Shown here piece after piece: positions 1-64,000 of a DNA stretch of 64,000 nt. Numbering within the stretch: the first letter of the stretch is position 1; every line of letters begins with the position of its first letter. A model generated the notes under the pieces. The model made no database searches. It had not been told where the DNA came from and saw only the letters and a program-made list of their open reading frames with translations. A program made the translations under genes and the position numbers. This stretch comes from Natronomonas moolapensis 8.8.11 (GTDB lineage Archaea > Halobacteriota > Halobacteria > Halobacteriales > Haloarculaceae): positions 1,054,001 to 1,118,000 of the forward strand of contig NC_020388.1 of the NCBI RefSeq assembly GCF_000591055.1, read 5' to 3'.

Positions 1-1
1 C

Positions 2-145
2 GCGGGCGCGATCTGCACCGTCGACGGCAACCTGGTCGAGGGGACTCAAAAAGGCGAGACCGACGACGAGGAGCTCCCCGAGAAGGCCAAAGACAACGTC
101 GGGCGAGCGATCGATATCGCACTCGACGCCGCGACGCGGCTGTAG
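2..145 (+). CDS. C-terminus of a probable nucleoside phosphorylase (partial)
   Basis: The window opens inside this gene, and only the last 47 codons before the TAG stop are present. The visible peptide begins AGAICTVDGN and ends in an amphipathic helix, AIDIALDAATRL. In uridine/purine nucleoside phosphorylases of the Udp/PNP fold, an RAGA(I/V)C strand followed by a C-terminal helix closes the domain, and this tail matches that layout. The window also encodes Upp (29988-30659) and a purine phosphoribosyltransferase, which fits nucleobase salvage. No catalytic residue is visible, so the call rests on the tail alone. Confidence 0.5.
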   Translation, partial: AGAICTVDGNLVEGTQKGETDDEELPEKAKDNVGRAIDIALDAATRL

Positions 146-154
146 CGGCCGGCG

Positions 155-1354
155 CTACTGTCCGCTCGGCCCCTCGCCCAACAGCGTATCGACGACGCGT
201 TCGGGGTCGTCGTCGCCGAAGACGGACTCGACGAGGAGGTGCCCGCCCAGGACCGCCGGGCTCAACACGGCGTCCGCGCCGGCGCGTTTGAGCTTCCGGA
301 CGTTCTCGCGGTCGGTCGCCGCCGCGACGATCCGGAGGCCGGGGTTGAGCTCCCGTGCGGTCAGGATCACCATCGCGTCCTCGGCGTCGTTGTTCGTCGC
401 GACGATGAGCCCGCGGGCGCGGTCGATGTGGAGCCGCCTGAGGGGGTCCTCGTCGCTCGGGTCTGCAGTAACGACCTCGTGGCCGCGGTCGCGGAGCCCT
501 TTGGCGTCGTCGGGGTCCTCGACGACGACGACGGCCTCACAGCCCTCTAGATTCTCGAGGATCGGTTCGGTCAGGTCGCCGTAGCCGGTGACGACGTAGT
601 GGTTCTCCAACAGATCGAGTTGTTTGTCGGTCATATTTCCGAGTGCGGTGGCGAGGTGGGCTTCGATGAGCGGGCCGAGAAGTGTCCCCAGAGCGACGCC
701 GAAGCTGGCAACGCCGGTCAGGAGGACAGACATAGAAAACAGACGGCCGACCTGCGAGCTCGCGGTGAGGTCGCCGTAGCCGACGGTCGAGGCGGTGACG
801 AGCGTAAAGTAGAACGCGTCCAGTGCCGTCTCGACCTCGTTGAATTCGTCGCGGAGTGCGTACGTCCCGACGGTGCCGTACGCCTGGACCGCTAACACCG
901 CCGCCAGCGAGGCCAACTGCGTCACCGAGAGGTCGACGCTTCGACCGAAGTACCGGCGGTTCAACAGGAGTATCGGTATCGCGAGCGCCGAGAGCGCGAC
1001 GAGCGGGAACGAGAGTACGCTCGACTGTGCGAGCCCCTGAACGCCGGTGACCGGGAGCAAGAGGACGGAGGAGTACCACGCGACCCGGTAGCCGCGATAG
1101 AGCCCATACACGCTCAGAGACATCAAGAACCCGGTCATCGCCCCGGTGAACCCCGCCGTCCGGGCGGCGGCCTCGGGGACGAACGGCGCCAGCGGCCCGG
1201 ACACCCCGGTCGAACCGATGTTCACGATGCCGGTGACGACCGAGAGCACGGCGATGATCCCCGTCAACGCGACCGCGGCGCGGACCCGGAGCAGCGTCGA
1301 TCTCGCGGTCCCGCTCTCGGACTGCGTGCGGTCCGTCTCGATCGCCGGTGTCAC
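155..1354 (-). CDS. Potassium channel with RCK/TrkA-N regulatory domain
   Basis: This is a membrane ion channel of about 399 residues. The N-terminal half carries about six hydrophobic segments. The last two flank a pore helix with the potassium selectivity filter TVGYGD at about residues 190-195. After a short linker a Rossmann-type RCK (TrkA-N) domain starts with VVTGYGDL at about 254. RCK domains gate such channels through ligand or nucleotide binding. I place the start at a GTG (1354); the open frame continues upstream, but the bidirectional TATA box at 1429-1438 makes upstream starts unlikely. It diverges from two TrkA-C-type genes, suggesting a potassium-homeostasis cluster. Function confidence is high; start confidence is moderate. 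Confidence 0.88.
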   Translation of the reverse strand: MTPAIETDRTQSESGTARSTLLRVRAAVALTGIIAVLSVVTGIVNIGSTGVSGPLAPFVPEAAARTAGFTGAMTGFLMSLSVYGLYRGYRVAWYSSVLLLPVTGVQGLAQSSVLSFPLVALSALAIPILLLNRRYFGRSVDLSVTQLASLAAVLAVQAYGTVGTYALRDEFNEVETALDAFYFTLVTASTVGYGDLTASSQVGRLFSMSVLLTGVASFGVALGTLLGPLIEAHLATALGNMTDKQLDLLENHYVVTGYGDLTEPILENLEGCEAVVVVEDPDDAKGLRDRGHEVVTADPSDEDPLRRLHIDRARGLIVATNNDAEDAMVILTARELNPGLRIVAAATDRENVRKLKRAGADAVLSPAVLGGHLLVESVFGDDDPERVVDTLLGEGPSGQ

Positions 1355-1428
1355 GGCCGCCGGTTCCCGGCCAATCGGTAATAAGCCATCGTTTCCGCGG
1401 CTCTCGGTCGAGCGTACGCCGGTAGTAG

Positions 1429-1438
1429 TATATAAATA
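1429..1438. promoter_or_regulatory. TATA box between divergent potassium genes
   Basis: TATATAAATA lies 19-28 nt before the ATG at 1457 on the plus strand. Read on the minus strand it is TATTTATATA, upstream of the channel gene. The spacing fits archaeal leaderless promoters, and one element may serve both directions. Confidence 0.6.
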
Positions 1439-1456
1439 GCCGACGACAGAGGAGCC

Positions 1457-2665
1457 ATGATGCAGCCGCTTCCCGTCGAGGTCCTGTTCGGTATCTACCT
1501 CGGCGCCCTGACCGGGATGTTTCCCGCGCTCGTCTCCTGGGCGCTGGGGTTCATATTCAAATACGTCACCGGCGTCTCGATCCCCGCCTTCGGTGTCGTC
1601 GTTCTCGCGTTGGCGCTCGCCGGCATCAACGGCGGGTTGCTCGCGCTGAACGATCCCGCAGTCGTGCAGTCCGGCTACCGGATCGTCGTCGCGTTGATCG
1701 TCGTGTTGATGCTCTCGTTGTACGCACACGCCAAGGGCGACGCGATGGGCGCGTCGGTTCCGAAGCGGCTCTCGTGGCGGAAGCTCCGCGATCGGACGCT
1801 CTCGAGCGACGTCGTGGAGCTGGTCGGCGCCCGTGGCGAGGCCCACATAGAGGTCGTCGGCGAAGTGACCGACATGGAGGGCTACCCGCCGCTGTCGTCG
1901 GAGACGCGATCGGAGATCGAGACGGGCGAGTGGCGGCTGCCGGCCGACCTGCCGATCTCGGAACTCGAAGCCCGCTTTGCCGACCGGCTTCGGACCGAAC
2001 TCGATCTCGCCGACATCTCCGTGTCGATCGACGAACGCGGGCGGGCGAGCGTGGTCGCGGCCCCGCCGCTGTCGGGGATCTCCAAGCGCGTGCCGGACGG
2101 GAAACGCGCCGTTTCGGTCGAGACACTCGTTCCGACCGGGATCGCCCGCGGCGACGAGGTCGCGGTGGTGGCCGGCGGGACGGAGGTCCGGGGGACGGTC
2201 ATCGCGGCCAAATCGTCGCTACACCGCGAGGCGGCGATCAAGCCCGACGGCGGGACTGCGGACGGCGCCCCTCCGACGACGGCCGCGCCGACGACGACCG
2301 GCGGTGACGGTCGGATCACCGTCGCCGTCGACCGCTCGAAGGCGAGCGAACTGTTGGGCGTCTCGCGGGCGAAAGTCGTCGTCACCGCCCGCGGGACGCG
2401 CCGGGAGTTCGAGTTGATTTCGATGCTCCGGCGTGCCGGCAAGCGCTTTCGGACGATGAGAGTAAAGCCCTCGGGCGGACTCGCCGGCGGAACGATCGGC
2501 GGCTCGAACGTCCGGGGGGCGTACGACGTCGCGGTGTTGGCGATACAACGGCCCGATGGGTGGCTCGTCGCCCCCCGCGGCGGGACCGAGGTGCGCGCGG
2601 GCGACGAGCTGTTCGTCGTCGGGAAGCGCGCCGCCCTCGACGCCTTCGAGGAGGTGATCGCGTGA
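1457..2665 (+). CDS. Membrane protein with TrkA-C (RCK-C) domains
   Basis: This 402-residue protein has about three transmembrane segments in its first 90 residues and a soluble remainder. The C-terminus, with a GWLVAPRGGTEVRAGDELFVVG segment (shown here as its key stretch WLVAPRGGTEVRAGDELF), has the TrkA-C/RCK-C pattern of a small ligand-binding domain. A Thr/Gly-rich linker lies near residue 275. It probably senses nucleotide or ion state and regulates potassium transport; no transport pore is visible. Its stop codon overlaps the GTG start of the next gene, so the two are translationally coupled. ATG codons at 1457 and 1460 are both possible starts. Confidence 0.75.
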   Translation: MMQPLPVEVLFGIYLGALTGMFPALVSWALGFIFKYVTGVSIPAFGVVVLALALAGINGGLLALNDPAVVQSGYRIVVALIVVLMLSLYAHAKGDAMGASVPKRLSWRKLRDRTLSSDVVELVGARGEAHIEVVGEVTDMEGYPPLSSETRSEIETGEWRLPADLPISELEARFADRLRTELDLADISVSIDERGRASVVAAPPLSGISKRVPDGKRAVSVETLVPTGIARGDEVAVVAGGTEVRGTVIAAKSSLHREAAIKPDGGTADGAPPTTAAPTTTGGDGRITVAVDRSKASELLGVSRAKVVVTARGTRREFELISMLRRAGKRFRTMRVKPSGGLAGGTIGGSNVRGAYDVAVLAIQRPDGWLVAPRGGTEVRAGDELFVVGKRAALDAFEEVIA

Positions 2666-3969
2666 GCCTCATCGCGGAGGGGTTCGCCGTCGGCGGCGAC
2701 CTGCTCGTCGACGTCGCACGGACGATCGTCCTCGCCGTCACGGCCGCGACGGTCGGTGCCGTCGCCGGCCTCGTCCATCGGTGGTACGCCGGCGAGCGGG
2801 TCCCCGACGGACTTGCGGTTCTCGTCGGGTTGAGCGTCGTCGCGATCTACCTCAACACCGCGGGCGCCCTCGGGGAAGTGATCGGCGGCGAACTCGAACT
2901 CCTGGCGCCCGAGGCGGTCGTGTTCAACACGGGCACGTTCGTCGTTGCCGGCCTGACAGCCCTCGCGGGCGGGCGGATCGGCGACCGGATCGGCGTCGGC
3001 CTCTTCGCCATCTCGGGGCGCACGAGCCTCGACCGGGACGTGACCCGGATCGTCCGGAGCGTCGGCCGGGTGACCACGGTCGAACTTCCGGAGGAGATCG
3101 GCGACATCGACGGCTACGATCCGGTCGACGCCGAGACGAAGGCGAAACTCTCCGGACACGTGCTCGTGTTTCCCCGGCGGCTGACCGTCGGCGACCTCCG
3201 GACGCGCTTCGTCGACCGGCTTCGCACCGACTACGGCGTCGGCCACGTCGACGTGGACTTCGCCGACGACGGGACGGTCGAGTATCTCGCGTTGGGCGGC
3301 CGCGAGTCCGGCATCGGATCGACGCTCCCGCCCGGCAGCGCCGCGGTGGCGATCAGGGCCGACCCGCCGAACAACGCTAGCCCCGGGGACTCGGTACAGG
3401 TGTGGACGACCTCCGAGCCGGTTCCGGATTCCGACCCGGATCCGAACTCCCCGCCCGACCCGGATACGGCGACGGCGACGGGGGCGGAAATAAACGACAG
3501 CCCACGACGCGTAGCGAGCGCCGAGATCCGGGGGACGGCGGGCGACGTCGTGACGCTCGCGGCGGACGAATCCGACGCGATGCGTCTCGAGACGGATCGC
3601 CGGTACCGACTCGTGACGCTGCCGGTCGAACCCCGCGCCGACCGCGCGTTCGCCGCCCGGCTCCGAACCGCCGACGAGACGATGGGCGTCGTTTCGGTCG
3701 CCGACGGCAGCGTCCTCGTGGGGAACCCCCTCGGGGCGCTTGACGTCGCGATCGTCGCCGTCGGGACCGTCGGCGGTGACATCGTTGCGATCCCGACCCG
3801 CGACCGTGAGGTCGCCGCCGACGAGACGCTGTACGCTATCGCCAGACCCGACCAGCTGCGGAGACTGGAGACCGCAGCGACTGTGCCCGCGGACGGGGCC
3901 GGCCCGGACGCCGACGCCGATATCGAGGCGAACGACGGGTCGGCGTCCGCGGATCCGACGGCGAAGTGA
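2662..3969 (+). CDS. Second membrane-anchored TrkA-C-like protein
   Basis: This protein of about 435 residues starts at a GTG that overlaps the upstream stop (GTGA). The layout repeats its neighbour: about three N-terminal transmembrane segments, then a domain with the DIDGYDPVDAETKAKLSG segment that parallels DMEGYPPLSSETRSEIETG upstream, then a C-terminal domain ending in an RCK-C-like pattern. The two genes therefore look like an old tandem duplication that has diverged. A Pro/Asp-rich linker lies near residue 260. I infer a joint membrane complex regulating potassium or other cation flux with the divergent channel. No enzymatic motif is visible. Confidence 0.7.
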   Translation: MSLIAEGFAVGGDLLVDVARTIVLAVTAATVGAVAGLVHRWYAGERVPDGLAVLVGLSVVAIYLNTAGALGEVIGGELELLAPEAVVFNTGTFVVAGLTALAGGRIGDRIGVGLFAISGRTSLDRDVTRIVRSVGRVTTVELPEEIGDIDGYDPVDAETKAKLSGHVLVFPRRLTVGDLRTRFVDRLRTDYGVGHVDVDFADDGTVEYLALGGRESGIGSTLPPGSAAVAIRADPPNNASPGDSVQVWTTSEPVPDSDPDPNSPPDPDTATATGAEINDSPRRVASAEIRGTAGDVVTLAADESDAMRLETDRRYRLVTLPVEPRADRAFAARLRTADETMGVVSVADGSVLVGNPLGALDVAIVAVGTVGGDIVAIPTRDREVAADETLYAIARPDQLRRLETAATVPADGAGPDADADIEANDGSASADPTAK

Positions 3970-4071
3970 GTCAGACGGCGGACATGCAGGCCCCACGACA
4001 GGGCCGCGAGTACGGGCCGAGAGCGGCCGTCCATCCGTCAAAGCCAAATCGGACGCCCCCCGAACGTCGGT

Positions 4072-4407
4072 ATGGCCGACGAACCCATCGATCCGAGCGA
4101 GATCGGCGAGGGGGACGCCCCGCCGATCGAGGAAGCGCCCTACAAGCTCATCTTCGAGGCGAACAAGTGCATCGCGGCCGGCAAGTGCGCGGAAGTCTCG
4201 ACCAACTGGGAGATGGACATCACGACCGGGATCGCAAAGCCCGACGTCTACTTCTTCGACGAGCCCGACCTCGAACACAACGTCGAAGCCGCCGACGCGT
4301 GCCCGGCGAAGAAGGATCGCGGCGTCATCCACGTCGTCGACCGCCGGACGAACGAGGAGATCGCCCCCGATCCGGAGGGCGACGGGACGCTCTCCGTCGA
4401 TTGGTAG
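4072..4407 (+). CDS. Ferredoxin, single Fe-S cluster type
   Basis: This 111-residue soluble electron carrier has Cys33 and Cys39 in NKCIAAGKC and Cys77 in DACPAKKD. That is the spacing of mono-cluster archaeal ferredoxins, but the second cysteine of the usual C-x2-C-x2-C set is absent (Ala36). Three cysteine ligands are compatible with a [3Fe-4S] cluster or a [4Fe-4S] cluster with a non-cysteine fourth ligand. The N-terminal extension is strongly acidic, as is usual in haloarchaea. This is not the larger plant-type [2Fe-2S] haloarchaeal ferredoxin. The gene stands alone and no redox partner is adjacent. Confidence 0.85.
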   Translation: MADEPIDPSEIGEGDAPPIEEAPYKLIFEANKCIAAGKCAEVSTNWEMDITTGIAKPDVYFFDEPDLEHNVEAADACPAKKDRGVIHVVDRRTNEEIAPDPEGDGTLSVDW

Positions 4408-4501
4408 CGGGCCGAGTATCCGACAGGCGGCTGCCGATCGGCGGTTTCGGAGCGTCGGGGACCGAAACACACATTCATCGCCCCGCCGCAGTTCCGAACG
4501 C

Positions 4502-4586
4502 GCGAGGGTGGCCGAGCTTGGACAAAAGCGGCGGACTTAAGATCCGCTCCCGTAGGGGTCCGTGGGTTCGAATCCCTCCCCTCGCA
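4502..4586 (+). tRNA. tRNA-Leu (anticodon UAA)
   Basis: The acceptor stem GCGAGGG (4502-4508) pairs with CCCTCGC (4579-4585), and A4586 is the discriminator base. The anticodon stem GCGGA/TCCGC encloses the loop CTTAAGA, giving anticodon TAA. A long variable arm of about CCCGTAGGGG marks a class II tRNA. The T arm has the loop TTCGAAT with one apparent T-T mismatch in the stem (4563/4577). CCA is not encoded. The 3' end of the gene is part of a 99-bp duplication. Confidence 0.93.
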
Positions 4587-4663
4587 TAGCGAGATCGTGA
4601 GCGCCAGCGAACGATCTCGACAGCGAACGGCGAACGCACGTGAGCCGTGAGCACTCGTCAGCT
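4565..4663. repeat. 99-bp direct repeat, copy 1, overlapping the tRNA-Leu 3' end
   Basis: The sequence from the T loop of tRNA-Leu through 4663 is repeated identically at 4732-4830, an offset of 167 bp. It contains the last 22 bases of the tRNA followed by about 77 bp of flank. That flank has internal GTGAGCGCCAGCGAACGATC-type sub-repeats, which recur partly at 4841-4861. Tyrosine recombinases often use tRNA 3' ends as attachment sites, but there is no integrase beside this repeat. Confidence 0.9.
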
Positions 4664-4731
4664 TAAACGCACGTGAGAGCTGTGCGAGTGCGCGGAGGAT
4701 TCGAATCAGGGAAGAGCGTTGCTCTGACCGT

Positions 4732-4830
4732 GGTTCGAATCCCTCCCCTCGCATAGCGAGATCGTGAGCGCCAGCGAACGATCTCGACAGCGAACGGCGA
4801 ACGCACGTGAGCCGTGAGCACTCGTCAGCT
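4732..4830. repeat. 99-bp direct repeat, copy 2 (tRNA-Leu 3' remnant)
   Basis: This identical copy of 4565-4663 begins with the tRNA T-loop sequence GGTTCGAAT and includes the full 3' acceptor strand without a 5' tRNA half. The 68 bp between the copies (4664-4731) holds a short palindrome AGAGC-GTT-GCTCT and another ATTCGAAT core. The arrangement looks like the scar of an excised or minimal integrative element, or a local duplication. No gene is present across 4587-5035. Confidence 0.9.
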
Positions 4831-4874
4831 CGAACGCACGCGAGCGCCAGCGAACGATCCCGGAAGCGAACAAA

Positions 4875-4941
4875 CGTGAACTGTTTATAAGTATTTCATA
4901 TACGAATATAAATATATTGCCGGGCATTTATATATAAACCG
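4875..4941. promoter_or_regulatory. AT-rich tract with several TATA-like boxes
   Basis: In otherwise very GC-rich DNA this tract contains TTTATAAG, ATATAAATATAT and TTTATATATAAA in quick succession. The last is about 100 bp before the DUF5813 gene, whose own TATA box is closer (about 5007-5015). The extra boxes may drive an unannotated transcript or be a remnant of the repeat region. No open reading frame starts at the expected distance. Confidence 0.4.
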
Positions 4942-5006
4942 CGGGACGGCTGTCCAGCCAGAGTGGACGTCAAACGGAGCGACGAGCGCCACCTCGTGCG
5001 ACGGCC

Positions 5007-5015
5007 TTTTTATAT
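5007..5015 (+). promoter_or_regulatory. TATA box of the DUF5813 gene
   Basis: TTTTATATC sits about 21-29 nt before ATG 5036. That spacing supports the ATG rather than the GTG three bases upstream as the start, and implies a nearly leaderless transcript. Confidence 0.6.
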
Positions 5016-5035
5016 CGTCGCCCCAACAGCCAGTG

Positions 5036-5554
5036 ATGACTGATACACTTCCCGACCGCGCCGTCCGAGCGTTCGAGGGCCACGACGCCTTCGAGCGCGA
5101 CGGCCGGTGGTTCGAGGTGACGACGACGCGGTTCGACGGGCGCGCGACCGCCACCGAGACCGACGAGTGGGCGCTTTCGTACACCCTCGAGGTACGCGCG
5201 CCGATGCTGTCGGCGGCGACAGAGGGGGACGTCGGATCGGCCGTCGAGGACGGCTGGTTCGACACCTACGAGTTGCGCCTGGAGGACACCGACATGGCGG
5301 TCAGACACGACATCGAGTTCGACGACTACCGGCTCGTCGAGGAGGCGGACGACGCCGTCGCCGTCTTCGAGTTCGAGTGGGAAAACGCCGACCACGTCCC
5401 TCCGATGGCGAAGGCGATGACCGAGTACGTCGAGGGCACCTACATGGAGGGGATCGTCCCCGGCTACGAGTACCGACCGCCCGTCTCGGAGTTGCTCTCG
5501 CGGGCGCGTTCGGGGGCTGGCGAGGACAACAGCAGCGGCCCGATGCCGTTATAA
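5036..5554 (+). CDS. DUF5813 family haloarchaeal protein
   Basis: This is a soluble acidic protein of 172 residues. I recognise the family as DUF5813, which is restricted to haloarchaea and has no known function. It has no membrane segment, signal peptide or cysteine motif. The middle alternates strands and helices (EWALSYTLEVRAPML and DTDMAVRHDIEFDDYRLVEE), suggesting a compact alpha/beta domain. The Pro-rich tail after EYRPPVSELL is probably flexible. It converges on the next gene with a 34-bp gap and is apparently monocistronic. No function is proposed. Confidence 0.75.
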   Translation: MTDTLPDRAVRAFEGHDAFERDGRWFEVTTTRFDGRATATETDEWALSYTLEVRAPMLSAATEGDVGSAVEDGWFDTYELRLEDTDMAVRHDIEFDDYRLVEEADDAVAVFEFEWENADHVPPMAKAMTEYVEGTYMEGIVPGYEYRPPVSELLSRARSGAGEDNSSGPMPL

Positions 5555-5588
5555 ACGCGCCCCGGCGGCTCCGAACGCGGGCACCGGC

Positions 5589-6512
5589 TTAGACGACGCG
5601 GTTGGTCAGCGCTTCGCCGGCCGCGTGTCGGCGGGCGTTCTCCCGGACGAGCGCGGCGATCCGTCGGTGGTACTTCGGTGTCGCCGCGGCGACGTGCGGC
5701 GTGACGATCACGTCCTCCATGGCCCACAGCGGCGACCCGGGCGGCAGCGGTTCGGTCTCGAAGACGTCCAGCGCCGCGCCGCCGATGGCGTCGGAAGCGA
5801 GGGCGTCGACGAGCGCCGACTCGTCGACGACGGGACCGCGGGCGACGTTTATCAACACCGCGTCCGAGCGCATCGCTTCGAGTTCGGCCGCGCCGATCAA
5901 TCCCTCCGTCTCCTCGGTCAACGGAACGGCGAGGGCAACGAAGCGGGCGTCGGCGATCGCGGTCTCGAGGTCCCCGGCGGGGTAGACCGTCTCGACTCCG
6001 TCGACCGGCGTCGGCGTCCGCTTGACCCCGGCGACGTCCATCCCGAGGGCGTCCGCGCGGGTGGCGATACCGCGGCCGAGCGTCCCCAATCCAACGACAC
6101 AGACGGAGGCGTCGGCGAGCGAGAAGGGCCGGTCGTAGGGGGGACGGGACCACTCGTGGTTGCGCTCGTGGTCGCGGTACCGGTGGAGCCCCCGGGCAAA
6201 GGAGAGCATATATCCGAGCGTCGTCTCGCCGACGGTGTCGCCGTGGATGCCGGTGCTGTTCGTCAGCGCGATCCCCCCGGCTTCGAGCGCCTCGAAGGGG
6301 AACCGGTCGACGCCCGCCTGAATCGAGTGGATCCACTCGAGGTCGGCGTCGAGAAAGCGCTCGTCGTAGGCGAACGTCACGAGCGAAACACAGTCGTCGA
6401 GATCGTCCGTCGCGACGACACGCAGATCCGCCTCGACATCCGAGAGCGCCTCGCGAAGTGATTCCGGCGGAAAGACCGCACCGACCGACTCGTGGATTCC
6501 GATGGTGGACAT
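5589..6512 (-). CDS. D-2-hydroxyacid dehydrogenase, NAD-binding
   Basis: This 307-residue cytosolic oxidoreductase should reduce 2-oxoacids to D-2-hydroxyacids with NAD(P)H. The nucleotide site is VVGLGTLGRGIA (GxGxxG, Gly141 to Gly146). The catalytic arginine is in NVARG (Arg225), an acidic DVFETEP segment follows, and the catalytic histidine is in TPHVAAATP (His273). The substrate side starts with the conserved SIQAGVDRFP. Length and domain order fit the family. A TATA element lies about 20-30 nt upstream on the minus strand (6531-6543). The substrate cannot be read from the sequence. Confidence 0.9.
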   Translation of the reverse strand: MSTIGIHESVGAVFPPESLREALSDVEADLRVVATDDLDDCVSLVTFAYDERFLDADLEWIHSIQAGVDRFPFEALEAGGIALTNSTGIHGDTVGETTLGYMLSFARGLHRYRDHERNHEWSRPPYDRPFSLADASVCVVGLGTLGRGIATRADALGMDVAGVKRTPTPVDGVETVYPAGDLETAIADARFVALAVPLTEETEGLIGAAELEAMRSDAVLINVARGPVVDESALVDALASDAIGGAALDVFETEPLPPGSPLWAMEDVIVTPHVAAATPKYHRRIAALVRENARRHAAGEALTNRVV

Positions 6513-6588
6513 ACCGGATGGTCGGCAAGAATATATAAATAACCGTCCGCCTGATCCCGCCCGAACGCCCGGACGCGGGGGCGTCCGG

Positions 6589-7158
6589 TCAGTCGTCGCC
6601 GGTCGGATCGACGATCACGACTTCGCCGCCCTCGACGGTGACGTTTATCAACGTCTTGGCGCTGTAGGCCGACTCGTCGAGTTCGTTCGTTCCCTCGACT
6701 TTCTTGATGACGGCGACGACGTCGACGATGTTCGCGCCGATGTCCTCCAGGGCGGCACAGATCGCCGAGAGGGTTCCGCCCGTCGAGAGTACGTCGTCGA
6801 GCACGAGGACGTTGTCGCCCTCGTCGACGTCGTTGATGAACATCTGGCTCTCGGAGTAGCCGGTCTCCTGAAACAGCGGGGTCTCGCCCTCGAGGCCGTA
6901 CTCGCGCTTTCGGATGACAACGAGCGGAATGTCCGTCATGAGCGAGACGGCCGTGGAGATGTGGATCCCCATCGCGGCAGGCGTGACGATCTTGTCGACG
7001 TTCTCGAGTCTGGCCTTCCGGATGATCTTGATGACGATCTCCCGGAGCAGGCTCGGCTCGAGCATCGGGACGCCGTCGCTGATCGGGTGGACGAAGTAGT
7101 GATACTCGCCCTTCTCGACGATCGGCGACTCGAGCAGCGACCGCTGGAGCTGATCCAT
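6589..7158 (-). CDS. hpt: Purine (hypoxanthine/guanine-type) phosphoribosyltransferase
   Basis: This 189-residue type I phosphoribosyltransferase converts a purine base and PRPP to the nucleotide. The PRPP-binding signature [14 protein letters not shown] lies at residues 117-130. The substrate-side [16 protein letters not shown] segment and the [10 protein letters not shown] flexible loop resemble the archaeal Hpt/adenine PRTase group. Haloarchaeal members of this family are annotated as HGPRTase-like, and the true base preference is uncertain. It is one of two salvage PRTases in the window, the other being Upp. Confidence 0.85.
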
Positions 7159-7219
7159 GTGCCGCGTACCGGCAGATACGGGTAAAGCTTGACGGTCGTC
7201 GCCGGTCGGCAGCCCCCGG

Positions 7220-8302
7220 TTACGCGTCGGTTTCGGCCTCGCGATCGAGCGTCCGAAACGCCTCGAGGATCACCCGTTTGGCGACCTCGCCGCGGGTGCT
7301 CCAGTGGTGGGCGTAATCGAGCATATCGTCGTAGATGTCGGGCTTGCAGCCGGCGGCTTTCGGGTGGCCGCCGCCGTTGACCTGTCGGGCGACCTCGTGA
7401 CAGCGCTCGAAGGTGTCCGTCCCCCGGATCGACGCCGATCCTGCGGGTTTGACGATCACCGACGCGTCGGCGCCCGACTCGCGCATCGCCTCGGCGACCT
7501 CGTTTTGAGAACACCGACCGTAGGTGACGCCGACGGTCCACTCGCCGATCTCGTGGAACGCCGCCCGTTCCGTGGCTTTCCCGATCAACGCGTCCTTCTC
7601 GACGCGTTTCTCCTCGAGGAAGGTCTCGACCGGTTCGGGCAGGTCGGCCCCGTGTTCGAGGACCGTCTCGGTGTACTCCTCGGGGGCGGCCCAGTAGGCG
7701 TAGTCGGCGATGTCGTCGCTCCGGGGGTCATCGCGCAGCCACAGATCGTGATCTCTGGTGACCGCCGCGAGGTCGGCGTACCGGTCGTCGAGCTCGGCGT
7801 CGAGTTCCGCAAGCGTCACGTCAGTCGAACAGACCGACTCGGAGTCACCGACGACCAACTCGGCATGCTCGTCGACTGCCTCGGCGAGGGAGTCGTCCCA
7901 CTGGTGGTGATCGAACCATCGGACGGACCCCGCCAGTTCGGCGACGGCGGGAAGCGTTTCGATGTCCCGGCCGGAATCGGGACAGAGATCACAGACGAAC
8001 ACGTCGAGACCGGGGTCGCCGTACGCCGCGACGTACTCGAGCGCCTCCGCGAACTCGTGGGGGCCGGCCGGAAGCAGCCCCGCGGTCCCGAAGGCGGCCC
8101 GGACCAAGGCGACACAGCCGAGGCCGTCGGCGTCGGGATCGGCAACGACGACCCGGTCGGCCCCTTCGAGCGTCTCTTCGGCCTCGCGTTCGGCGACGTC
8201 GTCGTCGAACGAATCCGGGCTAAAAAATCCCTCGCCGGGCAACAGCGACCGGCGATGAAGCGATATCCGCTCGTCGTCGATGAGTCGATCGTCCATACAC
8301 AC
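7220..8302 (-). CDS. DHH/DHHA1 family phosphoesterase
   Basis: This protein of about 360 residues has a complete DHH phosphoesterase core. The motifs are DPDADG (Asp55, Asp57), the CDLCPD strand around Asp105, and DHH at 131-133 in WFDHHQWDD. The DHHA1 substrate motif GGGHPKAAG lies near the C-terminus. These residues bind two divalent metals and cleave phosphodiester bonds, as in RecJ, oligoribonuclease or cyclic dinucleotide phosphodiesterases. The substrate is unknown; it may act on oligonucleotides or DNA ends. ATG codons at 8302 and 8296 are both possible starts. Confidence 0.87.
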
Positions 8303-8350
8303 CGGCCGGGCGGTGTCTCAATAAGCCTCCCGTTCACCGCCGTCGGGCCG

Positions 8351-8788
8351 TCACTCGAGTTGGCGAACGGTCATGACGGGGACCGGGCAGGTCCGGACGA
8401 CCCGTTCGGCGACGCTCCCGAGGAGAAAGGAGTGATCACCGCTCCGCCCACGCGTGCCCATCGCGACACCGTCGGCGTCGATGTCCTGTACGTACCCGAC
8501 GATCTGGGTCGCGGGTCGGCCGGTACGGACGGCCGTTTCTAGATCGATCGGCTCCTCGGTGTCGGCGTTGGCCTCGACGATCGCGTCGATCGCGTCGGTG
8601 CCCTGTTCGTCGAGCGCGCCGCGGACGTCGCTGTGGAGGCGTTCGGGAAGCGGCTCCAAGCGGCTCTCGTCGATCACGTGGAGCGCGTGTACGGTGGCGT
8701 CGAACCGCCGGGCGAGATCGAACGTACAGTCGACCGCCCGCGAGACGCTTTCGGAGCCGTCGGTCGCCACGACCACCGTCTCGAACAT
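8351..8788 (-). CDS. Universal stress protein (UspA), ATP-binding type
   Basis: This is a single UspA domain of 145 residues. It starts MFETVVVATDGSESVSRAVD, as is typical for the family, and ends with the ATP-binding pattern G-x2-G-x9-G-S in MGTRGRSGDHSFLLGS followed by CPVPVMTV. Such dimers bind ATP and modulate stress responses. It is divergent from a second Usp gene at 8877 across an 88-bp spacer, so the pair may share regulation. Confidence 0.9.
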   Translation of the reverse strand: MFETVVVATDGSESVSRAVDCTFDLARRFDATVHALHVIDESRLEPLPERLHSDVRGALDEQGTDAIDAIVEANADTEEPIDLETAVRTGRPATQIVGYVQDIDADGVAMGTRGRSGDHSFLLGSVAERVVRTCPVPVMTVRQLE

Positions 8789-8876
8789 ACCGGGTGTCGG
8801 CCCGCGGATATCATAAATCCACGCCTTCCCTGCCGCGTCGAGTGTGGTTTAAGTCCCTCTCGCCCGAGGCGGGCGT

Positions 8877-9311
8877 ATGGAGATCGACACGGTGCTCGTA
8901 CCCGTCGACGGTACGGACGCAGCGATGAACGCCGTCGAGTATGGGGTCGCAATCGCGGACCGGTACGAGGCGTCCGTCCACGCGCTGTATCTCCTCGGCG
9001 AGAACGCGGCGAAAGCGATCGACGACGGGAGCATCGACGCGACCGCCGTCGCCGACCGTGGAAAAAACGTCATGGACGGCGTACGGGCCGTCGCCGGCGA
9101 CGTCCCGATCGATCACTCCTCGGCCTGTGGCTTTTCCATCTCGAGGTTGAGCCAACACCCCGGGACGGTCATCCTCGACGTCGCCGAGATGCTCGACGTC
9201 GGCTTCGTCGTCGTCCCGCGACAGCCGGTCACCGGCGACTCCGAAGCAGTGATCGAGAAGGCGGCCGAATACGTGCTTGCTCACGCTTCACAGCCGGTGT
9301 TGTCGGTCTGA
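8877..9311 (+). CDS. UspA-like protein lacking the ATP motif
   Basis: This 144-residue UspA fold has the strand MEIDTVLVPVDGTDAAMNAVEYGV and the final SQPVLSV strand. The ATP-binding G-x2-G-x9-G-S motif is missing: the equivalent stretch is VVVPRQPVTGDSEAVIEKAAE. It should therefore belong to the non-nucleotide-binding Usp class. The divergent neighbour at 8351-8788 keeps the motif, so the two could form a regulatory pair or heterodimer; that is inference. Confidence 0.82.
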   Translation: MEIDTVLVPVDGTDAAMNAVEYGVAIADRYEASVHALYLLGENAAKAIDDGSIDATAVADRGKNVMDGVRAVAGDVPIDHSSACGFSISRLSQHPGTVILDVAEMLDVGFVVVPRQPVTGDSEAVIEKAAEYVLAHASQPVLSV

Positions 9312-9331
9312 TCGTCGGGGCCGCGTGCGGG

Positions 9332-9862
9332 CTACGCGTCCGACGTCAGCCGCGCCGACATCTCGAGTTCGAAGCTCCCGTCGTCGGTCGGCCTGAAGCC
9401 GACTTTCCGGTAGAGTGTGATGGCCGGCTTGTTCCAGCGTTCGACCGACAGCCAGACGCGCTCGACCCCGTCCTCGCGTCCGGCGCCGAGCAGCCCCTCG
9501 ATGAGGCCCGTCCCGATGCCGGCGTTTTGATACTCCCTGAGCACGAAAATCGCCAACTCGAAGGAGCCGCCGTCGTCCGGAACCAACATCGCGTGCCCGA
9601 TCGGGGCTTCTCCGTGCCACGCGATCACGTTGAGCGCATCGGCCTCGACGAGCGTCTCGAGCCACGTTCGGATCTGATCCTCGTTCGTCGGCGGGATACC
9701 CTGTGCGCGGTCCTCGGGGTCGAACGCGGCGTACATCTCCAACAGTGGTTCGATCCCGTCGTCGTACCGCTCGACCTCGATCACTCGCCCCTCGCGGTCC
9801 TCGAACTCGTACGGCGGGGCCTCGTAGGGGCCGGCCACGTCGTCCGGATACTCGCGGGTCAT
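9332..9862 (-). CDS. GNAT family N-acetyltransferase
   Basis: This 176-residue acetyltransferase has the acetyl-CoA pyrophosphate-binding loop in FVLREYQNAGIGTGLIEGLL and the following VERVWLSVERWNKPAITLYRKVGF, which is motif B of the family. The acceptor cannot be predicted. Its ATG overlaps the stop of the upstream Usp gene by 4 bp (9859-9862), so the two are co-translated. Confidence 0.87.
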   Translation of the reverse strand: MTREYPDDVAGPYEAPPYEFEDREGRVIEVERYDDGIEPLLEMYAAFDPEDRAQGIPPTNEDQIRTWLETLVEADALNVIAWHGEAPIGHAMLVPDDGGSFELAIFVLREYQNAGIGTGLIEGLLGAGREDGVERVWLSVERWNKPAITLYRKVGFRPTDDGSFELEMSARLTSDA

Positions 9863-10227
9863 CGGATGAGGGTCACCGTCGTTCTGGCGTTCAGGAGGAC
9901 GAACTCCGCGATCGAGCCGAGCTGTACCTTCCCGAGAGGGCTCGTCTCACCACCGCCGAGGACGATCCGATCGTAGGAGCCGCGTTCAGCGAGTTCGAGC
10001 AGTTGGCTTCCTGGATGCCCGGCGAGCGTTCTGAGATCCGCCTCGAAGTCCGTCTTCGACAATACCTCACTCGCGCGCGCCTCTATTTCCGACTGTGATA
10101 ACGATGCGTCTGGGTTTTCGACGATGGCGATCGTCAGGTCGTCACCTGCTTCTTTGGCCCGCGTGACCGCTTTCTCGAGGGCACGAAGCGAGTCCTCGCT
10201 CCCGCCGATGCCCAACAGAGCTTTCAT
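9859..10227 (-). CDS. Short universal stress protein
   Basis: This is a compact 122-residue UspA domain (typical length 140-150). It opens MKALLGIGGSEDSLRALEKAV and keeps a glycine-rich IVLGGGETSPLGKVQLGS segment resembling the G-x2-G-x9-G-S nucleotide loop. It is the first gene of a two-gene operon with the GNAT acetyltransferase, joined by a 4-bp overlap. Some bacterial Usp domains are joined to acetyltransferases that modify target proteins, so a functional link is plausible but unproved. Confidence 0.82.
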   Translation of the reverse strand: MKALLGIGGSEDSLRALEKAVTRAKEAGDDLTIAIVENPDASLSQSEIEARASEVLSKTDFEADLRTLAGHPGSQLLELAERGSYDRIVLGGGETSPLGKVQLGSIAEFVLLNARTTVTLIR

Positions 10228-10340
10228 GTTTCGACGTTACCCCGTGAAAGCAAAAGCCTCCCGCCTACCGACCGATCGGCGTCGGCCGCGCGTCAGACAA
10301 CGGCGATACGCTTTTTCGACGGCGTCCCGCTACGTACCAC

Positions 10341-10943
10341 ATGGCCGATGATGGACAGGCAACCGTCGGTGCCGACGGATCGGAGACGGGAACGGACAGC
10401 CCCGACGACGCCGTCCCGTCGGACGTCCGGGAGTACGCCCGGTTTTCGAAGATCGACGGCGCGACCTACGACCGCGCCAACGAGTTCCTCCGGGAACGGA
10501 CCTACGTCACTGCCCGCGAGTGGGCGATCGCGCGGCTCTGTGCCGACTTCAGGACCGAGACCGGCGTCGAGATGACGAAGATCGGGGAGAACCTCCCCGA
10601 ACTCGTTCCTTTCATGACTGACACCTACAGCCCGCAAGCGGTGAATCAGGCCCGCTCCTCCTTCGACGAGAAGGTCCGGACGGCCGGAGCGACGTTTCTG
10701 TACGGCGCGATGTGCGATTTCTACACCGCAGAGGAGCTAGACGAGTTGATGTACGAAATCACGGAGGTCGCGAAGTTCCTCTTAGAGGTCGAAGGCGTCG
10801 AGTTGAGCGTCGACGAGGAACTGGAAGCCGAAGAACGGATCTCGAGTGTGATGCGCGAGGTTCGAGAGTCCTCCGCAGCGCTCAGACGCGACGAAATTCA
10901 CTGCCCGAACTGCGGCCACGAAGTCGACGCCGGCGACGACTAG
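10341..10943 (+). CDS. DUF5806 family protein with terminal zinc-finger half
   Basis: This 200-residue soluble protein matches what I know as DUF5806, a haloarchaeal family of unknown function. The body is helical, with conserved-looking RANEFLRERTYVTAREWAI and PFMTDTYSPQAVNQARSSF segments. The C-terminus carries a single CPNCGH pair, so a complete zinc site would need a second chain or other ligands. Its TAG stop overlaps the stop of the convergent dihydroorotase gene. A DNA- or RNA-associated role is possible, but nothing in the sequence proves it. Confidence 0.78.
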   Translation: MADDGQATVGADGSETGTDSPDDAVPSDVREYARFSKIDGATYDRANEFLRERTYVTAREWAIARLCADFRTETGVEMTKIGENLPELVPFMTDTYSPQAVNQARSSFDEKVRTAGATFLYGAMCDFYTAEELDELMYEITEVAKFLLEVEGVELSVDEELEAEERISSVMREVRESSAALRRDEIHCPNCGHEVDAGDD

Positions 10944-12202
10944 CGGCGGACGTTGCGTCCCGCGACGTCGGCGAACTCCCCGTCGCGGAAGACGACGCAC
11001 CCCCGAACTGTCGTGAGTTCCGGGAACACCCCCCGTCGTCCCTCGAACGGCGTCCACTCGCACTTCGAGTGTAGGTCCTCTCCCCGGATCGGGACGCTCG
11101 CGTCAGGATCGACCAACACGAGATCCGCGCGATTGCCCGCCTCGATCCGCCCCCCGTGTTCGAGACCGAAGATGTCGGCGACGTTGGCGGCGGTGACGTC
11201 CCGGATCCGATCGTATCCGAGCCGCCCGTTCCGCGCCTCCTCCAACAGCAGCGGGAGGGCGGTTTCGACCCCCGGGACGCCGCTCGGTGCGTCCCAGATT
11301 CCCGCGTCCTTCTCGGTGCGGGTGTGGGGTGCGTGGTCCGTCGCGACGATATCGATATCGCCGTCGGCGAGCAATCGGAGCATCGACTCGCGTCGGTCCT
11401 CGCTCCGAAGCGGTGGGTTCATCCGCCCGAATGTGCCGAGCTCCTCGAGGTCCGCCCGCGAGAGGAACAGGTGATGCGGCGTCACCTCGCAGGTCATTCC
11501 CGCTTCCGAGGTGGCCTCGACGCCTTCCGGGGTGGACGTGTGCGCGATATGGACGCGCGCGCCGAGGTCGGCGGCGACTCGACAGGCGTGCCGGATCGCT
11601 TCGATTTCGGCGGCTGCGGTCCGGTAGGCGCTCCAGGCGTCTGGATCGGTGCGATCTATGACCGACTCGTCGAACAGTGCCGCGTCCTCGGCGTGAACCG
11701 TGATCGGAACGCCCGCGTCGTGGGCACGCTTCACCGCCTCTTCGTAGCGTCCCGTGCCGATCCCCATCTCGCCCGTCGAATCGGCGAGAAACACCTCACC
11801 GAGCGCGCCGATCGGCTTCTCGAGGAGTTCTTCGGGGGCCCAATCGTCGGTAACACCGCCGTTGATCGCGTAGTCGACGAGCGACGCCGACGCGAGTTCG
11901 GCCTTTCGTTCGTACCCTGCTGCATCGACCGTCGGCGGTTCGGTGTTCGGCTGGTCGAACACCGTCGTGACGCCGCCCGCGGCGGCGCTTTTCGACCCCG
12001 TCAACCAAGTCTCTTTGTGCGGGAACCCGGGCTGGCGGAAGTGGACGTGCGCGTCGATCATCCCGGGCAACAGGCGTTTTCCGTCGGCGTCGATCGTCTC
12101 TCCGTCGTCGTCGAGTCCGGTTCCGACATCGACGATCGACTCCCCGTCGATCCGGACATCGCGCACCCGGCCGTCGGCCAGCGTCGCGTCGCGGAATAGC
12201 AT
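10940..12202 (-). CDS. pyrC: Dihydroorotase
   Basis: This 420-residue amidohydrolase interconverts carbamoyl-aspartate and dihydroorotate, the third step of pyrimidine synthesis. The metal-binding DAHVHFRQPG motif (His52, His54) follows LLPGMI. Later motifs are VHAEDA, HIAHTSTPEG and TDHAPHT, the standard order for the multi-domain allantoinase/dihydroorotase group. The start is the ATG at 12202; the much longer upstream frame runs through intergenic DNA. carA, the first step of the same pathway, is at 50262 in this window but is not linked. Confidence 0.92.
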   Translation of the reverse strand: MLFRDATLADGRVRDVRIDGESIVDVGTGLDDDGETIDADGKRLLPGMIDAHVHFRQPGFPHKETWLTGSKSAAAGGVTTVFDQPNTEPPTVDAAGYERKAELASASLVDYAINGGVTDDWAPEELLEKPIGALGEVFLADSTGEMGIGTGRYEEAVKRAHDAGVPITVHAEDAALFDESVIDRTDPDAWSAYRTAAAEIEAIRHACRVAADLGARVHIAHTSTPEGVEATSEAGMTCEVTPHHLFLSRADLEELGTFGRMNPPLRSEDRRESMLRLLADGDIDIVATDHAPHTRTEKDAGIWDAPSGVPGVETALPLLLEEARNGRLGYDRIRDVTAANVADIFGLEHGGRIEAGNRADLVLVDPDASVPIRGEDLHSKCEWTPFEGRRGVFPELTTVRGCVVFRDGEFADVAGRNVRR

Positions 12203-12382
12203 TACGTCACGTCTTCGGTCGACAGACGTAAGACTCACGGAGCGTCCCGATCCGATGGGTCCGGCGTGGCTCGTGCCGACCCCATGCCACGCCGGTGGAC
12301 CGCAGCGGTCGCCGATCGGTCGGTAGCCCCCATCGACGCCGGGGCCCGACGCCGATAAGACGACCGAGAGCGAACCTGTGGT

Positions 12383-13219
12383 ATGGTTTCGCTCTCGGCG
12401 GCGGTGCTCGATCGATACGAGCGGTTTTCCCGGTACAACTCGCCGTATGCGGCACACGACGCCGGCTGTGCGATCGACCTCTACCCCGGAACGGACGGGG
12501 CCGTTTCGCCCGTCGCCGGTACCGTCAGATCGATCCGGACGGTTCGATGCCCCGATCGACCGTACGCCGCCTCGGAGGATCACCTGCTTCTCATCGACTG
12601 TGGCTCCCACGTCGCGAGGATACTCCACGTCGACCCCGACGTCGAGGTCGGCGAGCGGATCGACGTTGGGGATCGGCTCGGAGCGCTCCTCAGATCCGGA
12701 TTTTTCGGTCGGTGGGTCGATACCCACCTCCACCTCGGGTTCCGTCAGCCGGAGCAGAACCTCAATCGGGCGAACGGCTCGCTCCCGATCGGTCTCGACG
12801 CGTCGGTCACCGGTCTCGAGTGGGACGGTCGCGGAACGATCGTCGAGGCCGGCCGGAGCTACGTCCGGCTCGATTCGCCGTCCGGACGGGGGCGACGGGG
12901 GTTCACCGCGCTGGCCGACGACGACGGCGTCGGTCTCGACGGCGGGCTCGCACACTACCGGGGCGGCGGAACGTTCGCGACCGCTGAGGGAGAGCGCTCG
13001 CTGCTCGGTACGCCGATCGGGACGGCCGACGGGCGGGAAATCGAGTGGGCCGACGTGGCGGTGTTCGCGGCCGACCGACGCGCGACCGGGCTTTCGTTAT
13101 TTGCGTCGCAGGTTCCGTTCGGCGCGAAGCTCGTCTTTCGTGGGGGCCACGGCTTCGAGGTCGGCGACGATATCACAGTCTCGATCGAGCCGACGGCCGA
13201 TCCGATCCGTTTGAGCTGA
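12383..13219 (+). CDS. M23/LytM-like domain protein
   Basis: This 278-residue protein has the layout of a LytM (M23) fold. A YAAHDAGCAIDLYPG segment (His25, Asp32) is followed by VSPVAGTVRSIR, then HVARILHVDPDVEVGERI and THLHLGFR, which supplies an H-x-H. M23 metallopeptidases use H-x3-D and H-x-H for zinc. The first motif here has a longer spacing, so catalytic activity is uncertain. Haloarchaea lack peptidoglycan, so the domain probably has another substrate or is a binding module. No signal peptide is visible, which suggests a cytosolic location. Confidence 0.6.
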   Translation: MVSLSAAVLDRYERFSRYNSPYAAHDAGCAIDLYPGTDGAVSPVAGTVRSIRTVRCPDRPYAASEDHLLLIDCGSHVARILHVDPDVEVGERIDVGDRLGALLRSGFFGRWVDTHLHLGFRQPEQNLNRANGSLPIGLDASVTGLEWDGRGTIVEAGRSYVRLDSPSGRGRRGFTALADDDGVGLDGGLAHYRGGGTFATAEGERSLLGTPIGTADGREIEWADVAVFAADRRATGLSLFASQVPFGAKLVFRGGHGFEVGDDITVSIEPTADPIRLS

Positions 13220-13374
13220 CAGCCGGCGCCGGTTCGATCCCGCGGCGGTGCGCCGGACTCCCGTCGTGTTCGCCGCGGGTTCGGTGTCAGATCACGCGGC
13301 AGGTTGGTCCCGTCATCGGATATAAATAATCGGGACCCCGGCGACGGCGACGGCGGCGGAAACAGCGGGGCAGA

Positions 13375-13875
13375 TCACTGATCGAGGTATCCGGATTGCA
13401 CGTCGATCACATCGGTAGAGTCCGAGCAGTTGGCGTACCGCCGGAGCGGCTCCTCGTTCAACTCCAAGAACGTATGCCCCCAGCGGAACTTCCCGAGGAG
13501 TTCCTCCGCGCGGTGGCGGTAGCCGAGGATACAGAGCGCGCCGGCGAACGCCTCGACGGTGTTGAGCCGGAACGGCGTTCCGTAGTTGACGGGATTGGCG
13601 GCGACGAGGAACGGCAGCGATCGGTGAGGCCCATCGAGGCGGAACGCCTCCGCCTCGGCGGTTTCCCACGAACAGTCCAGCGCGATCAGCCGCCCGTGTG
13701 GTGCTTCCTCAGCGTCGGCCGGCGAAAGCGCCCGATCGGCGTAGGGATCGAGGACGATCCCGTGGGGCGTCCCCCGGGCCGACCGGTGGAGGCTCGCGAG
13801 GTCGAAGCGGGCGAGCTTTCGGGCCGAACACTTCTCGGGGTCGTCGTCGCCCTCGTACCGGACGTGTAGCTCCAC
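13375..13875 (-). CDS. tsr3: Tsr3-type rRNA aminocarboxypropyltransferase (DUF367)
   Basis: The protein, about 166 residues from the GTG at 13875, matches the archaeal Tsr3 family. These enzymes transfer the aminocarboxypropyl group of SAM to a modified uridine of small-subunit rRNA. Typical segments are [61 protein letters not shown] and [15 protein letters not shown]. The family normally begins at the ELHVxYxGDDDP strand, favouring the GTG; an ATG at 13926 would add 17 residues. It is the last gene on its strand. Confidence 0.87.
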
Positions 13876-13953
13876 GCCTCGGCTTGCCGCCGCCCGGAGA
13901 AAAGTCGCTCGGCCGCCGCCGGACATATGAGTGCGCGACGAATGACATTCGGT

Positions 13954-14295
13954 ATGGACGGCGCCGAGTTGGCTCGGGAGTACTACCGATCGATCGACGA
14001 GGACGACTACGACGCGCTCGCGGGGGTCGTCTCCGGTGGGTTCGTCCACCGACGTCCCGACCGGACGATCGAGGGGCGCGAGGCGTTCGTTTCGTTCATG
14101 CGGAGCGGCCGTCCCGAGCGAGAGACGACGCACGTCATCGAGTCGGTCTACGCCGACGACGGCGGGGACGTGGCCGTCGAAGGGCGGTTGCTTCGTTCCG
14201 ACGGGGAGACCTGGTTTGGCTTCGTCGATGCGTTCGAAATCGCCGAGGGTGCGATCGCGAGCATCCGGACGTACACCGGGCCCGGAGCGGAGTGA
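13954..14295 (+). CDS. SnoaL/NTF2-like fold protein
   Basis: This small protein of 113 residues (from ATG 13954) has the pattern of the SnoaL-like cone fold. It begins [43 protein letters not shown] (key stretch [20 protein letters not shown]) and ends in [21 protein letters not shown]. Such domains act as hydrolases, isomerases or ligand-binding units, and the substrate is unknown. An ATG at 13927 would add nine residues that do not fit the fold. Confidence 0.75.
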
Positions 14296-14317
14296 CCGCC
14301 TCGACGAGCCGGGGTAG

Positions 14318-15694
14318 CTATTCGCCCGCGCCGAGGGCCGACTCGCCGACGGGGTCGTGGCCTTCGATCCGTTCGATCCCCCCCATGTAGGGTCGGAGCG
14401 GCTCCGGCACGTCGACGGTCCCGTCGGCGTTCTGGTAGTACTCGAGTATCGCAACGACCACACGGGGGACGGCGACGCCCGAACCGTTGAGCGTGTGGAC
14501 GTACTCCGCGGACTCGTGTTGTTCGGGGCGATACCGGATGCCGGCCCGCCGTGCCTGAAACGCCTCAAAGTTCGAGACCGACGACACCTCGAGCCACCGC
14601 CCGCCGACCCCGGGGCCGTCGTCCATGTCGTCGCCTGGCGCCCACACCTCGATGTCGTACTTTTTCGCCTGCGTGAAGCCCATATCGCCGGTACACATCT
14701 CGAGTATCCGGTAGGGAAGCCCGAGCTTCTCGAGTACCGCCGTCGCTTCGTCTACGAGCCCCTCTAGGCGGTCGTAGCTCTCCTCGGGGCGGACGAAATT
14801 CACCATCTCGACCTTGTTGAACTGGTGGACGCGGACGATACCGCGCGTCTCCGTGCCGTGCTCGCCGGCCTCCCGCCGGAAGTTCGGCGTGTACGCCTGG
14901 TGTTTGATCGGGAGGTCGCCGTCGAGGAGAATCTCGTCGCGGTACATGTTCGTGACCGGGACCTCGGCGGTCGGGAGCAACCAGAGGTCGTCGTCGTCGT
15001 AGGCCTCGTCGTTGTCGCCGCCGAGGCGGTAGGCGTCGTCGACGAACTTGGGGAACTGGCCGGTCCCCCGCATCGAAGCAGAGTTGACCGGGATCGGCGG
15101 GAACACGTCGGTGTAGCCGTGCTCCTCGCGGTGGTGTTCGAGCATGAACTGAATCAGCGCGTGTTCTAGCCGTGCGCCCTCGCCCGTCGCGAAGTAGAAG
15201 CCGCCGCCGGAGACTTTCGCCCCCCGGTCGAAATCGAGGATCCCGAGTGCTTCGCCCAGATCGTAGTGGGGGACGACCGGCTCCGGGAGCGCCCGTCGGT
15301 CGTCGAACCCCCAGCGCTCGACTTCGACGTTGTCGGACTCGTCCTCGCCGACTGGGGCGTCGGGGTGTGGTGGATTCGGGAGTTCGAGCAGGGCGGCCTC
15401 GAGTTCGGCCTCCAGCTCTTCGGCGCGGGATTCGACCGTCTCGAGTTCGGCCTTCAGTTCGCTGGAGCGTTCGATCGCCGCCTCGGCCGCCGCCTCCTCG
15501 CCCTCGCGCTTGAGTTCGCCGATCTCGCTCGAGACCTCGTTGCGCTGCCGTCTGAGATCGTCGCCGGTGGCCTTGAGTTCGCGCCACTCCGCGTCGACGT
15601 CGAGGATCCGATCGAGGTCGACGTCGACGCCTTTTGTCTCGAGGGCGCGTCGGACCTCCTCGGGGTTCTCCCGGACGAACTGCCTGGACAACAT
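14318..15694 (-). CDS. serS: Seryl-tRNA synthetase
   Basis: This 458-residue class II synthetase charges tRNA-Ser. The N-terminal antiparallel coiled coil (about residues 30-100, rich in Glu, Arg and Ala) binds the long variable arm of the tRNA. The catalytic domain shows [15 protein letters not shown], motif 2 around [21 protein letters not shown], and motif 3 in [20 protein letters not shown]. Length and motifs match the common bacterial-type SerRS, not the rare methanogen type. Confidence 0.96.
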
Positions 15695-15802
15695 GTGCCG
15701 GCGGTTCGACGCCGCGGCGGAAAGTCGTATCGATCACGCGGGATCGGGTCGCGGTCGCCCGCGTAGCGAGCAGTTTTACTACCGGACGGCGAAACGTCGG
15801 GC

Positions 15803-16711
15803 ATGAGCATAGGAGACGTGTACGCCGTGGCGTCCGTCCCGGACTGCTACTACGTCGACGTCGGACTGTACGGCCGGACCGAGTACGGCTCCGTCTACGT
15901 GTGCGACACGAAACGGCCGGCGGTGATCGACACCGGCCTCGGGACCAACCCCGAACACATCCTCGACGCCCTCGACGAGGTCGGGATCGGACCCGACGAA
16001 CTGGCGTACGTTATCCCGACGCACGTCCATCTTGACCACGCTGGCGGGGCCTGGGTGCTCGCCGAGGAGACGGACGCGACGGTGCTCGCCCACGGGGCCG
16101 GCGTGAAACACCTCGTCGATCCGGAGCGTCTCTGGGCGGGGACGAAAGCGGCCGTCGGCGACCGGATCGAGTACTACACCGAACCCGAGCCGATCCCCGA
16201 AGAGCGGATCACGGCACTGGAGGGCGGCGACGAGATCGACCTCGGCGACCGGACGCTCGACGTGTATCACGCCCCCGGACACGCCTTCCATCAGGCGATC
16301 TTTCACGACGCCGGATCGGACGCGGTCTTCGCCGCCGACGCGGCCGGGATCTACGTCCCCGAGTTGGATCGGGTGATCGAGACGTCGCCGCCGCCGGGGT
16401 TCGACCTCGAGACGGTCATCGAGGACGCGCGGACGATCGACGCATTGGCCCCCGAGACGATCTGTTATGGCCACTTCGGGCCGGTGTCTGCCGAGGGGCG
16501 GATCGACGAGTACGTCGAGGCGACGAAGCGCTGGGTCGAGGCAGTCGAGACAGCGCGGGCCGAGTTCGACGACGAGGACGCGATGGTCGAACACTTCCGC
16601 GAGCGCGCCGACACGCCGGACGTGTGGGGCGAGCGGAGTGCGGCCGGCGAGATCAGGATGAACCTCCAGGGCGTGTTGCGCTATCTCGACGAGCGGGACG
16701 AGAGAACGTGA
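15803..16711 (+). CDS. MBL-fold metallo-hydrolase
   Basis: This 302-residue metallo-beta-lactamase-fold hydrolase has the zinc motif THVHLDHAGG (His74, His76, Asp78, His79), preceded by AVIDTGLG and followed by the YHAPGHAFHQAIFHD and ICYGHFGP metal-ligand strands. The pattern is closest to glyoxalase-II-like hydrolases. The substrate cannot be assigned. It is monocistronic and convergent with the ArsA-type ATPase. Confidence 0.88.
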   Translation: MSIGDVYAVASVPDCYYVDVGLYGRTEYGSVYVCDTKRPAVIDTGLGTNPEHILDALDEVGIGPDELAYVIPTHVHLDHAGGAWVLAEETDATVLAHGAGVKHLVDPERLWAGTKAAVGDRIEYYTEPEPIPEERITALEGGDEIDLGDRTLDVYHAPGHAFHQAIFHDAGSDAVFAADAAGIYVPELDRVIETSPPPGFDLETVIEDARTIDALAPETICYGHFGPVSAEGRIDEYVEATKRWVEAVETARAEFDDEDAMVEHFRERADTPDVWGERSAAGEIRMNLQGVLRYLDERDERT

Positions 16712-16789
16712 GACGCGGCACACGGGGTGCGACCCCGGCCCCGGCCCCGGCCATCAGGAGGCCGAACAAAAGAGGTGGCACCGCGGGAT

Positions 16790-17764
16790 TTATGCGGGCT
16801 CGGAGGCGTCGAGCGCCGTCTCGATGTCGAGCGCCCGGGCGACTTCGACGAGAAGGTCGCCTTTCACCTCCGACGTCTTCGTCTCGATCTCGGCGACGAG
16901 CGGCGTCTCGAACTCCTCGCGGACGCGGCGGAGTCGCTCCGCTTCGGTCGCGACGCGTTCGCTGAGGTAGCGCGCGCCACGGCCGTCCTCGTCGTCGCCG
17001 GGCGACGGCGTCAGGCGGTTCGCGACCAACCCCCTGACGGAGAGGCCGGACTCGGCCATCGCCTCGACCGCTCGTTCGGTCTCGTTCAACGACAACTCGT
17101 CGGGGTTCAACACGAAGAAGAAGGCCGCCTCCTCCCGGAGCGTCGACCCGGCGAACTCGAAGAACTCCTTTCGCTCTTGCAACCGGGCGAGGACGGGGTC
17201 GCCGTCCATCACCCGCCGCGGCTCGTTGTTGCCGATGGCGGCCTTCTCGAAGAGGTCGATGCTCGTCCGGCGTTTGTACATCAGCCGGTCGATCCACCCC
17301 TCGAGCAGTTCCGGCAACCCGAGCAACCGGAGGGTGCTCCCCGTCGGCGAGGTGTCGAAGACGACCCGGTCGTAGGGCTCCGCCGAGCGCATCACCTCGA
17401 TGAACCGATCGAAGAGCGCCGACTCGTACGCGCCGGGCGTGTCGTGGGCCATCTCGAGTTGGCGGTTGATTTCGTTGACCATCGCCGCCGACACCTGCTC
17501 GGAGAGGTCCCGTCTGATCTCGTCGAGGTGTCTCGTGACCTCCGTTTCGGGGTCGATCTGCATCGCCTCGAGGTTCTCGACCCCCTCGACCGGGGTCGCG
17601 TCGTCCTCGAAGGGCTGGTCGAAGACGTCTGTCACGGAGTGGGCGGGATCGGTCGAGACGACGAGCGTCCGGTGGCCATCCCGCGCCGATTGGACCGCGT
17701 ACGCACAGGAGACCGTCGTCTTGCCGACGCCGCCTTTCCCGCCGAAGAAGACGAACCGTTCCAC
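16790..17764 (-). CDS. ArsA/Get3-type ATPase
   Basis: This 324-residue single-domain P-loop ATPase has the deviant Walker A GGKGGVGKTT at residues 8-17 and the DPAHSVTDVF switch motif, which define the ArsA/GET3 group. The family drives arsenite export (with ArsB) or delivery of tail-anchored membrane proteins (Get3). With one ATPase domain and no arsenite transporter nearby, a Get3-like targeting role is more likely. It follows a 98-residue gene on the same strand by 34 bp. Confidence 0.87.
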   Translation of the reverse strand: MERFVFFGGKGGVGKTTVSCAYAVQSARDGHRTLVVSTDPAHSVTDVFDQPFEDDATPVEGVENLEAMQIDPETEVTRHLDEIRRDLSEQVSAAMVNEINRQLEMAHDTPGAYESALFDRFIEVMRSAEPYDRVVFDTSPTGSTLRLLGLPELLEGWIDRLMYKRRTSIDLFEKAAIGNNEPRRVMDGDPVLARLQERKEFFEFAGSTLREEAAFFFVLNPDELSLNETERAVEAMAESGLSVRGLVANRLTPSPGDDEDGRGARYLSERVATEAERLRRVREEFETPLVAEIETKTSEVKGDLLVEVARALDIETALDASEPA

Positions 17765-17798
17765 GATCAGCGCCCCCCTCGGTAGTGTGTTCGGAGCA

Positions 17799-18095
17799 TC
17801 AGAAGTGATACTGCTGGCCCTTTCGTTCGATGTAGGACTCCCGGTCCCACAGCCGGCGCTCCCAGGCCTCGAACTCGTTTTCGAGGTAGGGCAGCAACTC
17901 GGCGGTGTAGTAGGAGACGGGCGAGGGGATCCCGAAGGCGTCGGGGAAACACGCGAGGATGAAGGCGTCCTCGGCGTCCTCGGCCTCCTTTTCGATCTTC
18001 TCGTAGGCCGGGTGTGTCACCATCCCGTGATAGAGCCCCCGAAGCCACTCCTCGAGGGTCCGGCGGAACGACTCGATCCGATCGGCGAGCGTCAT
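17799..18095 (-). CDS. Small conserved haloarchaeal protein upstream of Get3-like ATPase
   Basis: This 98-residue soluble protein is rich in aromatic and charged residues (EEWLRGLYHGMVTHPAYEKI, ACFPDAFGIPSPVSYYTAEL). I do not recognise a named domain. It has no transmembrane segment or cysteine pair. It is the first gene of an apparent two-gene transcript with the ArsA/Get3-type ATPase, which suggests a partner or accessory role. The coding assignment is supported by the clean amphipathic pattern and the correct position. Confidence 0.7.
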   Translation of the reverse strand: MTLADRIESFRRTLEEWLRGLYHGMVTHPAYEKIEKEAEDAEDAFILACFPDAFGIPSPVSYYTAELLPYLENEFEAWERRLWDRESYIERKGQQYHF

Positions 18096-18225
18096 TCGTC
18101 ACAACGCAGTCCCGCCGGAGGCAAATACCTGTCGCGGGCGTGACGCCCCCGACCGATTCGGGCGGCCGTGCGGTCGAACCGTCGTCGGACCACGGTTTGA
18201 AGAGTCCGCCCCGAGTCCGTCCGGT

Positions 18226-19449
18226 ATGGAGACGGGCAGCGATACGATTCCGGTGACGATCCTCTCGGGCAGTCTCGGAGCCGGCAAGACGACGCTTTTG
18301 AACCACCTGTTGGCCGAGGCCGACCGCCGCATCGCCGTCCTCGTCAACGACATGGGCGAGGTCAACGTCGACGCGGAGCTCGTCGCGGAGGGCTCCGAGT
18401 TGGACGTCGACGACGGCGTCGCCGAACTCTCGAACGGCTGTATCTGTTGTGAGCTACAGGACGACCTCGAGACGGCGGTCGTCCGGCTCGCCAGGGACCG
18501 CCCCTTCGAGCACCTCGTCGTGGAGGCCTCCGGCATCTCCGAGCCCGCGCCGATCGCCCGGCTGTTCACGACCGAATCCCGCGTCGCCGCGCGCTACGAC
18601 GTCGACTGTCTCGTCTGCGTGCTCGATATGCCGTACTTCCTCGAGACGTTCTCCGGTGGCGACGTCGAACGCCGCGGCGACCCCGGCGACCGGCCCCTCT
18701 CGGACCTCCTCGTCGAGCAGATCGAAACCGCGAACGTCGTGCTGTTGAACAAGGCCGACCGCTGCAGCGGGTCGGACCTCAATCGCGCGCGCGAACTCGT
18801 CTCCGGGCTCCAACCCGACGCCGAGACGGTCCCGACGGAGTTCTCCGCGGTCGATCCCGATCGGCTGCTCGGGACCGGGCTGTTCGACCGCGACCGGATG
18901 CGGTCGCTGCCGGCCTGGAAGCGGCTGCTGGACGACGCGGACGGGGCGGAGGCCGACCATCCCGAACACAGCCACGACGGCCACGGCGATCACGTCGGCG
19001 AGCACGCCCACCCCGACGAGGTGTACGGCGTCACCTCTTTTACGTACCGACGGCGGCGGCCGTTCCACCCCGAGCGCGCCGCGGCAGTGTTCGAGGAGTT
19101 ACCGCCGTCGGTCGTCCGAGCGAAGGGAACGGTATGGATCGCCGGCAGCGACCTCCGGATCACGCTGAGCGTCGCGGGTCCGTCGGTGCGCGCGACGGCG
19201 CAGGGGCCGTGGATCGCCTCCCTCCCCGAGGTCGAACGGGAGATGTACCGCTCGAACCGCCCGGAGCTCCCCTGGGACGACGAGTACGGCGACCGCCGCA
19301 TCGAGTTGGTCTTCATCGGGACCGACTACGACCGAGCGGAACTGGAGACAGCGCTCGATGAGGCGTTGGTCGACCCCGGCAGCGACGTCCCGGCGGCCGG
19401 TGGGGCGTTCCCCGACGAGGCGGGCGCGGAGACGGTTCTGAGGGAGTAA
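18226..19449 (+). CDS. CobW/COG0523 GTP-binding metallochaperone
   Basis: This 407-residue G3E GTPase has a P-loop GSLGAGKTT (residues 15-23), the metal-binding GCICC (71-75), the SEPAP switch segment and NKAD (175-178). The CobW C-terminal domain follows a linker with seven histidines between residues 245 and 262. COG0523 proteins insert metals, often zinc or cobalt, into target proteins. The histidine-rich loop favours zinc, nickel or cobalt handling. A 70-residue zinc-ribbon protein is encoded convergently just downstream. Confidence 0.9.
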   Translation: METGSDTIPVTILSGSLGAGKTTLLNHLLAEADRRIAVLVNDMGEVNVDAELVAEGSELDVDDGVAELSNGCICCELQDDLETAVVRLARDRPFEHLVVEASGISEPAPIARLFTTESRVAARYDVDCLVCVLDMPYFLETFSGGDVERRGDPGDRPLSDLLVEQIETANVVLLNKADRCSGSDLNRARELVSGLQPDAETVPTEFSAVDPDRLLGTGLFDRDRMRSLPAWKRLLDDADGAEADHPEHSHDGHGDHVGEHAHPDEVYGVTSFTYRRRRPFHPERAAAVFEELPPSVVRAKGTVWIAGSDLRITLSVAGPSVRATAQGPWIASLPEVEREMYRSNRPELPWDDEYGDRRIELVFIGTDYDRAELETALDEALVDPGSDVPAAGGAFPDEAGAETVLRE

Positions 19450-19455
19450 CCCGGA

Positions 19456-19668
19456 TCAGCAGGCACAGTCCCGCCCGGAGGCGCGCTCGAAGCGCATCGC
19501 CTCCCCGCAGTCCGGACAGGTGACCGTCGCGTCCGGTTCGACGTCGAGTTCGACGTCCCGGATGCGAACGTCGCAGTCGTCACACCAGTACGCGCCCTTC
19601 GAGCCGTCGTCGGGGCGGCCCTTCGGGGACGAGGCGAGCGCCTCCTTCACGCTGTCGATGAACCCCAT
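19456..19668 (-). CDS. Small double-CxxC zinc-ribbon protein
   Basis: This protein of about 70 residues carries WCDDC and TCPDC pairs, a typical four-cysteine zinc ribbon, plus a terminal CAC tail. Haloarchaea encode many such small zinc-finger proteins, mostly of unknown role. The start is the ATG at 19668. It ends 6 bp from the CobW gene on the opposite strand; both may concern metal binding, but the arrangement is convergent and proves nothing. Confidence 0.75.
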   Translation of the reverse strand: MGFIDSVKEALASSPKGRPDDGSKGAYWCDDCDVRIRDVELDVEPDATVTCPDCGEAMRFERASGRDCAC

Positions 19669-19829
19669 ACGCCGGTTTTCGGAGCGACCTATACAACGTC
19701 TGCGTGGGTGTGTGGCGCCGACGCACACCGGTCGGGACGGCGGAGCCCCCATAGCCCGCCGGGCCGACCGTATCACTCCGCCGAGGCGAGCCGATCGAGC
19801 GCCCGTTATACACTAACGATCGCAAGTGA

Positions 19830-20261
19830 TTACACATCGATCGCACTGCCGTCGTGCGGTCGAGTGTGCAGTGTCTTCCGATCGCTACTACAGTTCGCCC
19901 GCGCGCGCGTCCAGGCGGCAACCCGGTCGACGAACGGCAACGGGACACCGAGCGACACCGCAGAGCGCATCGAGACGTGCGAGCCCTCGTCCTCGGGGGC
20001 GGCGGTGAGCCACGTCTCCATCGGCTCGAACGGCCCGTCAGCGCCGGCCTGGGTGTAGCAGGTCCCGTTCTCGATGGGTTCGAAGCGCAACTCGAAGGCC
20101 AGTCCCGGACCGGAGACGGTCAGAAGCGTCCCGGCGTCCGTCTCCGTCGTCGAGTCGACGGAGAAACTCCCCTCGTACTCGACGATCCGAGCGGGACCGA
20201 GCAGCGCGTCGAGTTCCCGGGGTCGCGTCCGGACGAAGCGGGTCCGTTCGACCTCGCGCAT
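19830..20261 (-). CDS. SRPBCC-fold protein
   Basis: This protein of about 143 residues has the strand order of the START/SRPBCC ligand-binding fold: MREVERTRFVRTRPRELDAL, then VEYEGSFSVDSTTETDAGTLLTV, FELRFEPIENGTCYTQ and GPFEPMETWLTAAPEDEGS. These proteins bind hydrophobic ligands. The ligand is unknown. The start is fixed by a TATA element at 20285-20293, 24 nt upstream. Confidence 0.65.
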   Translation of the reverse strand: MREVERTRFVRTRPRELDALLGPARIVEYEGSFSVDSTTETDAGTLLTVSGPGLAFELRFEPIENGTCYTQAGADGPFEPMETWLTAAPEDEGSHVSMRSAVSLGVPLPFVDRVAAWTRARANCSSDRKTLHTRPHDGSAIDV

Positions 20262-20284
20262 ACGGCCGCGCTGTGTCGGTCGAT

Positions 20285-20293
20285 TATATAAAT
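20285..20293 (-). promoter_or_regulatory. TATA box of the SRPBCC gene
   Basis: TATATAAAT, read as ATTTATATA on the minus strand, is 24 nt before the ATG at 20261, consistent with a leaderless transcript. Confidence 0.6.
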
Positions 20294-20324
20294 CAGCCGC
20301 CACGTCGACGCCGCCAGAGGCGGC

Positions 20325-20636
20325 TCACAACAGCAACGGGAGGGTCGCCCCTGCCACGACGACGGCGAACACGAGCGCCCCGTAGAGCAGCTGTTCGGCC
20401 CGCAACGCAACCGACGTCTCTTCCGGCGGCCGGCCGTTCCACACCTGGCGATGGAACGCGAGCGCGGCGGCGAGGAGAAACGCCATCCCGGAGGCGGCGA
20501 GTGCGGTCGGGAGCGACAGCCCGAACGCCAGCCCATAGAGCGGGCCGAACGAGAACGACAACATGAACGCCAGCCCGCTGACGACGACGAACGGAACTGG
20601 ATCGGCCGACACGCCGTGTCGGTTCCGGAGGGGCAT
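20325..20636 (-). CDS. Small membrane protein, about three to four TM helices
   Basis: This 103-residue protein is mostly hydrophobic: PFVVVSGLAFMLSFSFGPLY, LPTALAASGMAFLLAAALAF and LLYGALVFAVVVAGATLPLLL (core ALVFAVVVAGATLPLLL) are likely transmembrane segments. The charged loop HRQVWNGRPPEETSVALRAE lies between them. I do not recognise the family. A small membrane protein on the opposite strand starts 51 bp away (20687). Confidence 0.65.
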   Translation of the reverse strand: MPLRNRHGVSADPVPFVVVSGLAFMLSFSFGPLYGLAFGLSLPTALAASGMAFLLAAALAFHRQVWNGRPPEETSVALRAEQLLYGALVFAVVVAGATLPLLL

Positions 20637-20686
20637 ACGTGAAAGTCGGTCGATACAAAAATAAACACTCCGCTGCAGGGGGGCGT

Positions 20687-20905
20687 ATGGACGACGGCGA
20701 AGCCGACGGGTTCGAGGCGGGGGCTTCCGGGTCGCGGGGTGACCCTCGCGTGTTGCTTGCGTTGAACGCGGCACTGTCGGCCTCGTTCGGGGCGACGGTC
20801 GTCTGGGGGCTGTCGATGCTGGACGCGGCCGAACTGTCAGTTATAAACGTCGCCACCGCGACGATCGTTCTCTTTTCGTTGACGTATCTCGTGGCGATGC
20901 GTTGA
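20687..20905 (+). CDS. Small membrane protein (72 aa), two TM helices
   Basis: An acidic N-terminus of about 20 residues precedes two hydrophobic helices, LLALNAALSASFGATVVWGL and ELSVINVATATIVLFSLTYL. No named family is recognised. It diverges from another small membrane protein gene, and the shared AT-rich spacer (20640-20670, with ATACAAAAATAAAC) can supply promoters for both. Coding support is codon bias and helix pattern only. Confidence 0.6.
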   Translation: MDDGEADGFEAGASGSRGDPRVLLALNAALSASFGATVVWGLSMLDAAELSVINVATATIVLFSLTYLVAMR

Positions 20906-20944
20906 GCCGGCCCGGAACGCGACGTGACGCCGGGTGTCGATCGG

Positions 20945-21154
20945 CTACCGACCGTACGTGAGCCGGCGGACGGCGTCGTTCAGCCGGCTGCCGACTCCGG
21001 ACAGCCAGACGGCCGGCGAGACGCGGCGAAACTCCGACTCGTCGACCTCGATCCGCTCGTCGCCGAAGGGGTCGTGTTCGGCCTCCTCGACGGCGGCGTC
21101 GACGACCGTCGTCATCGAACATCGCCCGCAGGCCTCCGTCTTGTCGCCACTCAT
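20945..21154 (-). CDS. Small haloarchaeal protein with a CxxC pair (69 aa)
   Basis: The peptide starts MSGDKTEACGRCSMTTVVDAA and has a single CxxC followed by an acidic centre and a basic tail. The start at 21154 is favoured because TTTAAATA lies about 25 nt upstream on the minus strand (around 21178-21185); the longer frame would cross that promoter. No family is recognised. Confidence 0.55.
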   Translation of the reverse strand: MSGDKTEACGRCSMTTVVDAAVEEAEHDPFGDERIEVDESEFRRVSPAVWLSGVGSRLNDAVRRLTYGR

Positions 21155-21377
21155 ACCGTCGGATACGGCGAGGATGTATTTAAATCCTCGAACCATCGTG
21201 CGCCGAGCACGCACACCCGTGGGAACCGAACGGAGACAAGACGCCGGACGCAGGACCGGGGCGTCGCTCCCGGACCTGGACCCGGACCGCCGACGGCTAT
21301 TTGCGGGCCGCCGTCCTACCGCGGCGTATGATCGACCGAATCACCCCTGAGGTGTCCGCCTACCGCGGACGGGTCCG

Positions 21378-22061
21378 ATGAGCGACGCGGACGGAACCGA
21401 ACGGGCTGGCAGCGACGCGGACGGGTCGTCGGCCGACGCGTACGACTCCGAGCGCGCCGCCGCCGAGGCCGCGGCCGAACTTCCCGAGGAGATCCGCGAG
21501 GCCGTCCCGGACTGGGACGACGAGTATCTCGACCGGGTCAGCGATCGGCTGCTGTACAACTACGATCTCGAGCGCGACCGTCCGGTCCACGGCGAGCGCT
21601 GGGAGATGTACGGCGAGATGCGCGTCCGCAATCAAAAACAGTTCTTTCACCCGGCGTTGAGCTACGCCGACCACGAGGCCGAGGAGTATCTCTTCGTCCG
21701 CCGCGAGCGACGTCCGACCGTCGACGAACTGCGCCGCCTCGTCGAGACGGGCCACGAGGTCGCCGACGAACGGATCGTCGCCGACGAGGAGCACTTCGGG
21801 ACGGACGTCTCGTTCGTCCTCGTCTGTGCGGCACTGTCCGACGACGTCGCCGGGTTCGTCTCGGGGTTTCGCGAGCGCGAACTGTTGAAGTTCGGCTACT
21901 ACGGCCACTACGACGTGAACCTCGTCGTCGTCGTCCCCGAGGAGCAACGACTCGTCGCGAGCGAGGCCGCCGACGTCGCGGAGGCGTTCCGGCTCTGGGA
22001 GGACGTCTCCGAGCCCGAGGAGGGGCTGCTCTCGCGGTTCGCGAGGCGCTTTTGGAAGTGA
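21378..22061 (+). CDS. Hypothetical haloarchaeal protein (227 aa)
   Basis: This soluble acidic protein has a disordered N-terminus (about 45 residues of Ala, Asp, Glu and Ser). A mixed alpha/beta domain then begins with PDWDDEYLDRVSDRLLYNYDL. The core strands DVSFVLVCAALSDDVAGFVS and YGHYDVNLVVVVPEEQRLVAS suggest a Rossmann-like or sensor fold, but I recognise no motif. There is no membrane segment. It is convergent with cstA. Confidence 0.6.
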   Translation: MSDADGTERAGSDADGSSADAYDSERAAAEAAAELPEEIREAVPDWDDEYLDRVSDRLLYNYDLERDRPVHGERWEMYGEMRVRNQKQFFHPALSYADHEAEEYLFVRRERRPTVDELRRLVETGHEVADERIVADEEHFGTDVSFVLVCAALSDDVAGFVSGFRERELLKFGYYGHYDVNLVVVVPEEQRLVASEAADVAEAFRLWEDVSEPEEGLLSRFARRFWK

Positions 22062-22100
22062 GCGATGAAAAACTGAGCTCCGCGAACGACCCCGAATCGC

Positions 22101-23945
22101 TCAGTCGTCGCCCGGTTCGGCTACGGGCGTCTCGGGGCCACCGCGTGCCTCGGTGATGTTTCGGTAGCCGAGCCGGACTAACGCGAGTGCGAGCACGATC
22201 AACACGATCGCGAGCGCCGCCTGAACGGCCGAGGAGACCGCTGCACCGGTCGTTTCGGCCCCACCCTGGATCAGGTTCAAGAAGATGTTCTCATAGAAGG
22301 CCAGCCACGACAGCCCGAGGACGGTGATCGTCACCATGATCGCCATCGGGACGCCGGTCGAGACGAGTTGTTTCGTTTCGTCCCAGTTGGCCAGCCAGAC
22401 CGTCGCGGTGAGGAGCGCAAGCGCCGCGAGCAGCTGGTTCGCGCCGCCGAACAGTCCCCACAGGACCACCCACTGCCCGGAGATGACCATCAGGTACGCC
22501 GGGACGATCTGGATGAGGGGGTTGGTGTATCGCCCGCGGGCGATCGATCCGATGTCGGCGTTCAACCCGGTGTCGGTCCGGCCGGGCGTCGTGCCGACGA
22601 TCTCCTCCATCATGTACCGTCCGAGCCGGACGGCGGTGTCAGTCGAGGTGAGCAGGAAGCTCACGAGCACGAGCGCCATGAACACCGAGCCGACCGCCTC
22701 GGGAACGCCGAGACTCGTCAGGATGACACCGCCGCCCGAAGCGAAGTTCGGAAGCGCGGCGCCGATCCCGCCATCGGGGGACGCAAACCCCCACACCGCA
22801 AGCGTCGAGAGCGCGACCGCGGCGAGGAGCCCCTCGCCGAGCATCCCGCCGTAGCCGATCAGGCGGGCGTCGGTCTCCTTGTTGAGCTGTTTCGCCGTGG
22901 TCCCCGAGGAGACCAGCGAGTGGAACCCACTTATCGTCCCGCAGGCGATGGTGATGAAAAGCAGCGGGAACAACGGTAGGAACACCGCGTCGACCCCCCA
23001 GAACCCTTCGAAGGCGCTGATGGAGGAGTCGATGACGAGCGGCTCCGAGGCGGTCCCCAGAAGCGTCCCGACGATGATCGCGAGTGCCGCCCCGCCGACG
23101 CCCGTGTACAGCAGGAACGACGAGAGGTAATCCCGGGGCTGGAGCAACACCCACACGGGAAGCGCACTCGCGATCCCCCCGTAGATCATGACGACCGGGA
23201 TCCACGCCGCGGTGTTGCCGCCCAGTGCGGCCGCACCGGGCACCCACGAGCCCGCGCCGCTCAACAGGACGATCGTCCCTTCGGGGTGGCTCCCCTCGGC
23301 GAGTTCGAACAGCGCCAGCGGGTACTGCAGTCCGACCCAGACCGCCGCGAAGATGCCGGCGACGAACACGACTGTCCCGGGAATGAACGGTCCGTTGAGC
23401 TGGTAGAGGTACACCCCGAAGACGAGCGCCAACACGACGTAGAGGAACGACGCGGTCACGACCTGCGGGAAGGCGTTGAAGACGATGCCGACGACCAACG
23501 CGAACACCGCCACGACGAGGATGATCGTCAAGAACGCGAACCAAAGCAGCATGTTCTTGCCCCCTTCCCCGACGTACTGCCCGATGATGTACCCGATCGA
23601 TTTGCCCTCGTGTCGGAGCGACCCCGACAGCGAAACGAAGTCGTGGACCGCGCCCATGAGCGGGTTCCCGATCGCGATCCAAAGCAGCGCGGGGACCCAC
23701 CCCCAGACGGCGCCGGCCGTGATCGGCCCGACGATCGGCGCCCCGCCGGCGATGCTCGAGAAGTGATGCCCGAGCAACACCGGTTTTTTTGAGGGGACGT
23801 ACTCCTGTCCGTCCTCGTATTTATGTGCGGGCGTGTTCCGATCTTCCTCAAGGTCGACGAACCGGGCGAGATACCGCGAGTACCCGACGTATCCCACCGT
23901 GAACGTCGCCAATACCGCCGCCACGATCCATATTACTTGTGTCAT
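22101..23945 (-). CDS. cstA: Carbon starvation protein CstA, peptide/pyruvate transporter family
   Basis: This 614-residue integral membrane protein has many transmembrane helices. The CstA signature KPVLLGHHFSSIAGGAPIVG is followed by PITAGAVWGWVPALLWI near the N-terminus. Known family members import peptides or pyruvate under carbon limitation. The ATG at 23945 is chosen; a start six codons upstream is less likely. It is not in an operon. The upstream spacer to 24212 (267 bp) holds no gene. Confidence 0.92.
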   Translation of the reverse strand: MTQVIWIVAAVLATFTVGYVGYSRYLARFVDLEEDRNTPAHKYEDGQEYVPSKKPVLLGHHFSSIAGGAPIVGPITAGAVWGWVPALLWIAIGNPLMGAVHDFVSLSGSLRHEGKSIGYIIGQYVGEGGKNMLLWFAFLTIILVVAVFALVVGIVFNAFPQVVTASFLYVVLALVFGVYLYQLNGPFIPGTVVFVAGIFAAVWVGLQYPLALFELAEGSHPEGTIVLLSGAGSWVPGAAALGGNTAAWIPVVMIYGGIASALPVWVLLQPRDYLSSFLLYTGVGGAALAIIVGTLLGTASEPLVIDSSISAFEGFWGVDAVFLPLFPLLFITIACGTISGFHSLVSSGTTAKQLNKETDARLIGYGGMLGEGLLAAVALSTLAVWGFASPDGGIGAALPNFASGGGVILTSLGVPEAVGSVFMALVLVSFLLTSTDTAVRLGRYMMEEIVGTTPGRTDTGLNADIGSIARGRYTNPLIQIVPAYLMVISGQWVVLWGLFGGANQLLAALALLTATVWLANWDETKQLVSTGVPMAIMVTITVLGLSWLAFYENIFLNLIQGGAETTGAAVSSAVQAALAIVLIVLALALVRLGYRNITEARGGPETPVAEPGDD

Positions 23946-24182
23946 GAGCGAACTCAACCACATCCACGGGGATCAACGTCTTAAAACCACAGAAAGAGCC
24001 ACCATTTATTGGTAATAGCCGTCATCGCCTGTATGTATTAATATGTCTAACATACACTGCTTCGAGAATACGAACGACCGAATATACGGCTGACACTGCT
24101 GTGAACGAACACCCCCGCGTCGCTGCGGGGCGAATCGACGAATCGCGTCGGGCGGTCCCTCCCGTTCCGCTCCGGGCGAGCG

Positions 24183-24191
24183 TTTATATAT
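24183..24191 (+). promoter_or_regulatory. TATA box of the orphan Cas4-like gene
   Basis: TTTATATAT lies 22-30 nt before ATG 24213, the spacing expected for an archaeal leaderless promoter. Confidence 0.6.
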
Positions 24192-24212
24192 CGGTACGGG
24201 GGCAACCCCTCT

Positions 24213-24866
24213 ATGCAGGCGTTCACCGACCTCGCGACCGCGACGTACTGCCCGCGTAAACTCTACTACAGGCGGACCCACGACGATCGCGGCCCGCCCG
24301 AGTCGGTCGCGGCGATCCGGAATCTCGCCTTCCGGTACGGCGAGTTGCTCGATGCCGACACCGATCTCCGGGCGGAACCGATCGCGACCACGCCGACGGC
24401 GTACCGGTCGGCGCTCGGGTCCGCGAAGGCCCGTCTGGACCGCTGGGCCGAACTGGTCGATCCCCCGGAGACGCGGGTCTTCCTCCGCGGCAAGGACGCC
24501 CACGGGATCGCCCACAAGTGTCTGTCCGACCCTCCCGCGCCAGTCATCGTCTCACCGGGGGAACCGCCGGAGCGGGGCGTCTGGGAGCCACAGGGCGTCC
24601 GAGCGACCGCTGCGGCGAAGGCGCTCGCGTGGGAACTCGAGACGCCGGTCGAGCGGGCCTACCTCGAGTACCCGGCCCACGGCGTCGTCCGGGTAGTCCG
24701 GATGACGACGCGCCGGAAGGCCACCTACCGGAAGGCGCTCCGGACGGCCGAAGCCATCGACGGGCCGCCGCCGCGACTGCGGAACGACGCCCGGTGTGAG
24801 AGCTGTGAGTACCGCGAGGAGTGCGGGACGCGGACCCGGTCGCTCAGATCGCTGCTATCGCGGTGA
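24213..24866 (+). CDS. Orphan Cas4-like Fe-S protein, catalytic motif not evident
   Basis: This 217-residue protein has the cysteine frame of Cas4/AddB-type nucleases: Cys13 in TYCPRKLYYRR and a C-terminal CESCEYREEC cluster, together four cysteines that could hold a [4Fe-4S] cluster. Active Cas4 has G-x2-D and E-x-K motifs. Here the equivalent region reads RGKDAHGIAHKC and APVIVSPGEPP, with no E-x-K, so nuclease activity is doubtful. No CRISPR array or other cas gene is in the window. Its 3' end overlaps the convergent Sua5 gene by 12 bp. Confidence 0.7.
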   Translation: MQAFTDLATATYCPRKLYYRRTHDDRGPPESVAAIRNLAFRYGELLDADTDLRAEPIATTPTAYRSALGSAKARLDRWAELVDPPETRVFLRGKDAHGIAHKCLSDPPAPVIVSPGEPPERGVWEPQGVRATAAAKALAWELETPVERAYLEYPAHGVVRVVRMTTRRKATYRKALRTAEAIDGPPPRLRNDARCESCEYREECGTRTRSLRSLLSR

Positions 24867-25448
24867 GGCCTCGGCCAGCCACGCCTCGATCTCGTCGGCG
24901 AGTTCGCCGCGGCGGACGATCCGACCCGCCGAGACGTCCACGACGGTGCTTTCGGTCCCGGGCGTCTCGCCGCCGTCGAGTACCGTCGCCCGCTCGCGGA
25001 TCGCGGCGTCGATTTCGTCGACGCGGCGGGCGCTCGGTTCGCCGGAGCGGTTCGCGCTGGTGGCGGTGATCGGCCCCGTCCGTCTGGCGAGCGCGCGCGC
25101 AGTATCGTGATCCGGAAGCCGAATCCCGACGCGGTCGCCCCCGTCGACGAGGACGTCGGGGACGCGCTCGGTTCGCTCGACGAGCACCGTTACCGGACCG
25201 GGGAGGAACCGCTCGCAGAAGCGCCGCTCGCGCTCGGTCATCCGGGCGTAGTCGGCAGCAGCGGCCAGCTCCGGCAGCGCCATCGAGAGCGGCTTGTGCC
25301 GCGATCGGCCTTTCGCCTCGAAGACCCGTTCTATCGCCTCCGGATCGAGCGCGTCGACCCCGAGGCCGTACACCGTCTCCGTCGGATACACGACGAGATC
25401 ACCCCGGCGGATCGCCGCCACGGCGTCGGTGAGGTCCGGATCGCTCAC
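24855..25448 (-). CDS. L-threonylcarbamoyladenylate synthase (Sua5/YrdC)
   Basis: This protein of about 197 residues makes threonylcarbamoyl-AMP from threonine, bicarbonate and ATP for tRNA t6A modification. It has the family segments VYPTETVYGLGVDAL, EAKGRSRHKPLSM, FLPGPVTVLVE, VGIRLPDH and ITATSANRSGEPS. The GTG start at 25448 overlaps the stop of the upstream redoxin gene, marking a three-gene operon. Length fits the YrdC-only form. The KEOPS subunit Pcc1, which acts in the same pathway, is encoded at 43343. Confidence 0.92.
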   Translation of the reverse strand: MSDPDLTDAVAAIRRGDLVVYPTETVYGLGVDALDPEAIERVFEAKGRSRHKPLSMALPELAAAADYARMTERERRFCERFLPGPVTVLVERTERVPDVLVDGGDRVGIRLPDHDTARALARRTGPITATSANRSGEPSARRVDEIDAAIRERATVLDGGETPGTESTVVDVSAGRIVRRGELADEIEAWLAEASPR

Positions 25449-25960
25449 AGCTCCTCGATCGCGGCCTCGATCTCGTCGTACGGCGGGAACTCGGGCCACT
25501 CTGTGGCCACCCACCCCGTCTCGATCGTCCGGTCGCCGTCGAGGACGAAGACGGCGGGTCTGGGCTCCTCGATGCCGCTCATCCCGTCGAGTCCGTGGGC
25601 GATGCCGTACGCCTCGCCGACGCCGTTGGCGGGATCGGAGAACAGCCGGAACGCCTCGAGATCCCACTCCGATAGGAACCTGGCGTGCTCGTAGGGCGTC
25701 GAGATCGAGATCCCGACGATCTCGGCGTCGTATCCGTCCCACCCCCGGTCGCGGATCTCCTGCCAGATGTACGTCGACGGGAAGTCGCCGTCCATCGGGT
25801 GGAAGACGAGCACGACGGGGCCGTCCGCCGTCAACTCCGACAGCGAGACGTCCTCCCAGTACTCGTGGTCGACGAGCGGGCGCGTGAAGTCGGGCGCGGT
25901 CTCGCCGATTTCGGGGTGATCAGCACGCCCGAGTTCCGTCACCTCGAAGCCGAGATTCAT
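25445..25960 (-). CDS. Peroxiredoxin-like (AhpC/TSA fold) without peroxidatic Cys
   Basis: This 171-residue thioredoxin-fold protein has APDFTRPLVDHEYWEDVSLSEL followed by VVLVFHPMDGDFPSTYIW (core VLVFHPMDGDFPSTYIW). In peroxiredoxins this loop carries the peroxidatic cysteine in P-x3-T/S-x2-C. Here the position is occupied by STYIW, and the whole protein has no cysteine. It cannot act as a classical thiol peroxidase. It overlaps the glutaredoxin upstream and Sua5 downstream by 4 bp each, so the three are co-translated. Confidence 0.8.
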   Translation of the reverse strand: MNLGFEVTELGRADHPEIGETAPDFTRPLVDHEYWEDVSLSELTADGPVVLVFHPMDGDFPSTYIWQEIRDRGWDGYDAEIVGISISTPYEHARFLSEWDLEAFRLFSDPANGVGEAYGIAHGLDGMSGIEEPRPAVFVLDGDRTIETGWVATEWPEFPPYDEIEAAIEEL

Positions 25961-26268
25961 TCGGCATCACCGCCCGCCGAAGCGCTCGCGGGGGCCGACG
26001 CCGGATCGAGGCCGCCATCGTAGGTGGTCTCGAGGTACTGTACGATGTTCGCGCTCTCGCTCATCGTAACGCCCGTCCGGTCGTCGACGATCGCGGGGAC
26101 TGTCCGGGAACCGGTCAGTCGCTTGACCGCGTCGCGTCGGGAGTGGCGGGCCTCGACGAACCGCGATCGGTACGGGATCCCGAGATCGTCCAACACGCGG
26201 ACGACGCGCTCACAGAACGGGCACGCCTGTAGTCGGTACAGCGTGATCGCTGTCTCCGAGTCGGTCAT
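25957..26268 (-). CDS. Glutaredoxin-like / GST N-terminal domain protein
   Basis: This protein of about 103 residues has a thioredoxin-fold redox domain with the dithiol motif CPFC in LYRLQACPFCERVVRVLDDL, then the TVPAIVDDRTG cis-proline strand and MSESANIVQYLE. It is first in the operon Grx / redoxin / Sua5. The tail after LETTYDGG is Ala/Ser-rich and flexible. An ATG two codons upstream (26274) is equally possible. It probably reduces disulfides or glutathione-like mixed disulfides, using gamma-glutamylcysteine in haloarchaea. Confidence 0.87.
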   Translation of the reverse strand: MTDSETAITLYRLQACPFCERVVRVLDDLGIPYRSRFVEARHSRRDAVKRLTGSRTVPAIVDDRTGVTMSESANIVQYLETTYDGGLDPASAPASASAGGDAE

Positions 26269-26419
26269 ACGCATCCGTTCGGCCGGCAGTCGTCTAAGTG
26301 TATCGCCGACCGGGAGCGCACTCGCGCCCGGCGTCACGTCGCCCGGCCCCGGACCCCCGCTCGCAACCGCACCCCATAGCAAGCCTTAATCACACCCCGG
26401 ATCAAACCCGCACGTCTAT

Positions 26420-27808
26420 ATGGGCTCTCTCGCGTGGAACGCTGCCATCGTGACGCAGATCGGCCCCGGTGCCGGTGAACTCCCGTTCAGCGACACGACG
26501 GTCGCGATCCTCGGCGGGGGGGTCATCCTCCTCCTGTTGGGGTTTTCGGCCTTCTTTTCCTCCTCGGAGATCGCGATGTTCTCGCTGCCGCCACACCGGG
26601 TCGACGCGATGGTCTCGGACAACATACCCGGTGCGGAGACGCTGAAACGGCTGAAAGACGACCCCCACCGCCTGCTCGTCACCATCCTCGTCGGTAACAA
26701 CATCGTCAACATCGCGATGTCGTCGCTGACGACCGGGCTGTTGGCGTCGTATTTCCTCTCGCAGGGGCAGGCGGTCTTCGTATCGACGTTCGGCATCACG
26801 GCGCTCGTGTTGCTCTTCGGGGAGAGCGCACCGAAGTCCTACGCCGTCGAGAACACCGAGTCGTGGGCGCTCCGCATCGCCCGGCCGCTGAAATACTCGG
26901 AGTACCTTCTGCTCCCGTTGATCGTCACGTTCGATTATCTCACCCGACAGGTCAACCGGATCACCGGCGGACGGGGCGAGATCGAATCGACCTACGTCAC
27001 CCGCGAGGAGATCCGCGACATCATCGAGACCGGCGAGCGCGCCGGCGTGTTAGAGGAAGACGAACGGGAGATGCTCCAGCGGATCTTTCGGTTTACCAAC
27101 ACCATCGCCAAGGAAGTGATGACCCCGCGGCTGGACATGGAAGCGGTCTCGAAGGACGCCACCATCGACGAAGCGATCGAAAAGTGCGTCCGGTCGGGCC
27201 ACACGAGACTCCCGGTGTACGACGAGAGCCTCGATAACGTCCTCGGGATCGTCCACATCTCGGATCTGATCCGCGACTCCGCCTACGGCGAGCGAGACGA
27301 CGTCGACCTGGAGGATCTGATCGAGGAGACCCTGCACGTCCCCGAGTCGAAGAACGTCGACGAGTTGCTCGCGGAGATGCGCGAACAGCGGATGCGCATG
27401 GTCGTCGTCATCGACGAGTTCGGGACGACGGAGGGACTCGTCACCATGGAGGACGTCACCGAGGAGATCGTTGGGGAGATACTCCAGGCCGGCGAGGAGG
27501 AACCGATCGAGTTCGTCGGCGACGACGAGGCGATCGTCAAGGGGGAGCTCAACATCGACGAGGTCAACGAAGCGCTCGACATCGACATCCCGGAAGGCGA
27601 GGAGTTCGAGACCATCGCGGGGTTCATTTTCAATCGGGCGGGGCGCCTCGTCGAGGAGGGCGAACGAATCGAGTACGACGGCCTCGAGATCCGCGTCGAA
27701 CGCGTCGAGAACACCCGGATACTGAAGGCCCGGATCGTCCGTACCGAGGAGTACGACCGGAGCCGGGCGGAGCCGGAGGCCGAGTCCGAGGACGCGCCGG
27801 TCGAGTGA
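26420..27808 (+). CDS. CNNM/CorC-type membrane protein with CBS domains
   Basis: The layout of this 462-residue protein is an N-terminal DUF21/CNNM membrane domain (about four TM helices, including ILGGGVILLLLGFSAFFSSS), then a CBS pair (REEIRDIIETGERAGVLEED and IAKEVMTPRLDMEAVSKDAT, through MVVVIDEFGTTEGLVTMEDV), then a CorC_HlyC domain. Such proteins transport or sense magnesium and other cations. The last codons EDAPVE and the stop lie inside a 25-bp tandem repeat. It is monocistronic. Confidence 0.9.
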   Translation: MGSLAWNAAIVTQIGPGAGELPFSDTTVAILGGGVILLLLGFSAFFSSSEIAMFSLPPHRVDAMVSDNIPGAETLKRLKDDPHRLLVTILVGNNIVNIAMSSLTTGLLASYFLSQGQAVFVSTFGITALVLLFGESAPKSYAVENTESWALRIARPLKYSEYLLLPLIVTFDYLTRQVNRITGGRGEIESTYVTREEIRDIIETGERAGVLEEDEREMLQRIFRFTNTIAKEVMTPRLDMEAVSKDATIDEAIEKCVRSGHTRLPVYDESLDNVLGIVHISDLIRDSAYGERDDVDLEDLIEETLHVPESKNVDELLAEMREQRMRMVVVIDEFGTTEGLVTMEDVTEEIVGEILQAGEEEPIEFVGDDEAIVKGELNIDEVNEALDIDIPEGEEFETIAGFIFNRAGRLVEEGERIEYDGLEIRVERVENTRILKARIVRTEEYDRSRAEPEAESEDAPVE

Positions 27809-27873
27809 CCACTGGGACGCGCCGGTCGAGTGACCACTGGGACGCGCCGGTCGAGTGACCACTGGGACGCGCC
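27791..27873. repeat. 25-bp tandem repeat, 3.3 copies, across the CNNM stop codon
   Basis: The unit begins GACGCGCCGG and ends GACCACTGG. It recurs at 27791, 27816 and 27841, with a partial copy at 27866-27873, and full copies are identical. The gene's TGA stop (27806-27808) is in the first copy. The unit is not a multiple of three, so each copy places a TGA in a new frame. It probably arose by recent slippage. Confidence 0.95.
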
Positions 27874-27899
27874 TGCCGCGAGCGGCGTCGCGATTGCGC

Positions 27900-29069
27900 T
27901 CACACGAGCGCGGTCACGCCTGTGTACAGCCCGAAACTCAGTACCCCCGCTCCGAGCAGCGATCCGACCCACGCGAGGACCGTATAGCCCATCTTGCTGC
28001 CGCTGACGCCGCCTGTTCCGGCCGCCGCTCCGGCTCCGATGACCGCCGAGACAATGATCTCGTTGAACGAGATCGGTACCCCGAGCAGAATCGCGGTCTG
28101 GGCGATAGCGAAGGAGGGAATGAGCGCCGCGATCGAGCGACGCGGCCCGAGCGAGGAGTAATCCTGGGCGATCGCCTTGATCATTCGCGGGGCGGCCGTC
28201 CACGATCCGGCCAACAGACCGAGACCGCCGCCGAACAGCAACGCGACGATCGGGAGCGCAACGCCGGCCGTATCGAAAAGCGGCAACAGTGGTCCGAGCG
28301 CGAGGCCGACCTGGCTGCCGCCGGCCGAGAAGGCGACGAGGCCGCCAAGCGCCAACAGGAAGTGCCGCTGGCCGGCGGGAGCGTCCTTCCGCATATCAAG
28401 CCCCATTGCCCCGGCGACGACGGCCGCGACGACGGCAGTGGCGGCGAGACGACCGGAGGCTCCGGTCGTGACGGTCCCCGCGAGACTCTGGGCGACGTCC
28501 GGCGGCCCGAGCAACACGAACTCCACGTTCGCGAGGATCGCTCCGACGAGACCGGCCAGGAGGGGAGTCACGACGCCGTCGGGGACGGCCTCCCGGCGGA
28601 GTAGTTTCGCGGTGGCGTAGGCGATGCCGCCGCCGGCAAACGGCGTCAGGGTCCAGACGGCCACGATCTCGTAGTACTTCGACCACGCCGGCCCGCCGCC
28701 CATTGCCAGCCCCGCGCCGACGACGGCCCCCGTGACGGTGAAGGCGGTCGCGATCGGGTAGCCGGTGAACACGCCGAACGCGACCAACCCCGCCGCGATC
28801 GAGAGCGCGACGATGGCGGCGATCGGCGAGAGCGTCGTCCCGACGACGAGGTCGCGGCCGACCGCCTCCGTGACGTTCGCGCCCTGTAGCGTCGCGCCGA
28901 GCAACCCGAGAATGCCGACAAAGAACCCGGCGCGCATGACCGAGATCGCGTTCGCGCCGACGGCCGGGGCGAAGGGCGTCGACCCCGACGATCCGGCGCC
29001 AATCGCCCAGGCCATAAACAGACTCGCTCCGCCGGCAGCCAGAAAGGTCGTGGCCGTCGCTGCTTCCAT
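27900..29069 (-). CDS. Inorganic phosphate transporter, PiT family
   Basis: This 389-residue membrane protein has about ten hydrophobic segments and an internal two-fold pattern. The PiT signature region appears as GAGSSGSTPFAPAVGANAI near the N-terminus, with VPISFNEIIVSAVIGAGAA as its second-half counterpart. The strict GANDVANA signature is diverged, as is common in haloarchaeal members. The start at 29069 is supported by TATATAAATA about 24 nt upstream (29093-29102). No PhoU or regulator gene is adjacent. Confidence 0.87.
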   Translation of the reverse strand: MEAATATTFLAAGGASLFMAWAIGAGSSGSTPFAPAVGANAISVMRAGFFVGILGLLGATLQGANVTEAVGRDLVVGTTLSPIAAIVALSIAAGLVAFGVFTGYPIATAFTVTGAVVGAGLAMGGGPAWSKYYEIVAVWTLTPFAGGGIAYATAKLLRREAVPDGVVTPLLAGLVGAILANVEFVLLGPPDVAQSLAGTVTTGASGRLAATAVVAAVVAGAMGLDMRKDAPAGQRHFLLALGGLVAFSAGGSQVGLALGPLLPLFDTAGVALPIVALLFGGGLGLLAGSWTAAPRMIKAIAQDYSSLGPRRSIAALIPSFAIAQTAILLGVPISFNEIIVSAVIGAGAAAGTGGVSGSKMGYTVLAWVGSLLGAGVLSFGLYTGVTALV

Positions 29070-29092
29070 TGACGCCCCACTTTTTTTCCGGG

Positions 29093-29102
29093 TATATAAA
29101 TA
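29093..29102 (-). promoter_or_regulatory. TATA box of the phosphate transporter gene
   Basis: TATATAAATA, read as TATTTATATA on the minus strand, is about 24 nt upstream of the ATG at 29069. The IMPACT-family gene diverges from it. Confidence 0.6.
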
Positions 29103-29170
29103 CCCGTCGGACGCAGTCGATCGGCGTCGATCCCGGCGACGAAAGCGGTATATCCCGTCCGTTCGCACCG

Positions 29171-29821
29171 ATGACCGTGCCGAACACGGACGCCGGCGGG
29201 GACGCGGGCGGCGACGCCGACACTGACGTGTACGCGACGATCGCCGGACGCGCCACGTCGCGGTTCACTGTGCAGGGTTCGGAGTTCGTCGGCCACGCCT
29301 CCCCGGCGGAGACTGTTGAGGCCGCCGAGGCATTCGTCGATTCGATCCGCGAGCAGTACGCCGACGCGACTCACAACGTGCCCGCCTACCGCGTTCGGGC
29401 GGATCCCTTCAGGGAGTACGCCTCCGACGACGGCGAACCCTCCGGCAGCGCCGGCAAGCCGATGTTGTCGGTGCTTGCGGGTCGCGACCTCGAAAACGTC
29501 TGTGTCGTCGTCACGCGGTACTTCGGCGGGACGGAACTCGGCGTCGGCGGACTCGTCAGGGCGTACTCGGCGGCGACGAAGGACGCCCTCGATGCGGCCG
29601 AGACGGTCCGCCGCCGGCCACGGAGACGGTTCCGGGCGGTCGTCGACTACGACGACTCCGGGACCGTCCGGGGGATCCTCGAGAGCGAGGACGCCGACTT
29701 CGAGGCCGACTACGGCGAGCGCGTCGTCTTCGACGTGACTGTGCCCGTCCTGGCGGCGGCGGACCTCCTCGATCGCCTCCGGAGCGCGACCAGCGACCGG
29801 ATCGAGGTCGACGACGGGTGA
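29171..29821 (+). CDS. YigZ/IMPACT family protein
   Basis: This 216-residue protein is of the UPF0029/IMPACT group. The N-terminal domain has the conserved THNVPAYRVR, SDDGEPSGSAGKPML and VVVTRYFGGTELGVGGLVRAY blocks. A C-terminal ferredoxin-like domain follows (DYDDSGTVRGILES onward). Family members bind nucleic acid or affect translation; the precise activity in archaea is unknown. It starts at ATG 29171 with a short low-complexity Gly/Asp N-terminus. Confidence 0.88.
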   Translation: MTVPNTDAGGDAGGDADTDVYATIAGRATSRFTVQGSEFVGHASPAETVEAAEAFVDSIREQYADATHNVPAYRVRADPFREYASDDGEPSGSAGKPMLSVLAGRDLENVCVVVTRYFGGTELGVGGLVRAYSAATKDALDAAETVRRRPRRRFRAVVDYDDSGTVRGILESEDADFEADYGERVVFDVTVPVLAAADLLDRLRSATSDRIEVDDG

Positions 29822-29987
29822 TGGGTCTCGGCCGACCGGGAGATCGGACCGCCACGCACAGCGTCGGCTCCGCGGACGGCAGCCGGTCACGACGGCTCCC
29901 GCGTCAGCCGCCCGTCTGACGTTTCGGACGGAAACTAATCGCAGTATGCGAGCCGGTTCCAAACGAAAACGGGGGGTTGTCAGGGGA

Positions 29988-30659
29988 TCACGTCCCGAAC
30001 GCCCGGTCGCCGGCATCGCCGACGCCCGGGACGATGTAGCCGTCCTCGTCGAGACGTTCGTCGATGCTGACCGTCAGGATATCCGCCTGCGGGAACGACT
30101 CGTCGACGCGGACGAGCCCCGGCGGGGCGCTGACCGCCGAGAGGACGACGAGACGCTCCGGGGCACCGGTATCGAGTACCTCCTCCAAGACGGCGACGAT
30201 CGTGCTCCCCGTCGCGAGCATCGGGTCGGCAACGATGACGGTGTCCTCCTCGTCGATGTCCGGCAGTTTGACGTAATCGACCGTGATCGGGAAGGTCCCG
30301 TTCTCGTCCATCCCGGCGGCCTCGTCGCGACCGGCGGAGATGACGCCCTGGCGGGCGCGCGGGAACGCCTCGACGAGGCCCTCGACGAACGGCGTCGCCG
30401 CCCGGAGAACGTTCACGATGACGACGTTTTCGAGCCCCTTGACGACCTCGCCGGTCGTCTCGGCCAGCGGCGTCGTGATCGAGACGTACTCGGTGTCCAT
30501 CATCCCGTCGATGATCTCGAATCCGCAGAGCCGGCCGAGTTCGATCAGGCCGTTCCGGAACGCCACCTGGTCAGTGTCGTTCGATCGGAGCTCCGAGAGG
30601 GTGTGCTTCGCCAGCGCGTGTGTGATGACGTGGGCGTCACCACGGTCCTCGATGGGCAT
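29988..30659 (-). CDS. upp: Uracil phosphoribosyltransferase
   Basis: This 223-residue enzyme makes UMP from uracil and PRPP. The PRPP loop is [14 protein letters not shown], and the C-terminal uracil-binding segment is [10 protein letters not shown]. The N-terminal [22 protein letters not shown] block is typical. It completes uracil salvage with a uridine-cleaving phosphorylase; the partial gene at the window start may be one. It is monocistronic. Confidence 0.95.
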
Positions 30660-30745
30660 AGCGATACAGCGTTCGCCGGTGGCTTAAAGCCCCGTCGTCA
30701 TCGGAGCCGATGGTATAAAGTCTCTGCACACGTACGGCTCACAGG

Positions 30746-31450
30746 ATGGACGTCGAGGAGAGCGTCTCGGGGTTCAAACTCCGGGGGACCTGGGCCGAGA
30801 TCGTCGAGCACGGCGAACGTATCACCCGCGCGCTGAAGGACCTCCGCGACGACGCGGAGGCAGTCGACGGGGAGGCACTCGGGGAGTGGGACGAGTGGCG
30901 ACCGAAGGCCGACGAGCGACTCGGCGAGGACGTCAGCGAAAAGACCGCAGAACAGGCCAGCGTCGCCGAGGGGGAGGGCGAAAAGGCCGGCAAGGCGCCC
31001 GACGAGGACCTCAAGACGGCCGGCGAGAAGCTGACCGACTCCTACGAGCGACTCGAGGAGCCGGCCGAGGCGGTCAACGAGTGGCGCGAGTCGATCAACT
31101 ACGTCGCGCGGGCCGCCGACTCGGCCACGCGGAAGGCCCTCCGGAAGGTCGAAGGCGGCGTTTACAAGAACGTGATGACGCAGATGTCGCCGTACTACTT
31201 CGACAACCAACTCGTCAGCGCGAACCTCAACCGCGCCGATGCCGACGCCGGGGAGTACGTCTTCGAAATCAACGTCAACGACGACGACCTGAAGATCCGC
31301 GTCTCGAACAAGCTCGCCGACTACGAGACGTCGGTCGACCGCTGGCACGTCGACACCCCGAAGGAGACGGACGTCGCCGAAGTGGTCGAGGGACACCCCC
31401 CACCAGAGGCGGAGACGACGGACGGCGGCTCCGACCCCAAGAGGACCTGA
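30746..31450 (+). CDS. DUF5828 family haloarchaeal protein
   Basis: This 234-residue acidic, strongly helical protein matches what I know as DUF5828. The N-terminal half (residues 10-120) is likely coiled coil with Glu/Lys/Ala heptads, and it is followed by a compact domain MSPYYFDNQLVSANLNRAD and EYVFEINVNDDDLKIRVSNK. There are no cysteines and no membrane segments. Function is unknown; it is a conserved haloarchaeal signature protein. Confidence 0.75.
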   Translation: MDVEESVSGFKLRGTWAEIVEHGERITRALKDLRDDAEAVDGEALGEWDEWRPKADERLGEDVSEKTAEQASVAEGEGEKAGKAPDEDLKTAGEKLTDSYERLEEPAEAVNEWRESINYVARAADSATRKALRKVEGGVYKNVMTQMSPYYFDNQLVSANLNRADADAGEYVFEINVNDDDLKIRVSNKLADYETSVDRWHVDTPKETDVAEVVEGHPPPEAETTDGGSDPKRT

Positions 31451-31506
31451 GCAGACGGTCGACCCGCGTTTCGAGGTACCCGACCCGCCTCCGACCGGAC
31501 GCGCGC

Positions 31507-32010
31507 TCACTCGATCGAGAGTCGCCGAACGAACGGCAGGTCTCGGATCTCGGTTATCAGTTTCCCGTCGAGTTCCGCGTCGGTGACGACGTAGAGCACC
31601 GGGTCGTCCGTGAACTCGGGATCTTCGCTTATTGTCTGGCGGATCGAGACGTCGTTCTCCGCGAGCAGTCCCGTCACCGTCGCGACGATCCCCGGCTCGT
31701 CGGCGTCGACGACCTCCACCGTGAGGACGGTCAGGTCCAACACCGGCGCGAGGTCCATGAGCGAGGCGATCGCGGAGATGTTCTGGAAGATCCGTCGGAG
31801 TTGACCGTCCGCCAGGATGGCGTCGGTCGTCGCGTCAACGACTCGCCGGTCGACACCGATTTCGCGGGCGATACCGGTGTTGGGGATCTCGATGCCCCCG
31901 GAGACGACGCGGCCCTCGTCGTTGACGGAGAACCCCCGCTCGAGCAGCAGGCGGATCACCGCCTGCTGGCTGGGGCTGTCCTCGAACTTCCGCATGATCT
32001 CGTCGAACAT
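31507..32010 (-). CDS. HTH regulator with C-terminal ACT domain
   Basis: The first about 75 residues of this 167-residue protein form a winged-helix-like DNA-binding unit (SQQAVIRLLLERGFSVNDEG, IPNTGIAREIGVDRRVVDAT). The rest is an ACT ligand-binding domain (LTVLTVEVVDADEPGIVATVTGLL), which usually binds amino acids. It is probably a transcription regulator responding to an amino acid; the family is known in archaea as ACT-containing regulators. No operator is visible and it is monocistronic. Confidence 0.8.
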   Translation of the reverse strand: MFDEIMRKFEDSPSQQAVIRLLLERGFSVNDEGRVVSGGIEIPNTGIAREIGVDRRVVDATTDAILADGQLRRIFQNISAIASLMDLAPVLDLTVLTVEVVDADEPGIVATVTGLLAENDVSIRQTISEDPEFTDDPVLYVVTDAELDGKLITEIRDLPFVRRLSIE

Positions 32011-32140
32011 TATCCGAGCTGTCGAGGGCGAGCCTGTTGTCAGTTGCGTCTGGCCTTCCGGCGTCGCTCCGCGCCGAGGGACCGCCCTCTCGCCCCCCGG
32101 AACCGAACGCGTTTTGTCCGCCGGAGCGTCCACTCGACGC

Positions 32141-32581
32141 ATGGGGACCGACCTGGATGTCGCCGACCTGTTCGACCGGATGCCGTTCAACGACCACCTG
32201 GGAATCGAGTTACGCGAGATCGAGCCGGGCCACGCCGTCGGGGCGCTCGCCCTCTCGGGGGAGCACTCCTCGAGCCCCGACCGGATGATCGCCCACGGGG
32301 GCGTCGCGTACGCGCTGGCCGACACCGTCGGCGGTGCCGCCGTCATCGCGGCGAACGGGGCGGTGGCACCGACGATCGATATGCGGATCGACTACCTCGC
32401 TCCGGCGACCGGCGGCACCCTCCGGGCGGAAGCGACGCTTATAAAGAACGGCGACAGCGTCGCCACCGTCGAAGTCGCGGTCACCGACGACGAGGGACGA
32501 AAGATCGCCGCCGCACGAGGGACGTACAAATCCGGCGGCGGCGAGGGCGAGACTGCCTGGCGCGGGTCGAGCAGTCCCTGA
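32141..32581 (+). CDS. PaaI-type hotdog thioesterase
   Basis: This 146-residue single hotdog domain has the PaaI motif MIAHGGVAYALADTVGGAAV, where the HGG loop and acidic helix form the acyl-CoA site, followed by PTIDMRIDYLAPATGGTLRAEATL. It should hydrolyse acyl- or aryl-CoA esters. The neighbouring MaoC-type gene is also hotdog-fold but is not in an operon with it. Confidence 0.9.
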   Translation: MGTDLDVADLFDRMPFNDHLGIELREIEPGHAVGALALSGEHSSSPDRMIAHGGVAYALADTVGGAAVIAANGAVAPTIDMRIDYLAPATGGTLRAEATLIKNGDSVATVEVAVTDDEGRKIAAARGTYKSGGGEGETAWRGSSSP

Positions 32582-32789
32582 CGGGCCGGCGGAATCGCAC
32601 TCCCATCGGTTCGATATACGCCTCCGGCCCCGCCTCGATTCGGAGGACCGCGCCGAACACCCAACTACTATTTAAATAGTCTCGTGGAAACGGCGGCCGG
32701 CGAATCGTGGGGGTATTTATAAGTGAGTCCACGGAACTGCCGACAGGCGCAGGCGAACGCTTACTGCCGTTCCCCCCGAGGTGTCCCCC

Positions 32790-33476
32790 GTGACAGACGG
32801 ACGACCGACCGACGGAGCGGAAACCGACGGGACGGGAACTGACGGGGAGACGGCTGATAGCGGAACCACAGATGGAGACAGAACCGCCGCGACGGACCTC
32901 CCCACCGTCGTCTCCGTCGCCGGCCCGAGCGGGGCAGGAAAGACCACACTCGTCGAGTCGCTGTGTGAGGCGTTCGCCGACCGCCGGGTCGCGACGGTCA
33001 AGTCGATCCACCACGACATCGAACCGGACACCCCGGGGACCGACACCCACCGCCACCGGACCGCGGGTGCCGACCGCGTCGTCGGCGTCACGCCGTCGTT
33101 GACCTTCGAGGTCGCCCGCGGCGGCAAGGGAGCCGACCGGACGCCTCCAGCCGAGGCCGCGGCGCTGCGGCGGGTGCTGGAGCGACTCGCCCCGGAGCAC
33201 GACCTCGTAGTGGTCGAGGGGTTCACCGACGTCCAGCTGCCGACGATCCGGGTCGGCGGCGGCGCGCCCCCGGCGGGGGCGGTGGTCGGCACCGACGGGG
33301 ACTCGATCGGGGACCTCGTGGCGGCGATCGACGCGCTGGGACCGTTCGATCCCGCGACGCTCGGCGGCGAAGCGGGAAGTCGTGACGGGTCGGGGAGCCG
33401 TGACGGGGTGGGGAGCCGTGACGGGGCGGGAGGAGCCGGAAACGACGGAGGAGATCAGGGGGTGGGTCGGGACTGA
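32790..33476 (+). CDS. mobB: MobB-type molybdopterin-guanine dinucleotide GTPase
   Basis: This protein of about 228 residues has a P-loop PSGAGKTTLVESL, the VATVKSIHHD strand of MobB, and the RTAGADRVVGVTP and HDLVVVEGFTD segments. MobB binds GTP in assembly of the molybdenum cofactor. The N-terminus (about 40 residues of Thr, Asp and Gly) is disordered. The C-terminus is a short GSRDGxGSRDG repeat encoded by an 18-bp tandem repeat near 33380-33440. Start codons GTG 32781 and 32790 are both possible. Confidence 0.87.
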   Translation: MTDGRPTDGAETDGTGTDGETADSGTTDGDRTAATDLPTVVSVAGPSGAGKTTLVESLCEAFADRRVATVKSIHHDIEPDTPGTDTHRHRTAGADRVVGVTPSLTFEVARGGKGADRTPPAEAAALRRVLERLAPEHDLVVVEGFTDVQLPTIRVGGGAPPAGAVVGTDGDSIGDLVAAIDALGPFDPATLGGEAGSRDGSGSRDGVGSRDGAGGAGNDGGDQGVGRD

Positions 33477-33551
33477 CCGACGCCGACGAGGCGAACTCCT
33501 TGCGTCGCCGTGTTACGGGGTTTTTGTTCCCGGCGGGCGATCGTTCGATCG

Positions 33552-34022
33552 ATGCCACGCTATTTCGAGGACATCGAGGCCGGCCGGACCTACGACATCG
33601 AGGGCGAGTACGACGTGACAGCCGAGGAGATCAAGGACTTCGCCGAGCGGTACGATCCTCAGCCGTTTCACCTCGACGAGGACGCCGCCGCCGAATCGAT
33701 GTTCGGGTCGCTGGCGGCTTCGGGGTGGCACACCGCCTCGATGTGTATGCGGCTGCTCGTCGAGGGGTTTCTCGATCCCGAGTCGTCGATGGGTGGGGAG
33801 GGCATCGACGAGTTGCGGTGGCTCCGACCAGTTCGTCCCGGTGACACGCTCCGGATCGAACTCGAGGTGCTCGACAAGCGGGTCTCCGAGAGCCGCCCGG
33901 AGATGGGCCACGTCCGGACGGAGCTCGTCGGCTACAACCAGGCGGACGAGGCGGTGATCGAGTGGACCGCGCGGACGATGCACCGCCGCCGGGACCGCGG
34001 CGACGGGTCCGATACAGCGTGA
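33552..34022 (+). CDS. MaoC-like (R)-hydratase/dehydratase
   Basis: This 156-residue hotdog-fold protein begins MPRYFEDIEAGRTYDIEGEYDVT and has the MaoC hydratase pattern FAERYDPQPFHLDEDAA, where Asp and His form the catalytic pair, followed by LAASGWHTASM. These enzymes hydrate enoyl-CoA. The substrate is unknown. It follows MobB by 75 bp but is not obviously functionally linked. Confidence 0.9.
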   Translation: MPRYFEDIEAGRTYDIEGEYDVTAEEIKDFAERYDPQPFHLDEDAAAESMFGSLAASGWHTASMCMRLLVEGFLDPESSMGGEGIDELRWLRPVRPGDTLRIELEVLDKRVSESRPEMGHVRTELVGYNQADEAVIEWTARTMHRRRDRGDGSDTA

Positions 34023-34150
34023 ACAGACCGAGCGGAAACGACTGCGTTCTCGGCGAGGACAGCCCCCGTGTGGGCCTCTGTCCCGAAACGACGGCCGACC
34101 GTCGTCCACGAGTAATTACATTTAATTAGATTCGCGCAAAAGTCAACGGC

Positions 34151-34345
34151 GTGACCCACTCGTCGAGTTCCACGCCGACGCCGACGTGGTACGACGGCCT
34201 GCTGGCTGCGATGCCGACACTTCTGGTCGGTGGCGCGGCGGTGGGGTGGCTCTCCGCGCTCCCGACCGTCGCCGGGCTCGCCGGCGGCGGACTCGTCGCC
34301 GCGGTTCTCGTCTCCGTGTCGCTTTTTATTGTCCCGCCGACGTGA
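34151..34345 (+). CDS. Small membrane protein (64 aa)
   Basis: A GTG start gives MTHSSSSTPTPTWYDGLLAA followed by two hydrophobic helices (TLLVGGAAVGWLSALPTVA and GLVAAVLVSVSLFIVP). An AT-rich element TTACATTTAATTAG lies 20-35 nt upstream and can act as TATA. Similar small two-helix proteins are common in haloarchaea. No named family is recognised. Confidence 0.6.
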   Translation: MTHSSSSTPTPTWYDGLLAAMPTLLVGGAAVGWLSALPTVAGLAGGGLVAAVLVSVSLFIVPPT

Positions 34346-34382
34346 CGCCAGGGGGCTGTCGGGTCGTCGCGCCCCGTAGACC

Positions 34383-35273
34383 TCACAGCCCGTAGAGCCG
34401 AACCGACCAGAAGTCCGAGAAGGCCGCTCCGAGCGCCGCTTTCGGCTTGCCAGTCGCGTCGACGGCCGCCGTCGCCTCGGCGTCGAACTCGCCGATCAGA
34501 CGCCGGTCGCCGACCACGTAGTGCCTGTCGGCGTCGACCGAGGCGAGCGCCTCGGAGCACTTCTCGACATGGGCGGCGATCTGTTCGTCCCGCAGCCGCT
34601 CGAAGCGCGCCTGCGAGAAACCGCCCTTGGAGTGGTCGCTTTTGACCGGGCTCTCGAAGCCCTCGTAGGCGACGCGTTCGTCGCCCTCATAGACGCCGAC
34701 CGCGAAGACGTCCGAGCGGACGACCGCCAGCGCGAACCGCCCGACCGGGCGGAACCACGAACGCTCGAGCCGCGGCGTCGAGGCCCACTCGAGGAACGGT
34801 TCCGGGAGCACGGGCGGCCGGAGCGCAACCGCGAGCAGGCCGGCGTCGTCGGCACAGACGACACACGGGGCCGCCCGTTCGACGAGCGGGTTCCGGTCAC
34901 CGAGCAGGTCGCGCACCGCCGTCGGGGGAGCGTCCTCAACGACGGCGGTGAGCACGCCTTCGGGGCCGCCCTCGAAGGACGCGAGTCGATCGAGGACCGC
35001 GTCAGCGCGGCCGCCCCGAAGCGTCTCTTCGCGTCTGAACTCGACCGTCGCGGCGTTGTCGGCCGCCGACCCGGCTGCATCGAGTTGCCCCTCGAGGTCG
35101 GCGATCCGATCCTCTAGACGGTTGGCGCGCTCCTCTGCGGCCTGTTTGTCGCTGACCGCGTCGGCGCGGCGCTCGCTTTCGGCCTCAAAACGGGCTTCTA
35201 GCCGGTCGCGGCGCTCCTCGAGCGCCTCGATCCGCTCTTTCAGTTCGGTCCGACCGAGGAGGTCGTCGAGCAT
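34383..35273 (-). CDS. Vms1/Ankzf1-like peptidyl-tRNA hydrolase (VLRF1 domain)
   Basis: This 296-residue protein has an N-terminal coiled coil (about residues 8-75, Glu/Arg/Leu heptads) followed by an eRF1-fold VLRF1 domain. The key loop KGGFSQARFERLRDEQ contains the Gln expected to position water for peptidyl-tRNA cleavage. Eukaryotic Vms1 releases nascent chains from stalled 60S subunits. The archaeal protein is predicted to do the same on 50S-peptidyl-tRNA. The start at ATG 35273 follows the DUF5802 gene by 24 bp on the same strand. Confidence 0.82.
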   Translation of the reverse strand: MLDDLLGRTELKERIEALEERRDRLEARFEAESERRADAVSDKQAAEERANRLEDRIADLEGQLDAAGSAADNAATVEFRREETLRGGRADAVLDRLASFEGGPEGVLTAVVEDAPPTAVRDLLGDRNPLVERAAPCVVCADDAGLLAVALRPPVLPEPFLEWASTPRLERSWFRPVGRFALAVVRSDVFAVGVYEGDERVAYEGFESPVKSDHSKGGFSQARFERLRDEQIAAHVEKCSEALASVDADRHYVVGDRRLIGEFDAEATAAVDATGKPKAALGAAFSDFWSVRLYGL

Positions 35274-35297
35274 CGCCGGACTGAGGGCCGCCACCGA

Positions 35298-35633
35298 TTA
35301 AAATCCCGCGGGACCACCGGGATCGAACTCGAGCAGCTGCCGGGCGCGGTCGGCCTTCGCGAGGAACACTTCACGGAGTGTCGGCGGGTTATCGGTTCCC
35401 GTCGCCGAGAGGGCCGACTCGGGCAGCGCCACGGTCCGTCCGGGGACGTCCTCGGCCCCGTGGACCGCAACGTGGGTCGAGCCGATCTTCATCACGAGGG
35501 GCTCGTCGTCGGTCTCATAGAGCTGCTCGGCGACCCGTTCGTGGTGGTCGCGATTGATAACGGCCCGTTCGCCGCCGTAGGGTTCGACGTAGAGCCGTCC
35601 CAGGTAGTAGCCGCTTGAGAACTGTTCGAACAT
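35298..35633 (-). CDS. DUF5802 family haloarchaeal protein
   Basis: This 111-residue protein begins MFEQFSSGYYLGRLYVEPYG, as in the DUF5802 family. It is soluble, with a beta-rich first half (VMKIGSTHVAVHGAEDVPGR) and a helical tail. Function is unknown. It is first in a likely two-gene transcript with the Vms1-like gene, so a role in ribosome quality control can be considered. The TATA-like ATATATAAG at 35661-35668 lies about 28 nt upstream. Confidence 0.8.
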   Translation of the reverse strand: MFEQFSSGYYLGRLYVEPYGGERAVINRDHHERVAEQLYETDDEPLVMKIGSTHVAVHGAEDVPGRTVALPESALSATGTDNPPTLREVFLAKADRARQLLEFDPGGPAGF

Positions 35634-35660
35634 GCGGTCACGATACTGTTATGTGTTAAC

Positions 35661-35668
35661 ATATATAA
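35661..35668 (-). promoter_or_regulatory. TATA box of the DUF5802/Vms1-like operon
   Basis: ATATATAA in an AT-rich stretch lies about 28 nt upstream of ATG 35633 on the minus strand. The spacer 35634-35873 contains no gene. Confidence 0.55.
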
Positions 35669-35873
35669 GCATTGCCCGGAGGCGACACGTAGCGAACAAA
35701 ACCCTACCCCTTCGGGGGGGAAGACTCTCAATCTGTCGCGGCGACTCGATCCCGTCGAACGGGACAAAACGGAATATAAACGATCTCCAGCGCGCTCGGC
35801 GGCGCGATCGGATCGGCCGAACGGTCCGAACGGTGCGGGGGTTTTTATTCGATGCCGGGCCTATCCACATCTG

Positions 35874-36995
35874 ATGCACCGAGGTATGGCTGGCGTCTGC
35901 GTGCTCGCCGCGGTCGGAGCACTCGCTCTGGCCGCCGTGGCCGGACCCGTCGCCGCGGCCGAGGTCCCCGACAATAGCACCGAACGCGCGGGGAACGCGT
36001 CGCTCGGCACGGAGATCTCGTCGTTCATGCAGGCCAGCAGCGCCGAGGCACGGCGGGGCGTCGAGGACGGTCGGTTCGACGCCGCAATGAACCGGACCGC
36101 CGACGAGACGGCCCGCCGGGCGCTGATCGAGGAGCGCCTCGCGAGGCTCGAGGCGCGACAGGAGCAGCTGCGCACGCGACGCGAGGCGTTGGGCAAGACG
36201 CCGGACGTCCGGAACCGATCGATCGCGACGCGCGTCGCCGTCGGCGCCGCGGGGCTCGAACGTTCGCTCGAGGGGACCGAAAGGGCGGCCGTCGAAGCCG
36301 GCGTCGACGACGAGCGATTGGCCGAACTCCGGTCGAACGCGGGCGCGATGACCGGTCCCGAAGTCGCCGAACTGGCGCGGGGGCTAGCAGGCCCACCCAA
36401 CGATGTCGGCGGCCCCTCGAAAGGCGATCGGACGGAACCGCCCGAGAGCGGAGCGCCGCCCGAAGCGAGCGGCCCCGACGACCGGCCCTCGGCGGGGACG
36501 CCCGAGGGGACCGCGTCGGCGTCACCTGCCTCCGACCGATCTGCCCCCGGGGCGTCAGTAAACGGACACCCTCCCGATCGGGGCGGGCCCGGGAACGAGA
36601 CCGCATCGGACCCCGATGTGGGAAACGAGCCACCGGACGACACGCCGGAGAACGGACCACCGGACGACACTGGCGATAGGCCGTCGGAGGACGCTCCGGG
36701 GAACGGGGCACCTGCGAACGCCAGCGACGCGGCACCCGACGGCCCGGAGGACGAGACACCTGCGGACGCCTCTGGCGATACGCCAGACGGCGGGTCAGAC
36801 GCTTCCGGAGCTAGAGCCTCGGACGGCGCTTCCGGTCCGCCCGGGTCCGATTCCGGTCCGGGGGCCTCCGGGCCGGATCCGAACGACAGCAACCCCGACG
36901 GCTCGAACGGTGGTCGGGGTGTCCCGGACGGGAACGACGGGGACACGGACGAGTCTCGAAGCGGTGTCGGTGGGGGAGCCCCCGGTTCCAGGTGA
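35874..36995 (+). CDS. Secreted protein with long disordered low-complexity tail
   Basis: This 373-residue protein starts with a signal-peptide-like segment (VCVLAAVGALALAAVAGPVAA, core LAAVGALALAAVAGPVAA). A helical, Arg/Glu/Ala-rich domain to about residue 165 includes many NxT/S sequons (DNSTERAGNASLG). The last 200 residues are Pro/Asp/Gly/Ser-rich and predicted disordered. No lipobox or C-terminal anchor is visible. The middle helices (LIEERLARLEARQEQLRTRR) look like coiled coil. The role is unknown and the extracellular location is inferred. Confidence 0.65.
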   Translation: MHRGMAGVCVLAAVGALALAAVAGPVAAAEVPDNSTERAGNASLGTEISSFMQASSAEARRGVEDGRFDAAMNRTADETARRALIEERLARLEARQEQLRTRREALGKTPDVRNRSIATRVAVGAAGLERSLEGTERAAVEAGVDDERLAELRSNAGAMTGPEVAELARGLAGPPNDVGGPSKGDRTEPPESGAPPEASGPDDRPSAGTPEGTASASPASDRSAPGASVNGHPPDRGGPGNETASDPDVGNEPPDDTPENGPPDDTGDRPSEDAPGNGAPANASDAAPDGPEDETPADASGDTPDGGSDASGARASDGASGPPGSDSGPGASGPDPNDSNPDGSNGGRGVPDGNDGDTDESRSGVGGGAPGSR

Positions 36996-37081
36996 TCCCC
37001 GCGGCCCGCGGTTGCCCCGCGATTCGGGCCGCGGGAGCGGCGACCCGAACGTTGATACCGAATAAACGTCAACCGGGTGGT

Positions 37082-37321
37082 ATGCCCGACATACTCGCGG
37101 AGAACCTCTCCGAGAAAGAGGTCATGGGATCGGACGGAGCCAGCCTCGGCACCCTGTACAACATTACGATGGATCTGAAGACGGGGACACTCCAGCATCT
37201 CGTGTTGGAGCCCAACAAGGGGGCGAGCGATCTCGAGTTCGAGCGCGACGACGCGGGCAACTACCGGGTCCCGGTCAACCGCGTCCAGGCCGTCAAGGAC
37301 ACGATCGTCGTCGATCGCTGA
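37082..37321 (+). CDS. PRC-barrel domain protein
   Basis: This protein of about 79 residues is a single PRC barrel: LAENLSEKEVMGSDGASLGT, then MDLKTGTLQHLVLEPN and YRVPVNRVQAVKDTIVV. Short PRC-barrel proteins occur in archaea, often next to Nob1 as here, and are thought to bind RNA or RNA-processing proteins. Seven bases separate it from the nob1 gene, so they are co-transcribed. A CdpB/RimM-like role is possible but not shown. Confidence 0.85.
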   Translation: MPDILAENLSEKEVMGSDGASLGTLYNITMDLKTGTLQHLVLEPNKGASDLEFERDDAGNYRVPVNRVQAVKDTIVVDR

Positions 37322-37328
37322 ACCACGC

Positions 37329-37784
37329 ATGCACGTTCTCGATTCGTCGGCATTTATCGACGAGTACACGACTGACGATCGGATCGCGACGATCCCGATG
37401 GTTCGGGAGGAGCTCGAAGACGAGGCCGGGTATCGCTTCGACGCTCTCGAGGGATCGGGGATGCGGATCCACATCCCGGACCCCGAAACCGTCGACCGTA
37501 TCGAGCGCGCCGCCCGCGACACGGGTGACGCCGAAACGCTCTCGCAGACCGACGTGCGTCTGCTCGCGACCGCCTTCGAGTTGGACGCCACGCTCGTCAC
37601 TGACGACTACGCGATGCAGAACGTCGCGGAAAAACTCGACGTCGGCATCGACGTCATCGCGCAGGACGGCATCGACGAACGCCGCGACTGGAAGTTCCAG
37701 TGTCAGGGTTGTGGCCGCGTCTTCGAGGAGAACCACGACCGCTGTGAGATCTGTGGCAGTGGGCTCGAACGGAAGCGTCCCTAG
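37329..37784 (+). CDS. nob1: Nob1 endoribonuclease, rRNA 3'-end maturation
   Basis: This 151-residue protein has a PIN nuclease domain with acidic residues in MHVLDSSAFIDEY, the VREELED helix, and the TLVTDDYAMQNVA strand. The C-terminal zinc ribbon is CQGCGRVF and CEICGSG (four cysteines). Nob1 cleaves pre-16S/18S rRNA at the mature 3' end. The two-domain layout and size fit archaeal Nob1. It follows the PRC-barrel gene in an operon. Confidence 0.93.
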   Translation: MHVLDSSAFIDEYTTDDRIATIPMVREELEDEAGYRFDALEGSGMRIHIPDPETVDRIERAARDTGDAETLSQTDVRLLATAFELDATLVTDDYAMQNVAEKLDVGIDVIAQDGIDERRDWKFQCQGCGRVFEENHDRCEICGSGLERKRP

Positions 37785-37867
37785 CCGTTTCGAGGGGGCG
37801 TCTGGTCGTCGAGCGCTTCGATCCGGCGCGCGAGGCGGCCGTCACATTCGAGCCGATAACTCTGCAT
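37781..37867 (-). CDS. Possible 28-residue leaderless peptide
   Basis: An ATG at 37867 opens MQSYRLECDGRLARRIEALD and ends at a TAG that overlaps the nob1 stop. A TATA-like palindrome CACATA-AA-TATGTG lies 23-36 nt upstream, the usual spacing. The first 20 residues look like the start of a ribbon-helix-helix protein, so this may be a truncated gene. Support is weak and rests on promoter spacing. Confidence 0.3.
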   Translation of the reverse strand: MQSYRLECDGRLARRIEALDDQTPPRNG

Positions 37868-37889
37868 ACGACGCGGTATGTCACACGTT

Positions 37890-37903
37890 CACATAAATAT
37901 GTG
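37890..37903. promoter_or_regulatory. Palindromic TATA-like element
   Basis: CACATA-AA-TATGTG is a perfect 6+2+6 inverted repeat containing a TATA-like core. It lies upstream of the 28-codon frame on the minus strand and about 70-80 bp upstream of the CPBP gene on the plus strand. It could bind a dimeric regulator. Confidence 0.4.
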
Positions 37904-37971
37904 TCGGACGTCCGACGAACACGCCACGCCGGACGGACAGGCTTAATCCGCCGTCCCTCCAACGGAACCTA

Positions 37972-38718
37972 ATGAGCGAGCCATTTGGAACGGCGTCACA
38001 GGGGCGTGTCGTCGGCGCGATGACCGTGCTCGGCGGCATCGGTCTGCTCGCCGGGTTCCTCTTCGGGCTGGTCACTTTCGGGTTGATCGGAACGCCACTG
38101 TCGCTGTCAGTCGAGGCCCCCTCCGGACAGTTGCTTTTCACGCTCGGGACCTACCTCGGCCTCGCCGCGGTCGGAGTGTTCTATCTCCTCCGATACGAGT
38201 TGGGCGTCTCGTTCGTCAGGCTCAAGCGGCCGACGCCCGGCGACCTCGGTGTCGCGGCGGCGACTGTCCTCGCGCTCCTCGCGCTTGCGGTCGCGTTGCC
38301 GACGCTGATCGAGCGCCTCGGCCTCCCGCTGGCCGACCACAGCATCGCGGACAGCATCGAGGCGAATCCGACCGTCGCGCTCGTGTTCCTCCCGCTGTCG
38401 GTGTTCGTCGTCGGCCCCGCCGAGGAGTTCCTCTACCGGGGCATCATCCAGACGCGACTCACGTCTGTCTTCGACACCGCGAGCGCGGTCGCGGTCGCGG
38501 CGCTCATTTTCGCCGTCATCCACTTTTTCGCGTATCTCGACCCCGCGAACGTTTCGGGGACGATCGTGACGGTCTTTCTGTTGTTGTTGCCGCTCGGGGC
38601 CATCCTCGGGGGGGTCTACGAGTACAGCGGCAACCTCATTGTGCCGGCGCTCGCCCACGGGCTCTACAACGCGATCACCTTCGGGCTGAGTTACGCCGAC
38701 ACCGTCGGGCTCGTTTGA
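37972..38718 (+). CDS. CPBP family intramembrane glutamic endopeptidase
   Basis: This 248-residue protein has about six to eight membrane helices. The two CPBP (Rce1-like) motifs are PAEEFLYRGIIQTRL, which supplies E-E-x3-R, and FAVIHFFAYLDP, which supplies the His. In Rce1 these glutamate and histidine residues cleave CaaX-type tails. Bacterial and archaeal members act in immunity to their own peptides or in membrane protein processing. The target is unknown. Confidence 0.9.
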   Translation: MSEPFGTASQGRVVGAMTVLGGIGLLAGFLFGLVTFGLIGTPLSLSVEAPSGQLLFTLGTYLGLAAVGVFYLLRYELGVSFVRLKRPTPGDLGVAAATVLALLALAVALPTLIERLGLPLADHSIADSIEANPTVALVFLPLSVFVVGPAEEFLYRGIIQTRLTSVFDTASAVAVAALIFAVIHFFAYLDPANVSGTIVTVFLLLLPLGAILGGVYEYSGNLIVPALAHGLYNAITFGLSYADTVGLV

Positions 38719-38740
38719 ACGGCGTCGGTCCTGCTCTGCT

Positions 38741-40027
38741 CTACTCTACGCGCCGGACCGTCTTTTCTTCGACCGCCGTCGCTTCCTCGAAGTCGCCGCC
38801 GCCCAAGAGCCCGCGAGCGGCCCGCTTGCCCCACTCGACGGCCGGCTGGGTGAACGCCTCGACGCCCGCGAGCTCGCCGACGAGGACGCAGGCGGCCTCC
38901 AGTTCGTACAGCAATCGCCCGACGCTCTCGGCGTCGAGGCGGTCGACTTCGAGGCGGACGTTCGCCTGCCCCGCCGCGGCCAGGGAGGCCTCGGTCGCTT
39001 CGAACTCCGCGTCGAGTAGCCCCCCGAGCGTGCTACCGCCGAGATACGACAGCGACTCGATGTCCGTCTCGGGGATCGGTTCGTCCTCGCGCTCGCGGGG
39101 TCGCAACAGCGTGACGAGTTTGTCCTTGCGGCCCGCCCGATACAGCTGCAACTGGGAGTGTTGATCCGTCGCGCCGAGGGCGCGAACGGGTGTCTGTCCG
39201 AGGCCGTCCTTGCCGAGGCTTTCGGCCCACAGTTGGGCGAACCACTCCGCGAGCGGTTCGAGTGCCTCGGCGTAGGGGACGAAGGCGTTCGTCGTCGCTC
39301 CACGGGTTTCGAGGGCGTACGCGACCGCACCGTAGGCGTAGGCGGGGCACTCGAACAGCGACGGGGCCAGCGCCGCCTGCCCCACCGCCCCGCCCGCCAA
39401 GAGCGCCTCGATGTCACAGCCGAGGGCGGCCGCGGGCACCAACCCGACGGCCGACAACGCCGAGAACCGGCCGGGGACGCCGTCCGGGACGGGACACACC
39501 GGCAGGTCGTGTTCGTCGGCCAGCGCCCGGAGCGGTCCCGAGTCGCCGGTCGTCACGACCGTCCGATCGGTCCACTCGACGCCCGCCTCGGCCATCGCCT
39601 TCCGGACGACGAGGAAGTTCGCGAGCGTTTCCGCGGTCGTCCCCGACCGCGAGACGACGTTGAGGAGTGTCGACTCCAGCGGGAGCTTCTCGAGGAGCTC
39701 GCGGGTCCGCTCGGGATCGACGTTGTCGAGGCTGTAGTGTTCGGAGCGACCGAGCGCCGCCGTGATCGTCTCCGCGCCCAGCGCCGACCCGCCGATGCCG
39801 ACCGTGAGGACGGCCTCGGGATCGAACCCCTCAAGCGCCGACCGGATCGCACCGGGGTCGGTGTCCTCGGGCAGCGCGAGGCTCGCGTAGCCGAACTCTC
39901 GGTCGCCGATGCCGCTCTCGATCCGGTCGTGTGCCCGCCTGACGCGGTCGTCGAGGCGCTCGAGCGATCCCTCGGAGACGCCCGTGACCGCCTCGGAGGC
40001 CAACGCGTTGCCGAAATCGACGTTCAT
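38741..40027 (-). CDS. pgi: Glucose-6-phosphate isomerase
   Basis: This 428-residue enzyme interconverts glucose-6-phosphate and fructose-6-phosphate. It has the sugar-isomerase motifs VGIGGSALGAETI, VVSRSGTTAETLANF and DQHSQLQLYRAGRKD, with the GAQGTNAF-like substrate region as GATTNAFVPYAEALEP. It belongs to the bacterial-type PGI superfamily, not the cupin type found in some archaea. It diverges from the DUF5812 gene over the TATA array. Confidence 0.95.
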   Translation of the reverse strand: MNVDFGNALASEAVTGVSEGSLERLDDRVRRAHDRIESGIGDREFGYASLALPEDTDPGAIRSALEGFDPEAVLTVGIGGSALGAETITAALGRSEHYSLDNVDPERTRELLEKLPLESTLLNVVSRSGTTAETLANFLVVRKAMAEAGVEWTDRTVVTTGDSGPLRALADEHDLPVCPVPDGVPGRFSALSAVGLVPAAALGCDIEALLAGGAVGQAALAPSLFECPAYAYGAVAYALETRGATTNAFVPYAEALEPLAEWFAQLWAESLGKDGLGQTPVRALGATDQHSQLQLYRAGRKDKLVTLLRPREREDEPIPETDIESLSYLGGSTLGGLLDAEFEATEASLAAAGQANVRLEVDRLDAESVGRLLYELEAACVLVGELAGVEAFTQPAVEWGKRAARGLLGGGDFEEATAVEEKTVRRVE

Positions 40028-40078
40028 GATCCAACCGGCGCGGCGGCCGGTAAAATCGTTGGCGATGCGGCCCGGGAC

Positions 40079-40184
40079 TTATAAATGGTCGTCAGATTTC
40101 GGAGAGGGTTTTATAAATGCCCCGGAGTGCAGTGCGATAGTGTTTATAAACGGGCAGGGATGGCGTCCGGAACGGTTTATATAC
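40079..40184. promoter_or_regulatory. Array of four TATA-like boxes about 33 bp apart
   Basis: TTATAAA at 40079, TTTTATAAA near 40109-40117, TTTATAAA at 40143-40150 and GTTTATATA near 40176-40184 recur with a 32-33 bp period. The last can drive the plus-strand DUF5812 gene with a leader of about 40 nt. The first, near-palindromic box can serve pgi on the minus strand. The function of the middle boxes is unclear. Confidence 0.55.
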
Positions 40185-40247
40185 AGTCGGCGACGACGAC
40201 GCGGCCCGCCCGAAACCCCGAAGTCCGTCGGGCGTCTCCGGTCGCAC

Positions 40248-40739
40248 ATGACGGCAGAACACGCCGGCCGGGACGGGGACGCGGTCGAGGGGCGGTTCGT
40301 GGTCACCCACGCCGACGGGACGTCGGCGGTGTTAAAAGACGTCGACAGCGGCGGGGTCCACACGCTCGGGGACGACCCCGGCGTCGACCCCAGGGAGGTG
40401 ATCGAGGGGACCCTCGAGCCTGAGCCGCCGATGGCGGTGACCTACCGGATCGCGGAGATCGACACCCGGCGACGGCTCTCCCTCGAGGAGAGCCCCGAAC
40501 CGCCCACCCGACAGGAACGCCGACTCGCCGACAAGCAGGGCGTCGGGGAGGTGACGAGACGGGAGCGCGCGGGGACCGGCGAGTTACACGTCCTGACGGT
40601 GCCCGAGGACGACACGGAGGCCGCGGTCGAGGACGTCCTCGGCGACGAGGCGACGCTGGTCCGTGCGGCCCGCATCGGCGTCGACCGCGTCGAGGTCCGG
40701 GCCGAACCGGGGGTCGTGAGCGTCCGATACATGCCGTAG
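40248..40739 (+). CDS. DUF5812 family haloarchaeal protein
   Basis: This 163-residue soluble protein, recognised as DUF5812, has a small beta-rich N-terminal domain (RFVVTHADGTSAVLKDVDSG, VHTLGD) and a C-terminal alpha/beta domain (LHVLTVPEDDTEAAVEDVLG, EPGVVSVRYMP). Its stop is 2 bp before the RNA ligase ATG, so the two form an operon. That coupling suggests an RNA-repair or RNA-processing accessory. No catalytic motif is visible. Confidence 0.75.
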   Translation: MTAEHAGRDGDAVEGRFVVTHADGTSAVLKDVDSGGVHTLGDDPGVDPREVIEGTLEPEPPMAVTYRIAEIDTRRRLSLEESPEPPTRQERRLADKQGVGEVTRRERAGTGELHVLTVPEDDTEAAVEDVLGDEATLVRAARIGVDRVEVRAEPGVVSVRYMP

Positions 40740-40741
40740 CG

Positions 40742-41608
40742 ATGAAACAGTACCCCCCTATCCCTCGCGTCACGAACGCCCCCGAGGAGCTGTTCGAATC
40801 GGGGCATCTCTGGGTGCTCGAAAAGATCGACGGCGCAATCCTCCGGTTCCAGCTTCTCAACTCCGGTGTGCTCCGCTTCGGCGACCGGAGCCGCGTCTAC
40901 GACGACCCCGAAGCGATCCCAGCCCCGTACGGCCACGCCGTTCGACACGTCCGCGAGCGGCTCGACCGCGAGGCACTCCGGGACGCCGTCGACGACGTCG
41001 AGTCGGTCGTCTTCTTCGGCGAGGCGACCCACCGCCACGCGATCGAGTACGACTGGGAGCGGCTGCCGTCGGTTCTCGGCTTCGACGTCTGGTCCGAGCG
41101 CGAGGGGTCGTTCCGGCCGCCCGGAGCCGCCCAGGGCATCTTCGAGCGGCTGGGACTGGAGTCGGTCAACGCGGTCGAGCGGGAGCTCCACACCCGGGAT
41201 TTCGACCCCGGCTCGTATTCCGTCCCCGAATCGGCGTGGTACGACGGCCCCGCCGAGGGCGTCGTGATCCGGAACAAACGCGGGGGGCGAGCGATGCTTT
41301 TACACCCCGACTTCCGGGAGGCCGACGGGAATCCGGACGCCCGAGATGCCGACGGGACGGTCCCCGAGGACGCGTCGGCCGAGACGCTGGCCGAGACGTA
41401 CGCCACCGATCGGCGTTTCGAGAAGCTGGCACGAAGGCTCGAACGCAGACGGGGCGGCGTCACGTTCGAGACGTTGTACGAGCGGGCGCTGACAGACATC
41501 GCCCGCGAGGAGTACAGGCGACTGTATCGCGGCTCCCCGTCGATCGACCGCCCGGCGTTCCGGTCGGCGGTCGCCGCGCGGACGCGGGCGTTTCTGGACG
41601 GGACGTAG
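40742..41608 (+). CDS. RNA ligase, nucleotidyltransferase superfamily
   Basis: This 288-residue protein has the covalent nucleotidyltransferase motifs in order. Motif I is EKIDGA (Lys28, the expected AMP-lysine), motif III is FFGEA (91-95), and motif IV is EGVVIRNK (172-179). The size and spacing fit an Rnl2-like RNA ligase without a large C-terminal domain. It would seal 5'-phosphate and 3'-hydroxyl RNA ends using ATP. It is co-transcribed with the DUF5812 gene; the physiological substrate is unknown. Confidence 0.85.
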   Translation: MKQYPPIPRVTNAPEELFESGHLWVLEKIDGAILRFQLLNSGVLRFGDRSRVYDDPEAIPAPYGHAVRHVRERLDREALRDAVDDVESVVFFGEATHRHAIEYDWERLPSVLGFDVWSEREGSFRPPGAAQGIFERLGLESVNAVERELHTRDFDPGSYSVPESAWYDGPAEGVVIRNKRGGRAMLLHPDFREADGNPDARDADGTVPEDASAETLAETYATDRRFEKLARRLERRRGGVTFETLYERALTDIAREEYRRLYRGSPSIDRPAFRSAVAARTRAFLDGT

Positions 41609-41809
41609 CAGGCATCCTCTCGCGGAGTAGAAACCCTTTTGCGTGCGACCGCGCGAACTACTGATGGGAACCGCACGACCGCAAATCCGACTCGCCGGCC
41701 GGTTGGCCGGCTTGGGATTGCGGTAGTGCCGGCGCGAGCGCTACCGGCGACGCCCGGGGCGGAACGCGCCGTACGCGAGCGGTCCGTGCAGTTCCAATCA
41801 GAGACAACA
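41609..41809 (+). ncRNA. Structured 201-nt leader or guide RNA upstream of uS15
   Basis: A long stem-loop spans 41673-41729. GCAC pairs with GTGC, then CCGCAAATCC with GGATTGCGG (one bulged A), then GCCGGCC (41694-41700) with GGCCGGC (41705-41711) around a GGTT loop. A second shorter hairpin follows (GCCGG/CCGGC, 41728-41748). A TATA-like box is not obvious, but AAACCCTTTTGCG at about 41630-41642 is AT-rich. It may be a regulatory leader of uS15 or an H/ACA-type small RNA; the evidence is structural only. Confidence 0.4.
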
Positions 41810-42274
41810 ATGGCACGAATGCACTCACGCCGTCGCGGGTCGTCCGGTTCGGACCGCCCCACGGCAACGGAACCACCGGAGTGGAGCGAGGTAGACGAAG
41901 CGGCGATCGAAGAGCGGGTCGTCGAGTTGGCCGAGGCGGGCCACGACCCCAGCGTAATCGGCCTGAAACTGCGCGACGAGGGCGTCCAGGGCGTCCCCGT
42001 CCCGGACGTGAAGCTCGCCACGGGCAAGAAGGTCACCGAGATTCTCGAGGAACACGGCGCGAGCGACGACCTCCCCGAGGACCTCCGGAACCTGATGGAA
42101 CGCGCGGTGGGGCTGCGCGAACACATGGAGCGAAACCCCGGCGACGCACAGAACAAGCGGGCGCTCCAGAACACCGAATCGAAGATCCGACGCCTCGTCG
42201 ATTACTACCGCGGCGACGAACTCGACGAGTCGTTCACCTACGAGTACGACGAAGCCAAGGAGCTACTGGAGTAA
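41810..42274 (+). CDS. rps15: 30S ribosomal protein uS15
   Basis: This 154-residue ribosomal protein has the archaeal/eukaryotic N-terminal extension (MARMHSRRRGSSGSD) and a core with WSEVDEAAIEERVVELAE, GLKLRDEGVQGVPVPDVKL and the KIRRLVDYYRG rRNA-binding helix. It binds the central domain of 16S rRNA. It starts a four-gene block (uS15 / RecJ-like / Pcc1 / eS1) with tight spacing, typical of archaea. Confidence 0.95.
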   Translation: MARMHSRRRGSSGSDRPTATEPPEWSEVDEAAIEERVVELAEAGHDPSVIGLKLRDEGVQGVPVPDVKLATGKKVTEILEEHGASDDLPEDLRNLMERAVGLREHMERNPGDAQNKRALQNTESKIRRLVDYYRGDELDESFTYEYDEAKELLE

Positions 42275-42278
42275 CCGG

Positions 42279-43346
42279 ATGTCGGCCGCCGGTCACTCGG
42301 AGGACGGACGCCCCCGCGCCGCGGCGGCGCTCGACGACGCCGATTTCGTTCGGCTCGTCGGGACCGCCGACGGCGACGCGGCCGCGGCCACCGGGCTCCT
42401 CGCCCGGGGGCTCGACGCCGCGGGCACGCCCTACCAGGTCAGCCTCGCGGCCGTCCCCGACCCTCCGGCGACCGACGCCGACTGCACCGTCGCCGTCGGC
42501 CACCCGACCGGCGACGTAACCGTCGAGGGCGAGTCGCTCGCCTTCGAGGCGGCGGCCGTCGTCGCCGGGTTCGCCCCCGACGCGGTCGACCCCGAGCTCG
42601 CGCTCGCCGGCGCGGTCTGTGCCGGCGTCGAGCCCTCGGGGCACCTCCTGGAGACGGCCGACCTCGAACGACGCCCCGGCGTTGCAGTCCCGACCGACGA
42701 CCCGATCGAGGGGCTCGCCGCTTCGACGCTCGTTCACGCCCCCTTTTCGGGGGACGGCCGGGCCACGGAGGTCCTCGAGGGCCACGCCTCGGCTGGCCGC
42801 GAACTCGCTTCCGTCGTCGCGCTGTCGGCGATCGAGGACGCGCCGCCGCGGGCTGCCGAGGCGATCGAGCGCGCGCTCCGCCCGTACGTCACCGAACGGT
42901 TCGGGACGCTCGGCGGCTTCGCGGACGTCCTCGACGCGGTCGCCCGGGAGCGACCCGGCACCGGGATCGCCCTGGCGCTCGGCCACGGAGTCGAGTCGGC
43001 GGCGCTTGCGTCGTGGCGCACCCACGGCGAGCGGGCCCACGCAGCGCTCCGGGCGGCCGACACCGGCCGCTACGATGGCGTCTACGTCCTCCGGCTCGAA
43101 GGCGGCTCGCCGGCGTTTCTGGGCACGGTCGCCCGACTCGGCCTCTCGTATCGCTCGCCCGAACCGGTCGCGCTCGCGGTCACCGACGGCGCGGCGGCGG
43201 CGGCCGGCGAGGCGTCCGTCGCGAGCCCGATGCGGGCGGCCGCAGGGGCGCTCGATGGGCGGACGACGGCCCGAAACGGCCGCGGGGCGGCGACCTTCGA
43301 CGGGACGGTCGCGGGCTTCACCGCGACGTTCAGGGAGGCCGTATGA
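42279..43346 (+). CDS. Degenerate RecJ-like (DHH superfamily) protein
   Basis: In many archaea the gene between uS15 and Pcc1 is a RecJ/GAN/Cdc45-like DHH protein, and this 355-residue protein is in that position. I cannot find the DHH triad or a clear GGGH DHHA1 motif; the nearest is FGTLGGFADVLDAVARERPG. A DxD-like DADCTVAVGHP remains near residue 67. It is very rich in Ala and Gly, so it may be an inactive Cdc45-type paralogue. It lies 5 bp after uS15 and overlaps pcc1 by 4 bp. Confidence 0.65.
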   Translation: MSAAGHSEDGRPRAAAALDDADFVRLVGTADGDAAAATGLLARGLDAAGTPYQVSLAAVPDPPATDADCTVAVGHPTGDVTVEGESLAFEAAAVVAGFAPDAVDPELALAGAVCAGVEPSGHLLETADLERRPGVAVPTDDPIEGLAASTLVHAPFSGDGRATEVLEGHASAGRELASVVALSAIEDAPPRAAEAIERALRPYVTERFGTLGGFADVLDAVARERPGTGIALALGHGVESAALASWRTHGERAHAALRAADTGRYDGVYVLRLEGGSPAFLGTVARLGLSYRSPEPVALAVTDGAAAAAGEASVASPMRAAAGALDGRTTARNGRGAATFDGTVAGFTATFREAV

Positions 43347-43600
43347 CCGACGCGACCCGGCGTGCGACCATCCGGACGGCTCACGACCGGCCCCGGGTGG
43401 TCGCCGAGGCGATCGCGCCGGACAACACAGAGGAGGTCTCGACGCGCGTCGAGACCGCCGACGGCCCCGAGGACGGCTCCGGGGTCGTCGTGACGACGAT
43501 CGAGCGGGACGGGACCGGCGGCCTCCGGACGACGGTCGACGACTACGTTTCGAACCTCACAGTCGCACAGCGAATAACCGACACTACAACCCAATCATGA
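43343..43600 (+). CDS. pcc1: KEOPS complex subunit Pcc1
   Basis: This 85-residue protein has the Pcc1 dimerisation fold: RATIRTAHDRPRVVAEAIAPDNTEEVSTRVE, then VTTIERDGTGGLRTTVDDYV and NLTVAQRI (conserved end LTVAQRI). Pcc1 joins the t6A tRNA-modifying KEOPS complex. The start ATG overlaps the upstream stop, and its own stop overlaps the eS1 start (both ATGA), showing translational coupling. Confidence 0.88.
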   Translation: MTDATRRATIRTAHDRPRVVAEAIAPDNTEEVSTRVETADGPEDGSGVVVTTIERDGTGGLRTTVDDYVSNLTVAQRITDTTTQS

Positions 43601-44223
43601 GCGAACGTTCAGTATCCAAGCGGAAACAGGAGAAGCGATGGTACACCGTGATGGCCCCGGAGATGTTCGACCGGGCCGAACTCGGCGAGACGCCCGCGGA
43701 CGAGCCCGAACAGGTCTACGACCGCACCATCCAGACGACCCTCGGGGAACTGCAGAACGACCCGAGCGAGAACAACACGAAGCTGACCTTCCAGATCACG
43801 GACGTCGGCAGCGACACCGCCTACAGCGAGTTCATCCAACACGAACTCACCCGTGACTACCTGCGCAGCCTCACCCGCCGCGGCACCTCGAAGGTCGACG
43901 CCTTCATCACCGTGTTGACGACCGACGACTACCGCGTGCAGGTCCAGCCCGTCGCCTACACGACGAAGAGCGCAGACCACAGCCAAGAACACGCCATCCG
44001 GCGGACGATGATCGACCTCGTCGAGGAGGCCGCCGCCGACCGAACCTTCGAGGGACTGATCGACAGCATCGTCGAGGGGCGGCTCTCCTCGGCGATCTAC
44101 GCCGAGGCGAAGACGATCTACCCGCTCCGGCGCGTCGAGGTTCAAAAGACCCGCGTCGAGGCCAAACCCGAAGAGGTCGCCGCCGAGGAGGAGGCGACCG
44201 TCGACATCGACGAGGACGCCTAG
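43597..44223 (+). CDS. rps3ae: 30S ribosomal protein eS1 (S3Ae)
   Basis: This 208-residue protein is specific to archaeal and eukaryotic small subunits. It starts [21 protein letters not shown], has the conserved [21 protein letters not shown] segment (shown core [17 protein letters not shown]) and [14 protein letters not shown], and ends in an acidic tail, as in haloarchaea. It closes the uS15 operon with a 4-bp overlap with pcc1. Confidence 0.95.
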
Positions 44224-44339
44224 CCCGCTTTCGACCCCGACGTTTCTTCGATCCCCGCCGGGAGCGACAGCGCCGCCCCCGGGACGTTTCCCGACGCCCG
44301 ACCCCGATAACTGATATGCGGCCGCCACCACGTCGGCGT

Positions 44340-44924
44340 ATGCTCATCACGCTCGAGGGGATCGACGGGGGCGGAAAGACGACCGTCGCCGGGGCGCTCG
44401 AGGACGAACTTCCCGCCGACAGGGCGGTTTTTACCCGCGAGCCGACCGACTCGTGGTACGGCGACTCGGTCGGGCGGTCGATCGACGACGACGACGCGGA
44501 CCCGCTGGCGGAGCTGTTTTTATACACGGCCGACCACGCGGATCACCTCTCTCGAGTCGTCCGGCCCGCCCTCGAGGCCGGGCGGGTCGTCGTCTCGGAC
44601 CGGTACGCCGATTCGAGGTACGCCTACCAGGGCGCGACGCTGGCCGGGACGGTCGACTCGCCGATGCAGTATATAAAGTCGGTACACGAACCGTTCACCC
44701 GGCCGCCCGACGCGACGCTGTATCTCGACCTCCCGGCCGAACTCGGGGCCGAGCGGGCGGGCGCGACGAACAAGTTCGAGACCGAGGCGTATTTAAAAGA
44801 CGTACGGAGGAACTACGAGCGCCTGATCGAGGCCGACCCGGACCGCTTCCACCGGATCGACGCGACGCGGAGCCGCGAGGCGGTCGTCGCGGAGGCACGT
44901 GCCATCGTCTCGGAGCTGCTCTAG
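44340..44924 (+). CDS. tmk: Thymidylate kinase
   Basis: This 194-residue P-loop kinase phosphorylates dTMP to dTDP. It has the P-loop [10 protein letters not shown], the [10 protein letters not shown] dTMP-binding segment, [16 protein letters not shown] (DRY motif) and a lid-like [11 protein letters not shown] region. It starts at ATG 44340 and stands alone. Confidence 0.93.
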
Positions 44925-44958
44925 GAGGGTGATCGGCGAGTCATCCGGGAAGGGCGTG

Positions 44959-45189
44959 TCACTCCAGACAGACGTACGTCTTGGTGTCCGCCACGCCGTC
45001 TAACTCCCGGACCCGCGTCGCGACGGAGTTGATGACGTCGTACACCTCCGTCGATTCGGCCTCCACGATCACGTCGAAATCGCCGGCGACGACGCTCGCG
45101 ACGGAGACGTGATCGATCCCGGCCAGCCGCTCGGAGAGTCCCCCGGCATCGCCGGTGGCTGCCTTAACCATAATAAACGCGTGCACCAT
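44959..45189 (-). CDS. RAM-domain-only Lrp/AsnC family protein
   Basis: This 76-residue protein is just the ligand-binding RAM domain of Lrp-type regulators: MVHAFIMVKAATGDAGGLSE, then VSVASVVAGDFDVIVEAEST and DTKTYVCLE. There is no DNA-binding helix-turn-helix. Stand-alone RAM proteins bind amino acids or partner with HTH-bearing Lrp proteins. It diverges from trkA across 136 bp, and a close relative follows trkA at 46014. Confidence 0.87.
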   Translation of the reverse strand: MVHAFIMVKAATGDAGGLSERLAGIDHVSVASVVAGDFDVIVEAESTEVYDVINSVATRVRELDGVADTKTYVCLE

Positions 45190-45307
45190 GGGATGTCAAT
45201 GATTATCAATTAACAAAAAGCTTTCCCGGCGGTTCCGGACGAATCTGGTCGGGCAGCGGCCCGCGTTCCGCGCCGCTGGCGTGCGAAAGAGTAACATTAT
45301 TGCACCC

Positions 45308-45325
45308 AGTCGTTGTAAGACGACT
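45308..45325 (+). promoter_or_regulatory. Inverted repeat abutting the trkA start codon
   Basis: AGTCGT-TGTAAG-ACGACT is a perfect 6-bp inverted repeat with a 6-nt loop, ending on the base before ATG 45326. It could be an operator or an RNA hairpin that masks the start. AT-rich GTAACATTATTG upstream may be the promoter. Confidence 0.4.
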
Positions 45326-46012
45326 ATGAATTTCATTATCGTGGGTGCAGGCCGTGTCGGAATGCGAACCGCACGAGTGCTCAAAGAGGAGAACCACGAG
45401 TCCGTGTTGATCGAACCCGACGAGACGAAAGTCGAGCGGTTGCGCGGCTCCGGGTTCGAGGTCGTCCGGGGCGACGGCAGCGACGAGGCGACGTTGCTCG
45501 GGCAGGATCTCGAGACGGTGGACGGAATCGCCGCCCTCTCGGGCGATCTCGTCGCCAACTTCATCGCTTGCATGATCGGCAAACGCCACGGCTGTCGAAC
45601 GGTCGCCCGGGTCGACAGCGACGATCACGAGTACCTCGTCGGCAAGTACGCCGATTCGGTCGACGAGGTCATTTACCCCGAACGCCTCGGCGCGATCGCC
45701 GCAAAGAACGCCCTCGTCGGCGGGAGCGTCCGGGCGGTCGCGGACATCGCACAGAACCTCCAGTTGCTCGAGCTCACCGTCACGCCCGGGTCGCCGATGC
45801 GGGGCTACTCGCTGTCGGAGCTGGAACTTCCCGCGGACGCCCGGGTGCTCGCGTTCGGCAAGGAGGGCCGTCGCCTCCAGCTTCCGGACGCCGACGCCTC
45901 CCTGGAGGTCGGCGACCGCGTCGTCGCGATCGCGGATTCCGGCGTCCTCCGGGAGGTCGAACAGATCATCGTCGGCGAGGGCGACCGCGCACTCGCTCGA
46001 GGTGGTGTCTGA
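45326..46012 (+). CDS. trkA: TrkA potassium uptake regulatory protein
   Basis: This 228-residue soluble subunit has an N-terminal RCK/TrkA-N Rossmann domain with IIVGAGRVGMRTARVL (GxGxxG) and LIEPDETKVERL. A TrkA-C domain (LQLLELTVTPGSPMRGYSLS to VVAIADSGVL) follows. It binds NAD(H) or nucleotide and controls TrkH potassium transport; no trkH is adjacent. One base separates its stop from the next gene (46014), so the pair is co-translated. Confidence 0.92.
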   Translation: MNFIIVGAGRVGMRTARVLKEENHESVLIEPDETKVERLRGSGFEVVRGDGSDEATLLGQDLETVDGIAALSGDLVANFIACMIGKRHGCRTVARVDSDDHEYLVGKYADSVDEVIYPERLGAIAAKNALVGGSVRAVADIAQNLQLLELTVTPGSPMRGYSLSELELPADARVLAFGKEGRRLQLPDADASLEVGDRVVAIADSGVLREVEQIIVGEGDRALARGGV

Positions 46013-46013
46013 G

Positions 46014-46244
46014 ATGGTGCTCGCCTACGTGATGGTCAAAGCCCACACCGGCGAAGCGGGGCGCCTCCGCGACGACGTCGAGGCGATCGACGGCGTCGTT
46101 GCCGCACACATCGTCGCCGGTGACGTCGACATCATCGCGAAACTCGATGTCGACTCCCCGGGCGGGGTCAAGGAGATCGCCGCCGACGGGATCCAGGCGC
46201 TCGGCGGCGTCGAGGACACGCACACGTATATCGCGATGGAATGA
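46014..46244 (+). CDS. RAM-domain-only Lrp/AsnC family protein, trkA partner
   Basis: This 76-residue RAM domain (MVLAYVMVKAHTGEAGRLRD, VVAAHIVAGDVDIIAKLDVD, DTHTYIAME) is paralogous to the one at 44959-45189. Its position directly after trkA implies co-expression. Together the two RAM proteins flank trkA and may supply amino-acid or metabolite sensing to potassium uptake; that is inference. No HTH is present. Confidence 0.87.
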   Translation: MVLAYVMVKAHTGEAGRLRDDVEAIDGVVAAHIVAGDVDIIAKLDVDSPGGVKEIAADGIQALGGVEDTHTYIAME

Positions 46245-46391
46245 CAGCCCGGGCGTGCACCCACCGCGGCCCACGGACGGCGACGGCCCGGGCGACGCTC
46301 CGCCCGGAGGCGTCGCTGTCGTTCGTTGTTGCCTGATAAAAACGGTCGATCCGAAACGGAGCGTCGTCGGCCGTGGGCCGACGGGGGCGCT

Positions 46392-46598
46392 CTATTGTCG
46401 GACGAGGTTCGTCGCGCGCGGTCCCTTCGGCGAGGACTCGATGTCGAACTCGACGTCTTGGCCCTCCTCGAGGTCCGGGCCGCCGACGTCCTCCATGTGG
46501 AAGAACACGTCTTCGTCGTCGTCTACCGCGTCGTCGTCAGTCGAGATGAAACCGTAGCCGCCAGTGTCGTTGAAGAAGTCAACAGTACCGTTTGCCAT
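46392..46598 (-). CDS. cspA: Cold-shock protein, CspA type
   Basis: This 68-residue single OB-fold domain has MANGTVDFFNDTGGYGFIST (RNP1-like GYGFIST) and EDVFFHMEDV (RNP2-like VFFH). It binds single-stranded RNA or DNA and is highly acidic. The start is ATG 46598, followed closely upstream by an AT-rich promoter region shared with the divergent TFB gene. Confidence 0.93.
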   Translation of the reverse strand: MANGTVDFFNDTGGYGFISTDDDAVDDDEDVFFHMEDVGGPDLEEGQDVEFDIESSPKGPRATNLVRQ

Positions 46599-46725
46599 TA
46601 CAACCACACGTTGTCCCGAGACGGGTATAACCCTTCCGAGGGTCGGGGTACCACGACACCCCCGCCGTCGTGGGGGCCGGAAGAACAGAGGGACCACCTG
46701 ATAAAAGGACAGGTGTGCAAAGCAT

Positions 46726-46733
46726 TTATATAA
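46726..46733 (+). promoter_or_regulatory. TATA box of the TFB gene
   Basis: TTTATATA lies about 26 nt before ATG 46759. A purine-rich GGAGTA follows but is not needed for a leaderless start. Confidence 0.6.
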
Positions 46734-46758
46734 GGAGTAGGCAAATCATATAAGCGTA

Positions 46759-47715
46759 ATGCCAGGGCCCACCCGACAGCGAGAGCGCACCAGCGAGGAG
46801 GAGACGGAAACGGAGGAGGAAACCGGCTGTCCCGAGTGCGAGTCGGACTCACTGGTGCGGAGCGCCGACGGGGGTGGCGAACTCGTCTGTGAGGACTGCG
46901 GGCTCGTCATCGAAGAGGAGAACATCGATCGGGGCCCGGAGTGGCGGGCGTTCAACCACTCCGAGCGCCAATCGAAGTCCCGCGTCGGCGCGCCGACGAC
47001 CCAGACGATGCACGACAAGGGGCTTACCACGCAGATCGACTGGAAGGACAAGGACGCCTACGGTCGGTCGATCTCCTCGGAGAAACGCTCACAGATGCAC
47101 CGCCTCCGGAAGTGGCAAGAACGGATTCGGACAAAGGACGCGGGCGAGCGAAACCTGCAGTTCGCGCTCTCGGAGATCGACCGGATGTCCTCGGCGCTCG
47201 GGGTCCCCCGATCGGTCCGGGAGGTCGCCTCGGTCATCTACCGGCGCGCGCTCGACGACGATTTGATCCGGGGCCGTTCGATCGAGGGTGTCGCGACCGC
47301 CGCGCTTTATGCGGCCTGCCGCCAGGAAGGTATCCCGCGCAGTCTCGACGAAGTCGCCGAGGTCGCACGAGTCGAACAGAAAGAGATCGGGCGAACCTAT
47401 CGGTATATCGCCCAGGAACTCTCGCTCGGGCTCGAACCCGTCGATCCCGTCCAGTACGTCCCCCGGTTTTGTTCGGAACTCGGCCTGAGCGAGGAGGTCG
47501 AACAGAAGACTCGCGAGATCATCGAGGTGACAGCCGAAAAGGGGATGCTCTCGGGAAAGTCGCCGACCGGCTACGCCGCCGCGGCGATCTATGCGGCCTC
47601 GCTTCTGTGTAACGAAAAAAAGACCCAACGGGAGGTCGCCGAGGTCGCCCAGGTCACGGAGGTAACCATCCGGAACCGGTATCAAGAACAGATCGAAGCG
47701 CTCGGCATCCACTGA
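46759..47715 (+). CDS. tfb: Transcription initiation factor TFB
   Basis: This 318-residue general factor bridges TBP and RNA polymerase. An N-terminal acidic tail precedes the zinc ribbon ([10 protein letters not shown] and CEDCGLVI). Two cyclin-like repeats follow, the first beginning near [20 protein letters not shown] and the second near [20 protein letters not shown]. Haloarchaea often have several TFBs that direct promoter choice, and this is one paralogue. Confidence 0.95.
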
Positions 47716-47814
47716 TCGGTCCCGTCCGAACCGTCGACGCGATCCGTTCGACCGCCTCTTTTTGAGTTGTCGCTGTCAACACGGTCAAGTCAGTGAGTGC
47801 CCTACTTACAGGCG

Positions 47815-49401
47815 ATGACTGTTTCGGAGCCGTCCGGTAGCGAGCGGAGCGAGCGAACGTCCCCGGATCTGATCGACGGGCTCGAAGCGGGCGTGACGAC
47901 GGCCGACGGTCACCGGGAGCGCTTCGGCGTCGAAGCCCCCGCTCGCGGCGAGGTCGTCGGACACCTCCCGGCGTGCACGCCCGCGGACGTCGAGGCCGCG
48001 TTCGATCGAGCCGAGACGGCCGCAGACGCTTGGAGCGACAGACCGCCGGCGGAACGGGCCGAGGTGTTCGTCCGGTATCACGACCGCCTCTTCGAGAACC
48101 GCGAGGAACTCCTCGATGTGATCCAACTCGAGACCGGGAAGGCCCGCCGACACGCCCACGCGGAGGTCCTCGACGTCGCGATGACCGCCCGTTATTACGC
48201 CTACCGGGCGGAATCGTTCCTCGAATCCGAGCGACGACGGGGGGCGCTGCCGGGGGTGACGGCGACGGAACTCCACCGCCACCCGGTCGGGACCGTCGGC
48301 GTGATCTCGCCGTGGAACTACCCGTTGACGCTGTCGATATCCGACATCGTGCCCGCGCTGTTGGCCGGTAACGCCGTGGTGCTCAAGCCCTCCGAGGAGA
48401 CGTCCTACACCGCGTTGAAGGCCGCGGAGTTGCTCTACGAGGCCGGCCTCCCGCGGGAGCTGCTCCACGTCGTCACGGGCTTCGGCCCCGAACTCGGCGA
48501 GCCCCTCGTCGCCGCGGCCGATTACGTCTGTTTCACTGGCTCGACCGAAACCGGACGGATCGTCGCCCGGACCGCGGGCGAGACGCTCACCGACTGCTCG
48601 CTCGAGTTGGGTGGGAAGAACCCCGCGATCGTCCGGCCCGACGCCGACGTCGAGCGGGCCGCCGAGGGGCTCGCGCGCGGCTGCTTCGCCAACGCGGGAC
48701 AGCTCTGTCTCGCGATCGAACGCATCTACGTCCACGAATCGATCCGAACGCGATTCCTCGAGGCCTTCGTGGACGCGACCGAGTCGATGCGTCTCGGCGT
48801 CGGGCCGTCGTTCGACGTCGAGATGGGGAGTCTCTCCTCCGAGAAGCACCTCTCGAAGGTCGAACGCCACGTCGAGGCGGCCGAACGCGAGGGCGCGACG
48901 GTGGTGACGGGCGGGCAGACGCGTCCGGACGTCGGACCCTACGTCTACGAGCCGACGGTGCTGACCGGCGTCGACGAATCCGCGACGCTGCACGACGAGG
49001 AGACGTTCGGCCCGGTCGTCTCCGTCTCCGGCTACGCGGACGACGACGAGGCGATCCGACGCGCCAACGACACGGAGTACGGGCTGAACGCCTCGATTTG
49101 GACCGACGACACGGAGCGCGGCCGCGAACTCGCCGCCCGGATCGAGGCGGGAACGGTGAACGTAAACGAGAGCTACGCCGCCGCGTGGGCCTCGATGGAC
49201 GCCCCGATGGGCGGGATGGGCGATTCGGGAATCGGCCGTCGCCACGGCAAGGAGGGACTGTTCCGGTTCACGGAATCGCAGACGGTCGCGACCCAGCGGG
49301 GTCCCCAGTTCGCCGCTCCGGGGGGAATTTCCTACCGGCTGTACGCGAAACTGCTCGACGCGACGATGGCGCTGCAGCGGCGCGTCCCGGGGCTCCGATA
49401 G
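47815..49401 (+). CDS. Aldehyde dehydrogenase (succinate-semialdehyde type)
   Basis: This NAD(P)-dependent enzyme of about 528 residues oxidises an aldehyde to an acid. It has ISPWNYPLTLSISDIVPALL, the catalytic Glu in LELGGKNPAIV and the nucleophilic Cys in ANAGQLCLAIERIYV, followed by DEETFGPVVSV. It resembles the succinate-semialdehyde/GabD group. The start at ATG 47815 is preferred over an upstream GTG. Confidence 0.9.
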   Translation: MTVSEPSGSERSERTSPDLIDGLEAGVTTADGHRERFGVEAPARGEVVGHLPACTPADVEAAFDRAETAADAWSDRPPAERAEVFVRYHDRLFENREELLDVIQLETGKARRHAHAEVLDVAMTARYYAYRAESFLESERRRGALPGVTATELHRHPVGTVGVISPWNYPLTLSISDIVPALLAGNAVVLKPSEETSYTALKAAELLYEAGLPRELLHVVTGFGPELGEPLVAAADYVCFTGSTETGRIVARTAGETLTDCSLELGGKNPAIVRPDADVERAAEGLARGCFANAGQLCLAIERIYVHESIRTRFLEAFVDATESMRLGVGPSFDVEMGSLSSEKHLSKVERHVEAAEREGATVVTGGQTRPDVGPYVYEPTVLTGVDESATLHDEETFGPVVSVSGYADDDEAIRRANDTEYGLNASIWTDDTERGRELAARIEAGTVNVNESYAAAWASMDAPMGGMGDSGIGRRHGKEGLFRFTESQTVATQRGPQFAAPGGISYRLYAKLLDATMALQRRVPGLR

Positions 49402-49520
49402 CGCCCGGGACCGCCGGAACGTACAGTTCTGTCGTCTTCGACTCGCCGAACGGGCATATGAGCGATGTATAACAAACCGATCGGCCGCATATCAACCGAA
49501 TAAGAAAACGTATAAGAGAA

Positions 49521-49532
49521 AAATATTTATTC
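49521..49532 (+). promoter_or_regulatory. TATA box of the small zinc-finger gene
   Basis: AAATATTTATTC lies about 22-33 nt before ATG 49554, in an AT-rich stretch (49500-49552) that contrasts with its surroundings. Confidence 0.5.
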
Positions 49533-49553
49533 TATCGGCTATATGTATACTCT

Positions 49554-49721
49554 ATGTCGAGAAGCCCGATCGAACGTACGACACGGACTACCAACGGCAG
49601 TTCCAGATCACACACCGAGTACACGCGCGACCGGACGCGTTGTCCCCGGTGTGGAAGCCACCTCCCCGCCCCCGAATCGACCCGGAGCGACGGCGGCTGT
49701 CGGAACTGTACGTCGACGTAG
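49554..49721 (+). CDS. 55-residue zinc-finger protein
   Basis: ATG 49554 opens MSRSPIERTTRTTNGSSRSH, and the second half carries CPRCG and CRNC, two CxxC pairs 15 residues apart. The frame closes at TAG 49721. The correctly spaced TATA box and the four-cysteine pattern make it a credible gene. It resembles the small zinc-finger proteins abundant in haloarchaea. The Ser/Thr/Arg-rich N-terminus is flexible. Confidence 0.6.
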   Translation: MSRSPIERTTRTTNGSSRSHTEYTRDRTRCPRCGSHLPAPESTRSDGGCRNCTST

Positions 49722-49745
49722 CCGCCGGGACGTCTTGTCGGTCCC

Positions 49746-50159
49746 TCATCCGCGCTTCTCGTCGAGAATAAGCCTGGTCTTCGTCGAGACGACGTCGTCG
49801 AGTTCGCGCGCGCGGGTGATCAGGTCGTTGAGCGTTCCCGTGTCGGTCGTGTCGGCGACGACAACGACGTCTTCCTCGCCCGAGACCTGCCAGACGAAGT
49901 CGACTTCCGTCCACTCGGCCATCCGCTCGGACATCGCCCCGGTGTCGACGTCGACTGCGACCCCGATCTCGACCATCGCCTTGACGTTGCCCGTCCGCGT
50001 GGCGACAGTAAAGCGCTCTATGACACCCGACTCCAGGAGCGCTTCGACGCGGTTTCGGACGGTCCCCTCGGAGGTCCCGACCCGGTCCGCGATCTCCGTG
50101 TAAGGCGTCCGGGAGTCGCGACGGAGGATATCGAGGATGCGTCGATCGAGGTCGTCCAT
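49746..50159 (-). CDS. Lrp/AsnC family transcription regulator
   Basis: This 137-residue regulator has an N-terminal HTH (MDDLDRRILDILRRDSRTPY, EIADRVGTSEGTVRNRVEAL) and a RAM domain (VKAMVEIGVAVDVDTGAMSE, VSGEEDVVVVADTTDTG). It is divergent from carA, with a perfect 15-bp palindrome between them, so it probably regulates carA and itself in response to an amino acid or nucleotide signal. Confidence 0.92.
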   Translation of the reverse strand: MDDLDRRILDILRRDSRTPYTEIADRVGTSEGTVRNRVEALLESGVIERFTVATRTGNVKAMVEIGVAVDVDTGAMSERMAEWTEVDFVWQVSGEEDVVVVADTTDTGTLNDLITRARELDDVVSTKTRLILDEKRG

Positions 50160-50195
50160 CGAGGTGTAGCAGTTTCGCCTCCCGGTACTTACCGA

Positions 50196-50210
50196 TTACG
50201 AATTTCGTAA
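50196..50210. promoter_or_regulatory. Lrp-type palindromic operator between lrp and carA
   Basis: TTACGA-ATT-TCGTAA is a 6+3+6 perfect inverted repeat located 37-51 bp upstream of the lrp start and 52-66 bp upstream of carA. A half-site-like CTCGTAA recurs next to the carA ATG. Lrp proteins bind such palindromes, so it is the likely shared operator. Confidence 0.6.
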
Positions 50211-50261
50211 CGAACCTTCGAACACAAGCGTTAATTGGGGGTGTCTCGTACGCATCTCGTA

Positions 50262-51314
50262 ATGACGAAGGCCTACGTGGCGCTCGAAGACGGCCGGACC
50301 ATCGAAGCGCGCTCGCGCGCGCCCGGCCGCACCCGCGGCGAACTCGTCTTTACTACCGCCTACACCGGCTACGAGGAATCGCTCACCGACCCGAGTTACG
50401 AGGAACAGATCCTCACCTTCTCGTACCCGCTGATCGGTAACTACGGCGTCCGCGAGGAGCGCTTCGAGTCGGACCGGGTCCACCCCCGCGGCGTCGTCGC
50501 CCGGGACCTGACCGAAGACGTCGCCGAGTGGCTGACCGCGGAGGGCGTCCCCGCGGTGGACGAACTCGACACCCGAGACCTCGTCACCGGCATCCGCGAG
50601 GAAGGGGCGATGCGGTGTGGAATCGCGGCCGGTCCCGACACGACGGCCGCCGACGCCGAGGCCGAGCTCGGCGCCTGCAAGGGCATGAGCGAGCACACCG
50701 ACATCGGCTCGCGGGTCTCCATCGACGAGCCGACCACGTACAACCCCGACGGGGACGGTCCCCGGGTCGCCCTGATCGACTGCGGCGCGAAGGGGTCGAT
50801 CGCGAGTTCGCTCGTCGAGCGCGATGCGATCGTCGAGAAGCTCCCCTACGACGCGACCGTCGCGGACGTCGAGTCGGTCGATCCGGATTTGCTGTTCGTC
50901 TCGAACGGCCCCGGCGACCCGGAGAACTTCCAGGCGGCCGCGGCGCTCGTCGAGGAGTACGTCGGCGACGTTCCCCTGGCCGGGATCTGTCTCGGCCAAC
51001 AGGTCATCGCGAACGCCCTTGGCGGCGAGACCGAAAAGATGGAGTTCGGCCACCGAGGGGTCAACCAGCCGGTGCGTGATCTCCGGTCGAACCAGGTCGT
51101 CATGACGACGCAGAACCACGGCTACACCGTCTCGGAGCCGGGCGATCTCGACGTGACACAGATCAACGTCAACGACGACACCCCCGAGGGCCTCGAGAGC
51201 GACGAACTGGAGGTCATCACCCGCCAGTACCACCCCGAGGCGAACCCCGGTCCCCACGACACGCTTGGCTTCTTCGACGACGTGCTCGGGATGACGACCA
51301 CCCGAACGGACTGA
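50262..51314 (+). CDS. carA: Carbamoyl-phosphate synthase small subunit
   Basis: This 350-residue glutaminase subunit has the N-terminal CarA domain (FTTAYTGYEESLTDPSY) and a class I amidotransferase domain with nucleophilic Cys in LAGICLGQQVIANALGG and catalytic His/Glu in QYHPEANPGP. It supplies ammonia to the large subunit (carB), which is not in the window. The AT-rich GCGTTAATTG about 26-35 nt upstream is the likely promoter. Confidence 0.95.
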   Translation: MTKAYVALEDGRTIEARSRAPGRTRGELVFTTAYTGYEESLTDPSYEEQILTFSYPLIGNYGVREERFESDRVHPRGVVARDLTEDVAEWLTAEGVPAVDELDTRDLVTGIREEGAMRCGIAAGPDTTAADAEAELGACKGMSEHTDIGSRVSIDEPTTYNPDGDGPRVALIDCGAKGSIASSLVERDAIVEKLPYDATVADVESVDPDLLFVSNGPGDPENFQAAAALVEEYVGDVPLAGICLGQQVIANALGGETEKMEFGHRGVNQPVRDLRSNQVVMTTQNHGYTVSEPGDLDVTQINVNDDTPEGLESDELEVITRQYHPEANPGPHDTLGFFDDVLGMTTTRTD

Positions 51315-51375
51315 CGGGTAACCGGTGGCGGCCTCGCCGTTCGGGCCGGGAGAAACCCAACGGAGAACGGCTCGC

Positions 51376-52116
51376 TCAGTCGGCCCCGACGACGGTCGAC
51401 TCGTCGATGTCCTCGACGGTTTCGAACTCCCCGTCGTCCTCGACAAACGCCGTCCGGTCACGCCAAACAAAGTACACGTACGGCGTCTTGGCGACCACGT
51501 CGAGATACGCGATGATCATCGCGGTGCCGACCGTCGACACCGTTCCCACCCCCGCGGGACTGAGCAGCCAGACGGCCGGATAGGCGATCCACAGCAGGCC
51601 GACGTGGTTTTGCAGCACTTTGAACAACCGGCGGCGACGCGGGTGTGCCTCCACGTACGTCGGCAAGACCAGGTACAGGATACTCAACAACACGACGTGG
51701 AACAGCGCCGAAACCCCGAACCCGATCCAAGTGGCGATCCCAGTGAGGAGCGTCGCAACCGTCCCGACGAGAATCATGCCCGCGTCCGCGGCCGCAACTC
51801 CGAGGATCCACTTCCGCGGGGCTCCGGCGACGTACGCCACGTACCCGACGAGGAGCGGCGTGGTTAACAGCCAATCGATATACCGGAACAGATACACCTC
51901 GTTGCCGTCGACCGAGACGACGCCGATATCCAGCGCCATCAGCAGATACGAAACGGCAGCGATAGCGGGGATAGCGGCCAGCCACAGGAACCCGCCCTCC
52001 CGGCTGTCGGCCTCGGAGTTCAACAGCGCGATCGATATTCCGACCCCGACGAGGAGACCGACGAGTACGATCGCGTAGGTGAGAGGTATCACGCCGGGGC
52101 CACCGATCGCGCTCAT
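51376..52116 (-). CDS. Sensory-rhodopsin-like seven-helix opsin
   Basis: This 246-residue microbial rhodopsin has Lys210 in YLDVVAKTPYVYF as the retinal Schiff-base site and Asp81 in RYIDWLLTTPL as the counter-ion. The position of the proton donor (Asp96 in bacteriorhodopsin) is Tyr92, as expected for non-pumping sensory types. Tyr179 and Asp206 are kept. The residue before the retinal lysine is Ala209, whereas signalling sensory rhodopsin II has Thr there. Its start overlaps the end of a truncated transducer gene, the usual htr-sop order. Confidence 0.88.
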   Translation of the reverse strand: MSAIGGPGVIPLTYAIVLVGLLVGVGISIALLNSEADSREGGFLWLAAIPAIAAVSYLLMALDIGVVSVDGNEVYLFRYIDWLLTTPLLVGYVAYVAGAPRKWILGVAAADAGMILVGTVATLLTGIATWIGFGVSALFHVVLLSILYLVLPTYVEAHPRRRRLFKVLQNHVGLLWIAYPAVWLLSPAGVGTVSTVGTAMIIAYLDVVAKTPYVYFVWRDRTAFVEDDGEFETVEDIDESTVVGAD

Positions 52117-52787
52117 TCGTTACCACCGTCCGTGAGCGCGGCGGTGGCCTCCGAGTCTCCGGGGTCGGTGCCGGGACCGTCGATATCGAACGTCCGAAGC
52201 TCGTCGGTCAGATCGCCGGCGTTCCGGTCGAAGTCCGCGAACGCCTCACGCATCCGCTCGACGACGTCGCGCTGGCTATCGATCGATCCGGCGACGTCGT
52301 CGGCGATCGATTCCACCTCGGCGCTCGTCCCGGCGGCGTCCTCGATCGTGGTGGCGGTCTGTTGGACGGTTTCGGCCTGTTCGGAGGTGGCGCTGTCTAT
52401 TTCGCTGACTCCATCGTCGATGTCCTCGACGGCGCCGACGATCGTATCGAGCTCCTCGAGGGCTGCTTCGACCGTCTCGGCGCCGCGGGAGACCCGCTCG
52501 CGAGTCGTTCGGATGGAGCCGGTCGCTTCGTCCGTCTCCGTACGGAGCTGTTCTATCATTTCGGTGATTTCCTCGGCGTGTTCTTGTGTCTCGTCGGCGA
52601 GGTTTTTGACCTCGTCAGCGACGACGGTGAACCCGTCGCCGGCGCTGTTGCCGCTTGCGCTCTCTTGACCAGTATCGGCACGCGCCGCCTCGATCGAGGC
52701 ATTGTGTACCCGCAGTGCCCACATAGTGGTCACTGCAGGCCCAATTTGCCGCTGGTTATCAGCCGAGAGAATCACCGCAGTGCCCAC
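52113..52787 (-). pseudogene. Truncated phototaxis transducer (Htr), signalling tip only
   Basis: The surviving frame begins with the signalling hairpin tip NASIEAARAD and continues through GDGFTVVADEVKNLADET and the C-terminal coiled coil. The two transmembrane helices, HAMP domains and first helical half are missing. Upstream of NASIEAA the reading is disrupted: TTMWALRVH replaces the usual NMLAL. The open frame's first 25 codons come from the repeat region. It overlaps the opsin ATG by 4 bp. The break point coincides with the island edge. Confidence 0.85.
52710..52738. repeat. 29-bp near-palindromic direct repeat, copy 1
   Basis: The copy is identical to 52775-52803. Its core is an imperfect palindrome with arms GCAGTG-C-CCAC and GTGG-T-CACTGC around ATA, giving ten paired bases each side with one mismatch. 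It lies at the edge of the surviving transducer sequence and about 320 bp from the integrase gene. It may be a recombinase core site or a transcription-stop hairpin. Confidence 0.85.
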
Positions 52788-52803
52788 ATAGTGGTCACTG
52801 CAG
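52775..52803. repeat. 29-bp near-palindromic direct repeat, copy 2
   Basis: Copy 2 is offset 65 bp from copy 1. The 36 bp between the copies (52739-52774) are unrelated to the repeat and contain no gene. No third copy was found in the window. Confidence 0.85.
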
Positions 52804-53055
52804 ATGACCGGTCGACCTACACTAATGATTCAAATTATCTCTATCAACAGAATACAGAGGCATCCCAGAGCAATTGGAGCACAACATCTCCCGCACGTTC
52901 CCACAGCTATCAACTACTGAGGTTAAGCAGGTCGTCGCCTACTAACTCCGTATGTTCCTCCAGACATTCGTCATCAACGTTTTCGAGAACATGAAATCGG
53001 CCCTGTCATCAGGATTGATATCGATATGAGATCGTGAAACAGTACTGTAACTACA
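52804..53055. other. Island edge: AT-richer spacer with gene remnant
   Basis: The 252 bp to the integrase stop hold no complete gene. On the minus strand a startless frame reads HVLENVDDECLEEHTELVGD before a stop, which looks like the C-terminal remnant of a haloarchaeal protein. This supports repeated rearrangement at the junction. Confidence 0.4.
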
Positions 53056-54162
53056 CTATCGAGGCGGATCGAACTGTTCACGAATCGACGCGAACTCTTG
53101 CCCGCGACCGTGCGAATAGTGTTGAGTTGTCTGTGGATCACGATGGTTCGCCACTAATTGTCGATACGGAAGCGGGACGCCAGCTTCTTTCATCAGTGTG
53201 AAACACGTATGCCGCAAGGTATGCACCGTTACACGGTGCCACTCCCTTACGTTGTTATTTGCCTCCGAGTGCTTGCCTTGCCCTGGCGGCACCTCGGATG
53301 TTGCAAGCACTTCCTGAATGCCTGCTCGCTCAGCTGCTGACCTGATAATCGTGTTCAACCCCCCGTTTGTTTCTAGCTTGGCTCCGTTACACGCGGGAAA
53401 CAGGTACTGGCTGTCTACCCTTGGGGCGTACCCGTCTCGGTACTGATCACACCATATTTGCAGCTCAATTCGAAGGTCACGGCTGATCGGTACATCGTAC
53501 GGCACCGAGTTCTTGGGGTTGTGAACGTGGATCTCTCCCGAGTCAAAGTCCACATCACTTACCCGAATATTCCGCAGATCAGAATTCCGCAGCCCGGTTT
53601 CGACAGCGACAACTGCCAGTAGACGGTTCCGGTAACTATTCATCGCATCGAACAGTTTTCGCAGCTCTTCTTGAGTGAGCGCCTCGCGTTCAATAGGCGG
53701 CGGCACGTTATACTCTGCTAGATCAATCCTCTCCAATTCGATCGGGTCAATCGTCAGCGCCTCAGCGGCAGCAGTTCGTAGCCGGATGAATACGTACAGT
53801 TCTCGTACCGTCGTTAGTTTTGACTCGATCGTGGACCGGCGGTTCCCTTGATCTACGCAGTGTTCAACGAACTCGATAACATCAGTGAGATCGGCATCGA
53901 GTAGATGCACTTCGCGATCTTGAAGGAACGCTGCGTACTGACTAAGATTCTGCTCGTATGTCGTCGTCGAGCTAGCGGTGAGCTGCCGTCCACTGCGTGT
54001 TTCTAAGTACGCACAAATGAACGGGCACGAGACTGAGAATCGGTCTGGGTTCTCTACACTTGGCTCGAACTCTTCGAACGATGACTGCTGTGCCAGGTCA
54101 GAAACACGAGCCGGTACGTGATCCATCAGCCAATTCTTGTCGGGCAATATGCTCGGTGTCAT
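53056..54162 (-). CDS. Tyrosine recombinase / integrase
   Basis: This 368-residue protein has an N-terminal SAM-like core-binding domain (about 50-135) and a catalytic domain with Arg192 in TGLRNSDL, His314-x-x-Arg317 in HTLRHT, His340 in NHRDPQTT and Tyr349 in QHYSHG. It resembles XerC/D-type archaeal integrases. Its 5' end overlaps the upstream DNA-binding gene by 4 bp. It probably mobilises the island; the near-palindromes at 52710-52803 are candidate sites. Confidence 0.92.
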   Translation of the reverse strand: MTPSILPDKNWLMDHVPARVSDLAQQSSFEEFEPSVENPDRFSVSCPFICAYLETRSGRQLTASSTTTYEQNLSQYAAFLQDREVHLLDADLTDVIEFVEHCVDQGNRRSTIESKLTTVRELYVFIRLRTAAAEALTIDPIELERIDLAEYNVPPPIEREALTQEELRKLFDAMNSYRNRLLAVVAVETGLRNSDLRNIRVSDVDFDSGEIHVHNPKNSVPYDVPISRDLRIELQIWCDQYRDGYAPRVDSQYLFPACNGAKLETNGGLNTIIRSAAERAGIQEVLATSEVPPGQGKHSEANNNVREWHRVTVHTLRHTCFTLMKEAGVPLPYRQLVANHRDPQTTQHYSHGRGQEFASIREQFDPPR

Positions 54163-54716
54163 CGGCTCGCCCCTCCATCTCGGGTTTGTTTGCCTGGCGT
54201 TGTTTCGATCATTGCAAGGTAGTATCGAGGTGTATCCTCTGATTTGACGAACACATGTCCCTGATCAATGAGGCTCCCAAGCACTTGTCGCACATCGACG
54301 GGCTGCATCTCGACTCGTTCTATAATATCGGCCACTCGAAGCGGCGTCTCTGTCTGTTTCAAGACCGCGAGTACTTGTCTTGCGTCTGAACTGAGAGCAT
54401 CCGTGCCAGCGATGTTACTCCCCTCTGTTTCGGTCTGCCTCGTGCTTCCTCGATCAGGGTGTTGAGCAGCTGTGTCAACTGCCTGCTCGAGATCGTTGAT
54501 TTGGTCTTCAATATGGGCGACTGATTCGGTTAACCGCCGGATCGTGAGATCACCGTGCCCGTTGAGCGTTTCACGATGATCCGTGATTGCCTGTCGGAGA
54601 CACAGGCTTACATTCCCTTGGTAATTGTTGGCTGCCATCCGCTCTAATTCTGCGTCCAGTTCTTCTGTGAGCGTGAACTTACGACGGATGAACGTCGCTT
54701 CCCTGTTTGTACTCAT
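54159..54716 (-). CDS. RHH/winged-helix DNA-binding protein of the integrase operon
   Basis: The N-terminus of this 185-residue protein resembles a ribbon-helix-helix (FIRRKFTLTEELDAELERMA). A coiled-coil-like segment IEDQINDLEQAVDTA follows, then a winged helix (ARQVLAVLKQTETPLRVADI, VRQVLGSLIDQGHVFV). Two DNA-binding modules in one chain suggest a regulator or an excision/directionality factor for the co-translated integrase. Confidence 0.7.
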   Translation of the reverse strand: MSTNREATFIRRKFTLTEELDAELERMAANNYQGNVSLCLRQAITDHRETLNGHGDLTIRRLTESVAHIEDQINDLEQAVDTAAQHPDRGSTRQTETEGSNIAGTDALSSDARQVLAVLKQTETPLRVADIIERVEMQPVDVRQVLGSLIDQGHVFVKSEDTPRYYLAMIETTPGKQTRDGGASR

Positions 54717-54725
54717 ACGTATCTC

Positions 54726-55268
54726 TCACAACGGTGTTCCTTGGAGTGCCTTCGACGGCACTAGCGGTCCGATCGATGTTCGAGCGTTCCATAACGCCTC
54801 AACAGATCGCCCGGCGATCTTTGATACTGAATGCTCTGCCGCAGCTGACTGTTTACTGGACGCTATCGAGTTGGTTATCGCTGGCGGCCAATCAGCCCAG
54901 TCCGTCTCGAAGTACGTTTCAATCACGTCGGCGATAGCGATGTGGTTGAATCCTCGTAACGTCGGCTGCGAAATCGCTTCACAATCCAATAGCCGCGTCC
55001 GAAGGATCCTCAGTGTGCGTTCTGTCGGTGTGATTAGCGTGACACCGTTGTATCGGTGCTCATCGAACTCTGTCCCGACCGCCTGCAGCAACTGAGGTTC
55101 TTCAGCCGGGGCTTCAGCGCTGAACGTTTCTGCCCGAATAAGCTGGTTCGTGTTGCCGACACCGATTTCACAGGCGCTGATATATGTTTCAGCCTCCGTT
55201 AGCGTAGCATCGAGCGTTATCAGGCACCACGAGCTCCGTAACTCGTCGTCCCCGTACCATCTATCCAT
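54726..55268 (-). CDS. Unknown protein between the Cas4-like and integrase operon genes
   Basis: The 180-residue protein starts MDRWYGDDELRSSWCLITLD at 55268 and overlaps the upstream Cas4-like stop by 8 bp. Strands CLITLDATLTEAETYISACE and NGVTLITPTERTLRILRTRL alternate with helices in a way that could be an RNase H-like fold, but I see no clear catalytic acid triad. Its position between a nuclease and an integrase suggests a DNA-processing module. No family is recognised. Confidence 0.6.
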   Translation of the reverse strand: MDRWYGDDELRSSWCLITLDATLTEAETYISACEIGVGNTNQLIRAETFSAEAPAEEPQLLQAVGTEFDEHRYNGVTLITPTERTLRILRTRLLDCEAISQPTLRGFNHIAIADVIETYFETDWADWPPAITNSIASSKQSAAAEHSVSKIAGRSVEALWNARTSIGPLVPSKALQGTPL

Positions 55269-56412
55269 CGAGACCACCTCTCTTGGAGGCCTGCTGTTCC
55301 GGGGAAGGCGCTCGAAGCGGTGCTGGAGTACCACTTTCCTTGCACTCTGTGCATAGGGGTGGCGTTGCTGGCTCACCGTCCCACTCTGGGTCATCCCAAG
55401 CAAATGCTGTGCTGCAGGCGACGCAGTGCCAGTCAAGTACCTGATACCGGGTCGCCAGTTCAGGGTAGTGGTGTGCCAATGTCGGTGTTAATTTTGCGCC
55501 ATCATGCGCATCTAGGTATTCCGTGACTTCCGACCTAGGATACGTCGCAACGCCTGGAAGAAACCCAGACGCGCCGATGTCTTCGTACTCCGAGCTACCC
55601 TTCCCACACCGCTCTCGATATGAACAGAACGTGCATTCCCAGTCGTGTTCTGGATCGGCTGGTGGGAGTTCATCACGCAATCGATAGCTCGTGTGCTCGG
55701 CGGCCCAGTCGAGAACAGTTTGCCGCCAAAAGACTGGATCGAACGTGATATGGAACGGCTGGATGTTTAGATTCGTCCGCCCACCGTAGATAATGAGGGC
55801 ATCGGTGAGCTGCCGATCATACTCCTGTGACAGGCCGTACATGTACGCGTGAGCCTGTGCTCGATGATGGCTGCTCGGTGCTTCAAGATCAGCAACCGAT
55901 TTCTTACTCTTGATCTCGGTGAGTACCTTCGGCTTCGAATCAGGGTCGACAATAACCGGGTCCGTCTCTCCTCTGATTTGAACCTCACCGGCTTCTGTCT
56001 GCACCGTGAAATCCACCCACAACGAGTTCGTTACGTACTCATCAGCTCCAGCCACAGCCTCTCTCAGAAACGGAAGAGCAACCTCCTCCTCAAAACGTGA
56101 TCCGATCCAAAAGATTCCCCTCGGGTCCTCTTCCTCGGCTGGTGCATTCAATTCATTATAGAATTTCTTCCGATGACACTGCAGCAGACTGCTTGGGCTT
56201 TGACGGTCAGGGGGCTTGATGTCACTCGGCCCGTTGAAATAAGCTGTTCCATTACGTATATTTTCAACAAACTTTCGATCTTGATACCATTCATCGAACG
56301 CGTCTGCGGACACCGAGTTGAGTATGCTTTGTGTTATATCTTGATCAGACTCTGTAGCATCCGGTTGCCCTGTACGTATCGCCTGAACCGTAGTTTCTTT
56401 TTCAGCAGTCAT
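55261..56412 (-). CDS. Cas4-like PD-(D/E)XK Fe-S nuclease with zinc-finger tail
   Basis: This 383-residue nuclease has all expected motifs: Cys79 in LLQCHRKKFY, G-x2-D (Gly148 to Asp151 in RGETDP), E-x-K (Glu166, Lys168 in TEIKSKK), Gln186 in QAHAYMYG, and Cys260, Cys263, Cys269 in CTFCSYRERC. These fit an active Cas4/Dna2-type 5'-3' exonuclease with a [4Fe-4S] cluster. The C-terminal extension adds two CxxC pairs (CVAC, CTEC). It is not near CRISPR. It starts the operon that ends with the integrase. Confidence 0.85.
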   Translation of the reverse strand: MTAEKETTVQAIRTGQPDATESDQDITQSILNSVSADAFDEWYQDRKFVENIRNGTAYFNGPSDIKPPDRQSPSSLLQCHRKKFYNELNAPAEEEDPRGIFWIGSRFEEEVALPFLREAVAGADEYVTNSLWVDFTVQTEAGEVQIRGETDPVIVDPDSKPKVLTEIKSKKSVADLEAPSSHHRAQAHAYMYGLSQEYDRQLTDALIIYGGRTNLNIQPFHITFDPVFWRQTVLDWAAEHTSYRLRDELPPADPEHDWECTFCSYRERCGKGSSEYEDIGASGFLPGVATYPRSEVTEYLDAHDGAKLTPTLAHHYPELATRYQVLDWHCVACSTAFAWDDPEWDGEPATPPLCTECKESGTPAPLRAPSPEQQASKRGGLDG

Positions 56413-56566
56413 TTGCTGAACCCTCTATACCTGTATACGCAAACCCCTCGAGAGGATCCTGTGTGCCATATTTGAGTCTCGTTCCAGTGCACCGGGTTGG
56501 TGACCGTCGATGCAGACGGTGGTTTCGTGTCATATCCAATACCAAATTTGGACGCTGGTTATATCA

Positions 56567-57055
56567 TCAATCGCCGCTTGAGTCTCGCAATGACGTCGTC
56601 TCCCTACTGTAGGTACCTGCCACCGCGTGATGGAAGAGAGCCTGAACAATCGGTGACGTAGTCGCAGCTACCATTGATAAAATCGCGAGGTTCTCAGCTG
56701 GGGCTACTTCTTTCCGATCGGCGTCGTACGCAATCGCTCCGACATCATCTAACTCAGGCAAATGTGTTTGTATCAGTGTAGTATACGTATTATGGTACTT
56801 ATCGCCGGTTGCGTGCTCAATAGAGATGTTCTGCTCAACAGCAGTGATCTCTTTCGCAAGTTGACGGACGGTAACGACAGCGCCTCCATTCGAACCCTCG
56901 AAGTGAGAGCTACGTAGCTGCAGTTCTTCGTGTGAGAACGCTCGATGCGCGACAAGCCCGACAACGACTCGACGTCGCGACGCACGCAAGCTGTGATGGA
57001 CTATCGATAGGGGACGGTCTGTATACTGTTCAACAATGGATGGGATCTGATCCAT
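56567..57055 (-). CDS. DUF7344-like winged-helix protein
   Basis: This 162-residue protein has the SRRRVVVGLVAH segment followed by VTVRQLAKEITAVEQNISIE and NTYTTLIQTHLPELDDVGAI, the pattern of haloarchaeal DUF7344 winged-helix proteins. These are probable transcription regulators. It lies alone between the two island modules, divergent from the HTH gene at 57243. Regulatory targets are unknown. Confidence 0.65.
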   Translation of the reverse strand: MDQIPSIVEQYTDRPLSIVHHSLRASRRRVVVGLVAHRAFSHEELQLRSSHFEGSNGGAVVTVRQLAKEITAVEQNISIEHATGDKYHNTYTTLIQTHLPELDDVGAIAYDADRKEVAPAENLAILSMVAATTSPIVQALFHHAVAGTYSRETTSLRDSSGD

Positions 57056-57242
57056 ATTATTTCACCTGAGTGAATGTGAGTGCAGTCATTTCCGAGCAAT
57101 ACGCTTCTCCAGGCCGCGTGCCCCGAATTGAGCTTCGTGGCATACTGATAGTCAATAACACTCACTGTATTAATTCCTTTCTAGGGTCTAATTCCTCGCA
57201 ACGAGGGAATGGCTTTACAAACGCCTACTCACCGTCTGATTA

Positions 57243-57488
57243 ATGGGCGAACCAGGTCGGAAACCAACCGTTTCCGATGACGAAATTCTTGACGTGTTTA
57301 GCAAAGCCTCTGATCCTGTTCTCACGACACAGGAGATCGCAGAACAAATTGAAATTGGGCGTCGCGGAACCTTTGATCGATTACGCAAGCTTGCGGATGA
57401 GGGATCGGTTGAAATGAAGAAAGTTGGAGAGACGGGAGCTGTTTGGTGGTCTCAAGCCGCATTGCAAAGCCAGTACTCGGATAGGTAG
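57243..57488 (+). CDS. Small winged-helix regulator preceding the ATPase operon
   Basis: This 81-residue single wHTH domain reads DEILDVFSKASDPVLTTQEI, then EQIEIGRRGTFDRLRKLADE and GETGAVWWSQ. It lies 105 bp upstream of the GHKL ATPase operon on the same strand and is the best candidate for its regulator. Many defence operons have such small HTH proteins. There is no catalytic motif. Confidence 0.75.
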   Translation: MGEPGRKPTVSDDEILDVFSKASDPVLTTQEIAEQIEIGRRGTFDRLRKLADEGSVEMKKVGETGAVWWSQAALQSQYSDR

Positions 57489-57593
57489 ATATGAAGGGTT
57501 CTATGACATCTAAACGTTTAATAATGTGTTGTCCATCTGTGGAGTATATGTTCCGTACACCTGTTATCGATACTCTTTCCAGTATCAATAAAT

Positions 57594-59594
57594 ATGACTG
57601 AGGTAAAATGGAAGTTTCCAGATCAAGCATCGGGACTGACTGACTATCACTCAATCCCGACAGAAAAAGCATTAGACAGTGAGTTAGAGACGTTCGTTCG
57701 GGAAGTCCTACAGAATGCGAACGATCAGGGACTGCCGAACAATAAACCGGTGAAAGTGACGTTTGAATTTAACCGACTCACTGGTGACGATCTTAGGGAA
57801 TATCTTGAAGCGATCCAGTGGACTGGGCAGGCGGATCCTCCAGCAAATCTTCAGTGGCATGTTGAACGTGCTGTTGACAACGAACAAGCAAGAGACCCAG
57901 GGCTGCGACGCTTCATCGATAGCTTCGAACAGGATGAGTTGCTTGTACTTACCATCCACGACGAGAACACGACGGGGTTAGTCGGAGAAGAAGATGACAG
58001 TTCCCAACCATACGGAGCACTTGTGAAAGACTTCGGGGGTTCGGAGAAGTTAGACTCAAGCTCTGGCGGGAGTCACGGAGTCGGGAAGACTGTTTTGTGG
58101 GCGTTCTCTGGCGTTTCGACGGTGATATTTAATTCCAATCCGCGTGACACGACCGGTTCCAATGAAGAACCGCCACGGCTAATCGGTCGTAGCATTCTCC
58201 CTGCACATGAGCACGAAGACGCAGATCGGACGTACACGAACCACGGTTGGTTCGGATACGACGATGATTCGGAGATCAGACGGTTGGGACGCCCGCCATC
58301 TCTCTGGGACCCAGATGGTGCGGTTTCGGAACTAGCGGAGGTTCTACAGGTTGATCGGCAGAACGACGAAACCGGTACAAGCATAGGGGTCATGGGGTTC
58401 CGAATCCCAGGCGAAGATATGCATCCTGACCCTGGAGACCTATCTACGCAGTTCCGTCACGCCGCCGTGAAACACTTCTGGCCAGCCATTTCTCGAGGCG
58501 ATTTAGACGTTCGGGTCCGCACGCCGGACGGTACCGAAGAGGTCGCAAACTGGGACGATGCTCCCGGTGTACGTCCATTCGTTGAGTGCTACTCCCAGTT
58601 GTTCAAAATTGACACCGACGATCTAGATGGCCCAGGCTCAGTGGCGAAGACAAGTGTCAATGTCACTGTGCCTGAAGAGAGCGACGGGGTGATAGATTCA
58701 CCCGATCCAGAGTACGAAACAGCCGTTGATCTTCTCATCCGACAACTGAACCCGACTGACACAGAAGAGTTTGACCAGAGCGACGACACCGACCTGAGCA
58801 GGAACCGGGTGGCGAGACTTCGAGGTGCACAGATGATTGTAGACTATGTGGACAAGAGCAGCGTCGCGGACAGAGGTGACGAGTTTGTCGGGGTCCTAGC
58901 CTGTGGGGAGGCACAATCTCCCAACGGCGATACGCCAACACCAGAGCAGCGGGGGGTTGAAAAGTTCCTCAAACGATCAGAACCGACTCAGCACGACGAC
59001 TGGCAGGGTAGTAAGAACGATTATTTGAAGAAACACTATCGCGGTACCATAGTTAAAGAGATAGCTGCCCTTGAGGGGGAGAGACTAGAGCGAGCTCTGG
59101 CAGGGGTTGTTCAAGAAGATATTGAGTCGGGTGACGAAGTTCCAGACATGGATGATGTAGCGCCGATAATGGGTGAGAGGACGAACAACGACGAAAGCAA
59201 GGGCGGTGGCCCAGTGATGGACTGGGAAGTAGAACCTGAAACGTGGTTTGACGACGGGTACTGGTTATTTTACGGTAAGGGTGGACCGATTGATGACAAG
59301 CATGAGGACTGGAGTGTCACGGTCACGATTAATAGATTGGACGTTGATGAATCGTCGTCAGAATCTATACCAGTCCAGTCTGTGAAGTCTCTCTCGCCAG
59401 GTGTAGAAATGAGGTACAACGGTTCGTCTGTTACACTCAAAGCTAACGGGTCAATCAACGAAATTGAGTTTGAAGGTAGCTCCGAAGAAATTATAGACGG
59501 TGTCGGAGATGTGAGAGAAGCGTTTGAAATCGGAGCGATCACAGAGGCGAGGTTGGATGTCTCAGCCGAGATTGAGACGGAAGGTGACTCCTAA
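57594..59594 (+). CDS. GHKL (Hsp90/MutL-like) ATPase, putative defence component
   Basis: The N-terminus of this 666-residue protein has the Bergerat-fold motifs. The N-box is REVLQNANDQG (Glu37 base, Asn41 metal ligand). Motif G1 is LTIHDENTTGLVG (Asp123, Gly128). The lid G2 is GGSHGVGKT (158-166). The remaining about 450 residues match no domain I know and include an Asp/Glu-rich middle. GHKL ATPases linked to DNA methyltransferases form a described group (MORC/MutL-like) in restriction-type systems. Its stop overlaps the next start (TAATG). Confidence 0.82.
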   Translation: MTEVKWKFPDQASGLTDYHSIPTEKALDSELETFVREVLQNANDQGLPNNKPVKVTFEFNRLTGDDLREYLEAIQWTGQADPPANLQWHVERAVDNEQARDPGLRRFIDSFEQDELLVLTIHDENTTGLVGEEDDSSQPYGALVKDFGGSEKLDSSSGGSHGVGKTVLWAFSGVSTVIFNSNPRDTTGSNEEPPRLIGRSILPAHEHEDADRTYTNHGWFGYDDDSEIRRLGRPPSLWDPDGAVSELAEVLQVDRQNDETGTSIGVMGFRIPGEDMHPDPGDLSTQFRHAAVKHFWPAISRGDLDVRVRTPDGTEEVANWDDAPGVRPFVECYSQLFKIDTDDLDGPGSVAKTSVNVTVPEESDGVIDSPDPEYETAVDLLIRQLNPTDTEEFDQSDDTDLSRNRVARLRGAQMIVDYVDKSSVADRGDEFVGVLACGEAQSPNGDTPTPEQRGVEKFLKRSEPTQHDDWQGSKNDYLKKHYRGTIVKEIAALEGERLERALAGVVQEDIESGDEVPDMDDVAPIMGERTNNDESKGGGPVMDWEVEPETWFDDGYWLFYGKGGPIDDKHEDWSVTVTINRLDVDESSSESIPVQSVKSLSPGVEMRYNGSSVTLKANGSINEIEFEGSSEEIIDGVGDVREAFEIGAITEARLDVSAEIETEGDS

Positions 59595-60598
59595 TGCCTG
59601 CGAACACTCAAAACTCAAAGTCACGCGACGAGTCAATGCCGTATCACTACGCGGATGGTTGCCTACAGTTCGGTGTCACTGGTTTTTCTTTTGATGGGGG
59701 CGATGTCGGGAGTCCGGATTACGATGACAGGACGATCCCACTGTATGACTACGGTGACTGGTCAGAGGTCAGGATTAAGGGGGACGTGGCGGTTAGCAAC
59801 TCTGTCGAACGTGTCTTTCCTGATGATGAAGGGCCACCCTTCCCGGCAGAGCTAATCGTGATCGTTGACGCCGAAGAGACACAACTACGTTTTGAGAAGA
59901 CTATCGCAGACCCACCGATCTCCGATGGCAGTTACGACGTGGAACTCACTCTCAATAGGTCGCTTCTCCGTGGCGACGTGGTCATGACGCCTCGATTGGT
60001 CAGGACAGAATCATGTCGGGAGGGACTCCCGTATGCACCGAATGATGGGATGCGTGTGGCTGGTGGTGAGAGTTGGACTGTCGTCGTAGACCACCCCACG
60101 AAAGACTCCGATGGGTTCCCCTTCGTGTACCGGGACTTCTCACAAGATAGTATGCCTTCAGAAGAGTTGGTCCATTCATTCAGTAAGAGGCCGAATCCGA
60201 AGATGATGATCAACAATCAGAACGAAAATGTCGTGGATGTCCTCCAGAGCGGCAACACGTACGGCTTCCGACCGAATATGAAACGCCTATTAAAAGCCGA
60301 CTTTGGAGTCACCCTTTGGATCCAACTTGTAGTACTCACAGGAACGACTATCGCCGAAGCGGGTGAGCCTGAGTTTGACTGGCAGAAGGGCGTAGTTGAA
60401 GAGATATCTAACTCTGTACTCGGAACACACCTCTTCGGTGAAGATGTTGATTACGAGACCGTCGTCTCGGAACTTGGAGACAATATCTCCGAACCCTCAA
60501 AGTTGCGGGAACTGATCACCAACATCTGTGAAGCCGTACAGCTCTATCAAGAGTACGCTGAAGATTTGGACTACTTCATCCAAGAGCACTCACCATGA
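59594..60598 (+). CDS. Unknown protein of the ATPase operon (334 aa)
   Basis: This soluble protein begins in a beta-rich region (CLQFGVTGFSFDGGDVGSPD, AELIVIVDAEETQLRFEKTI, SYDVELTLNRSLLRGDVVMT) and ends in a helical tail (LRELITNICEAVQLYQEYAE). No catalytic motif or known domain is recognised. It overlaps its neighbours at both ends (TAATG at the start, ATGA at the end), so it is an obligate member of the operon. It may recognise a target or act as an adaptor; that is speculation. Confidence 0.75.
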   Translation: MPANTQNSKSRDESMPYHYADGCLQFGVTGFSFDGGDVGSPDYDDRTIPLYDYGDWSEVRIKGDVAVSNSVERVFPDDEGPPFPAELIVIVDAEETQLRFEKTIADPPISDGSYDVELTLNRSLLRGDVVMTPRLVRTESCREGLPYAPNDGMRVAGGESWTVVVDHPTKDSDGFPFVYRDFSQDSMPSEELVHSFSKRPNPKMMINNQNENVVDVLQSGNTYGFRPNMKRLLKADFGVTLWIQLVVLTGTTIAEAGEPEFDWQKGVVEEISNSVLGTHLFGEDVDYETVVSELGDNISEPSKLRELITNICEAVQLYQEYAEDLDYFIQEHSP

Positions 60599-61311
60599 CG
60601 ACAATCCATATACTGACCGACTCGGGCCAGGACCTTGTGAAGTCCCACGATAGCTTTCCGGAGGAGGAAGACTCTCAACCACCTACGGAGGAACTGGAAA
60701 ACCACCTCCGGACTCTTGAAGTGGACGAAGCCACGATTGATTTCAACCGGCTTAACGAGGCAGTTAATTCATCAATGACCGTTTTTGACTTGGGGCGACG
60801 GCGACAACGAACAGCGATGGACTCAAACCTCGCACCCATAGTACACCAGTGTATTGATGTACCACCGAGAGTCGCCGCAGTACCTGGAATGTGGCACTAC
60901 CTGGCTCTCCTCCGATACCCAGAATTTATTACTTCCAGGTGGAGTCAAGATGACGATGTACAAGAGAAGTTCCTCGGGACTCAAAAGGACCTCTACTCCA
61001 ATCACCTAGCTCGCCTCTGGTGGGGTGCCCAACTCACTTACGATAAGGATGGAGATCACTACTTTGCGACTCACCGACTATTCAACAAGCAACGGTTGGT
61101 GAACTACGTGCTAGACAGCTCATTCAGACGATATCGGCCAGCAGCGATCGCGTTTGCCGAAGAACTCTGGAATGAGAGTGGGAAAAATATTACCAGCATC
61201 GCCAAGAGATTCAATAACTCACTCTCAACGACACAACTTGAGGCACGCTCAAAAGATGAGATCCGGGGCCAGCTCACGAAGATTAGAGATCATGTTGAGA
61301 ATACGGGCTAG
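60595..61311 (+). CDS. DUF6339-like protein, third gene of the ATPase operon
   Basis: In this 238-residue protein the segment FLGTQKDLYSNHLARLWWGA with YDKDGDHYFATHRLFNKQRL, then YVLDSSFRRYRPAAIAFAEE, resembles DUF6339, a family I recall from prokaryotic DNA-modification or defence neighbourhoods. It is mostly helical, with conserved-looking Trp/Tyr and Arg/His residues. It overlaps the middle gene by 4 bp. Activity is unknown. Confidence 0.6.
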   Translation: MTTIHILTDSGQDLVKSHDSFPEEEDSQPPTEELENHLRTLEVDEATIDFNRLNEAVNSSMTVFDLGRRRQRTAMDSNLAPIVHQCIDVPPRVAAVPGMWHYLALLRYPEFITSRWSQDDDVQEKFLGTQKDLYSNHLARLWWGAQLTYDKDGDHYFATHRLFNKQRLVNYVLDSSFRRYRPAAIAFAEELWNESGKNITSIAKRFNNSLSTTQLEARSKDEIRGQLTKIRDHVENTG

Positions 61312-61902
61312 TGACTATATCGTGGTTTCATTCGTCTTTAGTTAAGTCTGATAGTAATATTTGAGATTGAATTATGTCTATAAGTATTACAAACAATAGA
61401 ACTCACGGTTTAGATTCTGGTGTTGCCGATATCGAGCTATAAGTGTCCCCGGCAAGTGCTATTTTCCCCGTGTATCTGGCGTGAAAGCGTCGAATCTGGG
61501 TAAAAAATGAAGCTACTTGGTATTACTGAGAGTATTAACTAAAGACGGATGATCGTGGTTTTTTGTTTGATAGAAATCTTGGTCAGTTTGGTCAGATGTA
61601 CTTATTCAACCCCTTCACTCCCCCTTCCACATGAAGATCTTGTGGCCGAGTCCAAAAGTAACTGGCCTCTTTTTAATGCTCTGAGCGATTGTGGATAATG
61701 TGTACGTGCTGTGCATCCTCACATTTTGCACTGCTCTTCGTAACTATATCTCCCTCAACATTTTGACACTCGTTGGTACCGCGATAACTCGGGTGTAACT
61801 GTTTCTATGAGACGCGATTACGGCTTCGGTCGTGAACTGCTGGATACTCCTTGTGGAGCGTCTATCAGTCAAATATGGCAATTCAGGGTTGAAGAAGAGC
61901 TA
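61312..61902. other. AT-rich 591-bp stretch without genes
   Basis: Between the ATPase operon and the insertion sequence I see no open frame of useful length in either strand. The DNA is AT-rich with short palindrome-like and poly-T segments. It may hold a terminator for the operon, remnants of older insertions, or an untranslated RNA. Nothing definite can be supported. Confidence 0.6.
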
Positions 61903-61947
61903 TAGTAGTCGGTAGAACTTTTTACTCGTGGCTTGTTGCAGTATGTA

Positions 61948-62951
61948 GTGAATCATCTCGACGAGATCTCCGTTGAGGAATTACAAGACGCCCTCGACAA
62001 CGTGGACGAAAAGAAGCCGACACAACGGCTCTTAGCCGCAATCGCGTACAAAAACGGTGTGTCGCAAACTGAGTTAGCCGAGTGGTACGACGTTCAGCGG
62101 CGGACGATCTACAGCTGGCTCAAGCGACTCGACACCGACGAGTCGCTTGGGCAGGCCGTGTCTGATGCTAAACGAACCGGGAGAAAACGAAAGTTGTCAG
62201 AATCACAGCTAAAAGAATTTGAAGAAACTGTACACGAACCACCCGACGAGGTTGGTATTGACGCGCCGGCGTGGACGCCGGCGCTCGCGCAAAACTTTCT
62301 CGAAGAGACCTACGGCGTCGAGTATTCAGTCTCGTCTTGTCGGCGGTTGCTGAAAGAGGCTGGGTTGAGTCATCAAAAACCCCGCCGAACAGCCGCTGAA
62401 ACCGATGAAGACGAGCAAGACCGGTTCCACGACGAGCTCAAAAAAAAGCGACGGGAGCTGGACGCCACGGTAGTTTGTATCGATCAAACAAAAAAAAATC
62501 CGTGCAAGTCGAGCCGCGTGCCGCGTGGTTTCCGCGCGGCACGCGGCCCTCGGTCGAACTGTCTGGTCAACGTGATTGGACGTGTCTGTTGGGTGCGATC
62601 ACCGAGGACGGTGATCGCTTCTTCTCTCGGTTTACCGAGTACGTTACGGCTGAACACGCGAAACATTTCATTTTAGCATTATGCAAAGAATTTGAAGATG
62701 ATTTGATTGTTGTGCTGGACGGAGCGCCGTATTTTCAGGCGTCAGCCGTCACGGACCTGGCGGCCCGTGACGACCTCACCTTCGTGACGTTACCGTCGTA
62801 TTCACCGGAATTAAATCCGGTCGAAGAATGCTGGAGACAGGTACAAAAGGCACTTAGCAACCGATTCTTTGACTCTCTCGACGAGCTAACAACGGCGATT
62901 GACACCGCTCTCGACAAACTCTCTGTTCCTACTGTGAGCAATTACTTCTAG
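61948..62951 (+). CDS. IS630-family transposase, two frames joined by -1 shift
   Basis: Frame 1 carries HTH domains (GVSQTELAEWYDVQRRTIYS, then a Myb-like linker) up to the first catalytic Asp in VVCIDQT. Frame 2 carries the rest of the DDE core: VVLDGAPYF and SYSPELNPVEECW. The shift lies in a run of nine A (62490-62498). A GTG at 61948 is the likely start; a TTG at 61933 is also possible. The full-length product would be about 330 residues, normal for the family. Confidence 0.85.
62490..62547 (+). promoter_or_regulatory. Slippery A9 run and 13-bp stem-loop: candidate -1 frameshift signal
   Basis: Nine A (62490-62498) form an A-AAA-AAA slippery run. A perfect 13-bp stem follows after 14 nt: 62513-62525 pairs with 62535-62547 around a 9-nt loop. 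Reading -1 at the A run joins the two transposase frames. The stem is also coding, so it must be tested. Confidence 0.7.
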
Positions 62952-63092
62952 TGTCTACTATAGTGTGATAAAATAATGTTTTCAGCTGATTCATTTACGA
63001 TGAGTGTTCCCTTGTTCCCCCTGCAGCTATGTATGATTCTATCTCATCCTCTATTTGTCCCGTTCCGACTGCACATATATTATACGCGATTA

Positions 63093-64000
63093 TCACACAG
63101 ATTCTGACGGACTAAAATCTGTGATAGTCGCTTGTCTGTCCATCCACATGAGGAACTCACTAACTCGATCACCGACGACTTCTCCCAGCCTGGGTGGAAC
63201 TGCGTTCCCGATCAGACGGCCAACTTTGATTATCTCAACTTCTTCAAGATCGTCAGCGAAGCGGTAGTCTTCAGGAAAGGTTTGTATCATCGCACCCTCA
63301 CGGAGTGACAGTGCACGATCTTGATCGGTGTCATAGTGGCCGAAGCGTCCGCTCCCGAGGTTGTAGAACTGTGTCGTGATTGTCGGAGCCGGTTCGTCAG
63401 CGACCATCCGGCCATACACTGCTTCATACGTCTGGCCGCTCGCCTTCTTGTGGCAGTCTAATCGTAGCTCCTCTGGCCAATCTTTCCAACTCCCCCCAGG
63501 ATTTGAGCACCGGATCCTTTTTATGTTCGTCTCAGAAAGAGACCGTGCTGTATGTAGCGGATCTTCCTTGGACGTCTCACCGGCTTCCAGAGGATCCAGA
63601 TGATCTATTCGATCTTTTACTGTCGGATAGTCTGCTGGTTCGGGATTCAGCGGTGCTCCGAGGTCTATCCGACCCTTTTTTGAAGCCAGAACGACCCATC
63701 GGCGTCTAGTCTGCGGTATGTCGTACTCCGGGCAGTAGACCCGCCGATCACTTTTGGGATTCAAATTGTAACCAAGCTGATCAAGGCCATCAATAAATTC
63801 ATCGTAGACGTCGGCGTGGCGGACCTCAAAGACATTCTCCATAACGACAAAATCGGGGTCGCTCTCTCTGACGATCTCCAGAAATGCTCGGAGCATCCCG
63901 TATTTTGAGTGCTCGGAGCTATCCGACCCGTGAGTCAGTGGAGAGAACGGTTGGCACGGAGCACACCCCGCTAATAATGTCGCGTCGGCTTCCGAGTCAA
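63093..64000 (-). CDS. DNA cytosine-5 methyltransferase (5' end outside window)
   Basis: About 302 codons are present; the start lies beyond the window. The catalytic PCQ motif is in LLAGCAPCQPFSPL near the window edge. Then come motif VI MENV, motif VIII QTRRRWVVL, and the C-terminal GRLIGNAVPPRLGEVVGDRV. This is a complete C-terminal catalytic core of a Dcm-type enzyme. It is convergent with the insertion sequence and may modify host DNA for the ATPase module. No cognate restriction endonuclease is visible. Confidence 0.93.
   Translation of the reverse strand, partial: DSEADATLLAGCAPCQPFSPLTHGSDSSEHSKYGMLRAFLEIVRESDPDFVVMENVFEVRHADVYDEFIDGLDQLGYNLNPKSDRRVYCPEYDIPQTRRRWVVLASKKGRIDLGAPLNPEPADYPTVKDRIDHLDPLEAGETSKEDPLHTARSLSETNIKRIRCSNPGGSWKDWPEELRLDCHKKASGQTYEAVYGRMVADEPAPTITTQFYNLGSGRFGHYDTDQDRALSLREGAMIQTFPEDYRFADDLEEVEIIKVGRLIGNAVPPRLGEVVGDRVSEFLMWMDRQATITDFSPSESV

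Follow-up and report, generated by a model that had tools for sequence, protein, structure and literature searches.

Introduction

The 3' ends of tRNA genes are usually read as hot spots for the integration of viruses and plasmids. Integrative elements with attachment (att) sites at these ends, and CIME-like leftovers beside them, are among the closest known systems to the arrangement described here. Like the unit that we report, integrative elements show a direct repeat of the tRNA end, a displaced native flank, and relatives in which the site is empty. Unlike them, our unit has no integrase, measures about 100–170 bp, carries one core at many different tRNAs, and contains an inverted tRNA end. 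The 178-bp repeats of E. coli tyrT, associated with rtT RNA, provide another comparison, since they lie in tandem behind the tRNA, each with the tRNA's last nucleotides. The haloarchaeal unit likewise contains the tRNA 3' end and can occur in tandem. In contrast to rtT, however, haloarchaeal units are found in many genera and behind many tRNAs, with an inverted tRNA end (S') and a conserved hairpin (h2). REP/BIME palindromes and IS200/IS605 hairpins are conserved, imperfect, and geneless, and are possibly acted on in trans; our unit differs from both in lying mostly at tRNA 3' ends and in having arms that appear to be copied from the target.

Short, geneless repeats with palindromes or inverted ends have also been described within the haloarchaea, as the PATEs and SMRs of Haloquadratum walsbyi. 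The portion of that description dealing with these repeats records no target duplication and no tie to tRNA ends (PMC3119063), whereas our unit duplicates the tRNA end and copies it inversely. The absence of target duplication given there for PATEs, which are IS605-derived, does not hold for our unit, in which the tRNA end is duplicated (PMC3119063). Searching the open-access literature by title and the start of the abstract, we found no earlier description of these units, although one may still be published elsewhere.

Results

A duplicated tRNA end and a long hairpin behind tRNA-Leu(UAA)

The window, by which we mean the whole 64-kb stretch of DNA that was analysed, corresponds to G000:C1:1054001-1118000 of a complete 2,912,573-bp chromosome, G000 being the window's own genome. 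The resident gene, tRNA-Leu(UAA), occupies positions 4502..4586 on the + strand (ARAGORN; Rfam RF00005). Its last 20 bases, running from the T-loop to the last tRNA base (S, 4567..4586, +), are repeated exactly at 4734, and a 20-mer search places this second tRNA 3' end (S2) at 4734..4753 (+). The 20-nt tRNA end TTCGAATCCCTCCCCTCGCA has 2 sites in 64 kb at ≤3 mismatches, where shuffles predict 0.05; no third copy is present in the window at that threshold. Both ends belong to a longer direct repeat read from the sequence, with copy 1 (S and 77 nt of flank) at 4565..4663 (+) and copy 2 (S2 and 77 nt of flank) at 4732..4830 (+). The first-pass annotation had described an identical 99-nt duplication at the tRNA-Leu(UAA) end, with 77 of the 99 nt outside the tRNA, an interval of 68 bp (4664-4731), and a spacing of 167, and our analysis confirms each of these points, 4565-4663 and 4732-4830 being exactly the same. 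The full repeat is somewhat longer (4565-4680 and 4732-4847; 116 nt, 97% identical, 167 from start to start), and its copies begin 2 bases ahead of the T-loop (TTCGAAT, 4567).

The duplicated flank (4587..4663, +) contains small hairpins and resembles the sequence directly 3' of tRNA-Leu(UAA) in relatives that lack the unit (80–89% over aligned positions in L004-L006). By itself, this flank (4587-4663) is no more stable than its shuffles (z -0.6). It is followed by a hairpin of the H1 type (CAGCT..AGCTG, 4659..4682, +), which was read from the sequence; similar sequence is present in L002, L003, L009, and L012. Behind H1 lies an imperfect inverted copy of the tRNA 3' end, S' (TGCGAG..GGAGGATTCGAA, 4683..4705, +), and then a type-A h2 core (TCAGGGA-stem-loop-stem-GACCGTGG, 4706..4733, +). 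The core was assigned with a covariance model, R1, which matches 4694-4746 with an E value of 1.6e-15; this match is given by construction, as the window sequence is one of the model's 48. The layout at the window is thus S - H1 - S' - h2 - S2.

In the predicted fold, a single long hairpin (4683-4753) is built from the interval together with the second copy, and S' pairs with the 4734-4753 side, that is with S2, around h2. This hairpin had escaped the first-pass annotation, as had the presence of the same arrangement behind other tRNA genes. The DNA fold has a z score of -5.2 for 4664-4757, in which the small H1 stem (4659..4682) is left unpaired, and of -4.8 for the overlapping stretch 4691-4747. 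When 4567-4707 is folded instead (z -4.4), S' pairs with S on its upstream side. Folded as RNA, 4502-4870 gives a z score of -7.2 with the tRNA included.

Related units occur behind many haloarchaeal tRNA genes

A BLAST search of the interval against 60 genomes returned matches behind other tRNAs. A pattern composed of the core and the T-loop found 56 matches in 54 stretches of public genomes, all haloarchaeal by title except for one titled only Euryarchaeota. A same-strand tRNA lies upstream of 54 of the 56 public matches, and the other two have just 39 and 22 upstream bases. Because the pattern contained the T-loop, it is biased to tRNA-like ends but unbiased as to whether a match sits downstream of a tRNA. 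With the window included, 55 units span 20 anticodons, and across the alignments an h2 hairpin common to units behind different tRNAs can be recognised. S2 is identical to S from the T-loop to the last base in 32 of the 55 units, 29 of which have a repeat that ends no more than 5 nt from the end of the tRNA; the window, where it runs 97 nt from the T-loop, is one of the three exceptions. The suggestion in the first-pass annotation that the duplication might be the seed of a repeat family therefore comes close, except that the locus is a member of a family that is already widespread.

The R1 alignment comprises 48 of 53 distinct sequences, the other five having been omitted without design. On the named structure, 93.2% of its cells are paired (shuffles, 87.0%), with a covariation score of 0.197 (shuffles, 0.098); none of 500 shuffles reaches either value. 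Seven pairs are changed on both sides, a number that 180 of the 500 shuffles also reach. These figures have to be read knowing that most core columns are fixed by the search pattern and that kinship alone can push an alignment above such shuffles. Free on both sides are four T-stem pairs, two h2 stem pairs, and one T-loop pair (A/G). The clearest support for the R1 structure comes from a sliding control, in which 25.7–43.0% of cells are paired when the structure is shifted by 1–3 columns. R1 matches 52 of 60 genomes of the order, its own included, at an E value of 0.01. In a phylum-wide draw of 148 genomes (E 0.001) it matches 21 of the 24 same-order genomes listed and none of the other 124, which on the listed entries (17 of the 124) fall outside the order.

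In three genomes, the R1 matches lie behind a tRNA in 2 of 2 (G000), 19 of 19 (G055), and 16 of 17 cases (G027), opposite-strand matches on the same hairpins (1, 1, and 4, respectively) having been dropped. Three of these 37 tRNA-linked matches were recognised only by an intron-aware or local tRNA search; these apparent orphans are one match in G055 and one in G027 behind an intron-containing tRNA-Trp, and one in G027 behind tRNA-Pro(CGG). The idea that model matches far from RF00005 tRNAs mark the ends of large elements was rejected, as tRNAs were found upstream of them. The single R1 match without a tRNA is a solo core at G027:C1:2292823.

The type-A core can also be searched for bare, without its T-loop, and this pattern gave 63 matches in 35 of 146 genomes (reversed-pattern control, 0). 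Among 30 such loci, taken one per genome, a tRNA is found no more than 400 nt upstream in 24 and at 444 nt in one, and the core is followed by the exact sequence GTTCRAAT in 12. At L232, L234, L248, L249, and L250, the type-A hairpin has different arms and the 700 nt upstream contain no tRNA. The first-pass annotation had regarded copies beside many unrelated genes as the mark of a dispersed repeat, and on this point the answer is mixed: in the three genomes, 37 of 38 T-loop-armed model matches follow a tRNA, but 5 of the 30 bare h2-A loci have no tRNA within 700 nt upstream.

A second core, type B, consists of AGTCGCAG...GACCGTCT followed by GGTTCRAATC and was found in 57 of 146 genomes (control, 0). 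We typed 82 distinct inner stretches, of which 47 were symmetric by the criterion of the analysis; tandem G-A/A-G mismatches are present in 46 of these 47 and C-GNA-G loops in 38. Tandem G-A and C-GNA-G motifs form very stable DNA hairpins, although such motifs do not prove a role as DNA. The inner stems of type B hold G-T mismatches 5 times and A-C mismatches once, a weak strand signal, and in the outer T-stem arms G-T is not preferred (22 G-T, 23 A-C). Both cores are kept across the order with compensatory changes.

Several loci extend this picture. A further hairpin class, found at L141, L142, L175, L181, L183, and L203, is joined at the 3' strand of the T-stem and not at the T-loop; L142 provides an example (CTCGCAAAC..GTTTGCTCA), and in some of these loci an upstream inverted copy is visible by eye. 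At L235, L236, L240, and L257, S2 stands behind tRNA-Thr(CGU) and tRNA-Trp with a T-loop variant, GTTCACAATCC, that is common between genomes. L074 and L094 are contigs of one Natronomonas aquatica draft that both run out near one hairpin core, where the assembly may have broken.

Both arms follow the resident tRNA

A survey that used no core pattern covered all 39 tRNAs detected by RF00005 in G000 and 40 of the 44 in G055, a genome picked for its frequent model matches. At ≤3 mismatches of 20, S2 is present behind 10 of 39 tRNAs in G000 and 17 of 40 in G055 (27 of 79 in total). At ≤5 mismatches the counts rise to 11 and 23, some of which represent another hairpin class. When dissimilar, non-cognate tRNAs were paired with these flanks, an S2-like match appeared in 1 of 1,282 pairs in G000 and 0 of 1,334 in G055 (1 of 2,616 in total). 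In the 27 units, S' is antisense to the T-stem and acceptor of its own tRNA with a score not attained in any of 5,000 permutations; among the 52 tRNAs lacking S2, 385 of 5,000 permutations attain the score of the same antisense test. Across the 53 distinct type-A units, the correspondence of S' to its own tRNA was reached by 0 of 2,000 permutations for the T-stem and 1 of 2,000 for the acceptor. Among 45 folded loci, a set from which longer loci were left out, 43 have half or more of S paired with the S' side.

Taken over the sequences compared, the unit duplicates the resident tRNA 3' end, together with 77 nt of flank at the window, and carries an inverted copy of it as well. Fixed terminal inverted repeats of the MITE type are absent, both arms (S' and S2) varying with the tRNA at which the unit lies. 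In 23 units with a diverged S2, S' is a better fit to the tRNA (S) than to S2 in 17, a worse one in 4, and an equal one in 2. These counts suggest that S' originated as a copy of the resident tRNA, with S2 decaying afterwards.

Empty and filled sites, arrays, and exchange of h2

Judged by aligned flanks, a unit is present in some relatives and absent in others behind the same tRNA gene. At tRNA-Leu(CAA), the flank of the empty locus L217 equals the flank that follows S2 in L221 (82 of 87 identical), and the latter is also 89–92% identical to that of four further empty loci. The L221 sequence after the proximal S is non-native (47 of 63 aligned, low score). At tRNA-Lys(UUU) in the genus, the unit is present in 12 of the 17 genes read and in none of the other 5; the 30 Lys loci were made up of 18 Lys(UUU) entries, with one gene represented twice, and 12 tRNA-Lys(CUU) entries, which do not enter this count. 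Here L265 is filled and has the flank on both sides, as in the window, and L271 is empty and has it once. At tRNA-Leu(UAA), the flanks of the empty loci L004-L006 were compared with those of L009, L012, and L014, and the sequence after S2 outscores that after S in 9 of 9 comparisons; this case is noisier, as the identities overlap and one of the nine is won by a single point.

Units can also share one part and differ in another. The window and L002 have the duplicated flank in common but differ in h2. Conversely, the Gly(UCC) and Gly(GCC) units of G000 have h2 sequences identical at 56 of 60 positions, and the Gly(UCC) and Gly(CCC) units of G055 at 49 of 51, although the 50 nt upstream of h2 barely align in these pairs. 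The 60 nt after h2 are similar too (41 of 48 aligned positions in G000, 55 of 60 in G055), partly because the tRNA ends themselves are similar, and the sharing of h2 in the Gly pairs could come from a longer exchange. The longest array, at the tRNA-Lys(UUU) gene of G000 (L262), contains five copies of S, the gene's own included, at 1585, 1737, 1889, 2041, and 2197, with spacings of 152, 152, 152, and 156 bp.

Units and integrase elements

No integrase gene or remnant lies inside or adjoining the unit, as judged from the 68-bp interval and the PF00589 matches in G000. Downstream of the unit-bearing tRNAs of G000, no PF00589 match is closer than 8.6 kb, and for the window's tRNA the distance is 48 kb. 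The window contains a tyrosine-recombinase gene at 53056-54162 on the - strand (PF00589 match at G000 1107107-1107682). The window unit has no match in phage and plasmid collections, and the three core patterns have none in viral contigs.

One integrase element was examined, in G055. Between two exact tRNA-Lys(CUU) ends, G055:C1:111979-115683 encloses 3.7 kb with an integrase-domain match inside (E 4.8e-4), which passes the cut-off together with neighbouring matches in frame. Beyond the element's distal copy lies a unit with a type-B core and a slightly altered S2, and the 200 bases ahead of the distal tRNA end contain no A or B core. From this one case we infer that the element entered at the tRNA and pushed an older unit aside, the two being independent. 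We had considered the hairpin as an att arm of integrase elements and rejected this, the single element checked having no A/B core before its distal end. A short GCGAGCGAAGCGAG hairpin stands directly before the distal tRNA-Lys(CUU) copy.

Discussion

We think it likely that the locus holds a duplicative unit that arose at the DNA level, as opposed to the scar of an integrase element. The route by which it formed is more tentative, and we would put the particular version set out here at somewhat short of an even chance. In this version, S' and S2 would derive from the resident tRNA by copying in the course of replication or repair, the template changing at the T-loop. A growing strand would fold back at the palindromic H1 and copy the tRNA end as S'. 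It would then switch, via the T-loop TTCRAAT common to most tRNAs (34 of 39 in G000), into a unit at another tRNA and copy h2, and a second switch via the same T-loop would return it to the home tRNA, where S2 and the flank would be copied. Two T-loop switches would produce the arrangement S(home)-H1(home)-S'(home)-h2(shared)-S2(home)-flank(home), as seen in the window and in L265. Arrays would expand or shrink through recombination between identical copies of S, and the hairpin would spread as a minimal passenger without a gene of its own.

Several observations fit this route poorly. The non-native flank after the proximal S of L221 is unexpected from a simple fold-back, and the bare core's occurrence away from tRNAs counts against template switching as well. 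The hairpin class whose junction lies on the 3' strand of the T-stem points towards either a recombinase whose junctions differ between classes or some other route. Moreover, 5 of the 39 G000 T-loops are not TTCRAAT as cut, and one of these tRNAs, Lys(UUU), bears the longest array. Template switching alone leaves L221, the further junction class, the tRNAs with altered T-loops, and the conserved cores not explained. Conservation of the h2 cores could reflect recognition by a protein or a role as RNA. A bolder version, which we regard as unlikely, makes the hairpin a selfish, geneless entity: h2 itself would provoke fold-back and template switching at the T-loop, and each jump would rebuild the arms from the local tRNA in both orientations.

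A trans-acting recombinase is a serious rival, doubtful as we find it overall. A putative recombinase or hairpin transposase supplied in trans would insert the hairpin of a non-autonomous mobile element at T-arms and duplicate the tRNA 3' end. Such an element would account for empty and filled sites, for repeats that stop no more than 5 nt from the tRNA end in 29 of the 32 units with S2 = S, for the conservation of internal-loop motifs in the hairpin cores of many genera, and for the same-strand tRNA ahead of all 54 public matches with enough upstream DNA. Both arms are tRNA-specific, however, and a fixed element would not carry such arms; in addition, the core patterns are unmatched in viral contigs and the window unit in phages and plasmids, and the closest downstream PF00589 match in G000 is 8.6 kb away, although a trans-acting enzyme could be encoded at a distance. 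Improbable, in our estimation, is a transcribed RNA element in which H1 and h2 serve tRNA 3' processing, stability, or a small RNA. The constant position and strand behind tRNAs, the compensatory changes in the h2 stem, the RNA fold of 4502-4870 (z -7.2), and the excess of G-T (5) over A-C (1) in type-B inner stems all agree with it. We rate it as weaker because of patchiness and arm decay: units are patchy among congeners (12 of 17 Lys(UUU) genes) and absent from 52 of the 79 tRNAs read, and the outer T-stem arms hold 22 G-T against 23 A-C. In Rfam, moreover, only tRNA scores over its gathering score and no described RNA family is matched.

The first-pass annotation had also raised the scar of an excised element, and the reading that a classical integrase element at tRNA-Leu(UAA) left an att-site scar or was reduced to a minimal derivative does have points in its favour: direct repeats flank the interval, and the filled and empty geometry equals that of integration. 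The parts of the literature that bear on this describe tRNA 3' ends as common attachment sites (PMC8371274) and 22- and 43-nt tRNA-end repeats at prophage ends (PMC3119063). We nevertheless find this reading very improbable. The 68-bp interval is geneless and too small for an integrase remnant, and the G055 tRNA-Lys(CUU) element has no A/B core before its distal end, with the unit beyond. A scar would also be specific to a single element, yet one compact unit and core is common to 20 tRNA anticodons in 55 units. There is next to no chance, finally, that the window records a chance local tandem duplication unrelated to other loci. Tandem duplications are common and the copies are nearly identical, but this reading is refuted by R1, which matches 52 of 60 genomes (mostly behind tRNAs among the matches whose location was examined), by the 55-unit set, and by the cognate S2 counts.

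If the preferred copying route by template switching is right, nature would have preserved in these units a record of template switches made at a defined sequence that recurs, and the units may be a geneless element whose ends come from the target. Should the selfish form of this route be true, the hairpin would be a replicator that invariably borrows its ends from the target. If a protein or RNA is involved instead, the units would be a frequent post-tRNA feature of haloarchaea that is still without a function. The widespread short duplications of tRNA ends seem to be of an origin other than virus or plasmid integration, and in haloarchaeal annotation they could pass for att scars.

Follow-up and report, generated by a model that had tools for sequence, protein, structure and literature searches.

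Does the AT-rich island of Natronomonas moolapensis 8.8.11 in which three overlapping genes lie close to a cytosine-5 DNA methyltransferase gene encode a defence system, and is such a system a new one? The window analysed here is 64,000 nucleotides long and corresponds to bases 1054001-1118000 of the 2.91-Mb single-contig genome (positions given below are those of the window unless genome coordinates are indicated). A first-pass annotation of this sequence had proposed a candidate defence module, perhaps of an undescribed subtype, built of a GHKL ATPase, an unrecognised middle protein and a DUF6339-like protein. The three genes were recovered as a coupled triplet: gene A (57594..59594, plus strand; GHKL/MutL-like ATPase of 666 aa), gene B (59594..60598, plus; 334 aa, no known family) and gene C (60595..61311, plus; DUF6339 protein of 238 aa), with the TAATG junction between A and B and the ATGA junction between B and C open and confirmed. 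Farther downstream are an IS630-type transposase in two overlapping frames (61933..62951, plus), with an A9 run near 62490, and, on the minus strand, a DrmMII-like cytosine-5 DNA methyltransferase of 369 aa designated M1 (63093..64202), which runs past the window end at 64000.

The AT-rich island that had been suggested is evident from its GC content (51% vs 66% outside). It is 31 kb long and ends at about 1137000 (genome coordinates) at a tRNA-Val gene, and the end of the window falls inside it. The integrase end showed no tRNA-derived direct repeat. Beyond the window, and no more than 19 kb on, the island contains a second methyltransferase (M2), a second A-B-C triplet (unit 2; 1120799-1124431 in genome coordinates), whose A protein is 36% identical to that of unit 1, and a class-2 DISARM set. 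DrmC, DrmB and a DrmA-like helicase are located 1.2-8 kb past unit 2, and a further island gene encodes a 1396-aa protein that is DrmE-like by family alignment. No cognate type II endonuclease for the methyltransferases was identified between 1110567 and 1137000 (genome coordinates), where DrmC is the sole recognised nuclease. The defence locus has two units, of which the window shows one; because the sequence ended there, the first-pass annotation missed unit 2, the DISARM set and the rule on unit clades that is described below.

Two neighbours of the triplet were considered separately. The IS630-type element (DDE_3, 5e-36; HTH_Tnp_IS630) is inserted between C1 and M1, as had been noted, and is outside the system. 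Its transposase is present as a single full copy in the genome, and the gap between C1 and M1 is 1782 bp here vs 122 bp in Haloarcula amylolytica (G114) and 225 bp in genome G057. A small wHTH protein of 81 aa (57243..57488, plus) is encoded upstream of the triplet as annotated, but its membership of the module was rejected: relatives were found in just three of 30 other loci, and none precedes unit 1 of G114 or G057, the closest orthologous loci. It has weak HTH family scores and a match to a PHROG transcription regulator (5e-8), and is probably a neighbour and not a component.

The Bergerat motifs ascribed to A are intact (E37/N41/D44, D123-x-N-T-x-G and G159-x-x-G162-x-G164), and these ATP-site motifs were invariant or nearly so when 58 homologues were aligned. 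At the end of an S5-like region, E463-x-x-x-H467 was invariant in 58/58 sequences. Profile searches against PADLOC matched A of unit 1 to PDC-M33A (PDLC04582; E = 3.5e-28 over residues 4-309) and A of unit 2 to the same family (E = 5e-25). The AF2 model of A (pLDDT 79) has a MutL-like N-terminal half, and its best PDB fold match was MutL LN40 (1nhh, GHKL plus S5; E = 9e-5), at 9% identity and a TM-score of 0.41 to the target. The large C-terminal part of the ATPase, which had been said to match nothing, was predicted to end in an Ig-like beta-sandwich that makes up the last third of the protein, and no nuclease domain was seen. When profiles of A, B and C were searched against PDB sequences, nothing above noise was returned.

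The middle gene is as unrecognised as first reported, with zero matches for B of unit 1 in Pfam, NCBIfam, PADLOC and PHROG profile searches. Its AF2 model (pLDDT 83) comprises a beta-sandwich followed by a helical half. Fold matches to Unc119/RhoGDI-like beta-sandwiches were generic (TM 0.25 or less to the query) and were not used to assign function. C of unit 1 matched PF19866 (E = 6.7e-20), in agreement with its DUF6339-like annotation, and the C proteins also matched PDC-M33C (E = 2e-13 for unit 1 and 1.4e-13 for unit 2). PDC-M33 is a phage-defence candidate of PADLOC (PDLC04582-04587) that shares the triplet's gene set and gene order; A and C described here are remote members with significant profile matches, and a Virgibacillus locus (L138) that was reached from A of unit 1 by homology is a full-scoring M33. 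On the other hand, B of neither unit matched PDC-M33B by hmmscan, although its gene position is the same. Archaeal B and most bacterial B proteins form one family (hhalign E = 3e-55), and profile comparison detected no relationship between archaeal B and Bacillota B (hhalign probability 2%). Because A and C match PDC-M33, the triplet is not wholly undescribed. The PDC-M33 models name three genes only, whereas a methyltransferase, a second unit and a link to DISARM are found here. No papers mentioning DUF6339 or PDC-M33 were found in the literature searched.

A further known family also speaks against a wholly new subtype. paraMORC2 is a GHKL family described in 2008 by Iyer, Abhiman and Aravind, with an ExxxH motif in the C-terminal part of its S5 domain, which the invariant glutamate and histidine of A fit (PMC2292703); the likeness is one of described features and not of alignment. 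The GHKL plus S5-like module is common to both. Like A-B-C, paraMORC2 is linked to cytosine methylases, Vsr and restriction nucleases and occurs in cyanobacteria and Gram-positives, but helicase linkage of A-B-C is not general outside DISARM loci, and the text consulted describes neither B and C partners nor paired units (PMC2292703). The locus is real and larger than the window showed, and it is partly known via PDC-M33, paraMORC2 and DISARM.

Across haloarchaea, A-B-C is a strict unit. All of the 60 units in the fetched regions were ordered A-B-C, one of them lacking C at a contig end; a further unit (G145) had no recognised B. Gaps within units ranged from -17 to +77 bp, apart from four larger negative gaps that are likely start-site miscalls, and the same clades were recovered by the A, B and C trees. 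Among 392 haloarchaeal genomes, 29 carry A; C was detected in those 29 and in one more, which holds a remnant. A-B-C was found in none of 10 sampled congeners. This order recurs in most bacterial loci (Myxococcota, Actinomycetota, Cyanobacteriota, Chloroflexota, Planctomycetota and Bacillota), with one unit in each stretch covered. The Synechococcus unit adjoins a 5mC methyltransferase, the Arthrobacter unit lies beside dcm, vsr, a type II enzyme and Shedu, the Priestia unit beside a MutH/Sau3AI-family enzyme and dcm, the Ligilactobacillus unit beside N6 and other methylases and the Evansella unit beside a MORC/Z1 set. Several myxobacterial units (e.g., L114, L117-L121 and L131) had no 5mC methyltransferase in the stretch examined, which suggests that a methyltransferase (M) may not be obligatory. 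Some high-GC bacterial contigs seemed to have A fused to B or B fused to C, but these fusions were ORF-extension artefacts and were discarded.

The Arthrobacter and Priestia neighbourhoods recall MutL with MutH or Vsr, and the MutL-like fold is common to both; however, the similarity of A to MutL is low and a mismatch-repair context is absent. Another reading, that A-B-C is not a defence system but a mismatch-repair or chromatin-like ATPase travelling on mobile islands, could draw on the N-terminal fold of A and on a linked mismatch glycosylase (see below). We regard it as very improbable in view of the patchy distribution, the AT-rich island, the location of some units on plasmids and the linkage of A-B-C not only to DISARM but also to GmrSD, HNH and restriction enzymes. 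It is also quite unlikely that A-B-C works by abortive infection, with C (or B) as a toxin that is set free once the clamp formed by A has sensed infection. Residues W100, R115, K125 and D174 of C are invariant, C has no known fold, and some plasmid units lie near Abi genes. However, neither A nor B showed a toxin or nuclease fold, and the modification genes to which A-B-C is linked are dispensable for abortive systems.

M1 matched PF00145 (E = 4e-31), as its annotation as a cytosine-5 methyltransferase implies, and the full protein, with its PCQP, ENV and GNAVPP motifs, matched the PADLOC DrmMII model PDLC02651 (E = 9e-130). M2 is 56% identical to M1 and matched the same model (E = 3.5e-198); DrmMII was the best-scoring model for the methyltransferase. 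The suspected tie of a GHKL/MutL-like module to a 5mC methyltransferase and defence genes was borne out by the neighbourhoods: 27 of 31 A-B-C loci in haloarchaea retain M, among them 14/14 with DISARM and 13 without it, and A-B-C was present in 13/19 genomes with a strong DrmB match vs 17/373 others (Fisher p = 4e-12, kinship uncorrected). Of the loci, 22 also encode a G:T mismatch glycosylase of the MIG type, whose best PDB match was 1kea (E = 1.4e-47); it is absent from the N. moolapensis locus, with three more distant matches elsewhere in the genome. Methylated cytosines deaminate, and repair of the MIG/Vsr type is of use against this. Two satellite proteins, one of 508 aa (c9) taken by eye for a GIY-YIG nuclease and one of 258 aa (c5) taken for a 5mC methyltransferase from an ENV motif, were unconfirmed by Pfam, PHROGs and PDB profiles and are not claimed.

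Class-2 DISARM consists of DrmE, DrmA, DrmB, DrmC and DrmMII. At the N. moolapensis locus, DrmB (E = 2e-181) and DrmC (E = 2e-61) were identified by PADLOC profiles; a 1222-aa protein is DrmA-like by position and homologues, one of which is named 'helicase-related protein' in Halomicrobium urmianum. The 1396-aa protein had no Pfam DrmE match, but its family aligns to a DrmE_C-bearing family over 652 columns (hhalign E = 6e-14). Unlike the known system, DrmMII pairs here with A-B-C and is not next to drmC, and two A-B-C units are added; moreover, 15 of the 29 A-bearing genomes have no DISARM at the locus. In DISARM loci bearing A-B-C, no methyltransferase adjoins drmC and no other DrmMII was found. 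Among six A-B-C-free DISARM loci, four have, next to drmC or not far from it, a 5mC methyltransferase of moderate similarity; one has weaker matches and one has none. The last two, which have no clear DrmMII of their own, count against the clamp reading preferred below. Because M occurs with and without DISARM and A-B-C-free DISARM usually carries its own enzyme, M looks common to A-B-C and DISARM. Most simply, the methyltransferase linked to A-B-C would serve both systems, a sharing that is undescribed as far as the searched literature shows. The methyltransferases could instead be DISARM's alone, with A-B-C as an accessory that regulates or tunes DISARM; the DrmMII scores of M and the enrichment of A-B-C in class-2 DISARM genomes given above are in line with this. 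We nevertheless consider it unlikely, since the 13 loci without DISARM have both A-B-C and M, and bacterial pairs of A-B-C and M are mostly without DISARM as well.

The presence of two units at one locus follows a rule. Among the 28 genomes with scorable units, 23 carry two to four, every one of different clades; the single scorable unit of the other five is explained by contig ends, a broken unit or losses. Same-clade repeats were observed 0 times vs 8.2 expected (0/20,000 shuffles; kinship not fully corrected), and the rule held when 10 distinct combinations were each counted once (P = 0.006). Units within one genome share 26-40% identity in A, as do those of unrelated genomes, and are therefore not recent duplicates. 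Unit 1 of N. moolapensis belongs to clade III. Clade I is present in 23/28 genomes, and wherever both it and M are present, its unit is divergent from (head-to-head with) M at a distance of 104-710 bp, with the exception of G298, which is miscalled. It is replaced by clades IV+V in two genomes and by IV+VI in one. As far as the searched literature shows, this paired-module rule is undescribed, and it makes a sharp prediction about partner modules.

MLH1-PMS2 is a mixed MutL-type clamp. A comparable arrangement might be present here, namely obligately dissimilar MutL-like modules in which a fixed clade I partner, head-to-head with M, is joined by one to three variable partners; mixed clamps would recognise the mark and engage exchangeable nucleases, and DISARM would borrow M. 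In this full form the proposal appears rather doubtful. We see a similarly low likelihood that A-B-C is a self-contained antiviral PDC-M33 that merely shares islands with M and DISARM, its units sensing different viral triggers as an arsenal. M33A/B/C is a stand-alone candidate in PADLOC, for many myxobacterial units no 5mC methyltransferase was detected close by, and different clades per genome would also fit different specificities. Against such independence, M and the clade I unit are arranged head-to-head even where DISARM is absent, M is retained in most loci while a glycosylase that repairs 5mC deamination travels along, and single-unit genomes are rare in haloarchaea.

Our preferred reading is that A-B-C is a paraMORC2-like, MutL-type clamp that licenses interchangeable nucleases against DNA without the 5mC mark, using dissimilar paired modules; it is tentative, and we judge it to fall a little short of probable. 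Neighbours in an island need not depend on each other in function. Iyer et al. proposed that MORC/paraMORC ATPases loop DNA and thereby bring the sites of recognition and cleavage together (PMC2292703). In VcSduA (paraMORC3, GHKL-Shedu), the GHKL domain and the nuclease act together against phage (PMC12137116), a coupling of a GHKL ATPase to an antiviral nuclease as proposed here, although the nuclease is fused to the ATPase there, whereas A ends in a beta-sandwich. DISARM has been reported to be repressed by methylation (PMC9142583). From these precedents, together with the ATP site and the ExxxH motif, we infer that A-B-C reads methylation and licenses a nuclease. M1 and M2 would mark host cytosines. 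Each unit would then form a complex of A, a MutL-like ATP-driven clamp, with its obligate partners B, a beta-sandwich/helical adaptor, and C, the DUF6339 partner. This complex may recognise DNA that is unmarked, or the mark in an unusual DNA state. ATP-driven closure of the clamp would license a separate nuclease, here likely the adjacent DISARM (DrmA/DrmB helicase and DrmC PLD nuclease) and other nucleases elsewhere; because the nuclease partner varies, the specific link to DISARM is likewise one that we infer. The two dissimilar units may be kept as partners in a mixed A1-A2 clamp or as two non-redundant recognition complexes acting on one mark.

If this clamp model is true, the locus would show how PDC-M33 is built and offer a system in which to test it, and it would account for some archaeal DISARM loci that have no methyltransferase beside drmC. 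MutL/MORC-type ATPases would then be exchangeable controllers that connect a single methylation mark to many nucleases, which would bear on the origin of the eukaryotic MORC silencing ATPases.

The AT-rich defence island, which carries the A-B-C units (coupled GHKL ATPase, B and DUF6339 protein genes), is bounded on the left by a tyrosine integrase gene (53056-54162, minus strand; PF00589, 4.5e-26) and on the right by a tRNA-Val gene (genome positions 1136983-1137055). These two ends raise the possibility that the island integrated as a mobile element. A direct repeat of the tRNA-Val end was looked for near the integrase, and none was found. The integrase gene is immediately preceded by a gene for a 185-aa protein with weak similarity to the RPA C-terminal region (54159-54716, minus strand), and a 383-aa PD-(D/E)XK protein with Cas4-like similarity (PADLOC Cas4, 4e-11) is encoded at 55261-56412 on the minus strand.

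An IS630-type transposase gene (61933-62951, plus strand), present as two frames split around a run of nine A, is the sole full copy in the genome, which also holds one 71-bp relic at 1496347. With the Haloarcula amylolytica locus as reference, its insertion site lies between gene C of unit 1 (C1) and M1, the DrmMII-like cytosine-5 methyltransferase gene.

Several satellite families were met around the 31 haloarchaeal A-B-C loci. The 258-aa family c5 (e.g., L067:17448-18221) was found in 20 of them; library searches gave no match, and its ENV motif and conserved Cys (HPVC) are reminiscent of a divergent cytosine methyltransferase. The 508-aa family c9 (e.g., L049:655-2178, and 10 other loci) occurs in the loci that have clade II units; it appears GIY-YIG-like by eye only (GLY, YVG, Arg, Glu), a likeness that none of the profile searches confirmed. 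Two further, uncharacterised genes, c14 and c15 (L063:10593-11597 and L054:10874-11656), were seen in DISARM loci only, where the clade I unit lies on one side of them and the PLD nuclease gene drmC on the other. G078, whose DISARM locus lacks A-B-C, also has diverged relatives there.

In genome G139, the A gene of the first unit is broken into two pieces (L036, G139:C1:18416-20379), and the locus is also without a nearby methyltransferase. It is possible that the system in this organism is decaying once its 5mC mark has been lost.
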